A stretch of 62,000 nucleotides of DNA from Pirellulales bacterium. Its GTDB lineage: Bacteria; Planctomycetota; Planctomycetia; Pirellulales; JAEUIK01. Each line of letters begins with the position of its first letter. Within the stretch, counting starts at the first letter, position 1. The DNA lies in contig JAIESQ010000058.1 of NCBI GenBank assembly GCA_019745975.1, positions 1-62,000 of the forward strand, in the 5' to 3' direction. Under the pieces are notes generated by a model. The model was not told the DNA's origin, did no database searches, and saw only the letters and a list, made by a program, of their open reading frames with translations. This document shows positions 1 to 62,000 of this stretch, in pieces. A program made the position numbers and the translations under genes.

Positions 1-54
1 ACCGCACCGGACCTACGCCGTGCGCGCCCACTGCGGACGCCACAAAACCCCGAG

Positions 55-71
55 CCTTCGCTTGATTGAGG
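55..71 (+). repeat. Left arm of a 17-bp inverted repeat
   Basis: A 17-bp sequence (CCTTCGCTTGATTGAGG) that recurs exactly in reverse complement at 2310-2326. The two arms bracket the desaturase and DJ-1/PfpI genes. Seen directly; whether it marks a mobile segment is unknown. Confidence 0.5.
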
Positions 72-131
72 TCTAGCCTGTTTGACCGACGAGCTGACCG
101 GCCGATCCTGGGCGGATGCCGCCTCACCTGC

Positions 132-1433
132 TTACTGCTCGCGGATCGCCTTGAGTCCGCTTTCGCCGAGCCGACCCGCCTCGTGCAACGGCAGATACAT
201 GCAGTCCAACAAAGTTGGCCGGCCGGTGCGATTAATGAAAGCCCCGTCGCATTCGACCACGTGTTGCGCGTACTCAGGGCTGTTCTTCTTGAGCAATTGA
301 TGCAACTCCTGCAAGCGATAGTGTGGCACCGCTGGATACAGGTGGTGCGTCAGGTGCAGATCCTGCCCATAGACGAACATCGCCCAGCGAAGAATCGGGT
401 TGGGAAAGGCCACGCGGCTATTCGTCAATCGGCCATCATCGGCATTAGCATGCTGGAACATGTCACGCAGCAACATCAGGTACGGGAACGTCGTCACCAG
501 CGGCATGATCCAGAGCAGGTAGAAATACACACCCCACTCAGTGCCGGTCAGATAAGTGGCCCAACAGAGTGCCGCGTCGGCCACGGTGGCGCAACCCAGC
601 CGCAGGACGCTGGTGACCTTGGCCGAGTACACGGGTTTAATCCGCGAGGCGAAGAACCAGTGCGCCGGCAAGGCCGCGATCGTCACACAAGCCACGACGA
701 ACATGGCCATGGGAACCAGGGCCAAAAGCCAAGGTCCGCCAAAGTGAGTTACCACCCCCATCACCGGCAGCAGCGTTAGCAGGTAGGCGATGCCTAAGAT
801 GGTCGTCACGCGGATGCCGAAGAGCATGGGCACGTTGGTTTGGTCAACCATGTACGGATGCACGCCGCGGCCCATGGCGGTCACGTACAGGTTGTCCCAC
901 AAGTAGCGGAACATTGTCGGTGGCCAAAGCAACCGAAAACCGTAGTTGCGGATGAACTGCCAGCGCGTCATCGGGAACTTGTCCATCATCCGGGTCTTGC
1001 CGAGATTGAGCAGTTCCGGATCGCGCTCCCAGTCGTTGGGGAATTCGTGATGGCCCAAGTGAATCTGGCGATACTGGTCCGTCGTGCTGAAGAGCGGGAA
1101 CATGCAAAAGATATCCGACACGAGCTCGTTCAGCAGGCGATTGCGACAGAGGATGTAATGCGACGCCTCGTGCCCGAGCCCGGCTAGGCGGTGCTGTAGC
1201 GCGCCGATCAAGAAGATTGCAACTCCCACGACCGGGATGGCCGCGTACCAGGCCAGACCGAGTCGATCCAGGTTGTGACAGAACATTACCGTGCCGCCGA
1301 TCACCACGGCCAGCGACAGATACTCGATCGCCAGATACACCAGGTTGGTGGTGTTGTTCAAATAGCGGTACGGATGAACGAGCTTGTTGAGTTGACGGTC
1401 GTTCAACGTGCCATCAGCGTGCGGCGCATGCAT
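132..1433 (-). CDS. Fatty acid desaturase family membrane protein
   Basis: A 433-residue integral membrane protein of the fatty acid desaturase family. It carries the three histidine boxes that bind the di-iron centre: HEASH at residues 88-92, HLGHH at 125-129 and HLTHH at about 360-364. Hydrophobic stretches near residues 35-80 and in the middle of the protein fit the usual four-helix membrane layout. The family inserts double bonds, or hydroxyl groups, into acyl chains at the cytoplasmic membrane; the substrate cannot be told from sequence. It is the leftmost complete gene and lies downstream of the DJ-1/PfpI gene on the same strand, 242 bp away, so co-transcription is uncertain. The ATG start fits the family length. 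Carotenoid ketolase or sphingolipid desaturase relatives are possible alternatives. Confidence 0.9.
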   Translation of the reverse strand: MHAPHADGTLNDRQLNKLVHPYRYLNNTTNLVYLAIEYLSLAVVIGGTVMFCHNLDRLGLAWYAAIPVVGVAIFLIGALQHRLAGLGHEASHYILCRNRLLNELVSDIFCMFPLFSTTDQYRQIHLGHHEFPNDWERDPELLNLGKTRMMDKFPMTRWQFIRNYGFRLLWPPTMFRYLWDNLYVTAMGRGVHPYMVDQTNVPMLFGIRVTTILGIAYLLTLLPVMGVVTHFGGPWLLALVPMAMFVVACVTIAALPAHWFFASRIKPVYSAKVTSVLRLGCATVADAALCWATYLTGTEWGVYFYLLWIMPLVTTFPYLMLLRDMFQHANADDGRLTNSRVAFPNPILRWAMFVYGQDLHLTHHLYPAVPHYRLQELHQLLKKNSPEYAQHVVECDGAFINRTGRPTLLDCMYLPLHEAGRLGESGLKAIREQ

Positions 1434-1675
1434 CGACGAACCCTCCGCGCCCCAAGATTCGTAATGCGAATATTGGGCCGGGCTGTTATGGAGAATTATT
1501 TAGGTAATTTGCGAAATTCGTGCGCGAGTGTTACAGCAAACACACCCCCGCCTCCCGGCCGCTGTTAAGCGAGGTGGTCTAGCAGGGATATAGCCGTGAC
1601 TTTCGAGATGGTCAAATCGCGAATGTGGCGACTTCGCAGCACTTAGAGAAGCTGTGCTGTGTCGTATCCCGATGG

Positions 1676-2254
1676 CTACAAACGACTTCCGAGGATGTCG
1701 AGAAAATGCCGCATCCAGGCTGCCTGGGCTGGCCAAGCAGGTGCGGTAATCAGATTTGTATCGACGGCAACGGTATGCATCGTCACCGACGGCTCGATCC
1801 AACAGCCGCCGGCGGCCAATATCTCCGGCCGCACTGCCGGGTACGCTGTGAGTTTCTTGCCCCTGAGCACACCTGCGGCGGTCAGGATCTGTGGTCCGTG
1901 ACAAACCGCTGCGATCGGTTTGCTTTCACCGGCGAAGTGCCGCACCAATTCGAGCACGCGCTCATCGAGCCGCAGGTATTCCGGCGCACGACCGCCCGGA
2001 ATCACCAACGCGTCGTAATCGGCTGGCTGTACCTCGGCGAACGTGGCGTTGAGTTGGAAGTTGTGCCCGCGTTTTTCGGTATAAGTCTGGTCTCCCTCGA
2101 AGTCGTGGATCGACGTGGGCACAAGCTGGCCGGCCTGCTTGTCGGGACAAACGACATCCACTTGGTGCCCGGCGCACAGCAGAATCTGAAAGGGGACCAT
2201 GACTTCATAGTCTTCTACGAAATCGCCAACCAGCATAAGAATCCGCTTCGGCAT
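1676..2254 (-). CDS. DJ-1/PfpI family protein
   Basis: A 192-residue protein of the DJ-1/PfpI (class I glutamine amidotransferase-like) superfamily. The nucleophile elbow is AAVCHGPQ with Cys118 followed by His119, and an acidic residue near position 14 (DFVEDYE) matches the conserved glutamate region that tunes the cysteine. The N-terminal [10 protein letters not shown] strand and the [10 protein letters not shown] loop are typical. Family members include intracellular proteases, glyoxalases/deglycases and chaperones; which activity applies here cannot be decided. It is cytoplasmic, with no signal peptide, and ends at the usual length for single-domain members. Confidence 0.88.
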
Positions 2255-2309
2255 GCTTTCGATCTCCGCCGGAATGCCACAACACTTGAGATTCCAGTCC
2301 GCCCCTAGC

Positions 2310-2326
2310 CCTCAATCAAGCGAAGG
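2310..2326 (-). repeat. Right arm of a 17-bp inverted repeat
   Basis: Exact reverse complement of positions 55-71; similarity continues weakly on the side of the CTAG next to it. See the left arm. Confidence 0.5.
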
Positions 2327-2666
2327 GCGTTGGCTTAGGGTACGTAGCGCGTCGTCCGAGTGGCGCGCACGGTGAAGGTTCGTTGCGGGGCGACCCGTAT
2401 CAACCCTTCGGGTTGTCGGTTTCGTCAGGAAAGGTCTAGTACGTGCAACCATTCTGCGAATGTATTACTTTCCTGATAAACGGTGACAACCTGAATACTC
2501 TCCCATCGTGGGTTCTTGAACACAGTCCCTGTCCGGATCATTTCTGGGCACGAATCGGCCGCGGCGACTTCGGCACGCCTGACTGTCATCATGACGCTCC
2601 CCATGTTCACCGCCAAGGCAGCCGCGCCGCAAAGTGGCCATTGTGCCGGTGGCTACTTTTGGGCCC

Positions 2667-2694
2667 TTGACAAATGGTCATAACTGTGTACATT
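2667..2694 (+). promoter_or_regulatory. Sigma-70-like promoter pointing into the dispersed repeat
   Basis: A perfect -35 hexamer TTGACA (2667-2672), a 16-bp spacer and TACATT (2689-2694). It fires toward the repeat at 2798-3262. The second copy of the repeat has a similarly placed TTGACA-16-TAGAAT. Activity is inferred from sequence only. Confidence 0.45.
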
Positions 2695-2797
2695 ATTAGG
2701 CGACAGGACCGAGGCCCGCGAACTGAGGGAATGCCGTCGTGCGCCGCTGCCGGCGTACGCCCGCCCCGGCCAGAATACGACCAACCTTGCAAGAAAC

Positions 2798-3262
2798 AAG
2801 AGTATCCTGGCGCGCCAGCGTGCGCGCTGCACACACAACTCGCTGCATCGTACCTGCGAGCCTGCGGTCTAGAGCCTGCGGCGTCGCATCACGCTTCTCC
2901 CCAAGGGCGACGCGATCCGCGGCATCGTTTGCTTGAATCCGAGCGGAGAGCTGCGTCCGCCGTGCGCGCCGAACCGCGCGACGATTTTTAGCCGCGGACT
3001 TCGGCGAGCTCAGTCGTGCCGAGCATGCTCTGCGCGCTGGCGCGTTCGACGCGAAATCGAACCTCGCACAAGCTAGCGCGCGGGATTAATCCCGCGGCCA
3101 ACGAGCTCTTAGGACGCAAAACTGCGATTAGGACGATCTAGGACGCAACGCTTTCGAGTTTTGCGTCCTAGAATAACTCTTTATGAAGAAACGACTTAAC
3201 GACTTTTGACAGCCGCTTAGGACGGTTAGGACGCAAATTCCCGGACAAACTTATTCTGGGAG
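2798..3262 (+). repeat. Composite dispersed repeat, copy 1
   Basis: About 465 bp that match, in inverted orientation, positions 43288-43777. Shared blocks are the CGCGCTGCACACACAACTCG region, a GCTAGCGCGCGGGAT hairpin (3070-3104), and an A+T-richer block with iterated AGGACGCAAA motifs (3111-3120, 3140-3148, inverted at 3160-3169, and 3228-3237). The block from about 3193 to 3222 (ending in TTTTGACAGCCGCTTAGGAC) and the end CCCGGACAA also match. AGGACGCAAAAC at 3111-3122 can pair with GTTTTGCGTCCT at 3158-3169. No protein is encoded. Confidence 0.75.
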
Positions 3263-3829
3263 GGGGGCTGTGACACTCGCGGCGGTCTAGTGATCAACCG
3301 GCTGGCGATAGGTCTAGTCCTCAACCATCAACATGCTATGGGAAAGTTGGGAATGCAAAACCGTCGGCGAAAGCTACAGAAGCTGCGGTCAGCTTGTCGA
3401 TAAGCAAAACCAGATCGACCTCCCGGTTTGCACCCAACGTGCCTGCGGGCTTGGTCACCGGGTTCGAGCATGCTCGAGCACATGGAGGAATCGATCTGCG
3501 AGGCAGAAAATGGCCGCCGCTAGGCGGTCTCGTGACCGACCGTTCGAACCGGTCACCGACACGGAAGTCGCGAAGATCATTCGAGCGCACGGAGCGGAAC
3601 GTAGAAGTCGGGCGAAAGCCGGCAACGTCTCGATGGAATGACACCGTCGAATGCCGGCTTCCGTGGCGCTGACAAGCGTGCACCCTGCGGGGTCGGTTTG
3701 CCGCCAGTTTGCCTGAGCAATCTACAGTGCCGCCAAGTGCCTCGGATTGGAAAACCAACTCGGGCGCGCCACCACGCGCGTCCCAACAAGCGGCTTGCAT
3801 CCGGTAAACCGTGTCGGGGAGAGTGTTCG

Positions 3830-4525
3830 GTGGACGCTACCAATTCGGCGGTCGTACTTGTGACGCACGCGCGAAGTTATGCGGCGAGCGGCGGGCAGTG
3901 GCACTTTGAACTTCGAACCTCTGCCGGGAAGGTGCTGCTCACGGCCGCTGATCGCGAAGCTGACGTCATTGGCCCACGTCTTGAGCTACTGGCGGCAGTG
4001 CGCGGTCTCGAAGCGCTCGACAGCCCAGCCGACGTCACTCTGATGACCGCCAGCCGATATGTACGGCGCGGTATCGTTTACGGGCTAGACCATTGGCGAC
4101 AAACTGGCTGGACTTGGGAGTGGTTTGGTCAGATGGTCCCAGTGCGCAATCATGATCTCTGGCAGCGCGTCGACCGCGCACTGGAGTTTCACAACGTGAA
4201 GTGTCCTCCGGTGCGTGTTGATGCGCCACATGGGCTAAGCAACATGGGTCCCGAAACTGCACGCCGCGCGCGACGCGAGCGCTTCGGCCGCCGCACAACA
4301 CACATGGTCGATCGCGACCACCATCGCCCCGCCGAACTCGTCACCGCTGTGGCGCCAACTTGCGCCGCCTATCTGCCTGAGCCGCCTGGTTTTCCGAGAA
4401 CAGAGCGTCCGGCTTCGGCGCGAAGGCTTCGGTTGCATAGCTGGCTCGTTGATCAACAGGAGGCGCTCTGGCTGCGCCTTGCGCAGTTCGGAACCGGCTG
4501 GCTGCCAAGACCTTGGCTCGAATAG
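3830..4525 (+). CDS. RNase HI-fold protein lacking catalytic aspartates
   Basis: A 231-residue protein whose N-terminal 130 residues follow the RNase HI pattern. The helix motif RLELLAAVRGLEAL keeps the catalytic glutamate as Glu52, and SRYVRRGI, HDLWQRVD and a PHG segment align with the classic SQYVRQGI, VDLWQRLD and GHAG segments. The two essential aspartates are replaced: the strand-1 position falls at His13/Ala14, and the TDS motif reads TAS with Ala74. RNA-hybrid cleavage by the two-metal mechanism is therefore unlikely; a nucleic-acid-binding role is an inference. The GTG start at 3830 is chosen because a GGGGAGAG ribosome-binding site precedes it. The residues after about 135 have no recognised domain. 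It lies 151 bp upstream of glgB on the same strand. Confidence 0.72.
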   Translation: MDATNSAVVLVTHARSYAASGGQWHFELRTSAGKVLLTAADREADVIGPRLELLAAVRGLEALDSPADVTLMTASRYVRRGIVYGLDHWRQTGWTWEWFGQMVPVRNHDLWQRVDRALEFHNVKCPPVRVDAPHGLSNMGPETARRARRERFGRRTTHMVDRDHHRPAELVTAVAPTCAAYLPEPPGFPRTERPASARRLRLHSWLVDQQEALWLRLAQFGTGWLPRPWLE

Positions 4526-4676
4526 GCCGGACACGCCCGAATCGCAAATCGACAAACGACGGCAATTTGAGAAAATGGGCGGTATCGCAAGCACCGCTGT
4601 CCGCCACAACCCCAGCCAGCAATGTGCGTAATCCGGCATTGCCGGATAGTGTATTTCAACCAGGAGTGACCTCAAC

Positions 4677-6887
4677 GTGCGGACAAGCGTAGACCTCGAA
4701 GGTGTGCGGCGATTGGTGGATGGCCTGCATGAGAACCCATTCGACGTGCTCGGTCCCCACGAAGTGGTCGAAGATGGTCACAAGGCCGTGGCCGTGCGGG
4801 CGTTCTTGCCAGAATCGGCGCAGGCCTGGGTGCTCGACGGTGCTCGAGGCGCTCCGCCCCGTCCGATGTGTCGAATTCATCCGGCGGGATTGTACGAAGC
4901 GATCTGCCCGGCGCCTGAGCTACCGCGCCCTGCGCAGTATCTTTTGCAAGTGGCCGACGAAAACGGCCGCCACACCGTAATGCACGATCCCTACGCGTTT
5001 CCGCCGCTCCTCTCCGACTACGACGTCTATCTATTGAGCGAAGGGACGCATTGGCGTAGCTATCACAAGCTGGGAGCGCATTTGCGCACGATCGAGGGCG
5101 TGGAAGGGGTGAACTTCGCTGTCTGGGCCCCGAATGCCTCCGGCGTGAGCGTCGTTGGTGACTTCAATAACTGGAACCCTCGCCGCCACCCGATGCGCAA
5201 GCAGATTCCCAGCGGTTTCTGGGAGCTATTCGTGCCTGGGTTGCTGAAAGGCACGCTGTATAAGTACGCGATTAAGCAGCATGGCCGGCTCGTGGAAAAG
5301 TCCGACCCGTACGGTTTTGCCGCGGAGCTGCCGCCACGGACGGCGTCAGTCGTTGTCGACCTCGACCGCTACCAATGGAACGACGCCAACTGGCTCGAGC
5401 AGCGGCCCAAGGCCAATGCTCTTGACGCCCCCATGGCGTTTTACGAAGTACATCTAGGAAGCTGGAAGCGCCCCGGCGACAACCCGCAGGGCTGGCTCGG
5501 CTACCGCGAGTTGGCGCATCAACTCGTCGCCTATTGTCGCGAGCAGGGCTATACGCATCTTGAACTATTACCGGTTAGCGAGCACCCCTTCTCGGGCAGT
5601 TGGGGCTATCAGACGATCGGGCACTACGCGGTAACCAGTCGGTATGGTTCTCCCGAAGATTTCATGTACTTCGTCGACCATTGCCATCAACACGGCATTG
5701 GCGTGGTGCTCGATTGGGTGCCGGCGCACTTTCCGCGCGACGACCATGGCTTGCGGCAGTTTGATGGCACGGCCCTTTACGAACACGCCGACCCGCGTCA
5801 AGGTGAACACCGCGACTGGGGAACGTTGATCTTCAATTACGGCCGAAATGAAGTTCGCAACTTCCTGCTCTCGAACGCGCTGTTCTGGCTGGACAAGTAC
5901 CACATCGATGGCCTGCGCGTCGACGCCGTGGCGTCGATGCTCTATCTCGACTACAGCCGCCAACCGGGCGAGTGGATCCCCAATAAGTACGGCGGGCGCG
6001 AGAACCTCGAAGCCATCGGCTTCGTTAAAACGTTCAATGAGCAGGTGCACACGCAATATCCCGGCGTGCTGACGATTGCCGAAGAGTCGACGGCCTGGGG
6101 CGGCGTCTCGCGCCCCACCTATCTCGGTGGCTTGGGTTTCAGCCTGAAATGGAACATGGGCTGGATGAACGACACACGCCGTTACATGCACAAGGAACCG
6201 ATCCATCGCAAGTACCACCACGATGAGTTGACGTTCAGCCTGATCTACGCGTTTCACGAGAACTTCGTGCTGCCGCTGTCGCACGACGAAGTGGTGCATG
6301 GCAAGGGCTCGTTGTTGGACCAGATGCCCGGCGACCTCTGGCAGCGATTCGCCAACCTGCGGCTCATGTACAGCTACATGTGGACCCACCCTGGAAAAAA
6401 ACTGCTGTTCATGGGGGGCGACTTCGGCCAGTGGAACGAATGGAACTACGACACCAGCCTGCAGTGGGACTTGCTGCAGTGGGACAGCCACAATGGCTTG
6501 CTCAAGCTGGTCGGTGACCTCAATCGCCTTATGCGCAACGAGGGCGCGTTACACGAAGTCGATTTTGAGCCGGCCGGTTTCGAATGGATCGACTGTCACG
6601 ACTGGGAGGACAGCACGCTCAGCTACGTGCGCCGCGGCAAGAACCCAGACGATTTTCTTGTGATCGTTTGTAACTTCACGCCGGTGCCCCGACATGAATA
6701 TCGGCTCGGCGTGCCGCGCGGCGGCTGGTACCGCGAGACCTTCAACAGTGACTCGACCTACTACGGCGGGTCGAACGTTGGGAATGGTGCCGGGGTGTTG
6801 GCCAGCGACATGACGTCGCACGGTCGGCCCGCGTCGCTGTTGCTGACCCTGCCGCCGCTGGCCGCGATCGTGCTCAAGCCGGCGTAG
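4677..6887 (+). CDS. glgB: 1,4-alpha-glucan branching enzyme
   Basis: A 736-residue GH13 enzyme that moves short alpha-1,4-glucan chains to alpha-1,6 positions during glycogen synthesis in the cytoplasm. A short N-terminal domain is followed by a CBM48 carbohydrate-binding domain (about residues 120-220, [21 protein letters not shown]), the TIM barrel, and a beta-sandwich C-terminus. Catalytic residues are visible as Asp416 in [10 protein letters not shown] (nucleophile), Glu469 in TIAEEST (acid/base) and Asp537 in [12 protein letters not shown]. They have the same mutual spacing as in the E. coli enzyme. The GTG start is supported by AGGAG at about 4662-4666. No other glycogen genes are in the window. 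Confidence 0.96.
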
Positions 6888-6929
6888 TCGCGATTGCTAC
6901 GTGGCATGTCGCACCTTAGATTGCAGCCC

Positions 6930-7766
6930 ATGCCCGACACCAATCGCCGACCGATTCTCGATCGCTTGCGGGCCAAAGTCGCCGCGGGCAAACCGATCGT
7001 TGGCGGCGGTGCCGGCACCGGCATCAGCGCCAAGATGTCGGAAGCCGGTGGCATCGACCTGTTGGTGATTTACAACTCGGGGCGCTTCCGCATGGCAGGT
7101 CGCGGCTCGCTCGCGGGGCTGATGCCCTACGGCGATGCCAACGCCATCGTGATGGACATGGCCCGCGAGGTGCTCCCGGTCGTCGCACACACGCCGGTCT
7201 TGGCCGGAGTCTGCGGCACTGATCCGTTTCGGCTGATGCCACACTTCTTGCGCGAGGTCGCGGCCGCCGGATTGGCCGGCGTGCAGAACTTTCCCACCGT
7301 CGGGTTGATCGACGGCACGTTCCGCGCCAACCTCGAAGAAACCGGCATGGGCTTCGGCCTCGAAGTCGACATGATCCGCACGGCTGGCGAACTGGGCCTG
7401 CTGACGACGCCTTACTGCTTTAACGACGACGAAGCGGCCGCACTTGCCCGGGCCGGCGCCGACATCCTCATCCCGCACATGGGGCTGACGACCAAGGGCT
7501 CGATCGGCGCGCACACCGCCCGCACGCTGGATGATTGCGTGCAATTGATCCAAGGGATGCGCGACGCGGCCGTCCGCGTGAAGCGCGACGTGCTGGTGCT
7601 CTGCCACGGCGGGCCGATCGCCGAGCCGGCCGATGCCCAGTACATCCTGGACCGCACGGAGGGGGTCGTCGGCTTCTACGGCGCCAGCAGCATGGAGCGG
7701 CTGCCGGTCGAACCAGCGATCTCCGGCCGCGTGAGGGAGTTCACCGAGTTACGGTTTAAGAAGTAG
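6930..7766 (+). CDS. Phosphoenolpyruvate hydrolase-like TIM-barrel protein
   Basis: A protein of about 278 residues from the family annotated as PEP-hydrolase-like or TIM-barrel signal transduction proteins. Family features are the N-terminal [21 protein letters not shown] block, the GVCGTDPF and [13 protein letters not shown] loops, and the C-terminal [11 protein letters not shown] and [12 protein letters not shown] blocks, which read like the phosphate-binding end of a TIM barrel. The biochemical role of bacterial stand-alone members is poorly known. The start is uncertain: ATG at 6930 is taken because family similarity begins right after it, but in-frame ATG at 6906 and TTG at 6894 are possible. 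It follows glgB closely and could be translated from the same transcript. Confidence 0.8.
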
Positions 7767-7779
7767 GCAAATGTCGGCC

Positions 7780-8175
7780 CTACTTCACCCCCGACCCGCT
7801 CGCGCACTCCTTGTCAGGCCGGAGCAAGATCACCGAGGTCCCATCGCTGGCTGCTAGCAGCATGCCGTAGGACTGTTCGCCCCGGATTGTCGCCGGCTCC
7901 AAGTTGTTGACCACGACGATCAAGCGGCCCACCAGGTCCTCGGGCGTGTAATGTCCCCGGATGCCAGCCACGATTTGCTTGCGTACCGATCCGACCTCGA
8001 TTTCCAATAGCAGCAGTTTGTTGGCGTTGGGATGCTCGCGGGCGGCCAGCACCTTGGCCACGCGCAGTTCAAGCTTGGCGAAGTCGTCGTAGGTGACGGG
8101 CGGCTTTCCAGAACCCGTTTCGGCAGGTTTTTCGACAAGATTTGCTGTCGATTGATTCGCGGCTTGCTCGGACAT
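7780..8175 (-). CDS. tRNA-binding protein (MetG C-terminal / CsaA-like)
   Basis: A 131-residue protein consisting of an EMAPII-type OB-fold tRNA-binding domain (about residues 26-131) after a polar N-terminal tail. The FAKLELRVAKVLAAREHPNANKLLLLEIEVG block and the later GMLLAAS block are the hallmark of this domain as found at the C-terminus of methionyl-tRNA synthetase. As a stand-alone gene it may be a separate beta subunit of methionyl-tRNA synthetase or a general tRNA-binding factor. It is convergent with the preceding gene, with only 13 bp between the two stop codons. Confidence 0.88.
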   Translation of the reverse strand: MSEQAANQSTANLVEKPAETGSGKPPVTYDDFAKLELRVAKVLAAREHPNANKLLLLEIEVGSVRKQIVAGIRGHYTPEDLVGRLIVVVNNLEPATIRGEQSYGMLLAASDGTSVILLRPDKECASGSGVK

Positions 8176-8423
8176 CGGGCACTTCCCTCGTTGGTGGTGA
8201 GGGGGAAGCTTAAAGCTTACGCGAGCGACGTGTCAAATGGGGCGGACCAAGGATATTCGGCAAAGGGTTGACCGAGAGCCTGCACACGATCGTCGCGGAT
8301 ATTTCCCCGCTAGCTGTCGCGTTCCGTGGTAGCATCCGAGAATATTGCAGATCGTAACTGCCCAACTCCGACGTTAACTGGTGCAGTTTGTAGCGTCGGT
8401 AGGGTTCAACCGGAGGGTGGACA

Positions 8424-8930
8424 ATGGCAAGTCGAACTCACTGGATCGTTGGTAGTTTGGCCGCGGGCTTGATCGTCGCCGCTTCCACGAGCGCCCTGCT
8501 CTGGGCGCAAGAACCCACGCCAGATGCCCCTGACAACCCAGCCAACGAGGCGGCGCTGATGCGTGCCAAGGTCGCCAGCTCGCAAAAGGTGCTCGAAGGG
8601 CTCGTCGACGAGAACTTCGATCTGATCCGCGATGGCGCGAAAGAGTTGGTCAAAATCACCGACGCCACGCAATGGCACGCCGAAGAGGACCAGGTTTATG
8701 CGCATTATCGTGCCGACTTGCGGCGCACTGCGCTGAAACTCGCCTTGTTGGCTGAAGAACGAAATCTCGACGGCGCCGCGTACACGTACATGCACTCGAT
8801 CACGACGTGCATCAGTTGCCACGACTATTGCCGCGACGTGCTGCACATTGCCGACGCCGAGTTGAGATTGCGCGCTACGCCAAAATCGCCCAGCGGCGGT
8901 GCCGCGACCGGAAAGAAGCTGCGGCGATAG
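8424..8930 (+). CDS. Exported small c-type cytochrome (single CxxCH)
   Basis: A 168-residue exported protein. The first 29 residues form a signal peptide (hydrophobic WIVGSLAAGLIVAASTSALL, then AQE). The mature part is mostly helical and charged, with a haem-binding motif C129-I-S-C132-H133 near the C-terminus. A C-terminal CxxCH on a helical body resembles the cytochrome c-prime/c-556 class of four-helix proteins, which is an inference from shape. It probably sits in the periplasm and carries electrons or binds small ligands. GGAGG lies 8 bp upstream of the ATG. It stands alone, transcribed away from the gene on its left and convergent with the PEP-CTERM gene on its right. Confidence 0.75.
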   Translation: MASRTHWIVGSLAAGLIVAASTSALLWAQEPTPDAPDNPANEAALMRAKVASSQKVLEGLVDENFDLIRDGAKELVKITDATQWHAEEDQVYAHYRADLRRTALKLALLAEERNLDGAAYTYMHSITTCISCHDYCRDVLHIADAELRLRATPKSPSGGAATGKKLRR

Positions 8931-8949
8931 AGCTCGCTGGGCTTGCTAC

Positions 8950-9744
8950 TCAAGTAGCGCGGAACTGAAACGAATCGTCTGCCTGCGTCACGGCACCGCG
9001 ACGACGCGCGCCAAACGCTGCGAGCAGCGCCAACACGCCGCCGCCGGCCAGCACGATGCCGCTCGGCTCGGGCACCGCTTGAATCGGCGTGAAGTTGTTG
9101 AACGCCAGGCCCAGCCCGCTGATCTTGGTGCCGACGAACGTGATGCGGATTTTGTCAACGCCACTTGGCAGGCCCGTGAACGAAAAGGTCCACGGCAAGC
9201 CGTCGAGCGCGCCGGTGTTGCCGATCGGCGAGAGCTGACCCGTGAGGAACGCGTTCGACGCGTCGAGGATTTCCACCTTCCAACGTTCGGTGGCCTGCTC
9301 CTGGCCGTCGATGTCCCAAATCTCGCCCGACAGGTCGGTGATCGCGACCGGCGACGCGTAGTCGATTACCAGTGGCGGCGGAATGGTGCCGGGCGTCACC
9401 TGCCGCAAGAAAAAACTGCCTAGCAACGAGGCGAGACCGCCATTCGCCGTGTCGGGGACGCCGGTGACCGTGTTGGCAAAGCCATTGATCGCGTCGGGTC
9501 CGGAGGCCTCGAAAATGGGTTCGGCGTCGATCCCCGAGTCGTAGGTGTTGTTGCCGTTGACGTCGAAGAACAACTGCACGCTGCCGCCGCCCGGCATTGG
9601 ATACGGGACGCTGAGAGGTGCGTCGTCGGACGGCAACCCACCACCGGGCGCCGATTCAAAGTCGATCAAGCCGGCGGCCGGAGACCAACCAGGCGAGACG
9701 AGCGACAAACCCAGAACGAATACGGCGACCAGCGTGCGGTTCAT
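8950..9744 (-). CDS. PEP-CTERM sorting-domain protein
   Basis: A 264-residue exported protein. It has a signal peptide (residues 1-24, MNRTLVAVFVLGLSLVSPG) and a C-terminal sorting signal: VPEP, then a hydrophobic helix (SGIVLAGGGVLALLAAFG), then an Arg cluster (ARRRG). Such proteins are cut and anchored by exosortase in the envelope or exopolysaccharide. The middle looks like a beta-rich extracellular domain (DFESAPGGG, ITDLSGEIWDIDGQE) with no named function. After the arginines about 13 extra residues follow, longer than usual. No exosortase gene is in the window. Confidence 0.88.
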   Translation of the reverse strand: MNRTLVAVFVLGLSLVSPGWSPAAGLIDFESAPGGGLPSDDAPLSVPYPMPGGGSVQLFFDVNGNNTYDSGIDAEPIFEASGPDAINGFANTVTGVPDTANGGLASLLGSFFLRQVTPGTIPPPLVIDYASPVAITDLSGEIWDIDGQEQATERWKVEILDASNAFLTGQLSPIGNTGALDGLPWTFSFTGLPSGVDKIRITFVGTKISGLGLAFNNFTPIQAVPEPSGIVLAGGGVLALLAAFGARRRGAVTQADDSFQFRAT

Positions 9745-9828
9745 TAGCGGGCTCCCCGAAATTGAAGCAAGTGTGCGGCGACGTGCTGCGGCCTGTTCCC
9801 AGACCCTCGCCCCATAGACTAGCGACCA

Positions 9829-10956
9829 TCAGTAGTAATCGCCTTCAAAAATCGCCAAGTAACTTTCGTAGCGGCGGGCGTCGAGCAGGTCGTCGGCCAC
9901 GGCGTTCTTGACGGCACACTCCTCCTCATGCCGGTGCGTGCAATCGGCGAACTGGCAGTGGCTCACAAACGGCCGTAGATCGCGGAAGTAACCGGCCACT
10001 TCCTCGGGCGACACATCCCAGAGTTGAAACTGCCGGATGCCGGGCGTGTCGATCACGTAACCGCCACTGGCCAACGGCAGCAGTTCGGCCGTGGTAGTGG
10101 TGTGCCGGCCCTTCTGCGTTTCGACGCTGATGTGGCTTACGCGCAACCCCAGCCCGGGCTCGATGGCGTTCAACAGCGAGCTTTTGCCGACACCCGATTG
10201 CCCTGCCAGGGCCGTTGCCTGGCCCGCTAGCATCCGCCGCAGTCGGGCCACGCCCGTCCCTTGGGCGGCGCTCACCGGAATCACTGGATAGCCCATCTGA
10301 GCATAAACACCGATCAGCGGTTGCAAGTCGGCGGGGTCGACCAGGTCGATCTTGTTGATGACGATGATCGACCGGATGCCCCCTTTTTCGGCCGCCACGA
10401 GAAAGCGATCGATTAAGTTGGGCTTCAGCGGCGGTTCGCCGGTGCTGGCCACGATCAACAGTTGATCGACGTTGGCGACGATCGTCTGCTGACGGCGTTT
10501 GCTGGCCCGGCTGAGCACGCCATGCCGCGGTTCGATCCGCTCGATGATTCCTTCGTCATGCCCGGCCGGGCGGAACTGCACCTTGTCGCCGGCACAGACG
10601 ACGTGCCTGAGATCGGTGCTCAGCGTCTTCAAGATGCGCCGCGTGGCGCAGCGAAACCGCCGATGGTCGGCCGTTTCGACTTCGCTCAACAGGCCCTGCA
10701 CTCGCAGTACGCGGCCGCCGAGACACTCCGACAGGTCGACGTCGAGCTGGATCGCGTTGCCGGCCGGCGCCTCGTCCGACGTCATCACGGTGCGGCGGCG
10801 CGTGAGCTCCCCCTTGCCGCTGATCCGTTCGTCGCGCGCGGCATCGTCGACGGCTGCTTCGTCGGCGCTGTGTCGACGCGTCAAGTCGCCCTTGCGCGGG
10901 CGTGGCGTGCGGTTTTTGCGAAAATCGGCGCGGACTTTCCGCGGCTTGCGTGTCAT
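9829..10956 (-). CDS. rsgA: Ribosome small subunit-dependent GTPase A
   Basis: A 375-residue circularly permuted GTPase that acts late in 30S ribosome assembly. The order seen is a basic N-terminal tail (about 55 residues rich in Lys/Arg), an OB-fold, then the G domain with the permuted motifs: NKIDL (G4), the SAAQGTG G5 loop, GQSGVGKSSLLNAI (G1) and DTPGIRQF (G3). A C-terminal zinc-binding region follows (CQFADCTHRHEEEC). The basic extension makes it longer than the E. coli enzyme's core. It lies 154 bp after the last microcompartment gene, separated from it by a strong hairpin repeat. Confidence 0.95.
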   Translation of the reverse strand: MTRKPRKVRADFRKNRTPRPRKGDLTRRHSADEAAVDDAARDERISGKGELTRRRTVMTSDEAPAGNAIQLDVDLSECLGGRVLRVQGLLSEVETADHRRFRCATRRILKTLSTDLRHVVCAGDKVQFRPAGHDEGIIERIEPRHGVLSRASKRRQQTIVANVDQLLIVASTGEPPLKPNLIDRFLVAAEKGGIRSIIVINKIDLVDPADLQPLIGVYAQMGYPVIPVSAAQGTGVARLRRMLAGQATALAGQSGVGKSSLLNAIEPGLGLRVSHISVETQKGRHTTTTAELLPLASGGYVIDTPGIRQFQLWDVSPEEVAGYFRDLRPFVSHCQFADCTHRHEEECAVKNAVADDLLDARRYESYLAIFEGDYY

Positions 10957-11035
10957 GGCGGTCTACGATACCGCGCATGGGACGTGATGCACAGAAAAAG
11001 CGCCGGTGATGACTACAATACGTCCGACGAAGTCT

Positions 11036-11069
11036 GTTAGCCGCGGGACTTGTCCCGCGCGCTAGCTCG
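11036..11069 (+). repeat. Palindromic repeat (GTTAGCCGCGGG...GCTAGCT family)
   Basis: A strong hairpin (CGCGGGACTTGTCCCGCG core) with a GTTAGC left flank and GCTAGCTCG right flank. Related copies are at 3070-3104, 43456-43489, 43536-43569 and, shorter, 17627-17647. It separates the microcompartment operon from rsgA and could act as a terminator or mRNA-end stabiliser, though no T-run follows. Confidence 0.7.
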
Positions 11070-11110
11070 CGCGATACGACTTCTCGAACAAGTCTCGACG
11101 CGTGGATTGC

Positions 11111-12565
11111 TCACTTCCCAAAAACGCGATCGCGCCGCGCCTTGTTAAAGGCCAGCTTCTCGGCGGTCGTCATCTTACTGAAATCGGGCTCGACTGGAGC
11201 GGCGTTTGACGTGGCTGCGGCAGGCGACACGTTCGATTTGCAGCCGCAACTACAGGCGTCGCCCGTCGCATTCGGCCTCGCAGAAGTCGCTGCAACAGGC
11301 TTGCCGTTGTAACCGCACGTTGACGTCGCCGGCTTGCTCGCCGCCGCCACCGCGGCGCTTCCCGTGCCCAGCGACGCTCGCGGCAGCACCAACCTGGCCG
11401 AACTGCTTGAACGCTGTGCGGTGGGTGCCGACGCGACCGAAGCCGGTACACTCGCCTGGGCACGCCCGCTGTAACTCATCACCGCGGTTTGCAGCACGCT
11501 GTCGTCGGCCAAGCTACGGACCGGTTTGATGTTCAGCTTAGCCAGCACGGCGTGATAGGCCGGCACAGCCTCCTCGGGCGTGATCGCCCCTTCGACGATC
11601 AAGCGCAGAAACTGCACGAACGCCAGCGGGCTTTCGGCCGAATTGATCTTCCGGCCGAACAGCGCCACGCGAGCGCCATGCTTCTGCGCCTCGGCGATCA
11701 GCTTGAAAGCGTCGTACGTGGTGCCGGCCGCCCCTCCCAAAATGCCGACGACCAGGTGCGGATCGTAGGCGACCAGATCTTCCATCGCGCGCGGGCCGTG
11801 ATAGACCACCTTAAGAAACAGCGGTCGGCCTGCTCCGGCCACGCCCGCCAAAGCCCGGGCGATGTTGTCGTTCACGAACGTGGGGACTTGCTCAGGCGAC
11901 AAGCCCTGCGGCGCATTGGGGTCGAACACCTCGAGAAAATGGCGGAAGCCTTTGCGCTCCGCTTCTTCGCGAAACACCCGGTACGCCGCGAGCGAGGCCT
12001 GGTCCTCATCCAGTCGGTTGTTGAACGTGACGCTGTACAGCCCCAGGTTCGCGCCGCGCGTCCGTTCCTCCGGCGCGCAGTCCACGTGGCCACACTGGGC
12101 ATGATCCAACAGCGACGTGCGGAACGGCCGCGACGCCTCGGCGGCATATGCCGCGCCCCGGGCGACCCAAATATCCGTCGTGTCATTGGCACGCACAGCC
12201 GGCGTGACGTGAGAATTGTCGAACAGCCGCTCGCCGAGCGCCAGCGCGTCGCTGGTGCTGGTCGACATCAGCATGATATCGACGATCCCCTGATGGACGA
12301 TGTCGCGAATCTGCTGGCGGTATTCCTCCAAACTGCGAAAGCGCCCTTCGCCGGCATGATGCTCGGGTGAACTGCCCGGCGCCGCCAGGCCGAACGCCAT
12401 GTCGGCGTCCTTTGCGTCGGCGATGATAAACTCGCGCGAGCCCGACGGATCGGCGTGAATGGCGGCCAGCTTCTGGTCGAGCGACTTGGCGACAGGTGCC
12501 ACCGCTGGCTTGCCCAGCAGTGTTCCGTTGGATCGCACACCTGAGATACGATCGGCGGCCGTCAT
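11111..12565 (-). CDS. Microcompartment-operon TIM-barrel-like protein, unknown function
   Basis: A 484-residue protein at the end of the microcompartment operon. Its ATG overlaps the stop of the dehydrogenase gene (ATGA at 12562-12565), so the two are translationally coupled. Residues about 40-350 alternate strands and helices like a TIM barrel: IVDIMLMSTSTSDALALGE, GANLGLYSVTFNN, FLEVFDPNAP, PLFLKVVYHG and VVGILGGAAGTTYDAF. This suggests an aldolase-like fold, but I cannot name the family. Residues 350-455 are a low-complexity Ala/Ser/Pro linker with a cysteine cluster (CGYNG, then CSCGC). The last 25 residues (DFSKMTTAEKLAFNKARRDR) look like a conserved tail. Residues about 14-23 (NGTLLGKPAV) are encoded by a dispersed palindromic repeat, so the N-terminus is partly repeat-derived. 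Confidence 0.7.
   Translation of the reverse strand: MTAADRISGVRSNGTLLGKPAVAPVAKSLDQKLAAIHADPSGSREFIIADAKDADMAFGLAAPGSSPEHHAGEGRFRSLEEYRQQIRDIVHQGIVDIMLMSTSTSDALALGERLFDNSHVTPAVRANDTTDIWVARGAAYAAEASRPFRTSLLDHAQCGHVDCAPEERTRGANLGLYSVTFNNRLDEDQASLAAYRVFREEAERKGFRHFLEVFDPNAPQGLSPEQVPTFVNDNIARALAGVAGAGRPLFLKVVYHGPRAMEDLVAYDPHLVVGILGGAAGTTYDAFKLIAEAQKHGARVALFGRKINSAESPLAFVQFLRLIVEGAITPEEAVPAYHAVLAKLNIKPVRSLADDSVLQTAVMSYSGRAQASVPASVASAPTAQRSSSSARLVLPRASLGTGSAAVAAASKPATSTCGYNGKPVAATSARPNATGDACSCGCKSNVSPAAATSNAAPVEPDFSKMTTAEKLAFNKARRDRVFGK
12495..12522 (+). repeat. GGTGCCACTGCTGGCTTG-type palindrome inside a coding sequence
   Basis: A copy of the dispersed hairpin that also occurs at 18958-18986, 45443-45471, 45487-45514 and 47971-47999. 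Here it lies inside the start of the TIM-barrel-like gene and reads in frame on the minus strand as part of LLGKPAVAP. Confidence 0.8.
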
Positions 12566-13506
12566 CGCGCTGCTCCCACGCGGGCCAGCACGGTATCAAT
12601 GGTTTGCCGCAGCACCTGGCCGCTCTTGCGCAGGGCCTGCACTTCTTTCGGCCAGAGGTCGATCTCGTGCGTCGCCACCACGCCGCCGTGCCCAACGACC
12701 GTGGGGACCGAAATCGCCACATCGCGCAAGCCGTAGCAGCCCCGTTGTACACTCGAGACCGGCAGCACGCGCCGCCGATCGAGCGCGATCGACTCGATCA
12801 CTTCGCCGATCGCCAGACCGACCGCGAAGCCGGCGCCCCCTTTCTTCTTGATCACTTCGGCACCCGAGCCTTTGGTGCGCGTGAACAGCTCGTCCGCCAG
12901 TTTCGGGCACCAGCCGGGGTACTTTTCCAGTGGCAAGCCGCCCGCCGTGGCGCTCGACCAGATCGGCACCATGCTATCGCCGTGCTCGCCCAAGATGAGC
13001 GCGGTGACTTGCGTGGAAGCCAGCGTCAACCGCTCGGCGATCAAGCTGCGGAAGCGGATCGTGTCCAACTGCGTTCCCAACCCCAGCACCTGGTTGGTCG
13101 GCAAATCGAGACGCTCGGCCGCCAGGTACGCGAGCACGTCGACGGGGTTCGACACCACGAGCACGACGGCGCCCGGTTTCAGCCCGGCGGCCGTGGTTTG
13201 TTCTAAGATGCCCAGGAACAGATCGACATTGCGATTGATCAGGTCTAACCGGCTCTCGTCGGGCTTGCGCCGCAGGCCGGCCGTGATGCAGACCAGATCG
13301 CTCGTGGGGATATGCTCGTAACCGCCCGACGTGATCACCTGATCGGCGGCGACCGACGCCCCGTGCAGCAGGTCGAGAGCCTGGCCGGCCGCCAGTTCGG
13401 CATTGGCGTCGACCAGCGCAATCTCGCGCACGATGCGACCCATCTGCAAGGCGAACGCCGTGCACGAACCAACCAGGCCACCGCCGCCGATAATGCTGAC
13501 TTTCAT
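12562..13506 (-). CDS. Lactate/malate dehydrogenase of the microcompartment operon
   Basis: A protein of about 314 residues in the L-lactate/malate dehydrogenase family. Visible are the NAD-binding loop (MKVSIIGGGGLVGSC), the NPVDVLAY motif, and the catalytic histidine in ILGEHGDSMVPIW. The substrate-specificity loop reads AGLRRKPDESRLDL; its Arg at the Gln102/Arg102 position is malate-dehydrogenase-like, so lactate is not proven as the substrate. In PVM-type operons this enzyme is thought to handle the lactate/pyruvate and NADH balance. ATG at 13506 is preferred over a TTG nine bases upstream. It starts 5 bp after the aldolase stop and overlaps the next gene by ATGA. Confidence 0.9.
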   Translation of the reverse strand: MKVSIIGGGGLVGSCTAFALQMGRIVREIALVDANAELAAGQALDLLHGASVAADQVITSGGYEHIPTSDLVCITAGLRRKPDESRLDLINRNVDLFLGILEQTTAAGLKPGAVVLVVSNPVDVLAYLAAERLDLPTNQVLGLGTQLDTIRFRSLIAERLTLASTQVTALILGEHGDSMVPIWSSATAGGLPLEKYPGWCPKLADELFTRTKGSGAEVIKKKGGAGFAVGLAIGEVIESIALDRRRVLPVSSVQRGCYGLRDVAISVPTVVGHGGVVATHEIDLWPKEVQALRKSGQVLRQTIDTVLARVGAAR

Positions 13507-13511
13507 GGCAA

Positions 13512-14405
13512 TCAACTCCGCGCGGCCAGCGCCGCCATCACGCGATCGGTAATCATCTGCACGAGCGCCTCTTGATCGTGCGGCGCGCCGTTGCTGCTGG
13601 GGGCCAGCGAGGCCGGCTTCACCGCATTCGCCGCGCCAGCACTGGCCGACTTCGACGGCGGCACGAATGCCCGCTCCTGCACGCCGCTATCGGCCCAGCT
13701 CGAGCGGAACAAATCGTTCGCGCAGATGTCGCAGTCCTTCATTTCCGCTTCGTTGCGCGAGTCTTTGAAGCCCCATTTGGCTTTCAAGTCCAGCAGTTCA
13801 CGAGTTTGCCCTTCGCTCAGGTAGCTGACGCGCCCCAGATCGCGGGCCAGGATCAGCATCCGGCAATAGGCGTCGAGGATTTCGGTCCACCAGTAAGCCC
13901 GCTCGAGCGACTCGCCGAAGCTCACGGTGCCGTGATTAGTGAGGATGATTACGTTTGACTTTCGGCAGTACGGCAGCACGGTATCGGCGAATTTCTGGCC
14001 GCCCGGCGTTTCGTACTTTGCCAGCGGAACTTCGCCCAGAAACACCTCGACCTCGGGCAGCACGCACTGCGGAATCGGCTCGCGCGCAATGGCGAATGCC
14101 GTGGCATGCGGCGGATGGCAGTGCACGCAGCTCTTGACGTCGGGCCGCTCCTTCATAATCGCCAGGTGCAGCAGCACTTCGCTCGTGCGCTTGCGCTTGC
14201 CCGAGAGCTGCTTGCCTTCCATGTCGACGCTGCAGATGTCGTCGGGCTTCATGAAGCCTTTGCAGATGAGCGTCGGCGTGCAGAGTACTTCGTTGTCGCT
14301 GATACGGTAGGTGATGTTGCCGTCGTTGGCGGCGGCGAAACCGCGGTTGTACAACCGGCGCCCGATCTCGCACATTTCCTGCTTGATCTGGTAAACGCTT
14401 TGCAT
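13512..14405 (-). CDS. Class II aldolase (fuculose/rhamnulose-phosphate type) with C-terminal encapsulation helix
   Basis: A 297-residue zinc aldolase of the FucA/AraD family. It splits L-fuculose-1-phosphate or a related ketose phosphate into DHAP and lactaldehyde. Visible are the SE pair in KRTSEVLLH, the zinc ligands in VHCHPPHATAF and the third histidine in LTNHGTVSFG. The core ends near residue 225. A flexible Ala/Ser/Pro linker follows, then the terminal helix EALVQMITDRVMAALAARS, which has the form of a microcompartment encapsulation peptide. A cysteine pair (CDIC) sits just after the core. In the operon it lies between a BMC-P gene and the dehydrogenase. It corresponds by context to the aldolase of planctomycete (PVM) microcompartments. 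Confidence 0.93.
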   Translation of the reverse strand: MQSVYQIKQEMCEIGRRLYNRGFAAANDGNITYRISDNEVLCTPTLICKGFMKPDDICSVDMEGKQLSGKRKRTSEVLLHLAIMKERPDVKSCVHCHPPHATAFAIAREPIPQCVLPEVEVFLGEVPLAKYETPGGQKFADTVLPYCRKSNVIILTNHGTVSFGESLERAYWWTEILDAYCRMLILARDLGRVSYLSEGQTRELLDLKAKWGFKDSRNEAEMKDCDICANDLFRSSWADSGVQERAFVPPSKSASAGAANAVKPASLAPSSNGAPHDQEALVQMITDRVMAALAARS

Positions 14406-14435
14406 GGGGGGTGCACTTGCTCCGTTATCGGTGAA

Positions 14436-14717
14436 TCAGTTGATATCGATATGATCGAGGATGGCAGCGTTGTAGGCGTCGATCGGTTTGCCCTCCGGGT
14501 CGAACGGTTGGGCGGCTTCGCGCCCTTCGCTGAAGGCGATCAGGCTGCCAACGCCGGCCCCTAGTTCGTCGTACACGACCAGCGGTTCTTGCTGCCCGCT
14601 GCCGTCGCCGCGCAGGTTGGCCAACGACTGCGGCACCACGAGCCGCAACCGCGCCCCGCCCATCGTCGGGTGCGGACTCGTCAAGGTCACCGTGCCGATC
14701 ACGCGGCCAACTTGCAT
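14436..14717 (-). CDS. BMC-P pentameric shell vertex protein (EutN/CcmL family) 1
   Basis: A 93-residue single-domain EutN/CcmL protein. MQVGRVIGTVTLTSPHPTMGGARLRLV is the typical opening strand pair, and LVVYDELGAGVGSLIAFSEG is the conserved loop and strand. Family members form pentamers that cap the vertices of the polyhedral shell. It is the longest insert-bearing of the three BMC-P proteins here at its middle (SLANLRGDGSGQQEP). It starts 4 bp after the upstream gene's stop, so translation is likely coupled. Confidence 0.95.
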   Translation of the reverse strand: MQVGRVIGTVTLTSPHPTMGGARLRLVVPQSLANLRGDGSGQQEPLVVYDELGAGVGSLIAFSEGREAAQPFDPEGKPIDAYNAAILDHIDIN

Positions 14718-14721
14718 TGAA

Positions 14722-15432
14722 CTACTCCAGTCGATCTCGCAGCACTGCGGAGAGTTGACCCGCGGTACTCGTCGCGAACTCTCTCAGCAGTTGCAAATGT
14801 TCAAACGTGCTCCGCCCCGCCGAATCGACGACCAGCAAATTGGCTGCCAACTGTTCGACATCGCGCCGCACGCCTTGCTCCGTGGCTCCTGTCACGGCCC
14901 GCACTCCGCGCTGGCGATTCGCCAGGCAAAGCGCCCCGGCCACCTCGCTGGTGACCAGTACGCCACGTCGTCCGCCACGCACCACCTGCTCGACAATCGC
15001 GTCGATCTGCTCAACCAGTGGCAGTCGCGGCAGTTGCTGGATCTCGATTTTCTGTCGTCGCAGCCCGGTTAGCGCCGTGTCGATCGGAATCGGGGCTTCC
15101 GTCGTGCCGACAACCAAACCGGTCGCGCTACTCCCAGTGTTTTTCGTTGTTGACTGCTGTTGGCCGCGGACGACCTGGATCCCTCGTTCTCGTAATTCGT
15201 CTTTGGCGGCCGGTGTGATCAAGGCCTCCGTCGCGACTTGAAGCTCGCGCGTCTCATCAGTCAATTGCTTCAAGTCCGCCAGCGAAATCACGCGGCCTAC
15301 GAGGCCCATCGCGCTGCCGCTGGCGGGCTCGGATTTCGCCGTTGCTTTTTCGGCCGCCGCCAATCGAGCCAGCACCTCGCGGACGATGCGCTCGACCAGT
15401 CGGGCCAGTGGGTCGGACTCCTGGTTTTTCAT
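14722..15432 (-). CDS. Unknown microcompartment cargo-like protein with N-terminal encapsulation helix
   Basis: A protein of about 236 residues with no function I can name. It begins with an amphipathic helix (LARLVERIVREVLARLAAAE) of the encapsulation-peptide type. A linker follows, then a domain with SLADLKQLTDETRELQV and ITPAAKDELRERGIQVV, a pattern seen in ethanolamine/propanediol accessory proteins. The C-terminal 110 residues (IDAIVEQVVRGGRRGVLVTSEVAG...LCLANRQRGVRAVTG) faintly recall sugar-phosphate isomerase RpiB/LacA folds, which is only a suggestion. The ATG at 15432 is preferred; an upstream in-frame start would overlap the preceding gene. Packed between two BMC-P genes, it is very likely a luminal protein. 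Confidence 0.8.
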   Translation of the reverse strand: MKNQESDPLARLVERIVREVLARLAAAEKATAKSEPASGSAMGLVGRVISLADLKQLTDETRELQVATEALITPAAKDELRERGIQVVRGQQQSTTKNTGSSATGLVVGTTEAPIPIDTALTGLRRQKIEIQQLPRLPLVEQIDAIVEQVVRGGRRGVLVTSEVAGALCLANRQRGVRAVTGATEQGVRRDVEQLAANLLVVDSAGRSTFEHLQLLREFATSTAGQLSAVLRDRLE

Positions 15433-15445
15433 GTCGGTAGTTCGA

Positions 15446-15706
15446 TCACGGATCGACAATGCCGACAACGCTGTAGCGCACCGGTGTCTTGTCGTCCTTT
15501 AAGTGTTCTTGCACGGCCGGGCCATCGCTGGTGATCAGCACGCGGTCGCCGCGCCCCGCCCCCAGCCAATCGACCACCAGCAGCGGATTGCCGTCCGACG
15601 CACGGCCATCGGCCATCTCGATGTTGACCACCAGCAGCTTCGCGCCGACGAGCGACGGATGCTTGACCGTGGCGGTCGCGGTGCCGATGACAGTGCCGGT
15701 TTGCAT
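15446..15706 (-). CDS. BMC-P pentameric shell vertex protein (EutN/CcmL family) 2
   Basis: An 86-residue EutN/CcmL protein that would form shell pentamers. MQTGTVIGTATATVKHPSLVGAKLLVV and LLVVDWLGAGRGDRVLITSDG are the family's core blocks, and the C-terminus SVVGIVDP is typical. ATG at 15706 gives the usual family length. It lies 84 bp downstream of the aldehyde dehydrogenase and 13 bp upstream of the unknown cargo-like gene. Confidence 0.95.
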   Translation of the reverse strand: MQTGTVIGTATATVKHPSLVGAKLLVVNIEMADGRASDGNPLLVVDWLGAGRGDRVLITSDGPAVQEHLKDDKTPVRYSVVGIVDP

Positions 15707-15790
15707 AGTGTCGGTTCGTATTTCGTTGGGCGTGTGAAACGCAACGGGACCTTGGTGCCTAATGTGGCGTGCTGCGCACACCCTACAGGA

Positions 15791-17233
15791 TCACTTCCCT
15801 AAAATTCGCAAGTCGTCGATCATCGAGCAGCGTCGCTCGCGGGTGAAGGTCAGCGGCGTGGTGCAGCCCTCGCCTGTCGGCGTAGCGATCGAGAACGAGA
15901 TGTACCCTTCGCCGCCGAGCCCCAGCGCCGCCATGCACGGCCCGTTTTTGACGAACAGCGTGGTGTCGAGCGCGCGGCCCATCTTGGTCATGTTGCGCAC
16001 GTCGTGCGAGTGAATGATCGCCGTGTGACGGAAGCCGTGTTCGTAGTACTTCGCCTTGGCGATCGCCTCATCGACATCGCGGCAACGCACAAACGGCAAG
16101 AAGGGCATCATTTGCTCGACGGGCACGAACGGGTTCTTCTCGTCCGTTTCGCCGAACAAGAGCTCTGTCCCGGCCGGCACGTTGCGCCCTGCAGCCCGGG
16201 CCAGCACGGCGGCGTCTTGTCCGAGATACTCCTTGGCTGGGGCATCATGCCGGTGCGAACCTTCGCCGACCGGCACGATCGCCGCTTTGGTCAAGGCATC
16301 GACCTCGCGGGCGTTCAAGCGCACGGCGCCGGCGCGTTCCATCGCCTTGAGCATCGCGTCGAACACCTTCTCGACGACGAAGACTTCTTTCTCGGCGATG
16401 CACAGCAGGTTGTTGTCGTAAGCGGCGCCGCGGATAATGGCCCTTGCCGCCCGATCCAAATCAGCCGTTTCGTCGACCACCACCGGCGGATTACCCGGCC
16501 CGGCCACGACGGCCCGCTTGCTGCTGGCCAGCGCCGCCCGCGCAACGGCTGGCCCGCCGGTGACGCAAATCATGGCCACGTCGCGATGTTTGAAGATGGC
16601 GTCGGCCGATTCGAGGGTCGGCTCGGCGATCACGCAAATCAGGTTGTCGATTCCCAGGTCGCGATAGATGGCCTCGTTGAACCGCCGCACGCCTTCAGCC
16701 GCAACGAGCTTGCCCGACGGATGGGGATTGACGACCAGTGTGTTGCCCGCGGCGATCATGCTGACCGCGTTGCCGGTGATAGTCGGCAGTGAGTGAGTGA
16801 CTGGCGTGATTGCGCCGATGACTCCGAACGGCGCGTGCTCGATTACGGCCAGCCCGTGGTCGCCGCTGAACACTTCGCTCCGCAGAAACTCGACGCCGGG
16901 GGCCCGCTGGCCGAGGGTCTGCAGCTTCTCGATCTTATGTTCCAAGCGGCCGATCTTGGTCTCTTCCATCTCCATGGTGCCCAGCTCGACGCGCTGTTCA
17001 ATCGAGATGCGGCGGACGTGGTCGATCATCCGCTTGCGGTCTTCGATCGTCCGGCCCGAGAGCTGCTCGAAGGCCTCACGGGCGGCCGTGACCGCCTCGT
17101 TCACGTCGGCAAACACGCCGCGCTGCCCACTGCCACGGCGCGGGGCGGCCAACGCCCCGGCCCCCGGCGAGCTGCGCAATTGCGTGAGCACTTCTTCGAC
17201 GACGCTGCGGACGAGTTGTTCAGTGGCTTGCAT
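15791..17233 (-). CDS. CoA-acylating aldehyde dehydrogenase (PduP/EutE-like)
   Basis: A 480-residue aldehyde dehydrogenase of the CoA-acylating PduP/EutE group, which converts an aldehyde (here probably lactaldehyde) to an acyl-CoA with NAD+. The N-terminus [19 protein letters not shown] is an amphipathic encapsulation helix, followed by a low-complexity linker to about residue 40. The catalytic cysteine lies in [14 protein letters not shown]. The nucleotide-binding [11 protein letters not shown], the [13 protein letters not shown] block and the closing [20 protein letters not shown] motif are typical of the group. It is the central enzyme of the operon and sits between two BMC-P genes. Confidence 0.95.
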
Positions 17234-17290
17234 GGCGGGCTACTTCAATTTGCGGTGGGTCGAGAAGAAGCAGGGCATGTTCAACGGGGT

Positions 17291-17611
17291 TCAGCTAATC
17301 GATCTCTGTCGGTCGTAGACGCATGCTTGATCGAGGTGCACTGTATCGACGATGCCAATCACGACCGTGTCGATCGGTAACTGTTTGGTTTCAGGGGTCA
17401 GTCGGGCGCTGGAGCCTTGCGTCAACAGCACGTACTCGCCGACGCCGGCTCCCAAGGTGTCGGCTGTCACGAAGGTGCGGCCGGTCGACTTCAGCCGGCT
17501 GCGATCGTCGGGATCGACGCGATACGGCTCGACCACCAGCAGCTTGTGGCCGACCATCGAGTCGACTTTCTGCGTGGCCACGACGCTCCCGGTTACTTTG
17601 GCGATGAACAT
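17291..17611 (-). CDS. BMC-P pentameric shell vertex protein (EutN/CcmL family) 3
   Basis: A 106-residue EutN/CcmL-type vertex protein. MFIAKVTGSVVATQKVDSMVGHKLLVVEPY and FVTADTLGAGVGEYVLLTQGSSAR are family blocks, and IDTVVIGIVDTVHL closes the fold. It has a longer C-terminal tail (about 12 residues, with DQACVYDRQ) than the other two pentamer proteins. The ATG at 17611 gives the expected length. Between it and the upstream acetate kinase gene lies a short GC-rich palindrome (17627-17647). Confidence 0.94.
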   Translation of the reverse strand: MFIAKVTGSVVATQKVDSMVGHKLLVVEPYRVDPDDRSRLKSTGRTFVTADTLGAGVGEYVLLTQGSSARLTPETKQLPIDTVVIGIVDTVHLDQACVYDRQRSIS

Positions 17612-17626
17612 GGTTTGGTCTCTGTC

Positions 17627-17647
17627 GCGCGGAGCAAGCTCCGCGGC
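17627..17647 (+). repeat. Short palindrome between acetate kinase and BMC-P genes
   Basis: GCGCGGAGCAAGCTCCGCGGC folds into a strong hairpin and is the core of the GCTAGC-flanked family found at 11036-11069 and 43456-43489. Confidence 0.65.
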
Positions 17648-17658
17648 TTTTGCATCTG

Positions 17659-18900
17659 CTACTGCGTATAGCTTTCCAAGTGCTCTTTGGTCTGTCGGGC
17701 GACGACGAGCTCTTCGTTGGTCGGCACGATCCAAATCTGCGCGCGGCTCGTCGCGGCATGAATCGGCCGTTCCCCCGGCTGGAGCTTTGCGCTGCCTGCC
17801 ACGCTCGTGACACTGCCGGCTTGTCCCGCACTGTCGTTGGCCGCCGCGTCCAACGTGATTCCCAGTTCTTCGAGCCCCTGACAGACGCCGGCCCGGATGC
17901 CCGCGCCGTTCTCGCCGATGCCGCCGGTGAAAACGAGCGCGTCCAGCCCGCCCAGTTCCACCAACAGCGACCCCAAATGCCGCCGTACGTCGCCGACGAA
18001 CACGTCGAGCGCCAACCGCGCCCGCACGTCACCACAGGCCGCACTCTTCTCCAAGTCGCGCACGTCGCCGCTGGTGCCGCTAAGCCCCAGCAGCCCACCG
18101 CGACTGGCCAATTCGTCGAGCAACTCGGCCAGCGTGCGGCCAGTCTGCTGCATTAGCACCGGCAGCGCGAACGGATCGAAATCCCCCACGCGGTTGTTGT
18201 GCAGCGTCCCCGACTGCGGGCTCATGCCCATGCTCGTCGCCATGCTCTGGCCCGCGCGAATCGCGCACAGCGAGCTTGATCCGCCTAGGTGGCAAGAGAT
18301 CACTCGCAGGTTGTCGCGCCCCAGCAGCTCGGCGATCCGTCCGCCGATAAAGCGGTGACTAGCCCCGTGAAATCCGTAGCGCCGCACCTGGTGCTGCGTC
18401 GCCCACTCATACGGCGCACCGTAAAAACGATTGCGATCAGGAATCGACTGGTGAAAGCCAGTCTCGAACGCCGCCACCAGCGGAATCTCTGGCAGCTTCT
18501 CGGCCAACAGCCGCATCGCCGCCACATACGGCGGATTGTGCGCCGGGGCCACGGCGTTCATCGCTTCCATGTCGGCCAGCACCTCGGGCGTCACGCGCAC
18601 CACCGTGGCATCCGAACCCGGATGAACCGCCTTGAAGCCAATCCCGGCGACTTCGCCAGTCTGCTTCAGGCAACCGTGCATCGGGTCGGTCAGTTGCTCC
18701 AAGCACTTGCGAACCGCCACGGCATGGTCGGGCACGGGCTCGGCAAACTCGTGCCGATGCCCCGCGACGTCTACGAACCCCCGGCTCTCCTTCGAGCCGA
18801 CGCGTTCGATCCCTCCGCGCGCAAGCTGGCGCTCGTCGGCCATGTCAAACAGCCGATACTTGAAGCTAGTCGAGCCCAAATTGGCTACGAGAATCTTCAT
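17659..18900 (-). CDS. ackA: Acetate kinase-family acyl kinase
   Basis: A 413-residue member of the acetate/propionate kinase family. It converts an acyl phosphate (here probably lactyl- or propionyl-phosphate) and ADP to acid and ATP. Visible signatures are [20 protein letters not shown] at the N-terminus, [27 protein letters not shown] and [11 protein letters not shown]. The N-terminal serine/threonine arrangement differs slightly from the usual NxGSSSxK. In the operon it is the ATP-yielding step after the PduL phosphotransacylase. ATG at 18900 matches the family start; the frame stays open farther upstream but without family similarity. Confidence 0.94.
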
Positions 18901-18957
18901 GCGCGCCAGCGATCCAGTTACCGTCGATCGAGTGTTGCGCCGATACGACAATCGCTT

Positions 18958-18986
18958 GGGTGCCACTGCTGGCTTGTCCAGCAGTG
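18958..18986 (+). repeat. GGTGCCACTGCTGGCTTG-type palindrome between ackA and BMC-H
   Basis: Copy of the dispersed hairpin with CACTGCTGG pairing with CCAGCAGTG across a 4-bp loop. It lies in the spacer between the first shell hexamer gene and the acetate kinase gene. Confidence 0.8.
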
Positions 18987-19013
18987 CGGCGATGGTCTGT
19001 GGCGCCCACGTTG

Positions 19014-19283
19014 CTAGTTCAGGTACGCCGCGTTCAGCCCTTCGGCCGGCCGCGGAATGACGTGCGTGGCCACGAGCTCGCCGACTTGCGAGGCCGCCGC
19101 CGCGCCGGCTTCCACCGCCGCCCGCACGCTGCCGACGTCGCCGCGCACGATCGTCGTGACGTAGGCGCCGCCGATCTGCACTTGCTTGACGATCCGCACG
19201 TTGGCCGCTTTGGCCATCGCGTCCGTGGCTTCGATCATGGCCACCAGGCCGCGTGTTTCGACCAGTCCAATGGCGTCTTGCAT
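19014..19283 (-). CDS. BMC-H hexameric shell protein 1
   Basis: An 89-residue single BMC domain protein that tiles the flat facets of the shell as hexamers. [29 protein letters not shown] and the [23 protein letters not shown] block are the canonical Pfam BMC signature; the [14 protein letters not shown] end is typical. The pore loop between the second and third strands reads QIGGAYV. It follows the other BMC-H gene by 144 bp, a spacer that contains a long palindromic repeat. Confidence 0.97.
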
Positions 19284-19360
19284 GGTTGTCTAAACTCCCT
19301 CGATCTTGAGTTGAGTGGTGATTGTGATTGCCCGAGCAAAACGATGCAGTGTGTTGTTCT

Positions 19361-19414
19361 CGTGGCACGGGCTTCTAGCCCGTGATGTTCACGGCCAAGG
19401 ATGGCCGTGCCACG
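19361..19414 (+). repeat. CGTGGCACGG palindromic repeat between the two BMC-H genes
   Basis: A 54-bp double hairpin: CGTGGCACGG pairs with CCGTGCCACG at the ends, and ACGGGCTTCTAGCCCGT and ACGGCCAAGGATGGCCGT form inner stems. A close relative is at 43915-43967. Confidence 0.75.
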
Positions 19415-19427
19415 ACGGTCACATGAC

Positions 19428-19721
19428 TTACGCCGTGACCGCCACGGCCGGCAACACGCCGAGCACGTCGTCGTGCGGGCGGGGGATGACCTGCACGGCC
19501 ACCACTTCACCCACGCGGCCTGCTGCCGCAGCGCCGGCATCGGTCGCGGCTTTGACGGCCGCCACGTCGCCCGTGACGAACGCGGTCACAAGACCCGAGC
19601 CGATCTTCTGCCAGCCGAGAAACTGCACGTTCGCCGCCTTCATCATCGCGTCGCTGGCCTCGATCAGCGTGACGAATCCCTTCGTCTCGATCATTCCCAG
19701 CGCTTCCAAAGTTCTTGCCAT
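19428..19721 (-). CDS. BMC-H hexameric shell protein 2
   Basis: A 97-residue single BMC domain protein. [32 protein letters not shown] is the diagnostic opening, and [25 protein letters not shown] is the central block with pore loop QKIGSGLV. It is about eight residues longer than the other BMC-H protein at the C-terminus ([12 protein letters not shown]). ATG at 19721 is chosen from family alignment; the open frame continues upstream without similarity. It follows the phosphotransacylase gene by 67 bp and is the first shell gene of the transcript. Confidence 0.97.
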
Positions 19722-19788
19722 GACACAATTCTCCCAGTTGCTAGGGCACGAGATACGTGCGGGTCGTGCCGGCCCGTGATCCGATTGG

Positions 19789-20505
19789 TTATTTGTGCTG
19801 ACGCAATAGTTCCACGTGTTCGGCGTGGTCCAGGTCGACCGCGTTCCCTTCGTCGGTATCGAGGTGGACTTCGAGTTTGCTCGTAGCGTCGGCCCGCACC
19901 AGCAGGTCTTCAAGCGTCGTGGTGCAAGTCGAGCGAATCCGCAGGCTCATGCGCTCGCCGTTTTTCACGCCAAAGCAGGCGGCGTCCGCCAGGCCCATGT
20001 GGACGTGGCGCTCGGCGCGGATCACCCCTTGATCGAGCTCGACGACTCCTTTTGGTCCTACCAGCACGCAGCCGGGAGTCCCCTCGATCTTGCCACTCGC
20101 CCGCACGGGCACGTCGATCCCCAACGAGATCGCGTCGGTAAACGCCAGCTCGACCTGGCTGTGCGGCCGAGTCGGGCCCAACACGCGGACGGCCGGCAGC
20201 ATCCGCCGCCTTGGGCCGACGACCATCACGGTCTCCTCCGCGGCGTAAAAGCCGTCTTGATACAGCGGCTTCATCGGCGTCAGCGAGTGGCCCGGGCCAA
20301 ACAGCACTTCGACGTGTTCGTCAGTCAGATGCAAATGCCGGGCGGAAATGCTCACCACCAGCTTCGATGGGCCATCGCTTGCGGCGCCGTTTGCCGATGT
20401 ACCGGCGAAAGCAAACTGCCGGCTGACAATCTCGCGCACGATCCGCTCGATCGTGTCGCGGCGAAGCGGGTTGGCAAGCTCGGGGGCGGACGCCATCGGA
20501 TTCAT
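19789..20505 (-). CDS. pduL: PduL-type phosphotransacylase
   Basis: A 238-residue PduL enzyme that exchanges CoA for phosphate on acyl groups, regenerating CoA inside microcompartments. The conserved metal-binding histidines appear in [11 protein letters not shown] and later in [11 protein letters not shown], and the [19 protein letters not shown] block is family-specific. The N-terminal [17 protein letters not shown] helix before the domain looks like an encapsulation peptide. The start ATG at 20505 overlaps the regulator's stop codon (ATGA, 20502-20505), so the two are coupled; an ATG nine bases inside is an alternative. Confidence 0.95.
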
Positions 20506-21302
20506 TCGCTGGTTTCGTCGTGCTTGCTGGCCGGCTCTGCAATCGGCTCGGCCACTAGCAGTTTCGTCCCCGCCGCCGTGAGCTTCTTGCGCCACTCGGC
20601 AGGTAGCTCGTGATCGACCACCAGGTAGTCGATCTCGTCCAGGCCACACAGCCAGGCCAGGCTCTGGCATCCCAGCTTCGTGCTGTCAGCGACGACGATC
20701 ACCTCGTCGGCCGCCTTGATCATCGCCCGCTCGGTCTCCACCAGCAGGAGATTGTTATTGAAGAATCCGCGCTCGTTGATCCCTCCGACACTGAGCACCG
20801 TGCGCCTCACGTTGATCTCGGCGAGCATCCGATTCGCGTACGGCCCCAGCGCCACGCCCGTGCGTGGATAAATGTATCCCCCGACGAACACCAGATCGGC
20901 GTTGGCCGCCGAAGCAAACAGGTTGGCCACGGGCAGCGAGTTGGTCACCACTTGCAACGCGCGACCAACTAACAGGCGGGCGACCTCGTAGGTCGTGGTG
21001 CCGCCGTCGAGCAGGATCGTGTCTCCCGACTGGATCAACTCGGCGGCGCGGCGGGCGATCGCTTTCTTCTTATCCCACTGGGCAGGCTGCCGCTCGTCGA
21101 AGTGGGGCAACTTGGGAGATGCCCCCGCGTAAAACGCGCCCCCGTGGGTTCGCTTCGCGGAGCCCGCTTCTTCCAAAAACTCTAGGTCACGGCGGATCGT
21201 CGACTCGGAGACCGCCAGCTCCTCGGCCAGGTCGGGCAAGGTGGCGAATCCGCGGACCCGGATCAGCTCCAATAACCGATTGCGGCGCTGTTCGACGATC
21301 AT
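20502..21302 (-). CDS. DeoR-family transcriptional regulator of the microcompartment operon
   Basis: A 266-residue DeoR/GlpR-type regulator. The N-terminal winged helix-turn-helix is [35 protein letters not shown] with the classic STIRRDL recognition helix. The C-terminal DeoRC sugar-phosphate sensor follows ([45 protein letters not shown]). Such proteins usually repress and are released by a phosphorylated sugar. As first gene of the operon it is likely autoregulated through the palindrome at 21382-21401. ATG at 21302 is preferred to a TTG six bases upstream. Confidence 0.93.
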
Positions 21303-21349
21303 CCCCAACCCACGATTCGAGTGCTCGAACTTTCCCTTGATCTAGCACG

Positions 21350-21410
21350 CTACGTCGCATTGTTGACGTAGATTGATAGGTTTTCAACAAGATTGTTGAA
21401 AGAATTTTAT
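21350..21410 (-). promoter_or_regulatory. Putative operator/promoter region of the microcompartment operon
   Basis: Two inverted repeats lie 48-99 bp upstream of the regulator start. TTTCAACAA-GA-TTGTTGAAA at 21382-21401 is a perfect 20-bp palindrome. CTACGTC-N8-GACGTAG at 21350-21371 is a second one, and both contain TTGTTGA. A/T-rich TATGATAAAAT on the minus strand (about 21404-21414) could serve as a -10 element. Binding by the DeoR protein is inferred from position. Confidence 0.55.
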
Positions 21411-21566
21411 CATAACTTGGCACCGAGAAACCGCACTGATAGCCCGACCGACGACCAATGCACCGCGCAAGCGGTTTCTCAGTAATAGCTTAGCGCCGAT
21501 TGCGGCGACCATTCTGATCTCGATGAGGCCGGCCAAAACCAGGCCGACCAAGGTCGCAGCAAGCGA

Positions 21567-22958
21567 CTAGCTGGCCAGCCGCCGGATATCGCGCGGGGCG
21601 AACAAGAAGGCCGCCGCGAACAGCGTTAAGCCGCCGAAGACATACACGCCCCCGACCATGGCGAACGCCCTGCTCATCGGCGTTCCTTGGTTCACCACCA
21701 GCCCCACCACGTAGGTTCCGCCGGCCGCCCCCAGCCAACCGACCATATTCATCAACCCCACCGCGGTGCCACGCCGGGCCGGCTCGACGACGTCGTAGAG
21801 CGACGCCCAGATATTCGAGTCGTAGATTCCTTTGAACATCCCCAACAGCAACAACGCGCCGGCCACAATTACCAGGTCGTCGACCAGTCCGACGGCCGAC
21901 AGGAACGGTCCGCCCAACAGCATGCCGGTCGCCTGCACCAGAATACGGCCCGAGATGACCTTGTGCCGCACACGGTCGGCCACGATCCCGCCGAGCACGC
22001 TGCCGATCACGCTTCCCACTTGGATCAATAGCATCGCGAACGAGGCCATGAACAGCGACGGTCCCAGTTGCGATAACTGTTTGCCGAACTTCTCGAACAC
22101 GAACAGGGTCGTCCAGCTCAATAGCATTCCGGAGGCCACGTTGGCCGCGATGAACGCCACCATCATCAACAGCACGGTCGGCGTGCGAGCGATGTCGGGC
22201 AGGAACTGCACAAGGGGCACATGGCGCGGCGGTGGCGCAATCGCATCGGCATCCAGTCCTTGCGCGAGTAGCTCTTGCCGCTCGGCTTCGTTGCGGCCCG
22301 GCTCGCGCACGAAGAACCACAGCACCAGGGCTAGCGCCAACCCTGCGATGCCGAATGCCCAGAAGGGTGTTTGCCAGGGCAAGCCCAACCCTTGGCGATC
22401 GATCAGCACCGCCGTGCCGAGACCTCCGGCGATTGTGCCGGCGTAGACGCTTGTTTGATGAATGCTCATCGCGGTCGAGCGGGTGCGCTTCGAGTGATAA
22501 TCGCTCACCAGCGACATCGACGCGGGAAAGTAGAACGTCTCGCCGAGTCCTTCGGATCCGCGCACGAGAACGAAGTGCCACACTTTAGTGCACAGCGCCG
22601 TAAGCCCGGTGATAACGCTCCAAACCGCCAAACCACCGAGAATCAGTACCTTGCGCGAGTAGCGATCGCCCACTTGCCCTGCCAACGGCGCCGTCAGGGC
22701 GTAGATCCACATGAACGCCGACGAAATCAGCCCCAGTTGTTCCTTATTGAAGCCGTAGTCTTGCTCCAGGATCGGCAGCGCTGAGCTGATCGCCAGACGA
22801 TCGGCATAGTTGAAAAAACAGATGAACCAGAGCATGCCGACGACGGCCCACTTGTACATGGGACCGGCTGGCGGCGCGAGTGAACGAGGTATCACGCCTG
22901 GTACCGCACCGCGCGACTGCCCGTAATCGTGAGGGTTCTGCGGGATGGAAACCGTCAT
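21567..22958 (-). CDS. MFS transporter, anion:cation symporter-like
   Basis: A 463-residue major facilitator with about twelve hydrophobic helices. NYADRLAISSALPIL in the first helix and GDRYSRKVLILGG between helices 2 and 3 are typical of the sugar-acid/phosphate (ACS-type) subgroup. A cytoplasmic central loop carries EPGRNEAERQELLAQG. The substrate is not known; a sugar or sugar-acid for the neighbouring microcompartment is an inference. The ATG at 22958 overlaps the stop of the cytochrome b/c gene (ATGA), which couples it to the respiratory genes. A 264-bp gap separates it from the microcompartment regulator. Confidence 0.9.
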   Translation of the reverse strand: MTVSIPQNPHDYGQSRGAVPGVIPRSLAPPAGPMYKWAVVGMLWFICFFNYADRLAISSALPILEQDYGFNKEQLGLISSAFMWIYALTAPLAGQVGDRYSRKVLILGGLAVWSVITGLTALCTKVWHFVLVRGSEGLGETFYFPASMSLVSDYHSKRTRSTAMSIHQTSVYAGTIAGGLGTAVLIDRQGLGLPWQTPFWAFGIAGLALALVLWFFVREPGRNEAERQELLAQGLDADAIAPPPRHVPLVQFLPDIARTPTVLLMMVAFIAANVASGMLLSWTTLFVFEKFGKQLSQLGPSLFMASFAMLLIQVGSVIGSVLGGIVADRVRHKVISGRILVQATGMLLGGPFLSAVGLVDDLVIVAGALLLLGMFKGIYDSNIWASLYDVVEPARRGTAVGLMNMVGWLGAAGGTYVVGLVVNQGTPMSRAFAMVGGVYVFGGLTLFAAAFLFAPRDIRRLAS

Positions 22959-25090
22959 AACCGACCATCCGACTGGGTGTCGGCTGCTGAAGCAGGTCCG
23001 GGCGTTGACGGCGCAGGTGGTGGTGGTGGTGGTGGTGGTGGTGGCGACGGATCGCCAGCCGGTGGCTCGCTCGCGGGCGGTTCGGTTGTCGCTGGCTCGC
23101 TCGGTTGCGGTTCCGTGGTGGGTGTCGCGGGTTCTGCGGCTGGCTCGGTGGTCGGCTCGGCTGGCGCCGGCTCCGCTGCTTCCGGCGCGGCGGGTTCCCC
23201 AGGAGTCGCATCCGCCGCGCTGGGCGCAGGAGCCGCTGACGGTGGGACCGCCTGGGAATGCGCATCGCGCTGTCCGGCTTTCGCGGGTTCGTACCAATCG
23301 CCACGCAGCCAATCTGCCAACAGTCCGATCTGTTGCGCGGACAGAGTTGCGGGCTTCGCACCTACTGCGCCGAAAGCGGGCATGTGGTGGTTATCGCCGT
23401 AGAACCGCGCGTCGCCGGGGTTGCTAATGAAGTCGATCAGCCACTGCCGCGATCCATAGTGGGTCAAATCTGGCGCGGACCCAAGCTCGCCGGCATCGTG
23501 ATACTTATGGCACTCGGTGCAGCCAAGCGTTTTGCCTCGGATCGCCAAGCGACCTTGTGCTACGAGCTGCACTTGGAGGAGAGTCAAGGTGCGTTCGGCC
23601 GGCACGGCGGCCTCGACCAACAATGCCTGCACTACCTGGTCCAGTTCGGCTCGGTCGGCCTCCTTCATCGCTGGTACATGCTCCTTCACCCAGCCGACCA
23701 TATCCCCTTCGCGATGTGGAGTGTTGCCAAAATAGCGCGGCCCATCGATTTGCGCCGGATCGAACAGGCCCGCGAACCATGATCGCGCGGCAAAGCCGAA
23801 CAGATTCGACCCGCCCGTTTCGATCGGCTCGGAGTCGGCGGCGCGCGGGGGCATCGCCACGAGGCCTTGATTCTTGGCGTCTGAAAAGGAGTGGCAGCCC
23901 GCGCAATACTGTTTGAAGAGCTGCGGGCCGACCGTCTTCGGGTCGTTGTTTAGAAGTGTGGCAGCTCCCGTGGGGGGAATCCCCTGGGGACTGAGCGCCA
24001 ACTCGCTTACTCGTTGGGCTTGGTCGTCGGCCTCGGTGACGGCGATCTGAAAATCCGGGTTGTTTCGATCCTCGTTGAGCGCCAATAAAGTCAGAGTGCT
24101 GGCGCCGACCAACAAGGCAATGAGAAACGCCATGTTGAAGTAGTGGCCAACTTTCGTGTAACCAAGGAACGGCATCAAGAACAGCGCGAGCATCACGGCG
24201 CCGGGTATGACCAGCGCACCGTAAATCTCACTCTCGCCTGGAAAGTATTTGAGCATCTGAAACAAGAACAAGAAGTACCACTCGGGCCGGGCCGCCGAAT
24301 AGCTGTGTGCCGGATCGGCTGGTGCGCCGAGCTCCGCCCCCAGGAACAAACACAGGCCGAGAACGACGGCCATCACGGCTAGGCAGGCCACGGCATCCTT
24401 GAGCACCTGCTCTGGCCAGAACGATCCATCGGGGCGGCCTTCGGGCTTGTAGGGAGTGATGCCGTGCCTGCGAAAGAGCGCAACGTGCACGACCAACAGC
24501 AGGATCAATACACCCGGCAGCACCCCGGCATGGAGCGCGAAGAATCGCGTGAGCGTGTGATGCCCATAGTCGCTGCCACCGACGGCCAGCCGTTGCAAAT
24601 CCTCGCCGATCACAGGAACTTGCGCGACCAAGTTCGTGGCAACCTTCGTCGCCCAGTAACCTTTTTGGTCCCAGGGGAGCAAGTAGCCAGTTAGCGATAA
24701 GCCAAGCACCACCTGCATTAAGAGCAGGCCGATCCAGAAATTGAATTCTCGCGGTGCTTTATAGGCACCATCGACGACGACCTGAAGCAGGTGAATCACC
24801 AGCAAGACCACCATCGCCTGCGCCATGAAATGGTGGATGCCGCGCAACAGCCAGCCCCCTTGCGTCTGGTTCTCGATATAAAACACGCTCTCCCAGGCAG
24901 TTTGCGCGCTGGGGCCGTACGACATCCAAAGAAATACACCCGTGATCATTTGCACGCCGAAGGCGAATGCCAGCGTGCTCCCCCAAACGTAACGCCAGCG
25001 GGCACCACCGGGGATGTGTTCGTATAGCGCCTCGTGGACAAAGCCGCGATACCCCGTGCGATGATCGACCCAATCGAGCAATCTACTCAT
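22955..25090 (-). CDS. Cytochrome b fused to a C-terminal diheme cytochrome c
   Basis: A 711-residue subunit of a bc-type quinol-oxidising complex. Residues 1-210 are the cytochrome b N-terminal part with haem ligands His86/87, His100, His187 and His202. Residues 220-335 hold the subunit IV-like helices with the quinol-site motif PEWY at 269-272. A soluble part follows with two haem c motifs, CAGCH (396-400) and CTECH (524-528). The last 90 residues are a Pro/Ala/Glu tail with a run of ten prolines encoded by a GGT microsatellite (23016-23044 on the plus strand). ATG at 25090 matches the family start. It is downstream of the Rieske gene by 92 bp. Confidence 0.93.
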   Translation of the reverse strand: MSRLLDWVDHRTGYRGFVHEALYEHIPGGARWRYVWGSTLAFAFGVQMITGVFLWMSYGPSAQTAWESVFYIENQTQGGWLLRGIHHFMAQAMVVLLVIHLLQVVVDGAYKAPREFNFWIGLLLMQVVLGLSLTGYLLPWDQKGYWATKVATNLVAQVPVIGEDLQRLAVGGSDYGHHTLTRFFALHAGVLPGVLILLLVVHVALFRRHGITPYKPEGRPDGSFWPEQVLKDAVACLAVMAVVLGLCLFLGAELGAPADPAHSYSAARPEWYFLFLFQMLKYFPGESEIYGALVIPGAVMLALFLMPFLGYTKVGHYFNMAFLIALLVGASTLTLLALNEDRNNPDFQIAVTEADDQAQRVSELALSPQGIPPTGAATLLNNDPKTVGPQLFKQYCAGCHSFSDAKNQGLVAMPPRAADSEPIETGGSNLFGFAARSWFAGLFDPAQIDGPRYFGNTPHREGDMVGWVKEHVPAMKEADRAELDQVVQALLVEAAVPAERTLTLLQVQLVAQGRLAIRGKTLGCTECHKYHDAGELGSAPDLTHYGSRQWLIDFISNPGDARFYGDNHHMPAFGAVGAKPATLSAQQIGLLADWLRGDWYEPAKAGQRDAHSQAVPPSAAPAPSAADATPGEPAAPEAAEPAPAEPTTEPAAEPATPTTEPQPSEPATTEPPASEPPAGDPSPPPPPPPPPPAPSTPGPASAADTQSDGRL

Positions 25091-25182
25091 GCGGAACAAC
25101 CTGCAATTGGTGACCGGGTGTATTGAACTGGGGTTGCCGGCGCCAGGCGTTCGTTGATTGTGTGGCTCGCCGCACGCGCTGG

Positions 25183-25782
25183 CTAGCCGGTAACGATCCG
25201 TTCGGCAGTTCCGGCCAAGAACTTCTCGAACTTGATCCACACTTCGACCGCCCCCCCTTGCTCGCGCAGCTCGACCGTCAGCGGATCGAGATCGCGCGGG
25301 CTGGGGCAATGCTCAGGGTCGATGCGCTTGCCATCGGGCTCGAAAGTGCTGCGATGGCAAGGGCAAGCAAACTCCCCGGGCGGTTTCGGCCGGTCGCCGG
25401 CGCGGAAGTCGACATTGCAGCCGGCATGCGGACACGTGGCGCTGAGTGCTGTGACATCGCGATCGCCAGTCCGTCGCAAGTAGACGGCCCCCAACGAGTC
25501 GGCGGCATAGTGGGTCCAGGCGTCCGTGCGGTCAGCGATCACCGGAAACTGCCGGGGCACTCCGTCCGCCCGAAGGGCGTCCAGCACCGTGATGCGAATC
25601 AAACGCCCGCCGTCGCCCTCCTTTTTTCGGAGCGGATCGAGAAACGCAAACGCGCCCGCCCCCAGCGGAACGAGCGTCGCCAGCCCGCCGGTCAGCATCG
25701 CCAAGAGCTTGACGAGAAAGCCGCGGCGCTGGGAATCGACACTCGCGGAAGATGGCTGCTTGGCTGGCGAAGAGGTGGACAT
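25183..25782 (-). CDS. Rieske iron-sulfur protein of a bc-type complex
   Basis: A 199-residue Rieske [2Fe-2S] protein. Iron ligands are Cys117 and His119 (CPHAGC box) plus Cys140 and His143 (CPCHRS box); Cys122 and Cys142 can form the stabilising disulfide. The N-terminus has a twin-arginine-like signal/anchor (QRRGFLVKLLAMLTGGLA) that would leave the domain on the periplasmic face of the membrane. It precedes the cytochrome b/c gene and should form a quinol:cytochrome c oxidoreductase with it. GAGACTC upstream of the ATG is a weak ribosome-binding site. Confidence 0.95.
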   Translation of the reverse strand: MSTSSPAKQPSSASVDSQRRGFLVKLLAMLTGGLATLVPLGAGAFAFLDPLRKKEGDGGRLIRITVLDALRADGVPRQFPVIADRTDAWTHYAADSLGAVYLRRTGDRDVTALSATCPHAGCNVDFRAGDRPKPPGEFACPCHRSTFEPDGKRIDPEHCPSPRDLDPLTVELREQGGAVEVWIKFEKFLAGTAERIVTG

Positions 25783-26038
25783 CGGGTAGAGTCTCCTCGG
25801 GCGAATCGTACGGTGGCTGAGTAATGGTGGCGGCGCGCGTTAGCTCGTTGCAGACCAGTCGGCACCGCGCCAGTTTTTTCGGCTCGCGCCGTCGCCGGAG
25901 TCTGCGATTCAGGCGGGATTCTAAGGTGGGACTTGAACGCGCCAAATACCCACGCAGCGGGCTCCGCCGCGCGACCGATTCCTTCCCTTGCGAGCGATCG
26001 GTCACTGGCGCGCGGCCGCACTTCGCAGGGGCGCGGGA

Positions 26039-27031
26039 TTATCGCATGGCTGCGAAGACAGCGTCAAGCACGCGACGGCGGGCATCAGCGAACGTACCAG
26101 TGACCATGGCACCGGCGGCGGCTTTATGCCCACCGCCGCCGAATTGCGCCGCCAGTTGACTGCAATCGACGGCCGAGCGCGATCGAAAACTGATTTTGAA
26201 GCCCCCGTTGTTGTGCTCGACCAGGATCACGGCTACTTCGGTACCGCGCACCGTGAGCGTAGCGTTGATGACGTCCTCGGTATCCGAGGGCAGTGCTCCG
26301 GTAGCATCGAAATCCTCGAGTAAACAGGCGGTATGAATCAGCCGGCCGTCGAGTTCGGTCGCTGCACGCTCGAGAATGCGGCCGCGCAGCCGCACTCGGG
26401 CCAATGTCTCTTGCTCGTAGAGCGCGTTGTAGATTTCGGCAGGAACCGCGCCGGAGTCGACAAGTTCCGCAGCGATGCGAAATGTCTCGGCGGTTGTCGA
26501 GCTGAATCGCATCCAACCGGTATCGGTCGTCAAAGCCGCGAACAACGCGCGAGCAACTGCGGGGGACAGCTTGGCACCCAGCGCGCGGGCCGCCTCGACG
26601 ACCAGCCGACCCGTCGCTTCGGCCGTCGTGTTCTTGAATTCCTCGGCTCCCAGATCATCGGCGCCGACGTGATGATCGAGCACGATCTTTTTGATCGCGA
26701 GGCTGCGAATGACGTCTCCCATCGCGCCTAATTGCGCCCAGGCGCTCGTGTCGAGGACCATCAGCAGATCGAAGTCGGCTAGCTCAGCCGGCTGCACGCC
26801 TTTGCCGACAATGCGAATGCGACGATCCGGGTCGATAAAGGCCAGATTGGGTGGAGTCTCTTGCGGGTTGCAGATCAGCACTTGCTTGCCGAGCGACTCC
26901 AGGATGCCGGCCATGCCTAGTTCGCTTCCCAAGGCGTCGCAGTCGGGGCGCACGTGACTTGTGAGCACAATGCGCCGACTGGCGCGAATGATCTCGACGA
27001 AGCGCGGCCAATTGACATTGGATTGAGTCAT
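26039..27031 (-). CDS. nrnA: DHH-family phosphoesterase (NrnA-like oligoribonuclease/pAp phosphatase)
   Basis: A 330-residue DHH-DHHA1 protein that degrades very short RNAs and pAp in the cytoplasm. The first metal-binding motif is TSHVRPDCDALGSELG, the second is DLLMVLDTSAW, and the DHH triplet is in KIVLDHHVGADD. The C-terminal DHHA1 domain ends with the substrate-binding FGGGGHKAAAGA. Length is normal for the family. It lies 26 bp downstream of ribF, a pairing common in bacteria next to rbfA/truB; those genes are absent here. Confidence 0.94.
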   Translation of the reverse strand: MTQSNVNWPRFVEIIRASRRIVLTSHVRPDCDALGSELGMAGILESLGKQVLICNPQETPPNLAFIDPDRRIRIVGKGVQPAELADFDLLMVLDTSAWAQLGAMGDVIRSLAIKKIVLDHHVGADDLGAEEFKNTTAEATGRLVVEAARALGAKLSPAVARALFAALTTDTGWMRFSSTTAETFRIAAELVDSGAVPAEIYNALYEQETLARVRLRGRILERAATELDGRLIHTACLLEDFDATGALPSDTEDVINATLTVRGTEVAVILVEHNNGGFKISFRSRSAVDCSQLAAQFGGGGHKAAAGAMVTGTFADARRRVLDAVFAAMR

Positions 27032-27057
27032 ACGATCGACGTGTTCTTTCCGTAGGT

Positions 27058-28017
27058 TCAGGGAGTCAACCGTTCAGAATCTGGTTTGCGATGCCACTCG
27101 TCAACGATGTCCGCGGCGCTGGCTACATCGGCCTGAAGCTGTTGTTTCAACGCTTCGACTCCTGGGAACGTCCGCACATCGCGAATCCGCGACAAGAAGT
27201 CAATCTCCAACGGCTGCCCGTAGAGCGGCTCGTGGCAGCCGATCAAGTGGGCCTCGACCTTCAGTAACTGTTCGCCGAAAGTCGGGTTGGGCCCGATGTT
27301 AATGGCCGCGGGCCAATCGCGCTTTGCCGTGAGTCCCATCCCCGCATACACACCCGCGGCTGGCAACAACGTATCAATGGCTTCGACGTTTGCCGTGGGA
27401 AAGCCTAATTTGTTGCCGCGCCCGGCGCCATGCGCGACCATTCCCCGAATGCGGTAAGGTCGCGTTAAAAGCCGTCGCGCGTGGTCGATATCACCGGCAG
27501 CCAGCAGTCCGCGCACGCGCGAACTCGAGACCAGTTGGCCATCGAGCACGAGAGGCTCGACCACTTCCAGTTCGATGCCAGCCGCGACAGCCATGTCGCG
27601 CAACATGCCGATCGTCCCCTGGCGTCCGCGGCCGAAGTAAAAATTCGGGCCTTCGACCAGGGCGCGAGCGTCGAGTCGATCAAGGACTACCTGCTGAAAG
27701 AACTCCTGAGCGGTCAGATTCAACAGCGATTCGTCGGTCGCCAGCACGACCGTGCTGTCGACCCCTAGTTCGGCCAGAAGTTCCGCTTTGCGGTCGGTCC
27801 ACGTCAGTGGCGGCGGCGCCTTGTCGGGGCGCAAAATGCGCACGGGATGGGGATCGAAGGTCAATACAATTGCAGGCCCACCGACCGCTCGCGCGTGAGC
27901 GATCAGGCGCTCGACGATCCGGGCATGACCTCGATGCACGCCATCAAAATTGCCGATTGCCACTGCACCTGAGCACAGTTCGGCGGGCAAATCGTCCAGA
28001 CCGCGGATCAGCTTCAC
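27058..28017 (-). CDS. ribF: Bifunctional riboflavin kinase/FAD synthetase
   Basis: A 319-residue enzyme that makes FMN and then FAD from riboflavin. The N-terminal nucleotidyltransferase domain has VAIGNFDGVHRGHARIV and the later SSSRVRGLLAAGDI motif. The C-terminal riboflavin kinase domain contains VAHGAGRGNKLGFPTANV and ends with a basic helix. Length and order are standard. It is followed immediately by nrnA and is preceded by a gap of 88 bp from the AtuA-like gene. Confidence 0.95.
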   Translation of the reverse strand: MKLIRGLDDLPAELCSGAVAIGNFDGVHRGHARIVERLIAHARAVGGPAIVLTFDPHPVRILRPDKAPPPLTWTDRKAELLAELGVDSTVVLATDESLLNLTAQEFFQQVVLDRLDARALVEGPNFYFGRGRQGTIGMLRDMAVAAGIELEVVEPLVLDGQLVSSSRVRGLLAAGDIDHARRLLTRPYRIRGMVAHGAGRGNKLGFPTANVEAIDTLLPAAGVYAGMGLTAKRDWPAAINIGPNPTFGEQLLKVEAHLIGCHEPLYGQPLEIDFLSRIRDVRTFPGVEALKQQLQADVASAADIVDEWHRKPDSERLTP

Positions 28018-28105
28018 GAGTCGGCGCTACGGGGTTGAGTGGAAAACAATACGCTTGCGTTGCCGGAGTTTGTCGAACTTTTGCAACAACCCTCGGCCGG
28101 CAATC

Positions 28106-29950
28106 TTACCCAGCGGCTGCCGCCACGCCGGCGCCCAGCGGAGCGTCGCTGAGCAAGGCCTCGGGGAGTTCGACCTCACGCGAGCGGAGAAATTCTCCCA
28201 GGCTCTTGGCTTGCGCGTCAAAGCGCACGCTCGAAGCAACCCCTTCGCCGAGCAGTCCGAAGACCACGAAGTTAAGGGCTCGCAAATTAGGGAATTCGAA
28301 CCGCGCAACTCGTAGCGGGGCGGCTTCGGGAAACAATTCGACGAATCGCTCGACGGTCAGGAAGTTCGCCAACCACTGATATGCCGCGTCACTGCGCCCC
28401 CAAATGCCCACGTTCGCGTTCCCGCCCTTGTCGCCAGAACGAGCTCCGAACAAAGTACCCAGCGGCAGACGCATCTTGGGGCCGTTGAGCATACCCGTTC
28501 GTGCTCCGGCGTCGTGGGCAGAGCCTGTCGAGCCGCAGTCGCGCTGCGAGGCAAAGTCCGCCGAACCGTCACCGCGCGGAACGCTATGAGGCACTTCGAT
28601 GCGGCGACCATCGTCAAAGACAACCGTGTGCGGCACGACAGCAGCATCGATGAGCGCGGGCCAGTAGACACCGAAGGGGGTCGCCTCTTGCGGCGGCGTT
28701 GTGCAATAAAACCCGGGAAAGCTGGCCAATGCCATCTCGACGATCACATTGGAGAACCTGCGCCCCACCTTGTCTGGATCAAGGCTCTTGGCGGTCACGC
28801 GCAAAAGCGCACTGGCCTCGGTGTTGGTCGCGGCGTCGAGCTTCTCACTGTGAATCAACTCCAGATGCAGTTGATCGAAATCACGGCCGCCGTTAAGTGC
28901 CTGATGCAACGAGCGCTGCGCGAGCGAGGCTTTTTCGTCGATGTCCAAACCGGTGAGCACAAAGGTCATGGTGTTGCGGAAACCGCCCAGGTAATTCAGG
29001 CACACCTTAAGCGTGCTCGGGGCTGGCTCTCCCTTGACTCCGGAAATCTCCACGCGATCCGGGCCGACCTGGCGGAGATTGATTGTGTCGAATCGCGCGA
29101 CTACGTCGGGGTTGAAATAACGCGGCGCGTCAATCTCATAGAGCAACTGCGCAGTGACCGTGCCGACCGAAACCAACCCACCAGTACCACGGTGCTTGGT
29201 GAGGACCGCGCTGCCGTCGCGGTGCATCTCGGCCAACGGAAAGCCTGGCCTCTCAAGCCCGGGCACTTCCTGAAAGAAGGCGTAGTTGCCGCCCGTGCAT
29301 TGACAGCCACATTCGAGCACGTGGCCGACGACGACGGCGCCAGCCAGCCGATCCCAATCGTGTCGCTGCCACTTGAAATGCCACGCCGCCGGCCCAACAA
29401 CCAGCGCGGCATCGGTGACGCGCGGGCAAATGACCATGTCGGCGCCGTGGCCGAGTGATTCGGCGATTCCCCATCCTCCGAGATAGGCATTGGCGGTCAG
29501 AGGTGCGCGGCCCAGCGCCGCCAGCGGCTTCCCAGAATCGAGATGCTTAAGCTCATGTCCGGCGGCTTGAAGCTCGTCAAGTCGCCCAAGCAAGTCGTCC
29601 CCTTCGATATGAGCGATGCGCGCCTTCAGCCCGAGCTTGTCGCATAGCTTGCGCAACTCGTCTGCCAGGCCGCGGGGATTCAGGCCGCCGGCATTCGCGA
29701 CGATCTTTACCCCCCGCTCGAGCGCCAATCCGAGCGACTGTTCCATCTGTTTAAGGAACGTCGTGGCATAACCCTTGGCGGCATCTTTTTGGCGTCCCTT
29801 CCAAAGGATCAGCATGGTCAACTCGGCAAGATAGTCGCCGGTCAACACGTCGATCGGACCGCCTTCGAGCATTTCGCGCGCGGCCGACAGACGATCGCCC
29901 CAAAATCCCGAACAATTGGCGACTCGCAGAACTTCTGGATCAGCGGGCAT
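28106..29950 (-). CDS. AtuA-family protein (acyclic terpene utilization-like)
   Basis: A 614-residue protein of the AtuA (DUF1446) family. The first 450 residues hold the family core: ANCSGFWGDRLSAA, DVLTGDYLAELTMLIL, NAGGLNPRGLADEL, CPRVTDAALVVGPAAW and CTGGNYAFF. The last 100 residues form a separate domain (LGTLFGARSGDKGGNANVGIWGR) usually found fused to it or as a neighbour. Family members occur in citronellol/geraniol and leucine catabolic clusters, but their reaction is not settled. ATG at 29950 is chosen because similarity starts there. It lies 20 bp downstream of the biotin carboxylase gene, so it belongs to that operon. Confidence 0.88.
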   Translation of the reverse strand: MPADPEVLRVANCSGFWGDRLSAAREMLEGGPIDVLTGDYLAELTMLILWKGRQKDAAKGYATTFLKQMEQSLGLALERGVKIVANAGGLNPRGLADELRKLCDKLGLKARIAHIEGDDLLGRLDELQAAGHELKHLDSGKPLAALGRAPLTANAYLGGWGIAESLGHGADMVICPRVTDAALVVGPAAWHFKWQRHDWDRLAGAVVVGHVLECGCQCTGGNYAFFQEVPGLERPGFPLAEMHRDGSAVLTKHRGTGGLVSVGTVTAQLLYEIDAPRYFNPDVVARFDTINLRQVGPDRVEISGVKGEPAPSTLKVCLNYLGGFRNTMTFVLTGLDIDEKASLAQRSLHQALNGGRDFDQLHLELIHSEKLDAATNTEASALLRVTAKSLDPDKVGRRFSNVIVEMALASFPGFYCTTPPQEATPFGVYWPALIDAAVVPHTVVFDDGRRIEVPHSVPRGDGSADFASQRDCGSTGSAHDAGARTGMLNGPKMRLPLGTLFGARSGDKGGNANVGIWGRSDAAYQWLANFLTVERFVELFPEAAPLRVARFEFPNLRALNFVVFGLLGEGVASSVRFDAQAKSLGEFLRSREVELPEALLSDAPLGAGVAAAAG

Positions 29951-29970
29951 GGCAACAACCTTTACAGATC

Positions 29971-32013
29971 TCAAAACGCGGTCGACTCGCTGGGCGTCGC
30001 GGCAGCGCGGTCAGCCGTGCCACTGTCGGCCGTAGCAGCAGCCGTTGCGTCGATCACAGCCAGTAGGGCACCGGCTTGCACGTGAGCTCCGACGGCGACG
30101 CGCAACTCAGTTAGTGCGCCGGCGACTGGCGCCACAATCGGATGGAACATCTTCATCGATTCGATCACCAGCAACGGATCGCCAGCGGCCACGTTCGCTC
30201 CGACCGTTACTTTGATCTCCGCCACGACGCCTGGAAAGGGGGCCATGAGCGACCCGCGGTCCTCGGCCGCGTCGGGCAGTGGGTAGCGAGGAAGTTCTTG
30301 CAACTGACTCGACCCTGCGGCACTGTCCACATACCACGTTTCGCCTACGCGATGCACACTGCAAGCTTGGCGGACGCCATCGACCGAAAGAACAACCTCC
30401 TCGGGCGCGCAAACATCGAGGACAGCGCCATCATGCGCTGCCCCGTCGAACTCCAAACTCAAGCCATTACGCGAGAAACCGTAGCGAACTTCGTGCAACG
30501 CATCTCCCACGGCAAAACGAACTACCTGCAACTGCGATGGGCTGTTGCGCCAGCCACTAGGGAGCGTCTCGAGCGCGGTGGCGTCGCGGCGGCGTTCGGC
30601 CTGGCCGGCCAGGGCGGCAGCCACGGCATGCCGTTGCAACGCACTCGCGTCGGCGAGCGGCCGGCCTAATTCCGATGGCGGGTGACGCTCAAGGAAGTGT
30701 GTATCAGTGTGACCGGAGACGAACTCGGGGTGGCGCAAAATGCGCACCAGCAAATCACGATTCGTCGTGGGACCATGCAACTGCGCGGCGGCCAATACAG
30801 TGGCCAATTGTCGCGCCGCATCCGGTCGGGCCGCCGCGTGCACGATCACTTTTGCAATCAACGAATCGTAGTAAGGACTGATCTCTGAGCCGTCGGCGAC
30901 CGCACTTTCGATTCGTAACCCTGGCACGCTTGGCAGGCGAAAGCGATGCATTGTGCCAGTCGCGGGACGATAGTCGTTGAGCGGATCTTCGGCGTACAGC
31001 CGCGCTTCGATCGCGTGTCCCGTGAGCACCGCTTCGGTCGCCTCGACTGGCAAGTGCCCTCCTTCAGCGACGAGTAGTTGTAGTCGCACGAGATCGAGAC
31101 CGGTGACCATTTCGGTTACCGGATGCTCGACCTGTAACCGAGTGTTCATCTCCAGGAAGTAAAACTTGCCATCGGCATCCAGTAGAAACTCGATCGTACC
31201 GGCCCCGACATAGTCGACAGCTTGCGCAGCGCGGACGGCCGCTTCGCCCATGCGCCCGCGCAACTCATTGCCAAGCGCCGGGGAAGGAGATTCTTCGATG
31301 ATCTTCTGATGACGGCGCTGAATCGAGCATTCTCGCTCGAAGAGCTGAACAATGCGTCCGTGTTTGTCTCCAAAAACCTGAAACTCGATGTGCCGCGGCG
31401 CCCGCAGATACGGTTCGAGAAATACACAATCGTCGCCGAAGGCCGCTGCCGCCTCGCGGCTGGCGAGGTCGATCGCTGCGGTCAGCTCACCTGGCGCATT
31501 TATGATCCGCATCCCGCGTCCACCGCCGCCACCCGAGGCTTTGACCAGTAGCGGAAATCCTAGACGGGTTGCCTCACGCGCCAGGTCGTCGGGCTTGCGC
31601 CCCGCGGCGGCGATCGTTGAAAGCACCGGTACGCCAGCGGCTTGAACTCGGGCCTTGGCTTCAATCTTCGAGCCCATCGCCTCGATCGCTGCAGGAGACG
31701 GACCAATAAGTGTCAGGTCAGCGTCGAGGCACGCCTGGGCAAAGGCGGCGTTTTCAGCGAGGAAGCCGTAACCCGGGTGCACGGCGTCCGCACCGGTGCG
31801 TCGCGCGGCTTCAACTACTGCCTTGATTCGCAGATACGACTCGGCTGGCGTGGCGCCTCCCAGCGCTACCGCCTCATCGGCATCGTTGACGAATAGCGCA
31901 TCACGATCGGGATCGGAAAACACCGCGACCGAACCGATCCCCATCGCACGACAGGTGCGCACAATGCGGCGAGCAATTTCTCCGCGATTGGCGATAAGCA
32001 CCTTCTGAATCAC
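29971..32013 (-). CDS. Biotin carboxylase/carrier subunit of an acyl-CoA carboxylase
   Basis: A 680-residue alpha subunit of the methylcrotonyl-/geranyl-CoA carboxylase type. The biotin carboxylase domain covers residues 1-450 (KVLIANRGEIARRI, the ATP-grasp glycine loop KASGGGGGRGMRI, and EMNTRLQVEHPVTEM). A linker domain follows, and the biotinyl domain at the C-terminus has the VIESMKMFHP motif where the lysine is biotinylated. It carboxylates biotin with ATP and bicarbonate and passes it to the beta subunit encoded upstream. The start is GTG. The exact acyl-CoA substrate cannot be told from sequence. Confidence 0.93.
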   Translation of the reverse strand: MIQKVLIANRGEIARRIVRTCRAMGIGSVAVFSDPDRDALFVNDADEAVALGGATPAESYLRIKAVVEAARRTGADAVHPGYGFLAENAAFAQACLDADLTLIGPSPAAIEAMGSKIEAKARVQAAGVPVLSTIAAAGRKPDDLAREATRLGFPLLVKASGGGGGRGMRIINAPGELTAAIDLASREAAAAFGDDCVFLEPYLRAPRHIEFQVFGDKHGRIVQLFERECSIQRRHQKIIEESPSPALGNELRGRMGEAAVRAAQAVDYVGAGTIEFLLDADGKFYFLEMNTRLQVEHPVTEMVTGLDLVRLQLLVAEGGHLPVEATEAVLTGHAIEARLYAEDPLNDYRPATGTMHRFRLPSVPGLRIESAVADGSEISPYYDSLIAKVIVHAAARPDAARQLATVLAAAQLHGPTTNRDLLVRILRHPEFVSGHTDTHFLERHPPSELGRPLADASALQRHAVAAALAGQAERRRDATALETLPSGWRNSPSQLQVVRFAVGDALHEVRYGFSRNGLSLEFDGAAHDGAVLDVCAPEEVVLSVDGVRQACSVHRVGETWYVDSAAGSSQLQELPRYPLPDAAEDRGSLMAPFPGVVAEIKVTVGANVAAGDPLLVIESMKMFHPIVAPVAGALTELRVAVGAHVQAGALLAVIDATAAATADSGTADRAAATPSESTAF

Positions 32014-32031
32014 GCGACCCGTTCCTTCCGA

Positions 32032-33678
32032 TTACATGCGGAACACGCCGAAGCCGCGCGTGCCGCGCACCTCGGCTGTATGGACGGCCGACAACGTCAA
32101 CCCGAGCACAGTACGGCTGTCGCGCGGGTCGATGAGCCCGTCGTCGTAGAGGCGCGCACTGTTGTAGATCGCCAGCGACTCGAGTTCGATCTGGTTTTCG
32201 ACCATTGCGCGTTGGATGGCATCGCGCTCCTCATCGAACGGCTTACCTGCCGCGGCTGCCGACGCGCGCCCCACCAACGACATCACTCCCGCCAATTGCT
32301 GCGGACCCATGACAGCGGTTTTGGCATTCGGCCAGGCAAACAGAAAGCGCGGATTGTATGCCCGGCCGCACATCCCGTAGTTGCCGGCGCCATACGACGC
32401 GCCGAACTGCAAAGTCAGATGCGGGACGGTGCTGTTCGAGACGGCGTTGATCATCATGGCGCCGTGTTTGATTATCCCCCCTTGTTCATATTGACGGCCA
32501 ACCATGTAGCCGGTGACGTTCTGCAGAAACACGAGCGACACGTCGTGCTGGTTGGCCAGCTCGATAAACTGGGTGGCCTTCTGCGATTCCTCGGAAAACA
32601 GCACCCCCTGGGCATTAGCGAGGATGCCGACAGGGTAGCCGTGGATCGACGCCCAGCCGGTCACCAGGCTCGTTCCGTAGGAGGGCTTGAATTCATCGAA
32701 TTCCGAAGCATCGACGAGGCGCGCGATCACTTCGAGCGCGTCGACCGGCACCTTGAGGTCGGCCGGCGCCAGTCCCAACAGTTCGTCGGAGTCGTAGCGA
32801 GGCTCCACGACGGGGCGCCTCGGACACAGGCCTGCCTTGCGCCAATTGAGATTCGCCACGATCTGGCGACCTAAGCGTAGCGCGTCGAGCTCGTCGACCG
32901 CCAGGTAGTCGGCTAGTCCCGACACCTTGGCGTGCATCTCGGCACCACCGAGCTCCTCGTCGGTCGATTCCTCACCCGTGGCCATCTTCACCAAGGGCGG
33001 GCCTCCCAGGAACACTTTGGCCCGGTTCTTGACAAATACTGAGTAGTCGCACATTGCGGGGTTGTATGCGCCGCCAGCGGTCGAGTTGCCGAACACTAGC
33101 GCGATCGTCGGAATGCGGGCGGCCGACAATTGCGTCATGTCGCGAAAACCAGCCCCGCCGGGCACGAAGATCTCCGCCTGCTTCGGCAGATCGGCCCCGC
33201 CCGACTCGACAAGAAACACGAGCGGCAGGCGATTCTCGCGGCAGATGTCCATCGCCCGGAGGGTCTTCTTGAGCGTGAAAGGGTTAATCGCCCCGCCACG
33301 CACCGTGGGTTCGGAGGCGATTAGCAAGCATTCGACGTTCGAGATTACGCCGATTCCGGTGACGACCGAGGCGCCAACTTCGTAACTTGTACCGGCCGCG
33401 GCGATCGGCGAGAGCTCGAGAAAAGGGGAGTCGCGGTCAAGCAGCCCCTCGATTCGCTCGCGCGGCAAAAGCTTGCCGCGCTGGCGGTGCTTGGTCACAT
33501 ACTTCTCACCGCCGCCGGAGCGCGATTGGGCTAATAGCTGATCAAGGGCGGCCAGTTGAGCCAGCGACGCGTGCCGATTGGCCGCGTAAACGTCGCTCTT
33601 TGTGTCGAGCCGCGAACGCAGAATGGTGCGATTCAAGTCGACTGGCTCCCCAAGGTTGCGGCGTGCCGCGGAACGCAC
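32032..33678 (-). CDS. Carboxyltransferase subunit of an acyl-CoA carboxylase
   Basis: A 548-residue carboxyltransferase (beta) subunit, most like methylcrotonyl-CoA carboxylase. It has two crotonase-like halves; glycine-rich oxyanion-hole segments appear at VFGNSTAGGAYNPAM and LQFGASYGAGNYGMCGRAYNPRF. It transfers the carboxyl group from biotin to the acyl-CoA. It is the first gene of a three-gene unit with the biotin subunit (18 bp on) and the AtuA-like gene. The GTG start at 33678 is preceded by GGCGGA. The set suggests leucine or isoprenoid-acid breakdown, but dehydrogenase and hydratase partners are not in the window. Confidence 0.92.
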   Translation of the reverse strand: MRSAARRNLGEPVDLNRTILRSRLDTKSDVYAANRHASLAQLAALDQLLAQSRSGGGEKYVTKHRQRGKLLPRERIEGLLDRDSPFLELSPIAAAGTSYEVGASVVTGIGVISNVECLLIASEPTVRGGAINPFTLKKTLRAMDICRENRLPLVFLVESGGADLPKQAEIFVPGGAGFRDMTQLSAARIPTIALVFGNSTAGGAYNPAMCDYSVFVKNRAKVFLGGPPLVKMATGEESTDEELGGAEMHAKVSGLADYLAVDELDALRLGRQIVANLNWRKAGLCPRRPVVEPRYDSDELLGLAPADLKVPVDALEVIARLVDASEFDEFKPSYGTSLVTGWASIHGYPVGILANAQGVLFSEESQKATQFIELANQHDVSLVFLQNVTGYMVGRQYEQGGIIKHGAMMINAVSNSTVPHLTLQFGASYGAGNYGMCGRAYNPRFLFAWPNAKTAVMGPQQLAGVMSLVGRASAAAAGKPFDEERDAIQRAMVENQIELESLAIYNSARLYDDGLIDPRDSRTVLGLTLSAVHTAEVRGTRGFGVFRM

Positions 33679-33786
33679 TCCGCCGGAAGCCCTCGAACGT
33701 AACGGCCGCGCCAGCGAGCGTCAACGGTACCGCCGCGAGTGACCGAGCGCGCGGTCGATGCGACACCGCCCGCGCATCAATCAGAA

Positions 33787-35100
33787 TCACCCCGTCACAC
33801 TGGCGCGTCCGATCGAGTGGTATGCGAAGCCTTCGGCGCGCATATCGTCGGGCTCATAAAGATTGCGGCCGTCGAAGATCACGGGAGTCTTCATCCGCTC
33901 GCGCATGAGGGTGAAGTCGGGGTTGCGATATTCCTCCCATTCGGTGCAAATCGCCAGGGCATCGGCGCTGGTCAAGGCATCGTAAGGCTGTTCGGCATAG
34001 GTCAAGCGATCGCCGTAAAGGCGGTGAACATTGGCGGTCGCCTCAGGATCATGGACTGCCACGACGGCGCCGCGCGCCAAAAGAGCGTCGACCAGGACCA
34101 GGGCGGGGGCCTCGCGGACGTCGTCGGTGCGCGGTTTGAATGCCAGCCCCCAGACGGCGATCCGCTTGCCAGCGAGGTTGTCGCCGAAGACGCACGCGAT
34201 CTTGCTCAGCAACACTTCTTTTTGTCGCTGATTCACAGCGTCGACCGCCTCCAAAAGCGATGTCGACTGACCGACATGGCGGGCCGTGGCCACCAGCGCC
34301 CGCACGTCTTTGGGAAAGCAACTGCCACCGTAGCCGACGCCGGGAAACAGGAACGCGAAACCGATGCGCTGATCGTGCCCGATGCCGCGCCGTACTTCGT
34401 TGATGTCGGCCTTGGTGCGCTCGCAAAGATTGGCCACTTCGTTGATAAAACTGATCTTGGTGGCCAATAGACTATTGGCGACATACTTGGTCATTTCGGC
34501 GCTCTCGGGCGACATGACTAAGAAGGGCCGCTCAGTGCGCAAGAATGGGCGATAAAGCTCATGCAGCACTTCAGCGACTTCCTCGCGACGTACGCCAACC
34601 ACCACGCGATCGGGCTTCTTGAAGTCCTCGATCGCCGCCCCCTCTTTGAGGAATTCGGGGTTGCTGGCAACGTCACACTCGCGCCCCGTTCGCTCGTTGA
34701 GCCGCGCGTAAATCGCCGCGTTCGTGCCGACTGGGACGGTACTCTTGATCACCAGTATCGAGTTGCGGCCGAAATGCGGCGCCAGCGCGTCGACCACGAT
34801 CCATAAGCTCGTCAAGTCGGCGGCACCATCGTCGGAAGATGGAGTGCCGACGGCCAAGAAAATTAGCCTGGCGTCTCGCACTCCCGCGGCGGTGTCGGTT
34901 GTGAAGCGCAATCGCCCGCGATCGGCGTTGCGACGGACGAGCTCGGCCAGGCCGGGCTCGTAAATGGGGACCCGGCCGACCGCCAGGCTGTTGATTTTCT
35001 CTTCGTCGATATCGATGCAAGTGACTGTGTTGCCGCTGTCAGCCAGGCAAGTGCCAGTCACAAGTCCCACGTACCCGGTCCCAATGACTGCAATCTTCAC
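33787..35100 (-). CDS. ugd: UDP-glucose 6-dehydrogenase
   Basis: A 437-residue member of the UDP-glucose/GDP-mannose dehydrogenase family that oxidises a nucleotide sugar twice to the uronate. The NAD-binding N-terminus is [20 protein letters not shown]. The catalytic cysteine lies in [14 protein letters not shown], and the C-terminal UDP-binding domain includes [22 protein letters not shown]. Spacing of GSCFPKD and FKPxTDD favours UDP-glucose over GDP-mannose. It is 42 bp downstream of a sugar epimerase gene, consistent with supply of sugars for exopolysaccharide. Confidence 0.95.
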
Positions 35101-35142
35101 GTGATAAACCCAGGTGTCTTCTGTTGGTGCTCGGCGCGGCGG

Positions 35143-36102
35143 CTAATGCCCCGACCGGTCGTGGAGCTTCTCGCGCCAAAACGCGTAGGTGTCGGCGACC
35201 GTCTGCTGCCAGCCGAGCCGGGGCTGCCAGGCGGTCGCCGCGACCAACCGTCCAATGTCGGCGATCGGATCGTGTTTTGGCGTCGGGTCAAGTTCCAAAA
35301 TACGTCGTGCGGGATCGGCAATGCACGCCAATTCTGCCAAAACATCGCCCGAGCGTAGCTGCCGGCCTGAGCCGACATTATAAACGCCGCCCGATTCACC
35401 GTGTGCGACCAACAACCGATAGGCTTGCACTACGTCGCGAACATCGCTCAGATCGATAAAGGCGTTTAGCCGCAAGACCTTGACAGGCCGGCCGCCGGGA
35501 TCGGCAAACTGTTTGGACCATTCGGGCAACATCATACGCGGGGCCTGTCGTGGACCGGTATGTTGAAACGCTCGCGCGATGACTACATCGACACCCGAGC
35601 GTGCGGCGGCCATGGCCTCCTGCTCAGCGGCCAGCTTTGTCATGCCGTAGGCGCGCGTCGGCCCAAGCAACGCGTCCTCGGTCAGCGGTCGACAATCCGT
35701 CGTCGTCGCATAAACGTGGCTCGTGCTGACCACCAGCACGCGCGGCCGCGAAGGCAAGCGTCCGGCTAGTTCGAGCACATGGCGCGTCCCGGCAACATTG
35801 GCCCGCAGCGCCGAATCGAGTGGCCGATCACCGCCACAATCAGCCGGAATGCTGATGGCGGCAAGGTGATAGATCGCTTCAGGTGCAAAGGACGCAAGAG
35901 TCTCGAAGCTCACGGGCGACGGGCTCGGATGCGCCGAGGAATCCCAACTGACAAGCTCGACTTGGCGCGCCGCCAGTGGCGAGCTATCGGGATTCCAGCG
36001 GTGTCCCCGCGATATTCCAAGCACGCGATCGCCTTCGGCCAATAAGTGCTCGGCCAGAAACCCGCCTGCAAAGCCAGTGATGCCGGTAATGATTGCGTTC
36101 AA
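35143..36102 (-). CDS. NAD-dependent nucleotide-sugar epimerase/dehydratase (Rmd/GMD-like)
   Basis: A 319-residue extended short-chain dehydrogenase. The cofactor motif ITGITGFAGGFLAEHLL and the catalytic YGMTKLAAEQ (Tyr-x3-Lys) with the nearby STSHVYA serine are visible. The RAFQHTGPRQAP segment and the later NVGSGRQLRSGDVL loop resemble GDP-4-dehydro-6-deoxy-mannose reductase (Rmd) and GDP-mannose dehydratase. That is the likely role, not certain. The TTG at 36102 is the best start because the Rossmann motif begins three residues later and upstream sequence is not conserved. It forms an operon with ugd and is divergent from the glycosyltransferase gene across 188 bp. Confidence 0.85.
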   Translation of the reverse strand: MNAIITGITGFAGGFLAEHLLAEGDRVLGISRGHRWNPDSSPLAARQVELVSWDSSAHPSPSPVSFETLASFAPEAIYHLAAISIPADCGGDRPLDSALRANVAGTRHVLELAGRLPSRPRVLVVSTSHVYATTTDCRPLTEDALLGPTRAYGMTKLAAEQEAMAAARSGVDVVIARAFQHTGPRQAPRMMLPEWSKQFADPGGRPVKVLRLNAFIDLSDVRDVVQAYRLLVAHGESGGVYNVGSGRQLRSGDVLAELACIADPARRILELDPTPKHDPIADIGRLVAATAWQPRLGWQQTVADTYAFWREKLHDRSGH

Positions 36103-36290
36103 GGCATTGTCGCCAGGCGAGGGAGCACACCGTGGAAAGTTCGCAGCGCGTGCAGTTGACAGGCGAAATCCAAGGGCATCGACTGTCGAGTGCGACACGA
36201 TTTTAAGTAGTGTGCGGTCCGACGCGATACCCATAGTGCGGTCGGCGACCGAAGTCTTCGGCATGCGACGCGTAGAAGGCAGATGCCCAC

Positions 36291-37895
36291 ATGAAGTCCG
36301 CTGCACTACCTGCGCGATGGTCTATTTCTTCGACGTCGTGGCTGGGGCTCGCCTTGCTTCTTGTCGTCGTGCTGATGCTCTTGATGCCTGGTGCGGGAGC
36401 CCCTTGGGTCGACCGGCATTACTTCGCCAGCGCGGCATTTGCTACCATCGCACGAAATCAAGTGCAGTTAGGGCTGCGCGTCACCAAGGGGGCGTCGGTG
36501 CTGCGCGTCGATCCGCGGCACCCCGAGCCCGTGGCAATTTATGCGCATCATCCATATGGCTTTCCGTTGCTGCTAGCCGCCGTATTTCGGCTTGCGGGCG
36601 CAACCGAGCTGGCTGCCCGCGGAACGGCAATCGCTTGCTCGCTGGCGACCGCTGTCCTTTTGTATGCCTTAATGCGGCGAGCCTTTGGCTGGCCAACCGC
36701 CTTGGTCGCAACCGCGCTTTTTGGGTTCGCGCCCGGCACGCTCAGCGATGGCCGGATCGTGTCGCTCGAACAACCGGTGCTGACTGCGATCGTGGCGGCG
36801 ATCTGGTGTTTCGACCGCTGGATGACGAGTGATCGCCGGCGAGATTTCTGGCTCCTTTTTGGCGTTCTCGTGGCAGGTATGATGATCGAATGGCAAGCGT
36901 ACTATCTTTCGGCAATCTTACCCGCTGCCGCGTGGCTAATTGGGCCGCGGCCGGTCCAATCGCGATCGCTCATCGTGCTGGCCCTCCTCGCGCCGGCCAT
37001 GTTCGTATTTTTTCTACTTCACACTTGGCTCGCTGATCCGCAACAGATCGATGATCTGTATCAGACGGCGCTGTTTCGCGCCGGTCTATTGTCGGGTGAT
37101 CAACAACTCGAGCAACTAAGTCAGGTGACCGACTATGCAATCGGTGATTTCTTTGTTCAGCTTGGACGGCATCTGCAAACCGAGTTGACGTTACCGCTGT
37201 GCGTGCTGGCACTTGTCGGACTGGTCATCACGATTTGGAAGATGCGCCGGGAACCGGCCACCCCCCGGCGGCTCTCGCTTCCTCTGTTACTAGCGGCGCC
37301 GGCCGTTTGTCATACGTTGCTCTTCTCGAACGCCATGTATGTACACGACTGCCTGTCAATACTCTTTCTGCCGGCTGCGGCGGCCCTGGGGTCACTGGCG
37401 TTCGACTATCTGTGGAGCACTCCACGGTGGAGGTCAGTTGGTCTCGTCTCCGTCGCGATGATTTTCGCTATGTTCGTATTCAGTAGTCTGCGCGAAACGG
37501 CTCATTTGCGGGATTTCGTCGAACCGGACGCGTGGATTGTCGGCACGGAACTGCTGGAGAAATCTCGGGCCGACGACGCCGTGCTCATCGTGGGGTTGCC
37601 GTACAATCCGGGTGTGTTCTGGTATGCGAACCGCATGCTTTGGTTCGCAGGTGACGACGGAGAAATCGTGGGGGAATTCCGCAAGCCTGTTGACATTCGC
37701 GATGTAAGCGTGGTTGCCGTACTTCAGGGAACAACCGACTACCTGGCTAAGCCGCCACCAGCTGATCGTGGAGGCCGCCAGTTCTACGAACGCGTCGCGC
37801 AAACCTGGCAGCGGGTGCAGCGTGATTTTGTGGAAGTAGGGCGTACGGACAATCTGATCTTTTATCGTCCACGGCCGATCAATCCGATGCGCTAA
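36291..37895 (+). CDS. Membrane glycosyltransferase (PMT/ArnT, GT39-like)
   Basis: A 534-residue integral membrane protein with about ten hydrophobic helices. The first periplasmic loop has VDRHYFASAAFATIARN, matching the acidic residue and arrangement of protein-mannosyltransferase/ArnT-type enzymes that use lipid-linked sugars. A conserved YAHHPYGFPLL segment follows. The C-terminal 130 residues are soluble and probably periplasmic. The sugar and acceptor are unknown. It is next to two nucleotide-sugar genes and overlaps, by 4 bp at the 3' end, the convergent SGNH-hydrolase gene. Confidence 0.8.
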   Translation: MKSAALPARWSISSTSWLGLALLLVVVLMLLMPGAGAPWVDRHYFASAAFATIARNQVQLGLRVTKGASVLRVDPRHPEPVAIYAHHPYGFPLLLAAVFRLAGATELAARGTAIACSLATAVLLYALMRRAFGWPTALVATALFGFAPGTLSDGRIVSLEQPVLTAIVAAIWCFDRWMTSDRRRDFWLLFGVLVAGMMIEWQAYYLSAILPAAAWLIGPRPVQSRSLIVLALLAPAMFVFFLLHTWLADPQQIDDLYQTALFRAGLLSGDQQLEQLSQVTDYAIGDFFVQLGRHLQTELTLPLCVLALVGLVITIWKMRREPATPRRLSLPLLLAAPAVCHTLLFSNAMYVHDCLSILFLPAAAALGSLAFDYLWSTPRWRSVGLVSVAMIFAMFVFSSLRETAHLRDFVEPDAWIVGTELLEKSRADDAVLIVGLPYNPGVFWYANRMLWFAGDDGEIVGEFRKPVDIRDVSVVAVLQGTTDYLAKPPPADRGGRQFYERVAQTWQRVQRDFVEVGRTDNLIFYRPRPINPMR

Positions 37896-39226
37896 TCATC
37901 GACAGGCACAGCGTTTGCCGGTGCGATCGGTGCCATGGCCTTTGCGACGAGTGCGGCCAACTCTCGCGCGCCGCGCTCGTTCAGATGGCAATCGTCGTAA
38001 AACAGTTCTGGTCGACCCATGAGCGACGACGTATCGACCGACGTCGCGGCATTCTCCACCGCTACCTCGCGCGTTACCGCATTGAATGCGTCCATTGCTT
38101 CACGCAATCCGCTAACAGTCAAGTAACGGCCATCGGGCAACTGGCCGAGCCATAGCAAACGCGTGAAGTCGTCTGGCAAGGACTCGCTCCACAGCACCGG
38201 TTGTTCGACCAAGATCAGTCGAACATGATGCTTCCGGCATGCGTCCGCTATTCGTTGTAGTCGCCGCCCATAAGCGGCCAGGACTGTGTCTAGCGAAGGA
38301 CTCGTTTCGCACACAGGAGCTACGGCTCTTGCGGCGCGACGAGCGACGTAGTTGCGCCCTTGGGGATCTTCGGTCTCCAGCCGAGCGGCTGCCGTCCAGC
38401 GGCTCCAGGTGACTAATATGAGTTTCGGCAAAGCCAGCTTTGACCATAGCCACGGCGCGACGGCATGCGGCGACGGGCCGCCCCCCAGCGCCGCGACCAG
38501 ATCGTTGACGCCGCACAGCACGACGAGCAAGTCGATCTCGCTCATGAGCGGCGACGTCTCAACAAACCGCAAGTGTTCGCGTGTGCCGGCGCCACTGACG
38601 GCGGCCGCACCGACCCAAACGTGCATTTCCTTGCTACTGTCCGACGAATTCAATGCTTCGGCAACCAGCGCCGGCCACGTCTCGGCGTCGTCGAGGTAAG
38701 TGCACTCAGTCGTGCTCCCGCCCAAACAGATGATCCGTTGTCCAGCACCAGGCGGCGGGATTTCCGAGCCGCGCAGTCCGTCGCTGTTCGTGCAGTAGCA
38801 CGCGTCACCCGAAACGCCTGGCATGATGTCGCCGCGTGGGTGAAAGACGATTCGCAGATTCGGTGGCCGCACGTTGGTCGGCTGGTTCCAAAGCGATTGG
38901 CCGAAGCGATGCAGCAACACGTCTGTTAGCGCTAGTGCTGACCAGACGGCCACTCCCAACAGGCAAAGTTTCCCCGCGCGCCGAGCAATCCAGTTCCAAG
39001 TCGTCTGGCGAACCATCGCTCCTGTGGCAACGCCGATGATAACGGCCAATAACACCACGTTCGCCGCCGTCAAGCACAGCTCAACGCGCGCCGCAGGCCA
39101 CCAGCCGCGGGCGATCGCCAATATCTGGTCGATGACCAAGACCGCCGGCACGACGCCCCAGCACGCCGCGACTAGCCAAACAGCACCAAGGCAATTGGAT
39201 AGCGATTGGGATACCACGCTTCTCAC
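37892..39226 (-). CDS. Membrane-anchored SGNH/GDSL-type hydrolase
   Basis: A 444-residue protein with three N-terminal hydrophobic helices (about residues 12-40, 48-70 and 85-105) followed by a soluble hydrolase domain. The SGNH elements are ICLGGSTTECTYLDD (nucleophile serine), a VVLCGVNDL block (asparagine) and the closing FYDDCHLNERGARELA with the Asp-x-x-His catalytic pair. Such proteins add or remove acyl groups on polysaccharides. The nearby envelope-sugar genes suggest an exopolysaccharide role, which is an inference. Confidence 0.83.
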   Translation of the reverse strand: MRSVVSQSLSNCLGAVWLVAACWGVVPAVLVIDQILAIARGWWPAARVELCLTAANVVLLAVIIGVATGAMVRQTTWNWIARRAGKLCLLGVAVWSALALTDVLLHRFGQSLWNQPTNVRPPNLRIVFHPRGDIMPGVSGDACYCTNSDGLRGSEIPPPGAGQRIICLGGSTTECTYLDDAETWPALVAEALNSSDSSKEMHVWVGAAAVSGAGTREHLRFVETSPLMSEIDLLVVLCGVNDLVAALGGGPSPHAVAPWLWSKLALPKLILVTWSRWTAAARLETEDPQGRNYVARRAARAVAPVCETSPSLDTVLAAYGRRLQRIADACRKHHVRLILVEQPVLWSESLPDDFTRLLWLGQLPDGRYLTVSGLREAMDAFNAVTREVAVENAATSVDTSSLMGRPELFYDDCHLNERGARELAALVAKAMAPIAPANAVPVDD

Positions 39227-39382
39227 TCTACGCGGCCAGCCCGCTTATTGCTCAGACAAAGGTTGGTCTAAAGAGCAGCCGTCGTTTATGTTTAACGTCA
39301 CCATTGCTGGCATATTCGCGAAAGCAACGTTCTACGTCGGGCGGATGTGGTTTTGCGCCGACTGTTTCCTTCAGGAAGTTAG

Positions 39383-40654
39383 ATGGTGTCCAATCACAAT
39401 CCGTCGCGGCAGTGTCACTCATGGCGCTTATTGGGTCTTATCGCGACAATCCTCATTAGCTCGCCGATCAGGACGGGTAGCGTCCGCGCCGAGTACTGGC
39501 CCGGCTGGCGCGGCCCACGCGGCGACGGAACGAGCCTCGAAACCGGTTTACCCACTGCCTGGGACGGCGCCGCCGGCGACAGCGTAGCCTGGAAGATCGA
39601 AGTTCCTGGCCGAGGGCATTCATCCCCCATTGTATTCGCCGACCAAATCTTCTTGGCCACCGCACTCGAAGATCACGAAGAACGCGCCCTCTGCTCGTTC
39701 GATCGTCGCACCGGGAAATTGCTCTGGCAGCATGTCGTTCTGAAAACTCCGCTGGAGGGCAAGCACGAGCTGAACAGTTACGCCTCGAGCACGCCGGCGA
39801 CCGACGGGCAACGCGTCTACGTGGCCTTTCTCGATCGTGATCAGATGGCCGTCGCGGCCTATGATTTCGCCGGTCAGCAACAGTGGCTCGTGCGGCCCGG
39901 CGGCTTTTCGAGCAAGCATGGGTTCTGCAGTTGTCCCGTCGTCTTCGAGGAGCTGGTGATCGTTAACGGCGACCACGACGGCGACTCCTATCTCGTCGCC
40001 CTCGACCGCCGCACTGGTGAGACAGTCTGGAAAGTGTCGCGCGAGAATCACACGCGCAGCTATTGCACGCCGATCATCCGCGAGATCGACGGCCGCACCC
40101 ACTTGATTCTCTCGGGCGATCAGTGTGTTGCGAGCTACGATCCGCGAACGGGCCAGCGGCACTGGATCATCGACGGCCCGACCGAACAGTTCGTCGCTTC
40201 GATCGTCGACGGCCACGGGCTGCTGTTCATGACGTGTGGTTTTCCCGAGCACCATATTCTCGCGATTCGCCCTGACGGACGGGGAAACATCACCGACACG
40301 CATATTGCCTGGCGCGAGACGAAGGGTGCGGCGTACGTCCCTTCGCCGATCGCGGTGGGCGATTACTTTCTGGTCGTCTCCGATGGCGGAGTGGCAAGCT
40401 GCCTCGAGGCGGTCAGCGGCCACCGCGTCTGGATGCAACGTTTGGGAACTCATTACAGCGCCAGCCCGGTGACCGCCAACGGGCTCGCCTACTTTACGTC
40501 CGACGACGGAGTGACTCAGGTGATCCGCCCGGCAGGCAAGTTCGAACTGGTCGCCGAGAACCAGCTCGGCGAGCAGTGCTTTGCGTCGCCGGCGGTCAGC
40601 GGCGGCCAGATCATCTTTCGTGGCGAGAAGCACTTGATCGCGGTGGGGCCATAA
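39383..40654 (+). CDS. Exported PQQ-type beta-propeller protein (BamB-like)
   Basis: A 423-residue exported protein. Residues 1-36 form a long signal peptide (WRLLGLIATILISSPIRTG). The rest is a propeller of PQQ-like repeats, with blades recognisable by RRTGKLLWQHV, AYDFAGQQQWLV, DRRTGETVWKVS and DPRTGQRHWIIDG. The opening YWPGWRGPRGDGTSLETGLPTAWD is a segment shared by many planctomycete outer propeller proteins. Function is unknown; BamB-like scaffolding or dehydrogenase roles are possible, although no PQQ-binding residues can be confirmed. It is followed 57 bp later by the SPFH gene. Confidence 0.85.
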   Translation: MVSNHNPSRQCHSWRLLGLIATILISSPIRTGSVRAEYWPGWRGPRGDGTSLETGLPTAWDGAAGDSVAWKIEVPGRGHSSPIVFADQIFLATALEDHEERALCSFDRRTGKLLWQHVVLKTPLEGKHELNSYASSTPATDGQRVYVAFLDRDQMAVAAYDFAGQQQWLVRPGGFSSKHGFCSCPVVFEELVIVNGDHDGDSYLVALDRRTGETVWKVSRENHTRSYCTPIIREIDGRTHLILSGDQCVASYDPRTGQRHWIIDGPTEQFVASIVDGHGLLFMTCGFPEHHILAIRPDGRGNITDTHIAWRETKGAAYVPSPIAVGDYFLVVSDGGVASCLEAVSGHRVWMQRLGTHYSASPVTANGLAYFTSDDGVTQVIRPAGKFELVAENQLGEQCFASPAVSGGQIIFRGEKHLIAVGP

Positions 40655-40711
40655 AACTAATCGCACCGCTTGCGTAGCGACATTTCTCCTTGCGCATGGG
40701 GGCCAACGCAC

Positions 40712-41635
40712 ATGGAAACCCACACACCGCAGCGCACGATCGACGAGCGCCCAGCGACAACGCTGCCTGGGCTGCCGGCGTTTCTGGCGATGATCGTCTG
40801 GCCTCTCGTGGCCGCGTGGTTTATCGTCTCATCGGTGATGGCTATCGACCGCCAGAACCATGCGACATTTGGGCAGATCGCGCTGCTTGTCATCGTCGGA
40901 CTGGTGAGCGTGGTGTGGTTCATCTGTTGGAACGGCTTTTTCATCGTGCAGCCCAACTACGCCGAAGTGCTGGTGCTGTTCGGTCGCTACGTGGGCAGTG
41001 TCAAGCGCGACGGCTGGTATTTCACCAACCCGCTGGTGACTAAGTCGAAGACCAGTTTGCGCGTGCGCAATTTCCAGAGTGAACAGCTCAAGGTTAACGA
41101 TCTCGATGGCAACCCGATCGAGATCGCGGCCGTCGTCGTCTGGAAAGTGGTCGACACCGCCCGTGCGACCTTCGACGTCGAGAACTACGAGAAGTTCGTC
41201 GAAGTGCAATCGGAGACTGCCATTCGCCGGCTGGCGAGCAAATACCCGTACGATCAAGGCGAGCACCCCGGCGCCCATTCGCTGCGCGGCAGCGCCGACG
41301 AAGTAGGGCACGACTTGTGCATCGAGCTGCAGGCCCGGCTCGACGTGGCTGGCATCGAAGTCGTCGAATCGCGACTGTCGCACTTGGCGTACAGTCCGGA
41401 AATTGCCGGGGCAATGTTGCAGCGCCAGCAGGCGGCGGCCGTGATCGCCGCGCGGCAGCGCATTGTCGAAGGGGCTGTCAGCATGGTCGAGATGGCGTTG
41501 GCAATGCTCGAGGAAAAGAAAGTGATCGAACTGAACACCGCGCAAAAGGCCGAGATGGTCGCCAGCCTGCTGGTGGTGCTCACCAGCGATCGCGGCGCCC
41601 AGCCGGTGCTGCCAACCGGCGGGCACATGAAGTAA
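40712..41635 (+). CDS. SPFH/Band 7 membrane protein
   Basis: A 307-residue protein with two N-terminal hydrophobic helices (about residues 25-48 and 56-78) and then an SPFH domain. [21 protein letters not shown] opens the domain and [19 protein letters not shown] is its typical centre. The C-terminal part ([29 protein letters not shown]) is a coiled-coil-prone helix as in prohibitin/HflC-like proteins. Such proteins form rings in the membrane and scaffold proteases or microdomains. The ATG at 40712 is chosen because the polar N-terminus of the longer frame lacks similarity. Confidence 0.9.
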
Positions 41636-42452
41636 ACCGATTCCAACCTGGTCTGGGCACCTGCTGGCATCGGCTACGGCCGATCGTTGACAGCTATTAA
41701 GGGCGACACCGAGCGGCACTCCGCTTGAGCCTGCCCCCGCGGCCCGAATTGAGATTTCACTTCTTGCGGGCTTCTGCCCGATGTCGTCCCAAGGCTCCGG
41801 GGCGACTACAGCGGTTGTAACGGCAAAGGCGGTCCCAATGCCGGCAGTTTTTACCGGATCGGGGCTTACGGCAGCCTCATTACACCGCTCGCGACCGTCG
41901 CCGGCCCTACGACTGTCGAAAGTTTCTAAAGTCCCGCCCCGTGGGGGCTCGAAACTAACCTTCGGAGACTTGTCGTGCGGTCGCGGAGTGCTTGCCACGA
42001 CGCGAACGAATGACTGGCCCCGGGGGGGGATACCAGCCAAACGGCCTGCCTTTAACCGTCCGTAGGCGGCAAAACGCCTGCGGACCGGCCTAGCGTGGTC
42101 CCTCACAGCCGAAGTTAGCGAGTCGCCGGCCCGCCCGGTCGAGACTCGGCCCTGACAGCACTGCCACTGCCGGTACCACCGGCCGCGATCAGTCGCCTGA
42201 CTTTGCCGCGTCCACAGTCGACCGCCGGTGAATCCGAGGAAGAACGGCCAGAGGGAACTGAGCCACGAGGATCGACGAAGCACGTTAACCCACCGAGCCC
42301 CGACCCAGATGCTTGCCTGCCGCCCGACCACCCGTGGCCGGCGCGAGGGAGCGTAGCGCCGGCGAGCAGCCGGCAAGCACGGGGCGGACGTCGCTGTCCG
42401 ACGCAGGCAGCACGTCGACAAACCAAGCGAGCGCACTTTTGGAGTTCCTTAC
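41636..42452 (+). other. Long leader region of the HTH/pseudo-receiver gene
   Basis: More than 800 bp without a convincing gene. It holds GC-rich segments able to fold, including a strong 11-bp hairpin (one G-U pair) at 42058-42085 (GTCCGTAGGCG, loop GCAAAA, CGCCTGCGGAC). A/G-rich GGAGTT lies 10 bp before the ATG at 42453. A 94-codon open frame at 41781-42065 has no family features. A non-coding RNA or long 5' UTR is possible. Confidence 0.4.
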
Positions 42453-43025
42453 ATGAAGGTGTTCACAACAGGCCAGGTCGCCAAGATCTGTAAGGTGGCC
42501 CCACGAACCGTCAGCAAATGGTTCGATTCGGGCCGCTTGAAGGGCTATCGCATCCCCGGCTCGCAAGACCGGCGGATTCCCCGCGAATATCTGATCCGCT
42601 TCCTCAAAGAGCACGGGATGCCGCTGGGCGACCTGGAGGACGAGGCCATGGCCAAAGTCCTGGTCGTGGCGCAAGACCAGATGCTCATCGAGAGCCTGAA
42701 GCGCGAACTGCCGCTCGAGCGGTCGTTCAAGCTCGGCACCGCCACCAGCGGTTTTGAAGCCGGCATCCAGGCCGAAAGCTTCCACCCCGACTGCATCATC
42801 GTCGACTTCTCGATCGGTCGGACCGAAGCGTTGCAAATCTGCCAGAATCTCCGCCGCAACCCTGAGTTCGGCGAAGTGATCCTGATCGCGCTGTTGCCCG
42901 ACGACGGCGAAACCTACAGCTTCGATCGCTCGAGCATCAACGAGACGTTCAAGAAGCCATTCGACACGGCCCTGTTGGCCGAACGGCTCCGCACGCTCAT
43001 CGGTGCTCGCAAGGAGCTCGTGTAG
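42453..43025 (+). CDS. DNA-binding protein: helix-turn-helix fused to a pseudo-receiver domain
   Basis: A 190-residue regulator. Residues 1-55 are an excisionase/MerR-type helix-turn-helix (TTGQVAKICKVAPRTVSKWFDSGRLKGYRIPG, then DRRIPREYLIRFLKEHG). Residues 65-185 fold like a response-regulator receiver: the phosphoacceptor region reads CIIVDFSIGR and the conserved lysine is in FKKPFD. The acidic pair and switch residues are atypical, so phosphorylation is uncertain. No histidine kinase is adjacent. It is a single-gene unit with a long leader and its own terminator. Confidence 0.85.
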   Translation: MKVFTTGQVAKICKVAPRTVSKWFDSGRLKGYRIPGSQDRRIPREYLIRFLKEHGMPLGDLEDEAMAKVLVVAQDQMLIESLKRELPLERSFKLGTATSGFEAGIQAESFHPDCIIVDFSIGRTEALQICQNLRRNPEFGEVILIALLPDDGETYSFDRSSINETFKKPFDTALLAERLRTLIGARKELV

Positions 43026-43089
43026 TCGCCCGGCGACCACGAGCTGCCTGGCCCAAACTAAGTGCTTCGCTCGCCGATCCTCGCCCAAC

Positions 43090-43122
43090 CCGCCGCGGAT
43101 GACCCCCGCGGCGGATATTTTT
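43090..43122 (+). terminator. Rho-independent terminator after the HTH/pseudo-receiver gene
   Basis: A 9-bp perfect stem CCGCCGCGG (43090-43098) with CCGCGGCGG (43106-43114), loop ATGACCC, followed by ATATTTTT. It lies 65 bp after the stop codon. Confidence 0.8.
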
Positions 43123-43287
43123 GCGCTCTTGCTTAAGCGCACCTTGGGCCCAGCGGGAAGTTCTCAGTGGGCAGTGCTCAGTGGCTCGTGGCTAGGAATG
43201 GCGCGTGCGCGAAGTGCGCGACCGAGACGCTCCGGTCTCTGACCTCTTGCCTGTCGCCTCAGGCCTCAGGCCTCCACTCGGGGGTCC

Positions 43288-43777
43288 CCCAGAATAAGAT
43301 TGTCCGGGAATTTGCGTCCTAATCGTCCTAAGCGGCTGTCAAAAGTAGTTAAGTCTTTTTGTAGCAGCGAGTTATTTTAGGACGCAAATCCCAAAATGCT
43401 TGCGTCCTAGATCGTCCTAAGGGCGGTTTTGCGTCCTAAGAACGCATCAGTGATCGTTAGCCGCGGAGCTTGCTCCGCGCGCTAGCTCGTCCGGCGCCGC
43501 ACTGCGACGAGCGTGAGCGCAGTCAAAACGTCCTACAAGCTAGCGCGCGGGATAAATCCCGCGGCTAACAAGTCGATCGTCGCACCGAGTCGGTCGTTGT
43601 GCGCACGGCGGACGCGGCTCTCGGCTCCGACTCTGAGGAACGACGCGTTGCGTCGCGAAGCCACTGGGCGAGATGCGTGCTGCGAGGCTGCAGGCTTCCG
43701 ACCGCAGGCTTGCAGGTACGATGTAGCGAGTTGTGTGTGCAGCGCGCAGTCCGGCGCGCCAGGTTACTCCTGTTGTG
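43288..43777 (-). repeat. Composite dispersed repeat, copy 2 (inverted)
   Basis: About 490 bp matching the reverse complement of 2798-3262. AGGACGCAAA motifs lie at 43311-43320 (inverted), 43379-43388, 43400-43408 (inverted) and 43430-43439 (inverted). Two GCTAGC-flanked hairpins are here, at 43456-43489 and 43536-43569 in opposite orientation, against one in copy 1. The end with CGCGCGCTGCACACACAACTC is also shared. Confidence 0.75.
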
Positions 43778-43914
43778 AGTAGTTTGCAGCGTTCAGTTTT
43801 CGGTGTTCAGGGGTTCGATCGCAGGCATGCCCAGGACTAGCGTGGGCGTGGCACCAGCGCGGACGAGTCCTTGCTTGCGCTGCGGGTTGGTGTGTGTCGG
43901 CGCGCACCGCGACT

Positions 43915-43967
43915 GTGGCATGGGCCTCTAGCCCATGCAGGATCACGGCCAGGATGGCCGTGCCACG
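43915..43967 (+). repeat. CGTGGCACGG-family double hairpin
   Basis: A 53-bp palindromic repeat with inner stems (ATGGGCCTCTAGCCCAT and ACGGCCAGGATGGCCGT), closely related to 19361-19414. It lies between copy 2 of the composite repeat and the promoter-like site. Confidence 0.7.
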
Positions 43968-44011
43968 GTACGGCGCGCAAGGACGACTCCGCAGCGCGGC
44001 GGCTTGTCTGC

Positions 44012-44039
44012 ATTCTAGCAATCGGCGGCTATTTGTCAA
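44012..44039 (-). promoter_or_regulatory. Sigma-70-like promoter pointing toward copy 2 of the dispersed repeat
   Basis: On the minus strand TTGACA (44039-44034), a 16-bp spacer and TAGAAT (44017-44012). It has the same hexamer spacing and faces the repeat in the same sense as the site at 2667-2694. Confidence 0.45.
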
Positions 44040-44416
44040 GACAATTGTGTACAGTTTTACGAACATTATTTTAGACCACACATAGTCCGCGTAACACCCT
44101 GCCGGGGTCCATGAACGAACCCGGCAGGGCCGGGGATCGGTTCGGACCGTGTTCCAAGGTCTCGGCTGACTGAACCGGCCCTGCAGGCCGGGCTAGGGGG
44201 AGTGTTCCCCGCACCGAAATCGTCCGTCGTGTCGTGGTGTCGTTGTGGTGAATCTGGTCCCACAGGCACAAGAGGCTCGGAACGAATCCACGTCGGATAC
44301 GCTGCGTCGCCACACGCTTCCTCTTGTCGCTTCGCGACCCAGGTGCGCTGCGCGTACCTGGGCCACCCGACGTGAATTGTTCGACGCCGTGAGGTGCGCG
44401 CGGCAGAATGACAAGC

Positions 44417-44748
44417 ATGGACGAGAAGCCCAAACGCCGCTGGTTCCGCTTCCGGCTCTCGACGGTTTTGGTCTGACCGCGATCCTGGCCTGGGCGATGG
44501 CATGCCGGCCGTATTACAAGGACCACTTCGACGTTCTCCGTGAACAAGCGGGTATCCTCCAGGAGGTACACGGAGACTTCGATCCGGAAGGCGATGCCGA
44601 GGACTTGCCGTTTGAGATTACTTCGCTGAATCCATATACAGGATTCAACCCGGCATTACGGTGGCCCGCGCTCGCGCTGGCCGCTTTCCTAGCCTGGAAG
44701 TGCGCGTGGGCCGTGGTCGAGCGTCGATGCCGCCGGGCCATGCCATGA
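44417..44748 (+). pseudogene. Frameshifted small membrane-protein gene
   Basis: The first frame starts at 44417 with MDEKPKRRWFRFRLSTVLV and ends at a TGA at 44474-44476. One missing base at that point would restore LTAILAWAMACRPYYKDHF and an open frame to 44748. The joined product would have about 110 residues: a basic cytoplasmic start, a transmembrane helix (about 15-28), a central soluble part and a second helix (WPALALAAFLAWKCAWAVV). The basic RFRLSTVL opening leading into a membrane helix is a pattern I associate with short planctomycete membrane proteins. It may be a true broken gene, a programmed frameshift, or a sequencing error; the sequence alone cannot decide. Confidence 0.6.
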
Positions 44749-45059
44749 ACGGCCCAGATGGGGCCGGAGATGGTCTGAGGAAGAATGAGTTGGTGTTGGT
44801 ACGCGTACCCAGGCCTGACGGCCTGGGCTGGTGCGAAGCGGCCTTTCAGGCCGCGAGACCATGGCGCGCAAGCTTATTTGTTGATTCGGCTCCTCAAGTC
44901 GCGAGTGTCTCCGCGAAGCCCTCCGCCCCCTCGTGCGGACTGGCGGGGTATGCTAAATTCGCAATACGCGGCCGAGTTGGCAGGCAGGGTCTCCGGCATG
45001 TCCGAGCAAGTCCCCGAGGCCGGCGACAGTTCTCCCGACTGCCCGCTCGTGCGGTCGCG
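44749..45059. other. Short gene-free stretch before the SRP RNA
   Basis: Only imperfect palindromes are seen, for example CCCAGGCCTGACGGCCTGGG at about 44809-44828 and a GCGGCCTTTCAGGCCGC hairpin near 44838-44854. No gene is supported. Confidence 0.5.
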
Positions 45060-45155
45060 GATGAGAGGCCCCTGCGAGGGAGCTCTGTGAACCTGGTCAG
45101 GGTGGAAACACAGCAGCCATAAGCAGTCGGCTTTTTGTGCGGTGGGCCTCTCATC
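45060..45155 (+). ncRNA. ffs: Signal recognition particle RNA (small bacterial, 4.5S type)
   Basis: A 96-nt RNA whose ends GATGAGAGGCCC (45060-45071) and GGGCCTCTCATC (45144-45155) are perfectly complementary. The apical domain has the conserved SRP signature GGTCAGG, a GGAA tetraloop and AGCAGCC (about 45094-45119), which binds the Ffh M domain. It acts with Ffh and FtsY in membrane targeting of nascent proteins. Placement directly upstream of dnaX-ebfC-recR matches the order found in Bacillus and other bacteria. Confidence 0.93.
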
Positions 45156-45601
45156 GGCGATCGGCGAGTCTCGGGCCGTCGCCTGATCTCGCGCGCTGAC
45201 TGTTTGCGCGAGCCATGCCGGGCGAATTGTCGCCCGTCGCCGTTGTGCGAGCGACCCGTTCTGGCTGATTCCGCTAGGATCGCGGCGCGGATACGCACGG
45301 GCAAAGCCCGTGGCACACGAGATTCAGCCCAACGGCATCACGACCAGTCGGTCGAATTGCTTGCAACTTCCGCGCGATCGGCGACACTCAGGGCAGGCAC
45401 AGCGACTAGAAGCAGTTCCAAAACCAGCATTGAACCGACGTCGGGTGCCACTGCTAGCTCGTCTAGCAGTGCTCGGTCGAGCTTATCACTGCTGGGCAAG
45501 CCAGCAGTGGCACCGAGAGTTTTGAAACTGCTTCTAGCGAGCCGACCCTTGAGTCGGCCCCTATTACAACCCTCGCCCAGCCCCCAGCGCAACGGACGGC
45601 G
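45156..45601. other. Spacer between SRP RNA and dnaX, filled with palindromic repeats
   Basis: No gene is supported. The region holds a CACGGGCAAAGCCCGTG hairpin (about 45297-45313), the nested inverted repeat at 45406-45537 and a GCCGACCCTTGAGTCGGC hairpin (about 45540-45557). Confidence 0.6.
45406..45537 (+). repeat. 132-bp nested inverted repeat (MITE-like)
   Basis: The outer arms CTAGAAGCAGTTCCAAAA (45406-45423) and TTTTGAAACTGCTTCTAG (45520-45537) match in inverted orientation at 17 of 18 bases. Inside are two copies of the GGTGCCACTGCTGG palindrome in opposite orientation (45443-45471 and 45487-45514). The whole can fold as a cruciform. It has no coding capacity. Confidence 0.75.
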
Positions 45602-47533
45602 ATGCCACTCGAATCTCGCGACCCGAACACCGAACCAGCGACCGACAGCGACCCGCCTGGAACCCCAGCAGAATACGTCGTCGTCGCGCGGCGCTATCGG
45701 CCGCAGTCGTTTACCGAACTGATCGGCCAGGAAACCGTCGGCCGGGCCCTGTCGAACGCCATCACCTCGAACCGCGTGGGGCATGCCTACCTGTTCACCG
45801 GCGCGCGCGGAGTCGGCAAGACCTCGACCGCGCGGATCCTCGCCAAGGCGCTCGATTGCGTGCGCGGGCCGACGCCCCAGCCGTGCAACGAGTGCGATAT
45901 TTGCCAGAGCATCAGCACCGGCGACGACATCGACGTGCTGGAGATCGACGGGGCGAGCAACCGTGGCATCGACGAAATCCGCGAGCTGCGGCAGAACGTG
46001 AACGTGCGGCCGAGCCGGGCGCGGTTCAAGATCTACATTATCGACGAAGTGCACATGCTCACGGCGCCGGCATTCAACGCGCTGTTAAAGACGCTGGAAG
46101 AACCGCCGGAACACGTCAAATTCATCTTCTGCACGACGGAGCCGGAGAAGATCCCGATCACGATTCTGTCGCGCTGCCAGCGGTTTGATTTCGCCGGCAT
46201 CGAGACCGACGCGATCGCCGCGCGGCTGGCACAGATCGCCGCGGCCGAAGGGGTGCAGGCTGAGCCCGAGTCGCTTGAGCTGTTGGCGCGCAAGGCCGCT
46301 GGCTCGATGCGCGACAGTCAGTCGCTTTTGGAACAGTTGCTGGCCTTCGGCGGCAAGACGCTGACGGCGGCCGACGTACACGCGCTGTTGGGGACCGCGG
46401 CCGGCGGTCGGCTCGCCGCGCTGGCCACGCAAATGGCAGCCGGCAACGCGGCTGGCGTGCTCGCAGAGTTCGATGCCGCGCTCCACGATGGGGTCGATCC
46501 AGGGCAATTGCTCAATCAACTGCTCGGTTTTTTTCGCGATGCGCTGGTGGCGGCCGTGGGCGGGCGCAGCGAGCAGCTTCTCTACAGCGGCCCGGCAGAG
46601 AAGCCGGCGGTGGCGGAAGTCTCGCAGCGGCTGGGGATCGAGTCGCTGCTGGCGGCGATGCAGATTATCGACCACGCGCTTGGCCGGATGCGCTATAGCT
46701 CGCAGGGGCGCACGCTGGCCGAGCTGGCGCTAGTGCGCATCGCGCGGCTGGAGAATCTGGCAGCGCTGGCCGACTTGCTGGAACAAGCGCGGCACGGCGA
46801 TCTGCCTGCGCTCGATGCGCAATTGCCGCAACCGGACGGCAGCGGCGCAAAAAAAAAGTCCGCTGAGCTGATCGGCGGCAGCGGTCACGATGATGGCGGC
46901 CAGCGCGTCTCGGCGGTTCCGCTGTCGGAGGTTGGCGAAGGCAATGGAAACGCGTCGCACGGCCGCGCGGCCGAGCGCGAGGCAATTCCTCAGCATTCCG
47001 CGTCGCTTGCGCCGTCGGCCTCGATCGCCTTGTCGTCGTCGGCTGTCCAGACTGACAAGCTGGCGACAGAGCCGGTTCTGGCCGCGCAAGTGTCCGCGGC
47101 AGCCGCGGAATTCGCTGGCTCACCCGACGAACTTTGGAAGCAAGTTTTGGCGCGTCTGCCGGATACGACGGCCGATTTTGCCAAACACGCGGGTGACGTA
47201 GCAATTTCCGCGCCAAAGCGCCTGGTCGCGACCTTTCCATCGCAGTATAGTTACTCCCGGTCGATGTGCGAGCGGCCTGACCGGTTCGGCCGGATTGTAG
47301 AAATCCTGGAAGAACTGGCCGGCCCGGGCTGGAAGCTCGAACTAGTTTTGGCGGCGGAAACTGCCGCCCCGCCGGTCACGCAGTCGCCAGCGCCGGAACG
47401 ACGGCAAGACCGGATTCGAGCCGCCGCCGAGCGGCCGCTGGTGCGGAGGGCCATGGAGCTGTTGAACGCCAGCCCGACGAGGATCGAAGAAGTGCCAGGC
47501 GTTGATCCGGGGTCACTGACCCCGGGCTACTGA
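45602..47533 (+). CDS. dnaX: DNA polymerase III subunits gamma and tau
   Basis: A 643-residue clamp-loader ATPase that loads the sliding clamp and couples polymerases at the fork. The AAA+ domain has the Walker A loop GARGVGKTS (67-75), zinc-binding cysteines 86, 95, 98 and 101, the Walker B IIDEVHML and the TTEPEKIPITILSRCQRFDF sensor block. Domain III runs to about residue 410. A flexible linker and a tau-type C-terminal domain follow. An A9 run at codons 416-419 could yield a product of about 421 residues. The last codons (VDPGSLTPGY) lie in a dispersed palindrome (47507-47530). It heads the dnaX-ebfC-recR cluster. Confidence 0.95.
   Translation: MPLESRDPNTEPATDSDPPGTPAEYVVVARRYRPQSFTELIGQETVGRALSNAITSNRVGHAYLFTGARGVGKTSTARILAKALDCVRGPTPQPCNECDICQSISTGDDIDVLEIDGASNRGIDEIRELRQNVNVRPSRARFKIYIIDEVHMLTAPAFNALLKTLEEPPEHVKFIFCTTEPEKIPITILSRCQRFDFAGIETDAIAARLAQIAAAEGVQAEPESLELLARKAAGSMRDSQSLLEQLLAFGGKTLTAADVHALLGTAAGGRLAALATQMAAGNAAGVLAEFDAALHDGVDPGQLLNQLLGFFRDALVAAVGGRSEQLLYSGPAEKPAVAEVSQRLGIESLLAAMQIIDHALGRMRYSSQGRTLAELALVRIARLENLAALADLLEQARHGDLPALDAQLPQPDGSGAKKKSAELIGGSGHDDGGQRVSAVPLSEVGEGNGNASHGRAAEREAIPQHSASLAPSASIALSSSAVQTDKLATEPVLAAQVSAAAAEFAGSPDELWKQVLARLPDTTADFAKHAGDVAISAPKRLVATFPSQYSYSRSMCERPDRFGRIVEILEELAGPGWKLELVLAAETAAPPVTQSPAPERRQDRIRAAAERPLVRRAMELLNASPTRIEEVPGVDPGSLTPGY
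46849..46857 (+). other. A9 slippery run inside dnaX
   Basis: Nine adenines encode part of Ala-Lys-Lys-Lys at codons 416-419. One extra A gives Val-Arg and a TGA after residue 421; one A less gives Ser-Pro-Leu-Ser and a TGA after residue 422. Both would produce a protein the size of the gamma subunit. A 6-bp stem (CCGCTG 46860-46865 with CAGCGG 46879-46884) lies just downstream. An A9 run is the known slippage site of Thermus thermophilus dnaX. Confidence 0.6.
47507..47530 (+). repeat. CCGGGGTCAC-type palindrome at the 3' end of dnaX
   Basis: CCGGGGTCACTGACCCCGG followed by GCTAC. Nearly the same sequence is at 48007-48029. It supplies the last residues of DnaX and abuts the TGA at 47531-47533. 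Confidence 0.75.
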
Positions 47534-47552
47534 GAAATAGGAATCGCGCAGC

Positions 47553-47924
47553 GTGTTCAAGGGACTCGGCAATCTGGCCTCGATGGTCAAGCAGGCGCAG
47601 CAGATCGGCGCCCGGATGCAGGGCATGGCCGATGAGTTGCGAACGCGCCGGGCGACCGGGAGCGCCGGGGGCGGCCTGGTTGAATTCGAGGTGAACGGCG
47701 TCGGCGAAGTGCTGCGTTGCCGGTTCGATCCTAAGCTGTTCGAGCAACCCGACCGCGAGCTGCTCGAAGACCTGACGCTGGCGGCGGTGAACGACGCCTT
47801 GGCCAAATGTCGCCAGCTTCATGCCGAGGCGATGCAACAAGCCACTGGCGGCATCGAGCTGCCGGGACTGAACGACATGTTGGGCAAGCTGATGTCGGGC
47901 GACGACAAGCCCGAGGCCAGCTAA
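47553..47924 (+). CDS. ebfC: YbaB/EbfC nucleoid-associated protein
   Basis: A 123-residue member of the YbaB/EbfC family, small dimeric proteins that bind DNA with little sequence specificity. MFKGLGNLASMVKQAQQIGARM is the typical N-terminal helix, and VEFEVNGVGEVLRCRFDPKLF forms the central strands. The C-terminus ends with the usual LPGLNDMLGKLM helix and a short acidic tail. It starts with GTG 20 bp after the dnaX stop and precedes recR, the conserved order in many bacteria. Confidence 0.93.
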   Translation: MFKGLGNLASMVKQAQQIGARMQGMADELRTRRATGSAGGGLVEFEVNGVGEVLRCRFDPKLFEQPDRELLEDLTLAAVNDALAKCRQLHAEAMQQATGGIELPGLNDMLGKLMSGDDKPEAS

Positions 47925-47970
47925 AGGCGGTTGGAGTTCGATTCGACGAGGAGTGCTCTGTCGCAATCAG

Positions 47971-47999
47971 CACTGCTGGGCAAGCCAGCAGTGGCACCC
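47971..47999 (-). repeat. GGTGCCACTGCTGGCTTG-type palindrome between ebfC and recR
   Basis: A copy of the dispersed hairpin in minus orientation (CACTGCTGGGCAAGCCAGCAGTG core). It sits directly beside a second repeat at 48007-48029, both within the spacer upstream of recR. Confidence 0.8.
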
Positions 48000-48006
48000 A
48001 AGTGTT

Positions 48007-48029
48007 CCGGGGTCACAGACCCCGGCTAC
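48007..48029 (+). repeat. CCGGGGTCAC-type palindrome upstream of recR
   Basis: CCGGGGTCACAGACCCCGG followed by CTAC, matching the copy at 47507-47530 except for one base in the loop and one flanking base. It ends 28 bp before the recR start. Confidence 0.7.
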
Positions 48030-48057
48030 AGCTTCAGATGAGGAGTCTTGATCGACG

Positions 48058-48654
48058 GTGGCGGAGCTATCCGAATCGGTAACACGGCTGGTGGAACAGT
48101 TCGCCAAGTTGCCGGGGATCGGCAAGAAGTCGGCGGAGCGGCTGGCGTACCACGTCCTTCGCGTTGGCGAGGCCGAGGCGCTGGCGCTGGCGGACGCGAT
48201 TCGGCAGGTGAAGCAAAACGTTCGCCACTGCAAGAGCTGTTACAATTTGTCGGAGGCCGAAGAGTGCGGCATCTGCCGCGACGAGCGGCGCGATCGCACG
48301 CTATTGTGCGTTGTCGAGCAGCCGCGCGATTTGCTGGCGATCGAGCAGACCGGCTACCGCGGCTTGTATCACGTGCTCTTGGGGCGGATCGCGCCGCTCG
48401 ACGGCATCGGGCCCGATCAGTTGACGATCGAGCCCTTGGTGCGACGTATCCGCGAAGGGCAATTTCGCGAAGTGATCATGGGGACCAATCCGACGCTCGA
48501 GGGAGACGGCACGGCCCTGGCGATATCGCAGCGACTGGCCGAACTACCGGTGACGGTTACGCGGCTGGCGCGGGGGATCACCAGCGGCAGTGTGCTAGAG
48601 TTTGCTAATAAGGAAATCTTGTCCGACGCGCTGGCGGGACGGCAGAAGTTTTAG
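48058..48654 (+). CDS. recR: Recombination mediator protein RecR
   Basis: A 198-residue RecR protein that helps RecF/RecO load RecA at gaps. The N-terminal helix-hairpin-helix is KLPGIGKKSAERLAYHVL, the four-cysteine zinc site is CKSCYNLSEAEECGIC, and the Toprim domain begins with LLCVVEQPRDLLAIEQTG and continues through GTNPTLEGDGTA. The C-terminal ARGITSGSVLEFANKEIL segment is highly conserved. The GTG at 48058 gives the normal length. It closes the dnaX cluster and is 109 bp upstream of rpoN. Confidence 0.96.
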   Translation: MAELSESVTRLVEQFAKLPGIGKKSAERLAYHVLRVGEAEALALADAIRQVKQNVRHCKSCYNLSEAEECGICRDERRDRTLLCVVEQPRDLLAIEQTGYRGLYHVLLGRIAPLDGIGPDQLTIEPLVRRIREGQFREVIMGTNPTLEGDGTALAISQRLAELPVTVTRLARGITSGSVLEFANKEILSDALAGRQKF

Positions 48655-48763
48655 ATCAACGCGTCACGAATTTCGTCCGAGAGACGTTCACGGGCTAGCG
48701 AGGAATCACGCAGGGGTGACCGGCGGCGACGGCAGACGCCGCGCTTCGATTGGATAGCGAGTC

Positions 48764-50518
48764 ATGCGACTTTCATTCGGCCAAGAAATGCGTCAGGTGC
48801 AGAAGCAGGTGCTTGCGCCGCGCATGATCCAGTCGATGGAGATCCTGCAACTGCCGATCATGGCCCTGCAGGAGCGCATCGAGCAGGAGCTCGAAGAAAA
48901 CCCGCTGCTCGACGTCCAGGAGCAGCAGCCCGAAGCCGAGGCCGAGGGGGAAGAGCAACCGGTTGCGGCCGAGAATCCCGACGAGCCTTCGCCCGAGGAG
49001 CGCGAGCTGGTCGTCGACGAAGCGCACAACAACGCGGAGGACTTCGAGCGGCTGCTGCAGATGGACGAGGAGTTTCCCGAGCACTTCGACGAGCGGCCGC
49101 GGCCATCGCAGAACCGCCTCGACGAAGAGGGAGACCGCAAGCACGACGCCATGGCGAACATGATCGCCCGGCCGCAAACCCTGCACGACTACCTGCGCGA
49201 CCAGCTCTCGTGGTTTGAGCTTGATCCGGCCACGCGGCAGATGGCCGAGAAGATCATCTATAGCCTGGACCCCAACGGCTACCTCGAAGTGCGCCTCGAA
49301 GAGCTGATTGGGCCCGATGGCGGCGCGGCCGGCCTGGCGCTAGCGCACAAGGCCTTGGCCGTGGTGCAGAAGCTCGATCCGCCGGGTGTCGGCGCGCGCG
49401 ACCTGCGCGAGTGTCTGCTGTTGCAGCTCAATCCGGCGATGCCCTTTTACGAACAGTTGCGCACGCTGATCTCCGCGCATCTCGAAGATCTCGAGCACAA
49501 TCGGCTGCCGGTGATCCAGCGGAAGACGAGCTATTCGCTCGAGCTGATCCAGAAGACACGCGAACACCTGCGCAAGCTGAATCCCAAGCCCGGCGCGCAG
49601 TTCGATAGCGCCCAGGTGCCGACGGTCACGCCCGACGTGTTCGTCGAGCTGGACGACTCGGGCAAGTACAAAGTGCGGCTGGAAGACGGCAAGCTGCCGC
49701 AGCTCTACATCAGTCCGTACTATCGCCAGTTATTGATGAACGAGAAGGCCAGCCCGGCCGACAAGGAATACGTCAAGCGCAAGATCAATTCGGCGCAGTG
49801 GCTGATCGAGTCGATCGAGCAGCGGCGCAGCACGCTGACGCGGGTCTCGCAGGCGATCGTCGATCACCAGACTGAGTTTTTGAGCAAGGGCCCCGAGGCG
49901 ATCGAGCCGTTGAAGATGCAGCAGATCGCCGACAAGGTGGGGGTGCACGTCACCACGGTGAGCCGGGCGGTCGACGACAAGTGGATTCAGACGCCGCGCG
50001 GCATCTTCCCCCTGAAGCGGTTCTTCGGCGGCGGCACCGTGTCGGCCAGCGGCGAAGAGGTCGCCTGGGATACGGTGCGTCTCAAGCTGCAGGAAGTGGT
50101 CGACGCCGAGGACAAGCGAAATCCCTACAGCGACGACGACCTGGTGAAGGAGCTGGCCCGGCACGGGCTGACGGTCGCGCGGCGCACGGTGACCAAGTAT
50201 CGCAAGGCGATGAAGATCCCCAGCTCGCGCGAGCGCCGCGACTGGACGCTGGTCGAGAACGCGGCAGCGGAAGCCGCCGCGGCCCCGAGCTCCGAGACGG
50301 TGCCAGCCGACGACGTGGACACAGCCGATGCGAGCAGCGATGACGCAGAAGAACTAGGGGCCGGCGAAGCAGCGGAATGCGCCGCGGATGAGCCGGCGCC
50401 GCCGGGCGGGCTGCATATCGAGCCACGGGCGAGCGGATTGGGAGTCACGCCGCCGGCCAACGGCGCGGCGCAGCAGCCCATCGAGCACCGAACCTTCGGA
50501 TTGGGCGAGTCGTCATAA
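48764..50518 (+). CDS. rpoN: RNA polymerase sigma-54 factor
   Basis: A 584-residue sigma-54. Region I is MRLSFGQEMRQVQKQVLAPRMIQSMEILQL with its typical glutamine/leucine pattern that responds to enhancer-binding ATPases. An acidic region II runs from about 40 to 110. The core-binding domain follows, then the helix-turn-helix (MQQIADKVGVHVTTVSRAVDDKWIQTPRG) and the RpoN box near residue 475 (ARRTVTKYRKAMKIPSS), which reads the -24 element. About 90 further residues, acidic and Ala-rich, extend past the RpoN box where most family members stop. It is transcribed with, or just after, recR. Confidence 0.96.
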   Translation: MRLSFGQEMRQVQKQVLAPRMIQSMEILQLPIMALQERIEQELEENPLLDVQEQQPEAEAEGEEQPVAAENPDEPSPEERELVVDEAHNNAEDFERLLQMDEEFPEHFDERPRPSQNRLDEEGDRKHDAMANMIARPQTLHDYLRDQLSWFELDPATRQMAEKIIYSLDPNGYLEVRLEELIGPDGGAAGLALAHKALAVVQKLDPPGVGARDLRECLLLQLNPAMPFYEQLRTLISAHLEDLEHNRLPVIQRKTSYSLELIQKTREHLRKLNPKPGAQFDSAQVPTVTPDVFVELDDSGKYKVRLEDGKLPQLYISPYYRQLLMNEKASPADKEYVKRKINSAQWLIESIEQRRSTLTRVSQAIVDHQTEFLSKGPEAIEPLKMQQIADKVGVHVTTVSRAVDDKWIQTPRGIFPLKRFFGGGTVSASGEEVAWDTVRLKLQEVVDAEDKRNPYSDDDLVKELARHGLTVARRTVTKYRKAMKIPSSRERRDWTLVENAAAEAAAAPSSETVPADDVDTADASSDDAEELGAGEAAECAADEPAPPGGLHIEPRASGLGVTPPANGAAQQPIEHRTFGLGESS

Positions 50519-50818
50519 TTCAGGTCGTGCTGGCAACGCCGATTCGGCGGCCCGCCTGATATCGCCCGTGCGTTGGGTCGATCCCGCGGTGATCAAGCCA
50601 CGGCGGAATTCTGGCCGACAATGAGTTTATGCGCTGCGGTGCCAGGGCAACTTACGTACTCCGCAAGTGGCCATGCTGTTCGACGGTCGGCACCGCGCTT
50701 GAACTGTGCGCATGGTAGGCCGCGGTCCCCATGCGGCGCGATTGACCCTGTGGGGTCAAAGGGCTAGGATCGGCGAAGCGCCTGGCGATTTCGGTCGACT
50801 TGAGGCGCGCGCATCTTT
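50519..50818. other. Spacer between rpoN and tRNA-His
   Basis: No gene or clear terminator is seen in this 300-bp stretch; it has no recognisable repeat family member. Confidence 0.5.
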
Positions 50819-50894
50819 GGTGGTTGTAGCTCAGTTGGTTAGAGCACCAGATTGTGGATCTGGGGGTCGTGGGTTCAAGTCCCATCAGCCACCC
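50819..50894 (+). tRNA. tRNA-His (anticodon GTG)
   Basis: A 76-nt cloverleaf. The acceptor stem starts with the extra 5' G typical of tRNA-His (GGTGGTTG) and closes with CAGCCACCC. The D arm is GCTCAGTTGGTTAGAGC; the anticodon stem CCAGA/TCTGG holds loop TTGTGGA with anticodon GTG at 50854-50856; the T arm contains GTTCAAGTC. CCA is not encoded. Confidence 0.97.
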
Positions 50895-51031
50895 TGCTTC
50901 TTGATCGCCAGAACTGCCTGATTCCGCGGCAGCTCGACGGCACCGCCCGGCGTGCCTCTGACACGCCGAAGCCGCCGCAAAACGGCAGCGGAAGTCGCCG
51001 ACGCCGGCATAGCGCCCCAACGCAACGCTTT

Positions 51032-51823
51032 CTATCGACCGCTTGCGCTACGGCGTCGACTGACGACCCGCGAGCTTGCGACGACGAGCAACAGGCCTGC
51101 GCCGGCGGTGCCCCCTAAAACAATGCCCGACGGCTCGGGCACAATCTTCGTGGCCACAATCGAGGTCAGCGCGAAATCCAAATTGGGAACCGTTCCGCCG
51201 GGGTTCAGCGTAAAGGAAATCTTCGTCAACTTGTCGAAACTCACGGTGCCCGACCCCGGCGCGAAGCTCACGAAGGGAATGGCGACATTTGCCTGGTTGC
51301 TGGTTCCAACCGTCGCAGATGCCGTCCAATGTCCGAGTGGCCCGTAGACATCGGCGACGACGGTAAAGGGTTGATCGTTGCCGTCAAACGCGAGGAGAAA
51401 GCGATCGTTCTGGCCGCCTTGGCTGACGTCGAGGATTTCGTGATCGGGAAACCCCGTGTAAGCGAGCACCGCTTGCGTACCGGGATCGCCGCTGTGCAGG
51501 CTCGCCGAGCCGAACGCGTAAACGCCGTCGGTGACCACGCCGGTCGCGGCGTAAAAGTACTGATTCGCCAGCGCGTTGAACGCCGTCACGGTCATTTGGC
51601 GCGCGCCCGACGGATTGCCGGCCGGAAAGCCCATTGTGCCGGTCAGGTTGCTCGAGCCATCGAAAATGCCGTTGGGATGGCCAAAGCTGATGCTGTACCC
51701 GATCCCCGAGTCTTGAAAATGATCGATCAAGATCGTGGCCGTCGCCACGGACGTGCTGGCCAACATGGCCGTGACGACCGTGGCGATGAGGCAGCCACGC
51801 CGGCCTGCATGGAACGTGTTCAT
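51032..51823 (-). CDS. PEP-CTERM sorting-domain protein
   Basis: A 263-residue exported protein. The signal peptide covers residues 1-30 (CLIATVVTAMLASTSVATA). The C-terminal signal is VPEPSGIVLGGTAGAGLLLVV followed by ASSRVVSRRRSA. The middle is beta-rich, with GNPSGARQMTVTAFNALANQ and NDRFLLAFDGNDQPFTV segments and no named domain. It would be anchored by exosortase. A gap of 560 bp upstream separates it from the response regulator. Confidence 0.88.
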   Translation of the reverse strand: MNTFHAGRRGCLIATVVTAMLASTSVATATILIDHFQDSGIGYSISFGHPNGIFDGSSNLTGTMGFPAGNPSGARQMTVTAFNALANQYFYAATGVVTDGVYAFGSASLHSGDPGTQAVLAYTGFPDHEILDVSQGGQNDRFLLAFDGNDQPFTVVADVYGPLGHWTASATVGTSNQANVAIPFVSFAPGSGTVSFDKLTKISFTLNPGGTVPNLDFALTSIVATKIVPEPSGIVLGGTAGAGLLLVVASSRVVSRRRSASGR

Positions 51824-52383
51824 TTGGATCTCTCTCTGGTGCCGAGTCGCGACGTCCTTCCGGCAAGCGACGACTCAGACCACGAGAGGATCGGCGGGGG
51901 CAAAGCGGCGTGCTGAGCCTTGGCAGGCAATGCGGAATCGGTTCCGCTTTAGCACACTGCGACGCAAAAGAAAGTGGACTGGGCCGCGCTGAGAAGATGT
52001 GGAGCGATGCCGACGATCGGTCGGCGGATCCGCTCACGTCGCGTGCAATAGCAGCCCTGTGCGAAACAAGGTGTCTGTTCAGAGCCCTCTGGACGGTGAG
52101 GCTAAGACAAGCAACCTTGCGAGTCAAGTCAACTAGCGTGAGAAACCGCGCTTGATCGGCAAGGGCAGGGTCGGCCCTCGGCGACGATCCTTGCCAGGTC
52201 CGGGCCGTTTGCGCGAAGGGTACAAGGAAGTTGATCGCGGGCCGAGTGCGCAGAAAAAACCCCGGCAAACGATGGGGCAGGAATCGCTCACCGGGGCCGT
52301 AGGGCCTTGCGGCCGAACGCCAATCAGTCTAGACGGGGCGGCTGGCGATGCAACTCAAATCGGAGGCAAACGCCGAGGCAACC
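51824..52383. other. Gene-free stretch upstream of a PEP-CTERM gene
   Basis: No gene is supported in these 560 bp and no repeat family member or clear terminator is seen. It should hold the promoter of the PEP-CTERM gene at 51032-51823, which cannot be pinned down by eye. Confidence 0.5.
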
Positions 52384-52791
52384 TCAAGAGGCGGGCGCCA
52401 AAAAGGCCCGTCTTTGCGATTCGGCGACCAGTTCCTTGATCGTGTCCAAGCTCGTCGGCTTGGCGACATTGTGATGAAACCCGGCACGCAGGCAGCGGTT
52501 GGTGATCGCCTCGCCCGCGTAGCCGCTCACCGCCACGACGTACGGCGGGACCATGTTTCGCTTCTTGAGTTGTGCGATCACAGCGAACCCGTCCGCCTTG
52601 GGCATCGCAATGTCGAGCAACAGCAAATGGGGTTCAAATTCGGTCATCACTTCAACGGCCAACTCGCCGTCGAGACAACCCCTGGCATCGCACTGAAACG
52701 CCGTTCGCAAGAGGAGAACGGTCGCATCGACATAGTCGCGAAGATTGTCGACGACGAGCACGCGCAGCCGATCACAATTCGACGTATTCAT
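52384..52791 (-). CDS. Single-domain response regulator (CheY-like)
   Basis: A 135-residue receiver-only protein. The phosphoacceptor is Asp60 in HLLLLDIAMPKADGF. The usual acidic pair after strand 1 reads VVDN (Asp15, Asn16), so one magnesium-binding acid is replaced. The switch serine is in VAVSGYAGE and the conserved lysine in HHNVAKPTS. With no output domain, it probably passes phosphate or binds a partner. No kinase is nearby. ATG at 52791 is chosen because the longer frame has no conserved start. GTATTC-like signals could not be judged. Confidence 0.88.
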   Translation of the reverse strand: MNTSNCDRLRVLVVDNLRDYVDATVLLLRTAFQCDARGCLDGELAVEVMTEFEPHLLLLDIAMPKADGFAVIAQLKKRNMVPPYVVAVSGYAGEAITNRCLRAGFHHNVAKPTSLDTIKELVAESQRRAFLAPAS

Positions 52792-52900
52792 ACGCACTTT
52801 CCTAGCGCTGCCAGGACGACGTTCGCTGCTCCCGGAAAAGCTGGGAGTTGTCCTAGGCGAGAGATGCTGCCCCGAAGCCTGGGCTATTCTAGGCACCCCC

Positions 52901-53629
52901 TTACTGGGTGGCAAGTATTTTGCTGGCGAATCGGCGCTGATATCGCATCGTCGACCGCAGCGGCGCCAAGCCCAGGAGCATGATGCCGGCGACCAGCGTA
53001 AGCGTCCGTGTGCCTGGCTCCGGAACCGGGACCAATTGGATCGAGCCAACGACCGCGCCACCTGACGTAATTGGGGGCCCGACGGTCAACGTCAACTGTC
53101 CGGTTTCAAAATTGGCCATCTGCGCTTCGGTGGGCAGCGCAGTGCCCGACAGATGCGCCAGATCGCTGTCGCCAAATGCGGCCGCGACGCCGCGCACCTG
53201 GCCCGGCACTTCCGAACCGAAGCCGATCGCGCGCGAAATCGCCACCATGTCCATCTTCGAGGCGACGACCGGCGGCACCACATCGTTTCCCACGTAAACC
53301 CCGAAGCCCTCGCCGGCCAAGGCGGGCACCACGAATGAGCCGATGGTCACGTTCAACGAATTCGGCGCGATGGGGCTCGCCTTCTGATAAGCGAACAGCC
53401 CTCCCAGGAAAGGCGATCCCGACGAGAGGGTCGCCGCGTCTCAGGTGAACGAACCGGTTATCGGATCGCCGACGGCAATTCCCAGTGCCGTGGCCGCCGA
53501 GCCGACCGACGTGATTGTGCCGGTGAATTGCCGCGTCAGCGGGGCGGCTGGCGCCCGCGAAGTGGTGGCGAGGAACGACGTGGCCGCGATCGCGCCGAAA
53601 AGCAGAGAACGACGAAACGCAATGCCCAT
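52901..53629 (-). pseudogene. PEP-CTERM protein gene interrupted by an in-frame TGA
   Basis: The reading frame starts with a signal peptide (MGIAFRRSLLFGAIAATSFLATTS), continues to ...GDPITGSFT and hits TGA at 53441-53443 (codon 63). The same frame then stays open (DAATLSSGSPFLGG, later NVTIGSFVVPALAGEG) to a PEP-CTERM signal, VPEPGTRTLTLVAGIMLLGLAPL with an Arg-rich end. In this kind of protein the sequence GSFTYDxxT is common, so a tyrosine codon was probably here. It may be a decaying gene, a sequencing error, or read-through. The start overlaps the stop of the next PEP-CTERM gene (TAATG). Confidence 0.7.
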
Positions 53630-54273
53630 TAAATCACTCCCTTCGCGCGTGTGCTCGATCGCGCCCGTCTGCGGTATCCAACGAAAATCGCGGCCGCAAC
53701 AGCACTTGAAATCTGGGCGGCCGTGCTGGGCTCGGGAACGGCGGTGAACGTGAAGTTATCCATCGCAAAATATGCACCGGTGCCGCCGTAGTTGTGACCA
53801 ACACCGCCCCAGGCCTCAAAGCGGACTCGGTCGACGCCACCAAAGTTAAAGTCGAAGAACGTCGGCATGTAAGTAGGAACGACGACCAGTTGCGAATGGG
53901 TCAGCGCGCCGGCACGATAGCCCGTCACGGCGATATAGAGGCCATCATTCCAGGCGGCCGTGAGGTACGCTCCCTTGAAGTTGAAGGGAGTCGCGGCGAA
54001 GACTTCCGCGGGGTTCGCAAACCAGTTGAGCGCCGTGTAGTTTCCGGACACCGTTCCGTATAAGTACCCCGAAGGGCGAATGTAGTAAGTCCCTCCGTTG
54101 ATGTAGTACATGTTGTTCCATTGCAGTCCCCCGTATCCGTTCGGAACCGGCTTGTGGTCCAACAAGCCGATGTCATCGAACGTCAGAATCTCGGCCGAAA
54201 TCTGCCCGGCTGAGACGAGCGAAACATAAAGCAGCGTTCCTAGCAAAGTGCAGCGGATGAAGCACACGGGCAT
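53629..54273 (-). CDS. PEP-CTERM sorting-domain protein
   Basis: A 214-residue exported protein. The signal peptide is MPVCFIRCTLLGTLLYVSLVSAGQISA. The body (ILTFDDIGLLDHKPVPNGY, YFAMDNFTF) resembles discoidin/lectin-like beta sandwiches seen in many PEP-CTERM proteins. The C-terminal signal VPEPSTAAQISSAVAAAIFVGYRRRARS is complete. ATG at 54273 is preferred to one 42 bp upstream because it starts the signal peptide directly. Its stop overlaps the start of the interrupted gene that follows. Confidence 0.86.
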   Translation of the reverse strand: MPVCFIRCTLLGTLLYVSLVSAGQISAEILTFDDIGLLDHKPVPNGYGGLQWNNMYYINGGTYYIRPSGYLYGTVSGNYTALNWFANPAEVFAATPFNFKGAYLTAAWNDGLYIAVTGYRAGALTHSQLVVVPTYMPTFFDFNFGGVDRVRFEAWGGVGHNYGGTGAYFAMDNFTFTAVPEPSTAAQISSAVAAAIFVGYRRRARSSTRAKGVI

Positions 54274-54354
54274 CTCCAGTTCCGTCTTGAGTGGCAAACG
54301 AATCGGGGCGGACACTCCACGACGCGTGAGTGCTGAAGGATTGGAACCGAGCGA

Positions 54355-54927
54355 CTAGTGATCTCGGCTCGGCCAACGGCGGCGACGCGCTACGACGCCC
54401 ACGACAAGCAGCGCTCCGCTGATACACAACGTCGAGGTGCCTGGTTCGGGAACGGTCGTGAAGCGGATGATCGAGGCTGCCGCGGTATTGTCGTGAAAGA
54501 CATCGCTGTAGTTGATCAGGATGTCGGTGCCGTTTTGGACCGATAGTTCGACCGGGAAGAAATCGCTGAGGGGGTCCGCGCTCGCGGAGAGAATCGTCGG
54601 GCCAGAGATGACCTTTAAGATGAAGCCGTTGAAGTTGGCGTCATCGAAGGGAAACCCGAGCAGCCCCACATTCGTGATCGTGAGCCGGTCATCGAAAACA
54701 TCGACCTGCCAACTTTCATTGTAGCTGCTGAGATAGGAACCAGCAGGGTATTCGACCGCATCGGTCACAACGCGGTCGCCAGGATTGACGAAGACCTTGG
54801 TGCTGTTGGGATAGTACGCGGAAACGTTGACGGTAGCGCCAGACAGCCCCGCGGATGCGACGGAACAGAATAGCGGCGCGCTCGCCAGCGTCAGCAGACT
54901 GACGAATCGGGAAACAAGTCGGTTCAT
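54355..54927 (-). CDS. PEP-CTERM sorting-domain protein
   Basis: A 190-residue exported protein. The signal peptide is MNRLVSRFVSLLTLASAPLFCSVASAG. The middle has a beta-rich pattern (WQVDVFDDRLTITNVGLLGF, FNGFILKVISG). The end is VPEPGTSTLCISGALLVVGVVARRRRW. An upstream in-frame ATG at 54954 is possible but would add nine polar residues. No function can be assigned beyond envelope sorting. Confidence 0.86.
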   Translation of the reverse strand: MNRLVSRFVSLLTLASAPLFCSVASAGLSGATVNVSAYYPNSTKVFVNPGDRVVTDAVEYPAGSYLSSYNESWQVDVFDDRLTITNVGLLGFPFDDANFNGFILKVISGPTILSASADPLSDFFPVELSVQNGTDILINYSDVFHDNTAAASIIRFTTVPEPGTSTLCISGALLVVGVVARRRRWPSRDH

Positions 54928-54957
54928 TAGACAAAAACTCCGTGCTGAATTCACAGA

Positions 54958-55686
54958 TCACTGGCCGCGCCGACGATGACAGCGCACGACGGGACCCAGC
55001 AGCGCGCCGCCGACCAACAGCAGCGCGAGGGCCGAGGGTTCGGGCACCGCATAGCTCACGTTGTCGGCGCTGAGCAGCACGTTAAACGGGCTGGTGACGT
55101 CGATCTCGACTTGCGACATTCCACCTGGATCAGCGATGCCCAGGAAGTGGACCCCCTTGCCGACGTAGTTGCTAAACAAGAGCGTCTGACCATTGACGAT
55201 CAGCTTGGTCCGCAGGTCGGAAAACAAGAAATTCCAGTCGGCGCCGAAGCCCCGCACGGGCTGATCGAACAAAATGGCGGGCGACACCGGCGGGGTGCCG
55301 CCGTTTTGCGTTGAGGCTTCGATGCGCCAGTGATTCGTGCCGTTGACCGACTCGAACGCGTAGCCGTTTTCGATCAGATTGCCGCTGAAGCGCTCGATGC
55401 CGATCTTCAATTGCCCGACCTGGTTCACGCCCGGGGGCAACTGGTAGTTGTAGACGTCGTGTCCGCTGTTCGTGTAGAGGTAGACGGGGAGCGGCACGCC
55501 GTCGAACGTTTCGGTGACGATGGTGCCGCCGACGGCTTGCTCCCAAGCCGCGCGCGACGTGAAGACTTGCACGGCGGCCTTGGCGCCCTGTGCTGTCAGA
55601 TGCAGCGCGAGTGCGCATGCCAGAGCAGCGCTCAGAAGAGTCGTCAGGTGCGCCTGAGGGCGCACGGTGTTCCGGATCATTGGCAT
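54958..55686 (-). CDS. PEP-CTERM sorting-domain protein
   Basis: A 242-residue exported protein. Residues 1-37 are the signal peptide (LTTLLSAALACALALHL). The domain begins with VFTSRAAWEQAVGGTIVTETFDGVPLP, a type of opening frequent in planctomycete and cyanobacterial PEP-CTERM proteins. ENGYAFESVNG and GFGADWNFLF follow. The C-terminus is VPEPSALALLLVGGALLGPVVRCHRRRG. It ends 30 bp before the start of the next PEP-CTERM gene, so the run may be one transcript. Confidence 0.87.
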   Translation of the reverse strand: MPMIRNTVRPQAHLTTLLSAALACALALHLTAQGAKAAVQVFTSRAAWEQAVGGTIVTETFDGVPLPVYLYTNSGHDVYNYQLPPGVNQVGQLKIGIERFSGNLIENGYAFESVNGTNHWRIEASTQNGGTPPVSPAILFDQPVRGFGADWNFLFSDLRTKLIVNGQTLLFSNYVGKGVHFLGIADPGGMSQVEIDVTSPFNVLLSADNVSYAVPEPSALALLLVGGALLGPVVRCHRRRGQ

Positions 55687-55767
55687 GTACTCCGTTGGTT
55701 ACGACTGCGGAGGTTGGCTAATGGAGACTCGGTTCGCGATGGCGGCCGGTTCGTGCGTCGACGGATG

Positions 55768-56487
55768 CTAACTGGTGGATGGCCAGGACTTCTTGCGCCG
55801 GCGGGCGATGAAGAACACCGCCATCGTGCCCAGCAGCGCAAGCACCAGCGCGCTCGGCTCGGGCACCACGACGCCGGCGGTAACGTTGTCGTACAAGATG
55901 CCGTCGCCGGCATTGGTCACGATGACCGTAAGGCGATTGAACGGTGCGGTGTCGGTAACGCCGGCGAAAAAGACGTTGTCCGCAGCGGCGCCGCCGGGCA
56001 TGGCGGCCGCAATCACGTCGACACTGGTCGCCGACACGGTGTTCTCGAGACGAAAGGTCACCGTGTTCGCGGCGGCATCGCCGACGTTGATAAAAAACGA
56101 ACCGAAGCCGTTGACGACCTGATTGAACGTAAAGACCTCGTTCACCAGCACGCCGTTGGCCAACTGCCCTCCGATGGCGACCAGCGCCTTGGTCGGGCTG
56201 ACGGCCAGTCCTGGTGGCGCCGCGACGAAGCCGGCCGAGGTGGTCGCCGTAATGCCCGTGGCGCCGAAGGTGAGCGCGGGTGGCGTGCCGACGGTTGCCT
56301 CGATGGTGTCGGTGCCGACGACATTCAGGGCGGCGACGAAGCTGTTAAAGGCAGCGGTCGAGTTGGGCAAGGGACCGTTATTGGCGTCAAAGCCGCTGAA
56401 GAGGACGGGCGCGGCCGTGGCGCCGGGGGCCACGGCAACCACGGCGAGCGCGAACGTCGCGAGCAGGCGCAATCGAATGGAATTCAA
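55768..56487 (-). CDS. PEP-CTERM sorting-domain protein
   Basis: A 239-residue exported protein. The signal peptide is MNSIRLRLLATFALAVVAVAPGATA. The body (LFSGFDANNGPLPNSTAAF, LVNEVFTFNQVVNGFGSFF, DNVFFAGVTDTAPFNRLTV) is a beta-sandwich type shared by many PEP-CTERM proteins. The sorting signal is VPEPSALVLALLGTMAVFFIARRRKK. It is the first of four or five such genes in a row on this strand. Confidence 0.87.
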   Translation of the reverse strand: MNSIRLRLLATFALAVVAVAPGATAAPVLFSGFDANNGPLPNSTAAFNSFVAALNVVGTDTIEATVGTPPALTFGATGITATTSAGFVAAPPGLAVSPTKALVAIGGQLANGVLVNEVFTFNQVVNGFGSFFINVGDAAANTVTFRLENTVSATSVDVIAAAMPGGAAADNVFFAGVTDTAPFNRLTVIVTNAGDGILYDNVTAGVVVPEPSALVLALLGTMAVFFIARRRKKSWPSTS

Positions 56488-57205
56488 AGGTGCAAACTCC
56501 CTGATGAAGGAATCTTTGGGTGACGCGTCATCGAATCGTTGCCAAGGCGGTCCGCAGCGCGCCGATCGAAAGCTGGCGGGCGAGTCAACTCGCGCGAAGG
56601 AGCCACGCCATCGACAGTGGGCGCAGCAAGCTTGGACCGAGAGGCGCTACGATCTGGCAGCGATACGAATCAGTAGCGTGTCCAAGCTGGCCTGAGACTT
56701 GTGCCGTCCGGGACGGACAACGCCTAGCGAGTATTACCTGGGAGTGCAGCCAAAGCAAGGCCCGGAGCGTGTCTAGGAGCAAGACTTCGGGTCGATCGGC
56801 CACTCGGCCTCTGGCTTTCAGCCGCCCGGAACGCAAAACCGCTTGCCGAACCCGACTTTCGAATCGGAGGCGGCTCGGAGCGTTCATGGCGGCGACCCGA
56901 AGCGCGGCAGTTTTCATCGGGTAGCGCTACTCTGCCAACGGCCAGGGCAGGCTCTGGCCGCGTAGGTGTCGTAAGGTTTTGTCTCGACCGACGCTGCCAG
57001 CCCGCCAGCGCGCATCAGGCTGATGTATCGCGCGCGGGCTTGAAGTTCGCTCTGAAGTTCCGGATCATGATGTGGTCGCACCCCGGTAGCTCGCGGGAGT
57101 GGCAGCGGTCGCTTGACTCGCTGCCGCGATTGCGCCGCGGGCCAGAAACGGAGTGCGTGCGAACGATCGGTTGGACGGGGGCCAGCCGGCAGGGATTCGA
57201 TTTTC
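56488..57205. other. Gene-free stretch between divergent genes
   Basis: About 720 bp between the PEP-CTERM gene on the left (minus) and the protease gene on the right (plus). Short open frames here have no signal peptide, domain or convincing start, and no repeat family member was found. Promoters for both genes should lie here but could not be placed. Confidence 0.5.
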
Positions 57206-59587
57206 ATGGCTCTCGCCCGAACGATGCAGGCGCGCCCTGCACGCCGCGTCGGCGCCGCGCGCCGACGGCAACTTCTCGCCGAACCGCTCGAGCAGCGCCT
57301 GACGCTCAGCGGCACCGGCATTTCGTCGGATTACACTTCGCTTGCCAGTAGTGTTGCCGCGCTGGCGCTCGTCGACGACGGCTACGAGAACAACGACACC
57401 CGGCTGACGGCCTACGATCTGGGCACGCTCACCTCGGCCCGCACGATCAATTCGTTGGTGATGGCCGACAGCGAAGACTGGTTCAAGTTCACGATCACGG
57501 CCCCGGCTCGGCCCGTCGATTTTGTCTCGATCGGCTTCGATAACGCGCAGGGTAACTTGCAGCTTGCCATCTACAGCAGCTACGGCTACGTGATGGGGGA
57601 CTCGCAGGGAACCGGCAACAGCGAAGCGGTGACGCTCAACTTGCTGGCGCCGGGCACGTACTACGCCAAGGTGTGGGGCCAAGGTGGCGCGCAGAACCCC
57701 GGCTACTGGCTGACGATCTCGCCCCCTTCGGGCGATGATTCGTACGAGAACAACGACACGATCGGCACGGCCAGCGATCTGGGGCTGCTCACGGGCACGA
57801 GAACACTCTCCTCGCTGGTGCTGGCCGACAGCCAGGATTTCTACAAGTTCAACATCGAGACGGCGGCCTCGGCGGGCAATGCGGTGTCGATCGCCTTTCA
57901 GCAGGCGCAGGGCGACTTGCAGTTGGCACTATACAACTCGGCGGGCACGCTGGTCGGCACGTCGCAAGGGACCGGCAATAGCGAGACAATTTCGCTCGCT
58001 GGCATGTCCGCGGGGCGCTACTACGTGCGCGTGTACGGCGCTAACGGCGCGACGAACCCGAATTACTCGCTCACCATTGTGGCGCCAGCCGCGCTGGTCG
58101 ATGACCCCTATGAAGACAACGACACGACCGCCACGGCCACCGACCTGGGCACGATTGCGACTACGACGTCGCTCGCGTTGTTGGTGATGGCGGACAGCCA
58201 GGATTTTTTCAAATTCACCACGGTGGCCACGGGCGGCGCCAGTAGCGCGGTCTCGATCGGTTTTCAGAACGCGCAGGGCGACCTGCAACTGGCGCTGTAT
58301 AACTCCGCCGGCACGCTCGTCGGCACATCGCAAGGGACCGGCAATAGCGAGACGATCTCGCTTAACGGGTTGGCGGCCGGCCGCTACTACATCCGCGTGT
58401 TTGGCGCCAACGCGGCGAAGAACCCCAACTATTCGCTGACGGTTACTCCGCCAGCGGCGCCGCTCACCGTGTTCCCCGACGTGCCGTACTATGGCGGCAG
58501 CCAAGATTGGAGCATCAACTCGATCAACGCTCCCGAGGCGTGGGCCCAAGGCTACACCGGGCAAGGGGTGATCGTGGCTGTCGTCGATACCGGGGTCGAT
58601 CTCGATCACCCCGACCTGGTCAGCCAGATTTGGGTGAATCCGGGCGAAATCGCCGGGAACGGACTCGACGACGACCACAACGGGTACGTCGACGACGTAT
58701 CGGGCTGGGATTTCTCCGACGGCGACAATACGCCCGACGACGGCCGCGGGCACGGCACCCACGTAGCCGGCACGATCGCGGCCGCGGCCAATGGCTTTGG
58801 AGCCACGGGGGTCGCGCCTGGCGCCAAGATCATGCCGGTGCGCGTGCTGGGAGCCGACGGATCGGGGAGCTCGAGCGCCGTGGCAGCGGGCATCCGGTAT
58901 GCCGTGGACAACGGCGCCGAGATCATCAACTTGAGTTTGGGAGGCTCCTACAGCTCGACGATTCTGTCGTCGATTCAATACGCCCAGCAACACGACGTGC
59001 TGGTGGTGGCGGCGGCCGGCAACGATGCGGCGACAGGCCCGATCTATCCCGCGCGGTTCAGCGCGTCGCTGACGAACGTGATCTCGGTGGGCGCCTATAG
59101 CTCGTCGAATGCGATCGCCAGCTTCAGCAACGCCGTGGGCACGAGCGGCGCCGTGCAAGTCGATGCGCCTGGCGTGAGTATCTACAACACGTACCCCAAC
59201 GGACAATACGGCTGGCTCAGCGGCACGAGCATGGCGACGCCGCACGTGGCGGGGCTGGCGGCCTTGGCGCTATCGGCCAATGGGGCGCTGGGCGCGGCAG
59301 AGCTTCGTTCGTTGATCGTGGCTGGCGCCAATCATGTGATTGCGGGATCGGATTCGCGCGGCGGCGTGAACGCGGCCGTGACGGTGGCCCTGGCGGCCTC
59401 GGGTCAAACATCTCTGACATCCGTGGCGAGCCAAACGCTCGGCAGCCAAGCTGGCTCGCAACTTGCCACGAGCCAAAGTTGGCTGTCGGGCTGGATCACG
59501 CGGCTGGCGATCGACGCCGAGGCCGCGACACACCCTCGTTTCGCACGGCTGGCGGCGATCGATTGGGTGCTCGGCGAGTGGGGATAG
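57206..59587 (+). CDS. Exported subtilisin-like serine protease with three PPC repeats
   Basis: A 793-residue S8 protease. The N-terminus has an Arg-rich stretch and RRRQLLAEPLEQRLTLSG, matching the planctomycete exoprotein LE-x-R motif instead of a classic signal peptide. Three pre-peptidase C-terminal (PPC) repeats of about 110 residues follow, each opening with DD-x-YE-x-ND and ending in a YY-x-K/R-V strand. The catalytic domain has Asp461 (VVDTGVDLDHPDL), His516 (GHGTHVAGT) and Ser675 (GTSMATPHVAG). A Thr/Ser/Gln-rich C-terminal part closes the protein. PPC repeats normally follow the protease domain; here they precede it. ATG at 57206 is preferred to the GTG upstream. Confidence 0.92.
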   Translation: MALARTMQARPARRVGAARRRQLLAEPLEQRLTLSGTGISSDYTSLASSVAALALVDDGYENNDTRLTAYDLGTLTSARTINSLVMADSEDWFKFTITAPARPVDFVSIGFDNAQGNLQLAIYSSYGYVMGDSQGTGNSEAVTLNLLAPGTYYAKVWGQGGAQNPGYWLTISPPSGDDSYENNDTIGTASDLGLLTGTRTLSSLVLADSQDFYKFNIETAASAGNAVSIAFQQAQGDLQLALYNSAGTLVGTSQGTGNSETISLAGMSAGRYYVRVYGANGATNPNYSLTIVAPAALVDDPYEDNDTTATATDLGTIATTTSLALLVMADSQDFFKFTTVATGGASSAVSIGFQNAQGDLQLALYNSAGTLVGTSQGTGNSETISLNGLAAGRYYIRVFGANAAKNPNYSLTVTPPAAPLTVFPDVPYYGGSQDWSINSINAPEAWAQGYTGQGVIVAVVDTGVDLDHPDLVSQIWVNPGEIAGNGLDDDHNGYVDDVSGWDFSDGDNTPDDGRGHGTHVAGTIAAAANGFGATGVAPGAKIMPVRVLGADGSGSSSAVAAGIRYAVDNGAEIINLSLGGSYSSTILSSIQYAQQHDVLVVAAAGNDAATGPIYPARFSASLTNVISVGAYSSSNAIASFSNAVGTSGAVQVDAPGVSIYNTYPNGQYGWLSGTSMATPHVAGLAALALSANGALGAAELRSLIVAGANHVIAGSDSRGGVNAAVTVALAASGQTSLTSVASQTLGSQAGSQLATSQSWLSGWITRLAIDAEAATHPRFARLAAIDWVLGEWG

Positions 59588-59821
59588 GAGAAAGTGCGGC
59601 ACCGAGGGGAAGTTCAGCCTCCGCCGCGAGCCTCGTCGGTGGCGAGCGGACCTCACGTCGCCGGGACGAATCAGAAACGCAGAACGTTGTCGCAATCCTC
59701 CGGCGGCGGCAGAGTGTTCTGCATCGAACGAAAGCGAATCCGATTCTCGTACGGATTTTGGATGCGGCGTGCCCAAATGATATTGCCAAGAACGAACATG
59801 GCAAAAACGACGACACTTCGG

Positions 59822-59844
59822 AATCAGCGTGGGGCAAAGCACCA
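59822..59844 (+). repeat. 23-bp direct repeat, copy at the gene's 3' end
   Basis: An exact 23-bp direct repeat whose other copy is at 59986-60008, 164 bp away. This copy contains the stop codon of the small membrane-protein gene. Both begin AATCAGCGTGGGG. Confidence 0.7.
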
Positions 59845-60168
59845 CATCGGCAACCAGCCAACCTCATGGGGGATTAGCATGAGGGGAATCGCCACGGCCG
59901 CCGCCGCGCACGCCGAGAGCAAAGCCCCGACGAGCCAAACGCCTAATACCGCCCAGAGTTTCCAGGGTGCCGCGATGGTCCAGAAAATCAGCGTGGGGCA
60001 AAGCACCAGCGCAACGGTCACGAGCGCCTTCTCGGCGGGCATGTCCTTGGGCAACACGGCGAACGCGACAAAGCACAACAAGCCCGCCACGATCGCGACG
60101 AGCTTCGCCGACCGGCTCTGCAGCGGCCGGTTCAGCGGATGAGTCGGTCTCGAACGCGTTGCCGGCAT
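59824..60168 (-). CDS. Small hypothetical membrane protein
   Basis: A 114-residue protein of unknown function with three hydrophobic segments: KLVAIVAGLLCFVAFAVL, EKALVTVALVLCPTLIFWTI and LWAVLGVWLVGALLSACAAA. No family could be named. ATG at 60168 is chosen; it avoids overlap with the HAF-type gene. The last codons lie in a 23-bp sequence that is repeated in its own middle (59986-60008), so the C-terminus may be a rearranged end. Confidence 0.55.
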   Translation of the reverse strand: MPATRSRPTHPLNRPLQSRSAKLVAIVAGLLCFVAFAVLPKDMPAEKALVTVALVLCPTLIFWTIAAPWKLWAVLGVWLVGALLSACAAAAVAIPLMLIPHEVGWLPMWCFAPR

Positions 60169-60200
60169 TCGTCGCGCGATCCTTCGAGGCTCGGTGGAGC

Positions 60201-61418
60201 TCAGCAGCATTCGCCGGCGGAGTTACCGTTGCGACCGACTGACAGGTGCCGCCGGCGGCGGACCAAGCAAACGATGACCGCAGCCCCAGGCAATGCCGCG
60301 AGTAGCCCAGCGGGTTCTGGGACTTCGAAGATCCAACCCTGCATGTGGCCTTGGGGATCGATGCCGTTGCCGACAATCACTTTGCCATTGTCCGAAATCG
60401 CGGTCGCCTCGGTGAGAGTCCAGCCCAACAACGAGGGACCAAGGCCATATTGATTGATGAGGACACTCTGCAGGCTGCGCATGCCGTTGGTCGCATCCCA
60501 AATAAACGCGCTTCCCAGTGGCAGGGGCTGAGCCCGCCCCACGACGACATTGCCACTGTTCGAGACGGCCAAAGCGTGGCTCTGCATCGACGCTGATCCC
60601 AGCGGAGTCAGCTTCGCCGACCCGGTCGTCCACAAGAATGCCTGCTGCAGACTGAAGACGTTCAAGCCTGCTCCCACAACGGCGGTTCCGTCACTGGAGA
60701 TTGCTTCTGCGAAACTCGTCGTGCCGAGCGGCAGGTAACCAAGTCCGACGGGCGCGTTGTCGCCGATCCACAGCAACGCTTGCAGGCCGCTGTCGCCGAC
60801 GACATGACCACGGCCGGCGATGATGTTGCCGTTGGCCGAGACGGCATTCGCCGTGCTGCCGACCGCGCCGGGTAGAAACCCGAGCAATTCAAATCCGTTG
60901 GCCGAGGTCCACCGCCAAGCCTGCTCGCTGCCAAACGAGTGATTGTCGCTCCAGCCCACCACGGTTGCGCCCGCGGTGGAGACATCGTTCGCGGCGCCAT
61001 TCGCATAGCCTGCGGGATTGCCGAGAGGCAGATAGCCGCCTCCGCCGGTCCAGGTGAGCGGAACTTGATCAAAACTGTTCAGGTAACCAGCCACCGTTTC
61101 GCCGGTCGGCGACAGCGCCGTGGCTCGGCTGCTGGCGGTTCCTGGTGGGGCTCCGATAGGTACGATGCCCGCGGCATGCGTCCAGAGAAACACCTTCCCT
61201 GCCGAGAGCCCGACGACAACGGAACCATTGGCGGACAAATCAATGGCCTGGCTCTCGAAGATGTCGCTACCGGTAGGCGGGATGATCCCGAGCCCCTGAA
61301 AGGTTGCCGCCCAGGATTCGCCAATCGCACAAGTCACCGCGAAAACGAACCATAGTGATGGCGAACGAAGGACACGAAGCACCCAAGACGATTTGATGGC
61401 CTGGTTGATCGAGCTCAT
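60201..61418 (-). CDS. HAF-repeat PEP-CTERM protein
   Basis: A 405-residue exported protein. After a signal peptide (LRSPSLWFVFAVTCAIGESWA) come about six HAF-like repeats, recognisable by alternating S-x-G-x-VV-x-G and AF/AWxW units (ANGSVVVGLSAGKVFLWT, SGNVVVGRAQPLPLGSAFIW, DNGKVIVGNGIDPQGHMQGWIF). This is a fold expected to be a beta propeller. The C-terminal signal is VPEPAGLLAALPGAAVIVCLVRRRRH. ATG at 61418 is preferred over two upstream in-frame ATGs because the signal peptide follows it. Function is unknown. Confidence 0.88.
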   Translation of the reverse strand: MSSINQAIKSSWVLRVLRSPSLWFVFAVTCAIGESWAATFQGLGIIPPTGSDIFESQAIDLSANGSVVVGLSAGKVFLWTHAAGIVPIGAPPGTASSRATALSPTGETVAGYLNSFDQVPLTWTGGGGYLPLGNPAGYANGAANDVSTAGATVVGWSDNHSFGSEQAWRWTSANGFELLGFLPGAVGSTANAVSANGNIIAGRGHVVGDSGLQALLWIGDNAPVGLGYLPLGTTSFAEAISSDGTAVVGAGLNVFSLQQAFLWTTGSAKLTPLGSASMQSHALAVSNSGNVVVGRAQPLPLGSAFIWDATNGMRSLQSVLINQYGLGPSLLGWTLTEATAISDNGKVIVGNGIDPQGHMQGWIFEVPEPAGLLAALPGAAVIVCLVRRRRHLSVGRNGNSAGECC

Positions 61419-61948
61419 TGGCAAGCAGAACTCCGATTGCTGTCGGCAACACGCCCGAACTGCGAGCGTTGTCGCCGATCGATTGTTCATTGAAATTGAG
61501 ACAACGCGGATTCTTCGCAAACCATGCAGCAGCGCGGCGGAATGGTGTCTGGCCGAGGGTTGGCAGCAACCCGAGCGACCTCGCCAGCCCGAACGACTCG
61601 GCCGCGCTGAAACCAGGCGGAATGGCGCTGGCAGGCGGACCGCGACAACACTTGGCGCGGTGCGAATTCGGCGGGAGTCTGTGCGCCGATCGAGCAGACT
61701 ACACGCAGTCATTCGCTCGCGGCGTGAGTCAAGGCGAAGAACCTTCGCAATGCACTAGCGACTCCTTGAAGGCCGCTTCGTGTCCGCCGACTAAGGGTGA
61801 AGGCGAACTTTTGGCAGCGTTGCCGATCCGTTGCGGGGATCGGATTACTACCATCGCGGCGCATCGCATTATAGCTCGAAATAGTCCGCTTCCGCAACGA
61901 ATCGCTGACCGTCAACACCAGCGGGGTGCGCGACTGGATTCTGGCGGT
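61419..61948. other. Gene-free stretch near the right end
   Basis: No gene is supported in these 530 bp. It is the upstream region of the HAF-type gene and the downstream region of a gene truncated by the window edge. Confidence 0.5.
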
Positions 61949-62000
61949 TAGGCGGCGTGTTCCCAATAGGCGGCCCAGTGATCGCTGTAGACGCAGGCGC
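61949..62000 (-). CDS. C-terminal end of a gene cut by the window edge
   Basis: The minus-strand frame reads ACVYSDHWAAYWEHAA and stops with TAA at 61949-61951. The CVYSDHWAAY pattern resembles the end region of DDE transposases such as IS1-like enzymes, where a catalytic aspartate sits in a YSD/YTD context. Only 16 residues are visible, so this is only a suggestion. Confidence 0.25.

Follow-up and report, generated by a model that had tools for sequence, protein, structure and literature searches.

The closest described system is the dnaX gene of Thermus thermophilus, in which transcriptional slippage takes place at a run of nine adenines, A9 (Larsen et al. 2000, as related in excerpts of PMC1088944 and PMC5009743). 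Antonov et al. (2013) reported 17 two-ORF dnaX genes with poly(A) runs, mostly of 10 As, for which programmed transcriptional realignment was inferred, and planctomycetes appear in the genome-count table of that paper (excerpts of PMC3711429). The importance of the gamma form to cells has long been debated, according to part of PMC5009743, and Baranov et al. (2005) pointed out that function is hard to predict comparatively when slippage yields a truncated product (excerpt of PMC1088944). No account of dnaX slippage in planctomycetes was found among the open-licence papers searched.

The window (the whole 62-kb stretch of planctomycete DNA that was analysed) contains a dnaX gene with a TIGR02397 (dnaX_nterm) match of 435 bits, the sole match above cut-off in the genome. 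The named relatives that it matches place the organism among the planctomycetes, with Pirellulales as the probable order. The gene and its surroundings comprise the following features.

45602–47533, + strand: dnaX, 643 codons, encoding a full-length tau-like product (ORF and TIGR02397; start codon inferred from the ORF)
46361–46783, + strand: domain III of DnaX, PF12169, residues 254–394 (Pfam match)
46849–46857, + strand: A9 run, proposed slippage site, codons 416–419 (sequence and conservation)
46852–46858, + strand: A_AAA_AAG heptamer, in phase, inside the A9 run, candidate E. coli-type shift site (sequence)
46859–47530, + strand: tau-specific linker and C-terminal part, absent from the predicted short product (ORF, Pfam)
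46864–46866, + strand: −1 frame stop codon TGA, reached with an additional A in the mRNA, 421-residue product (sequence)
46869–46871, + strand: +1 frame stop codon TGA, reached when the mRNA lacks one A, 422-residue product (sequence)
47553–47924, + strand: ORF adjoining dnaX, which we take to be YbaB-like from the dnaX-ybaB-recR gene order (ORF)
48058–48654, + strand: ORF, presumably RecR-like by name (ORF)

The A9 run is read as GC A AAA AAA AAG TCC within the dnaX ORF. Past the run, translation in the −1 frame would add V R before a stop, and in the +1 frame P L S. The run in dnaX and the stop that closely follows a one-base slip in either direction are thus as given in the preliminary description. 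That description had also placed the run exactly at the border between domain III and the linker, which is slightly off: PF12169 ends at residue 394, and with its first A in codon 416 the run lies about 22 residues into the linker, in its early part. Further downstream, a weak match to PF12362, below the cut-off, covers residues 540–620.

Repeated elements are present around the gene. The palindrome CACTGCTGGNNAAGCCAGCAGTG occurs in four copies with up to 2 mismatches (12500–12522, 18964–18986, 45487–45509 and 47971–47993), none being expected by shuffling, and two of the copies flank dnaX and its neighbour ORF. A second palindrome, CCGGGGTCNNNGACCCCGG, has copies at 47507–47525 and 48007–48025. 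As the former makes up the last dnaX codons, the C-terminus of DnaX may come from a repeat.

It is very probable, from the comparisons below, that the cell uses slippage at the A9 run to obtain a short second form of DnaX. RNA polymerase would slip on the A9 template and generate a mixed population of mRNAs. Transcripts with 9 (or 9+3n) As would yield the 643-residue tau-like DnaX, and those that had gained or lost one or two As would run into a stop within a few codons. The resulting product of 421–422 residues would be a gamma-like DnaX consisting of domains I–III without the C-terminal part. A stop in each frame would be needed only if slippage is bidirectional or inserts one or two bases, as in Thermus (part of PMC5009743). 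What the sequences show directly is the run with its two stops, which are conserved together whatever the reading phase, and no consistent signal of the Shine-Dalgarno or structural kind. From these features we infer slippage, its placement at transcription, the making and use of the short protein, and any ratio of the two forms. We hold with high confidence that recoding at the run is programmed, and consider it probable that RNA polymerase slippage is the mechanism that acts there to give a gamma-like DnaX.

No other run of at least 8 As was found in the 62-kb window on either strand. By itself, an A9 run is not improbable over such a length, since 19 of 100 dinucleotide shuffles of the window held at least as many A8 matches. 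The dnaX genes of relatives were surveyed, as the preliminary description had suggested. In the order of the window genome, 146 genomes were searched; dnaX was above threshold in 138 (140 gene matches), and 137 genes from 135 genomes were retained, G001, G089 and G099 being left out as their matches or frames are apparently cut short. The remainder of the class was sampled with 52 of 89 matching genomes, hand-picked across genera except for 12 taken as best matches, and the rest of the phylum with 80 genes from 105 genomes with a match. The run site was defined as positions 395–475 in window numbering. Runs of at least 8 As occupy the site in 113 of the 137 order genes (75 A9, 36 A10, 1 A11, 1 A8), in 42 of the 52 other class genes (25 A9, 17 A10) and in 14 of the 80 genes from the rest of the phylum, where 10 are A9 or A10. 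With A9–A11 counted, the run is kept in 112 order genes and 42 remaining class genes, or 154 of 189 (100 A9, 53 A10, 1 A11). It lies 10–74 codons past position 394 (window numbering; median 28), beyond domains I–III, and elsewhere in the examined order and class dnaX coding sequences all A runs are shorter than 8. In the named locus set, the site holds A9 or A10 in 9 of the 11 planctomycete loci (L038–L048) and in 6 of the other 69 loci, which come from mixed phyla and are partly truncated. Two genomes, G035 (L024, L153) and G047 (L125, L171), contain two dnaX genes each, all four with A9 at the site, either as duplicates or through contamination.

The nucleotide run itself appears to be what is kept, not merely lysines, because redrawing synonymous codons with the amino acids and the codon usage of each gene held produced 11.7 runs on expectation against 154 observed. 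Elsewhere in these genes, the median share of AAA among lysine codons is 0.34. The peptides encoded at the run vary (AKKK, EKKT, VKKN, KKK, QKKT and others), and the run is read in phase 0, 1 or 2 in 14, 57 and 83 genes, respectively. On a FastTree gene tree of domains I–III, there are at least 23 changes of phase, 25 of presence or absence and 32 of length, the phase count being approximate as the tree is based on a single gene. Runs in phase 2 consist of 9 or 10 As with a single exception of 7, though 7 As would hold the −1 heptamer.

Near stops in both alternative frames accompany the run. They were examined in 149 run genes, five having been left out as truncated at a contig end or two-frame (open frames of at most 460 codons). 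Within 10 codons after the run, a stop is present in the −1 frame in 132 genes, in the +1 frame in 125 and in both in 111; one or both are missing in the other 38. At displaced positions of the same genes (n = 741), the corresponding proportions are 21, 24 and 6%. In the order, paired stops were found in 80 of 109 genes, compared with 6.4 when codons were shuffled (500 rounds, at most 14) and 10.8 when synonymous codons were redrawn (at most 19). In the rest of the class, there were 32 of 41, compared with 5.0 and 6.3, respectively. When one gene was drawn per family, paired stops were found on average in 19.9 of 24 genes, with 14 the lowest in 2000 draws. Of the 149 stretches of 30 nucleotides that follow the run, 148 are distinct, with a mean identity of 0.29, which indicates that the stops are renewed and not inherited text. 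The nearby out-of-frame stops of the preliminary description are thus kept in most relatives with the run, and its proposal that slippage makes a gamma-type product is supported by this comparison of sequences, as the run and both stops recur together in any phase. For the same reason, the Thermus mechanism fits better than that of E. coli.

Conservation of the run is not complete. A run of at least 9 As is absent from 25 of the 137 order genes, including that of G004, which belongs to the same family as the window genome. The preliminary description had named loss in close relatives as evidence against slippage, and such loss is partly seen; it involves the run and the stops together, as none of the 34 run-less class genes read at position 420 has paired stops (3 have the −1 stop and 3 the +1 stop). 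G004 lacks both the run and its stops, so the gamma form would not be universal. In the 24 order genes without a run of at least 8 As, no alternative A run was seen on reading the linkers, which are mostly rich in Pro and Ala. In the genomes that lack the run, the short form would be dispensable or made otherwise. As the run and stops are conserved jointly and lost jointly, selection would keep the short form in most of the class, with some members doing without it.

The main rival to polymerase slippage is that ribosomes slip, the tRNA-Lys sliding forwards or backwards along the poly(A) stretch of the mRNA to give the short protein. Lysine AAA repeats are known to make ribosomes slide. The phase independence, the stops in both frames and the absence of stimulators fit this reading equally well, and a run of nine or more As holds an in-phase A_AAA_AAA whatever the phase. 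The floor of 9 on run length regardless of phase favours the polymerase, although discrimination by sequence is weak on this point, and so does the A9 precedent of Thermus (excerpt of PMC1088944). Since sequence alone does not separate the two, polymerase slippage is held as probable, and ribosome sliding as unlikely but with an appreciable chance of being right.

The content of lysine tRNAs was considered in this connection. Two tRNA-Lys species in Thermus have been suggested as a reason for slippage by the polymerase rather than the ribosome (part of PMC5009743). The window genome has tRNA-Lys with UUU and CUU anticodons, as found by Rfam search and ARAGORN. By pattern search, however, a CUU-type tRNA-Lys was matched in 29 of 31 genomes with the run, 14 of 14 without it, and 27 of 30 genomes of family f27, a family of another class with heptamer-type dnaX (see below). 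Two tRNA-Lys species are thus not diagnostic, and tRNA-Lys content fails to separate slippage-type from heptamer-type genomes. The same genome carries a dense tRNA array, possibly on a mobile element, with more than 20 Rfam tRNA matches in 6 kb of one contig (G000:C135:5331–11008); ARAGORN found 13 tRNAs in locus L467 alone.

The A_AAA_AAG heptamer at 46852–46858 is required only by a second rival, −1 programmed ribosomal frameshifting of the E. coli type, which we regard as improbable. In the window, the in-phase heptamer is followed two codons on by the −1 stop, and a short hairpin can form directly downstream of the run. The folding there has z −0.37 over 48 nt and −1.32 over 101 nt, and across the clade the mean fold z is 0.14 and −0.09, downstream folding being average or weaker relative to upstream windows of the same genes, with no mean excess. 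An in-phase A_AAA_AAG is found in only 25 of the 154 run genes. Shine-Dalgarno-like words at −18 to −6 show no excess, with 9 of 113 in the order and 0 of 42 in the class against control levels of 7.9 and 9.2%; under a looser measure they were slightly more frequent than expected in the order (16 of 113, about 9.6 expected), with 4 of 42 in the class (about 4.5 expected). A tRNA-Lys with the CUU anticodon exists in this genome, which also speaks against such a shift, and the +1 stops, which have no role in −1 ribosomal shifting, would be left unexplained. The heptamer and Shine-Dalgarno tests thus do not support E. coli-type frameshifting as the mechanism of the clade.

A chance origin of the run in a lysine-rich linker, or its arising through an error of assembly, is very improbable. 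The linker does evolve fast, and the shuffling of the window leaves room for chance there, but chance lysines are rejected by the synonymous redraw, and the joint conservation of run and stops contradicts both chance and assembly error. The run is also present in single-contig assemblies (e.g. G010, G011, G087 and G104) and in the isolates Aporhodopirellula aestuarii and Gemmata sp. IIL30 (L043, L047). The least credible alternative, a DNA-level switch in which replication slippage sets the run length and thereby tau or the short form in each cell, draws on the variation between A9 and A10 among relatives and on three genes in which A10 makes the short form the templated one, but usual genes template tau whatever the run length, and a cell with tau off would presumably be very sick.

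A9 sites were also sought in the whole 6.98-Mb genome. Five were found against about 20 expected, a scarcity that is only suggestive as the expectation comes from a first-order Markov model fitted to one window. They are located in dnaX, in a polyketide-synthase-like gene, at a terminator-like position after a hairpin and, as judged by eye, between ORFs in two cases. The polyketide-synthase-like gene changes frame at its A9 (L149:1501–1509; G000:C132:14546–14554), with a carrier protein domain before it (PF00550, 21.1 bits, just above cut-off) and a KR domain after it (PF08659). A homologue in G006 (L402), 62% identical, has A10 (after base 1475) at the corresponding junction, where the frame changes in the same way. 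Among the matches listed, no frame break was found in the other relatives, which are 38–44% identical over most matches. This gene is a possible second case of programmed slippage. It points to A9 slippage being productive in the organism, but does not tell polymerase from ribosome.

Other arrangements of dnaX exist in the phylum. In f27, 61 genomes were searched, 58 had a match and the best 30 loci were read (L414–L443). All 30 encode a short zero-frame DnaX with an in-phase X_XXY_YYZ heptamer within the last 60 bases, the background for such heptamers being 12 in 9821 codon positions. Twenty-four are A_AAA_AAA, in A runs of exactly 7, and six are G_GGA_AAA; 28 of the 30 sit 0–1 codon before the zero-frame stop. 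The −1 frame is open for 74–240 codons past the heptamer, and a Shine-Dalgarno-like word is found in 19 of 30, compared with 8.2% in the control. We infer, from homology judged by eye, that the −1-frame tail is the tau tail, and the sequences look like a case of ribosomal frameshifting giving tau. In three other genes, one from the order (L211) and two from other classes (L376, L393), an A10 run is closely followed by a stop in the zero frame, and the −1 frame holds the tail, so that their templated product is predicted to be the short form. In family f33 (L370, L372, L386, L387), short dnaX genes that lack an A run are followed by what seems to be a tau tail, in the −1 frame. In family f59 (L394), the apparent tau tail of a short dnaX lies in the +1 frame and has its own ATG ten bases past the stop.

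Our overall picture, to which we lean somewhat rather than commit, is that one phylum would contain two machineries for gamma. The class would use polymerase slippage at A9–A10, in any phase and with both stops. In another family, ribosomes would shift at a heptamer in phase, either A7 or G_GGA_AAA, accompanied by a Shine-Dalgarno-like word, and the −1 frame would encode tau. The templated form would be swapped in a few genes with A10, and both coding A9 sites of the window genome, in dnaX and in the polyketide-synthase-like gene, would be recoding sites. With slippage-type and ribosome-type dnaX in one phylum, a switch between them can be studied among relatives. The paired-stop test also provides one way to predict function for truncated slippage products.

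A change of frame past domain III would give two forms of DnaX in the window clade as in f27; the in-phase heptamer, the Shine-Dalgarno-like word and a tau tail read in the −1 frame set f27 apart. In E. coli dnaX, too, a frame change after domain III gives a short product, and the window even holds the A_AAA_AAG, but its clade has no consistent Shine-Dalgarno word or stem-loop, reads the run in any phase and has stops in both frames. In the two-ORF genes of Antonov et al., as far as the excerpts of PMC3711429 describe them, the zero frame encodes gamma and slippage leads to tau; L211, L376 and L393 resemble these genes, whereas the zero frame of the window gene encodes tau. The window gene, in which slippage is predicted from the sequence, differs from that of Thermus in belonging to a different phylum, in being GC-rich and in having the run at codon 416 of 643. 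With Thermus dnaX, as described in part of the cited sources, it shares the sense-strand A9, a single ORF for tau, nearby stops in the two alternative frames and two tRNA-Lys species, and the dnaX slippage known in Thermus would here be of the same kind on the scale of a class.
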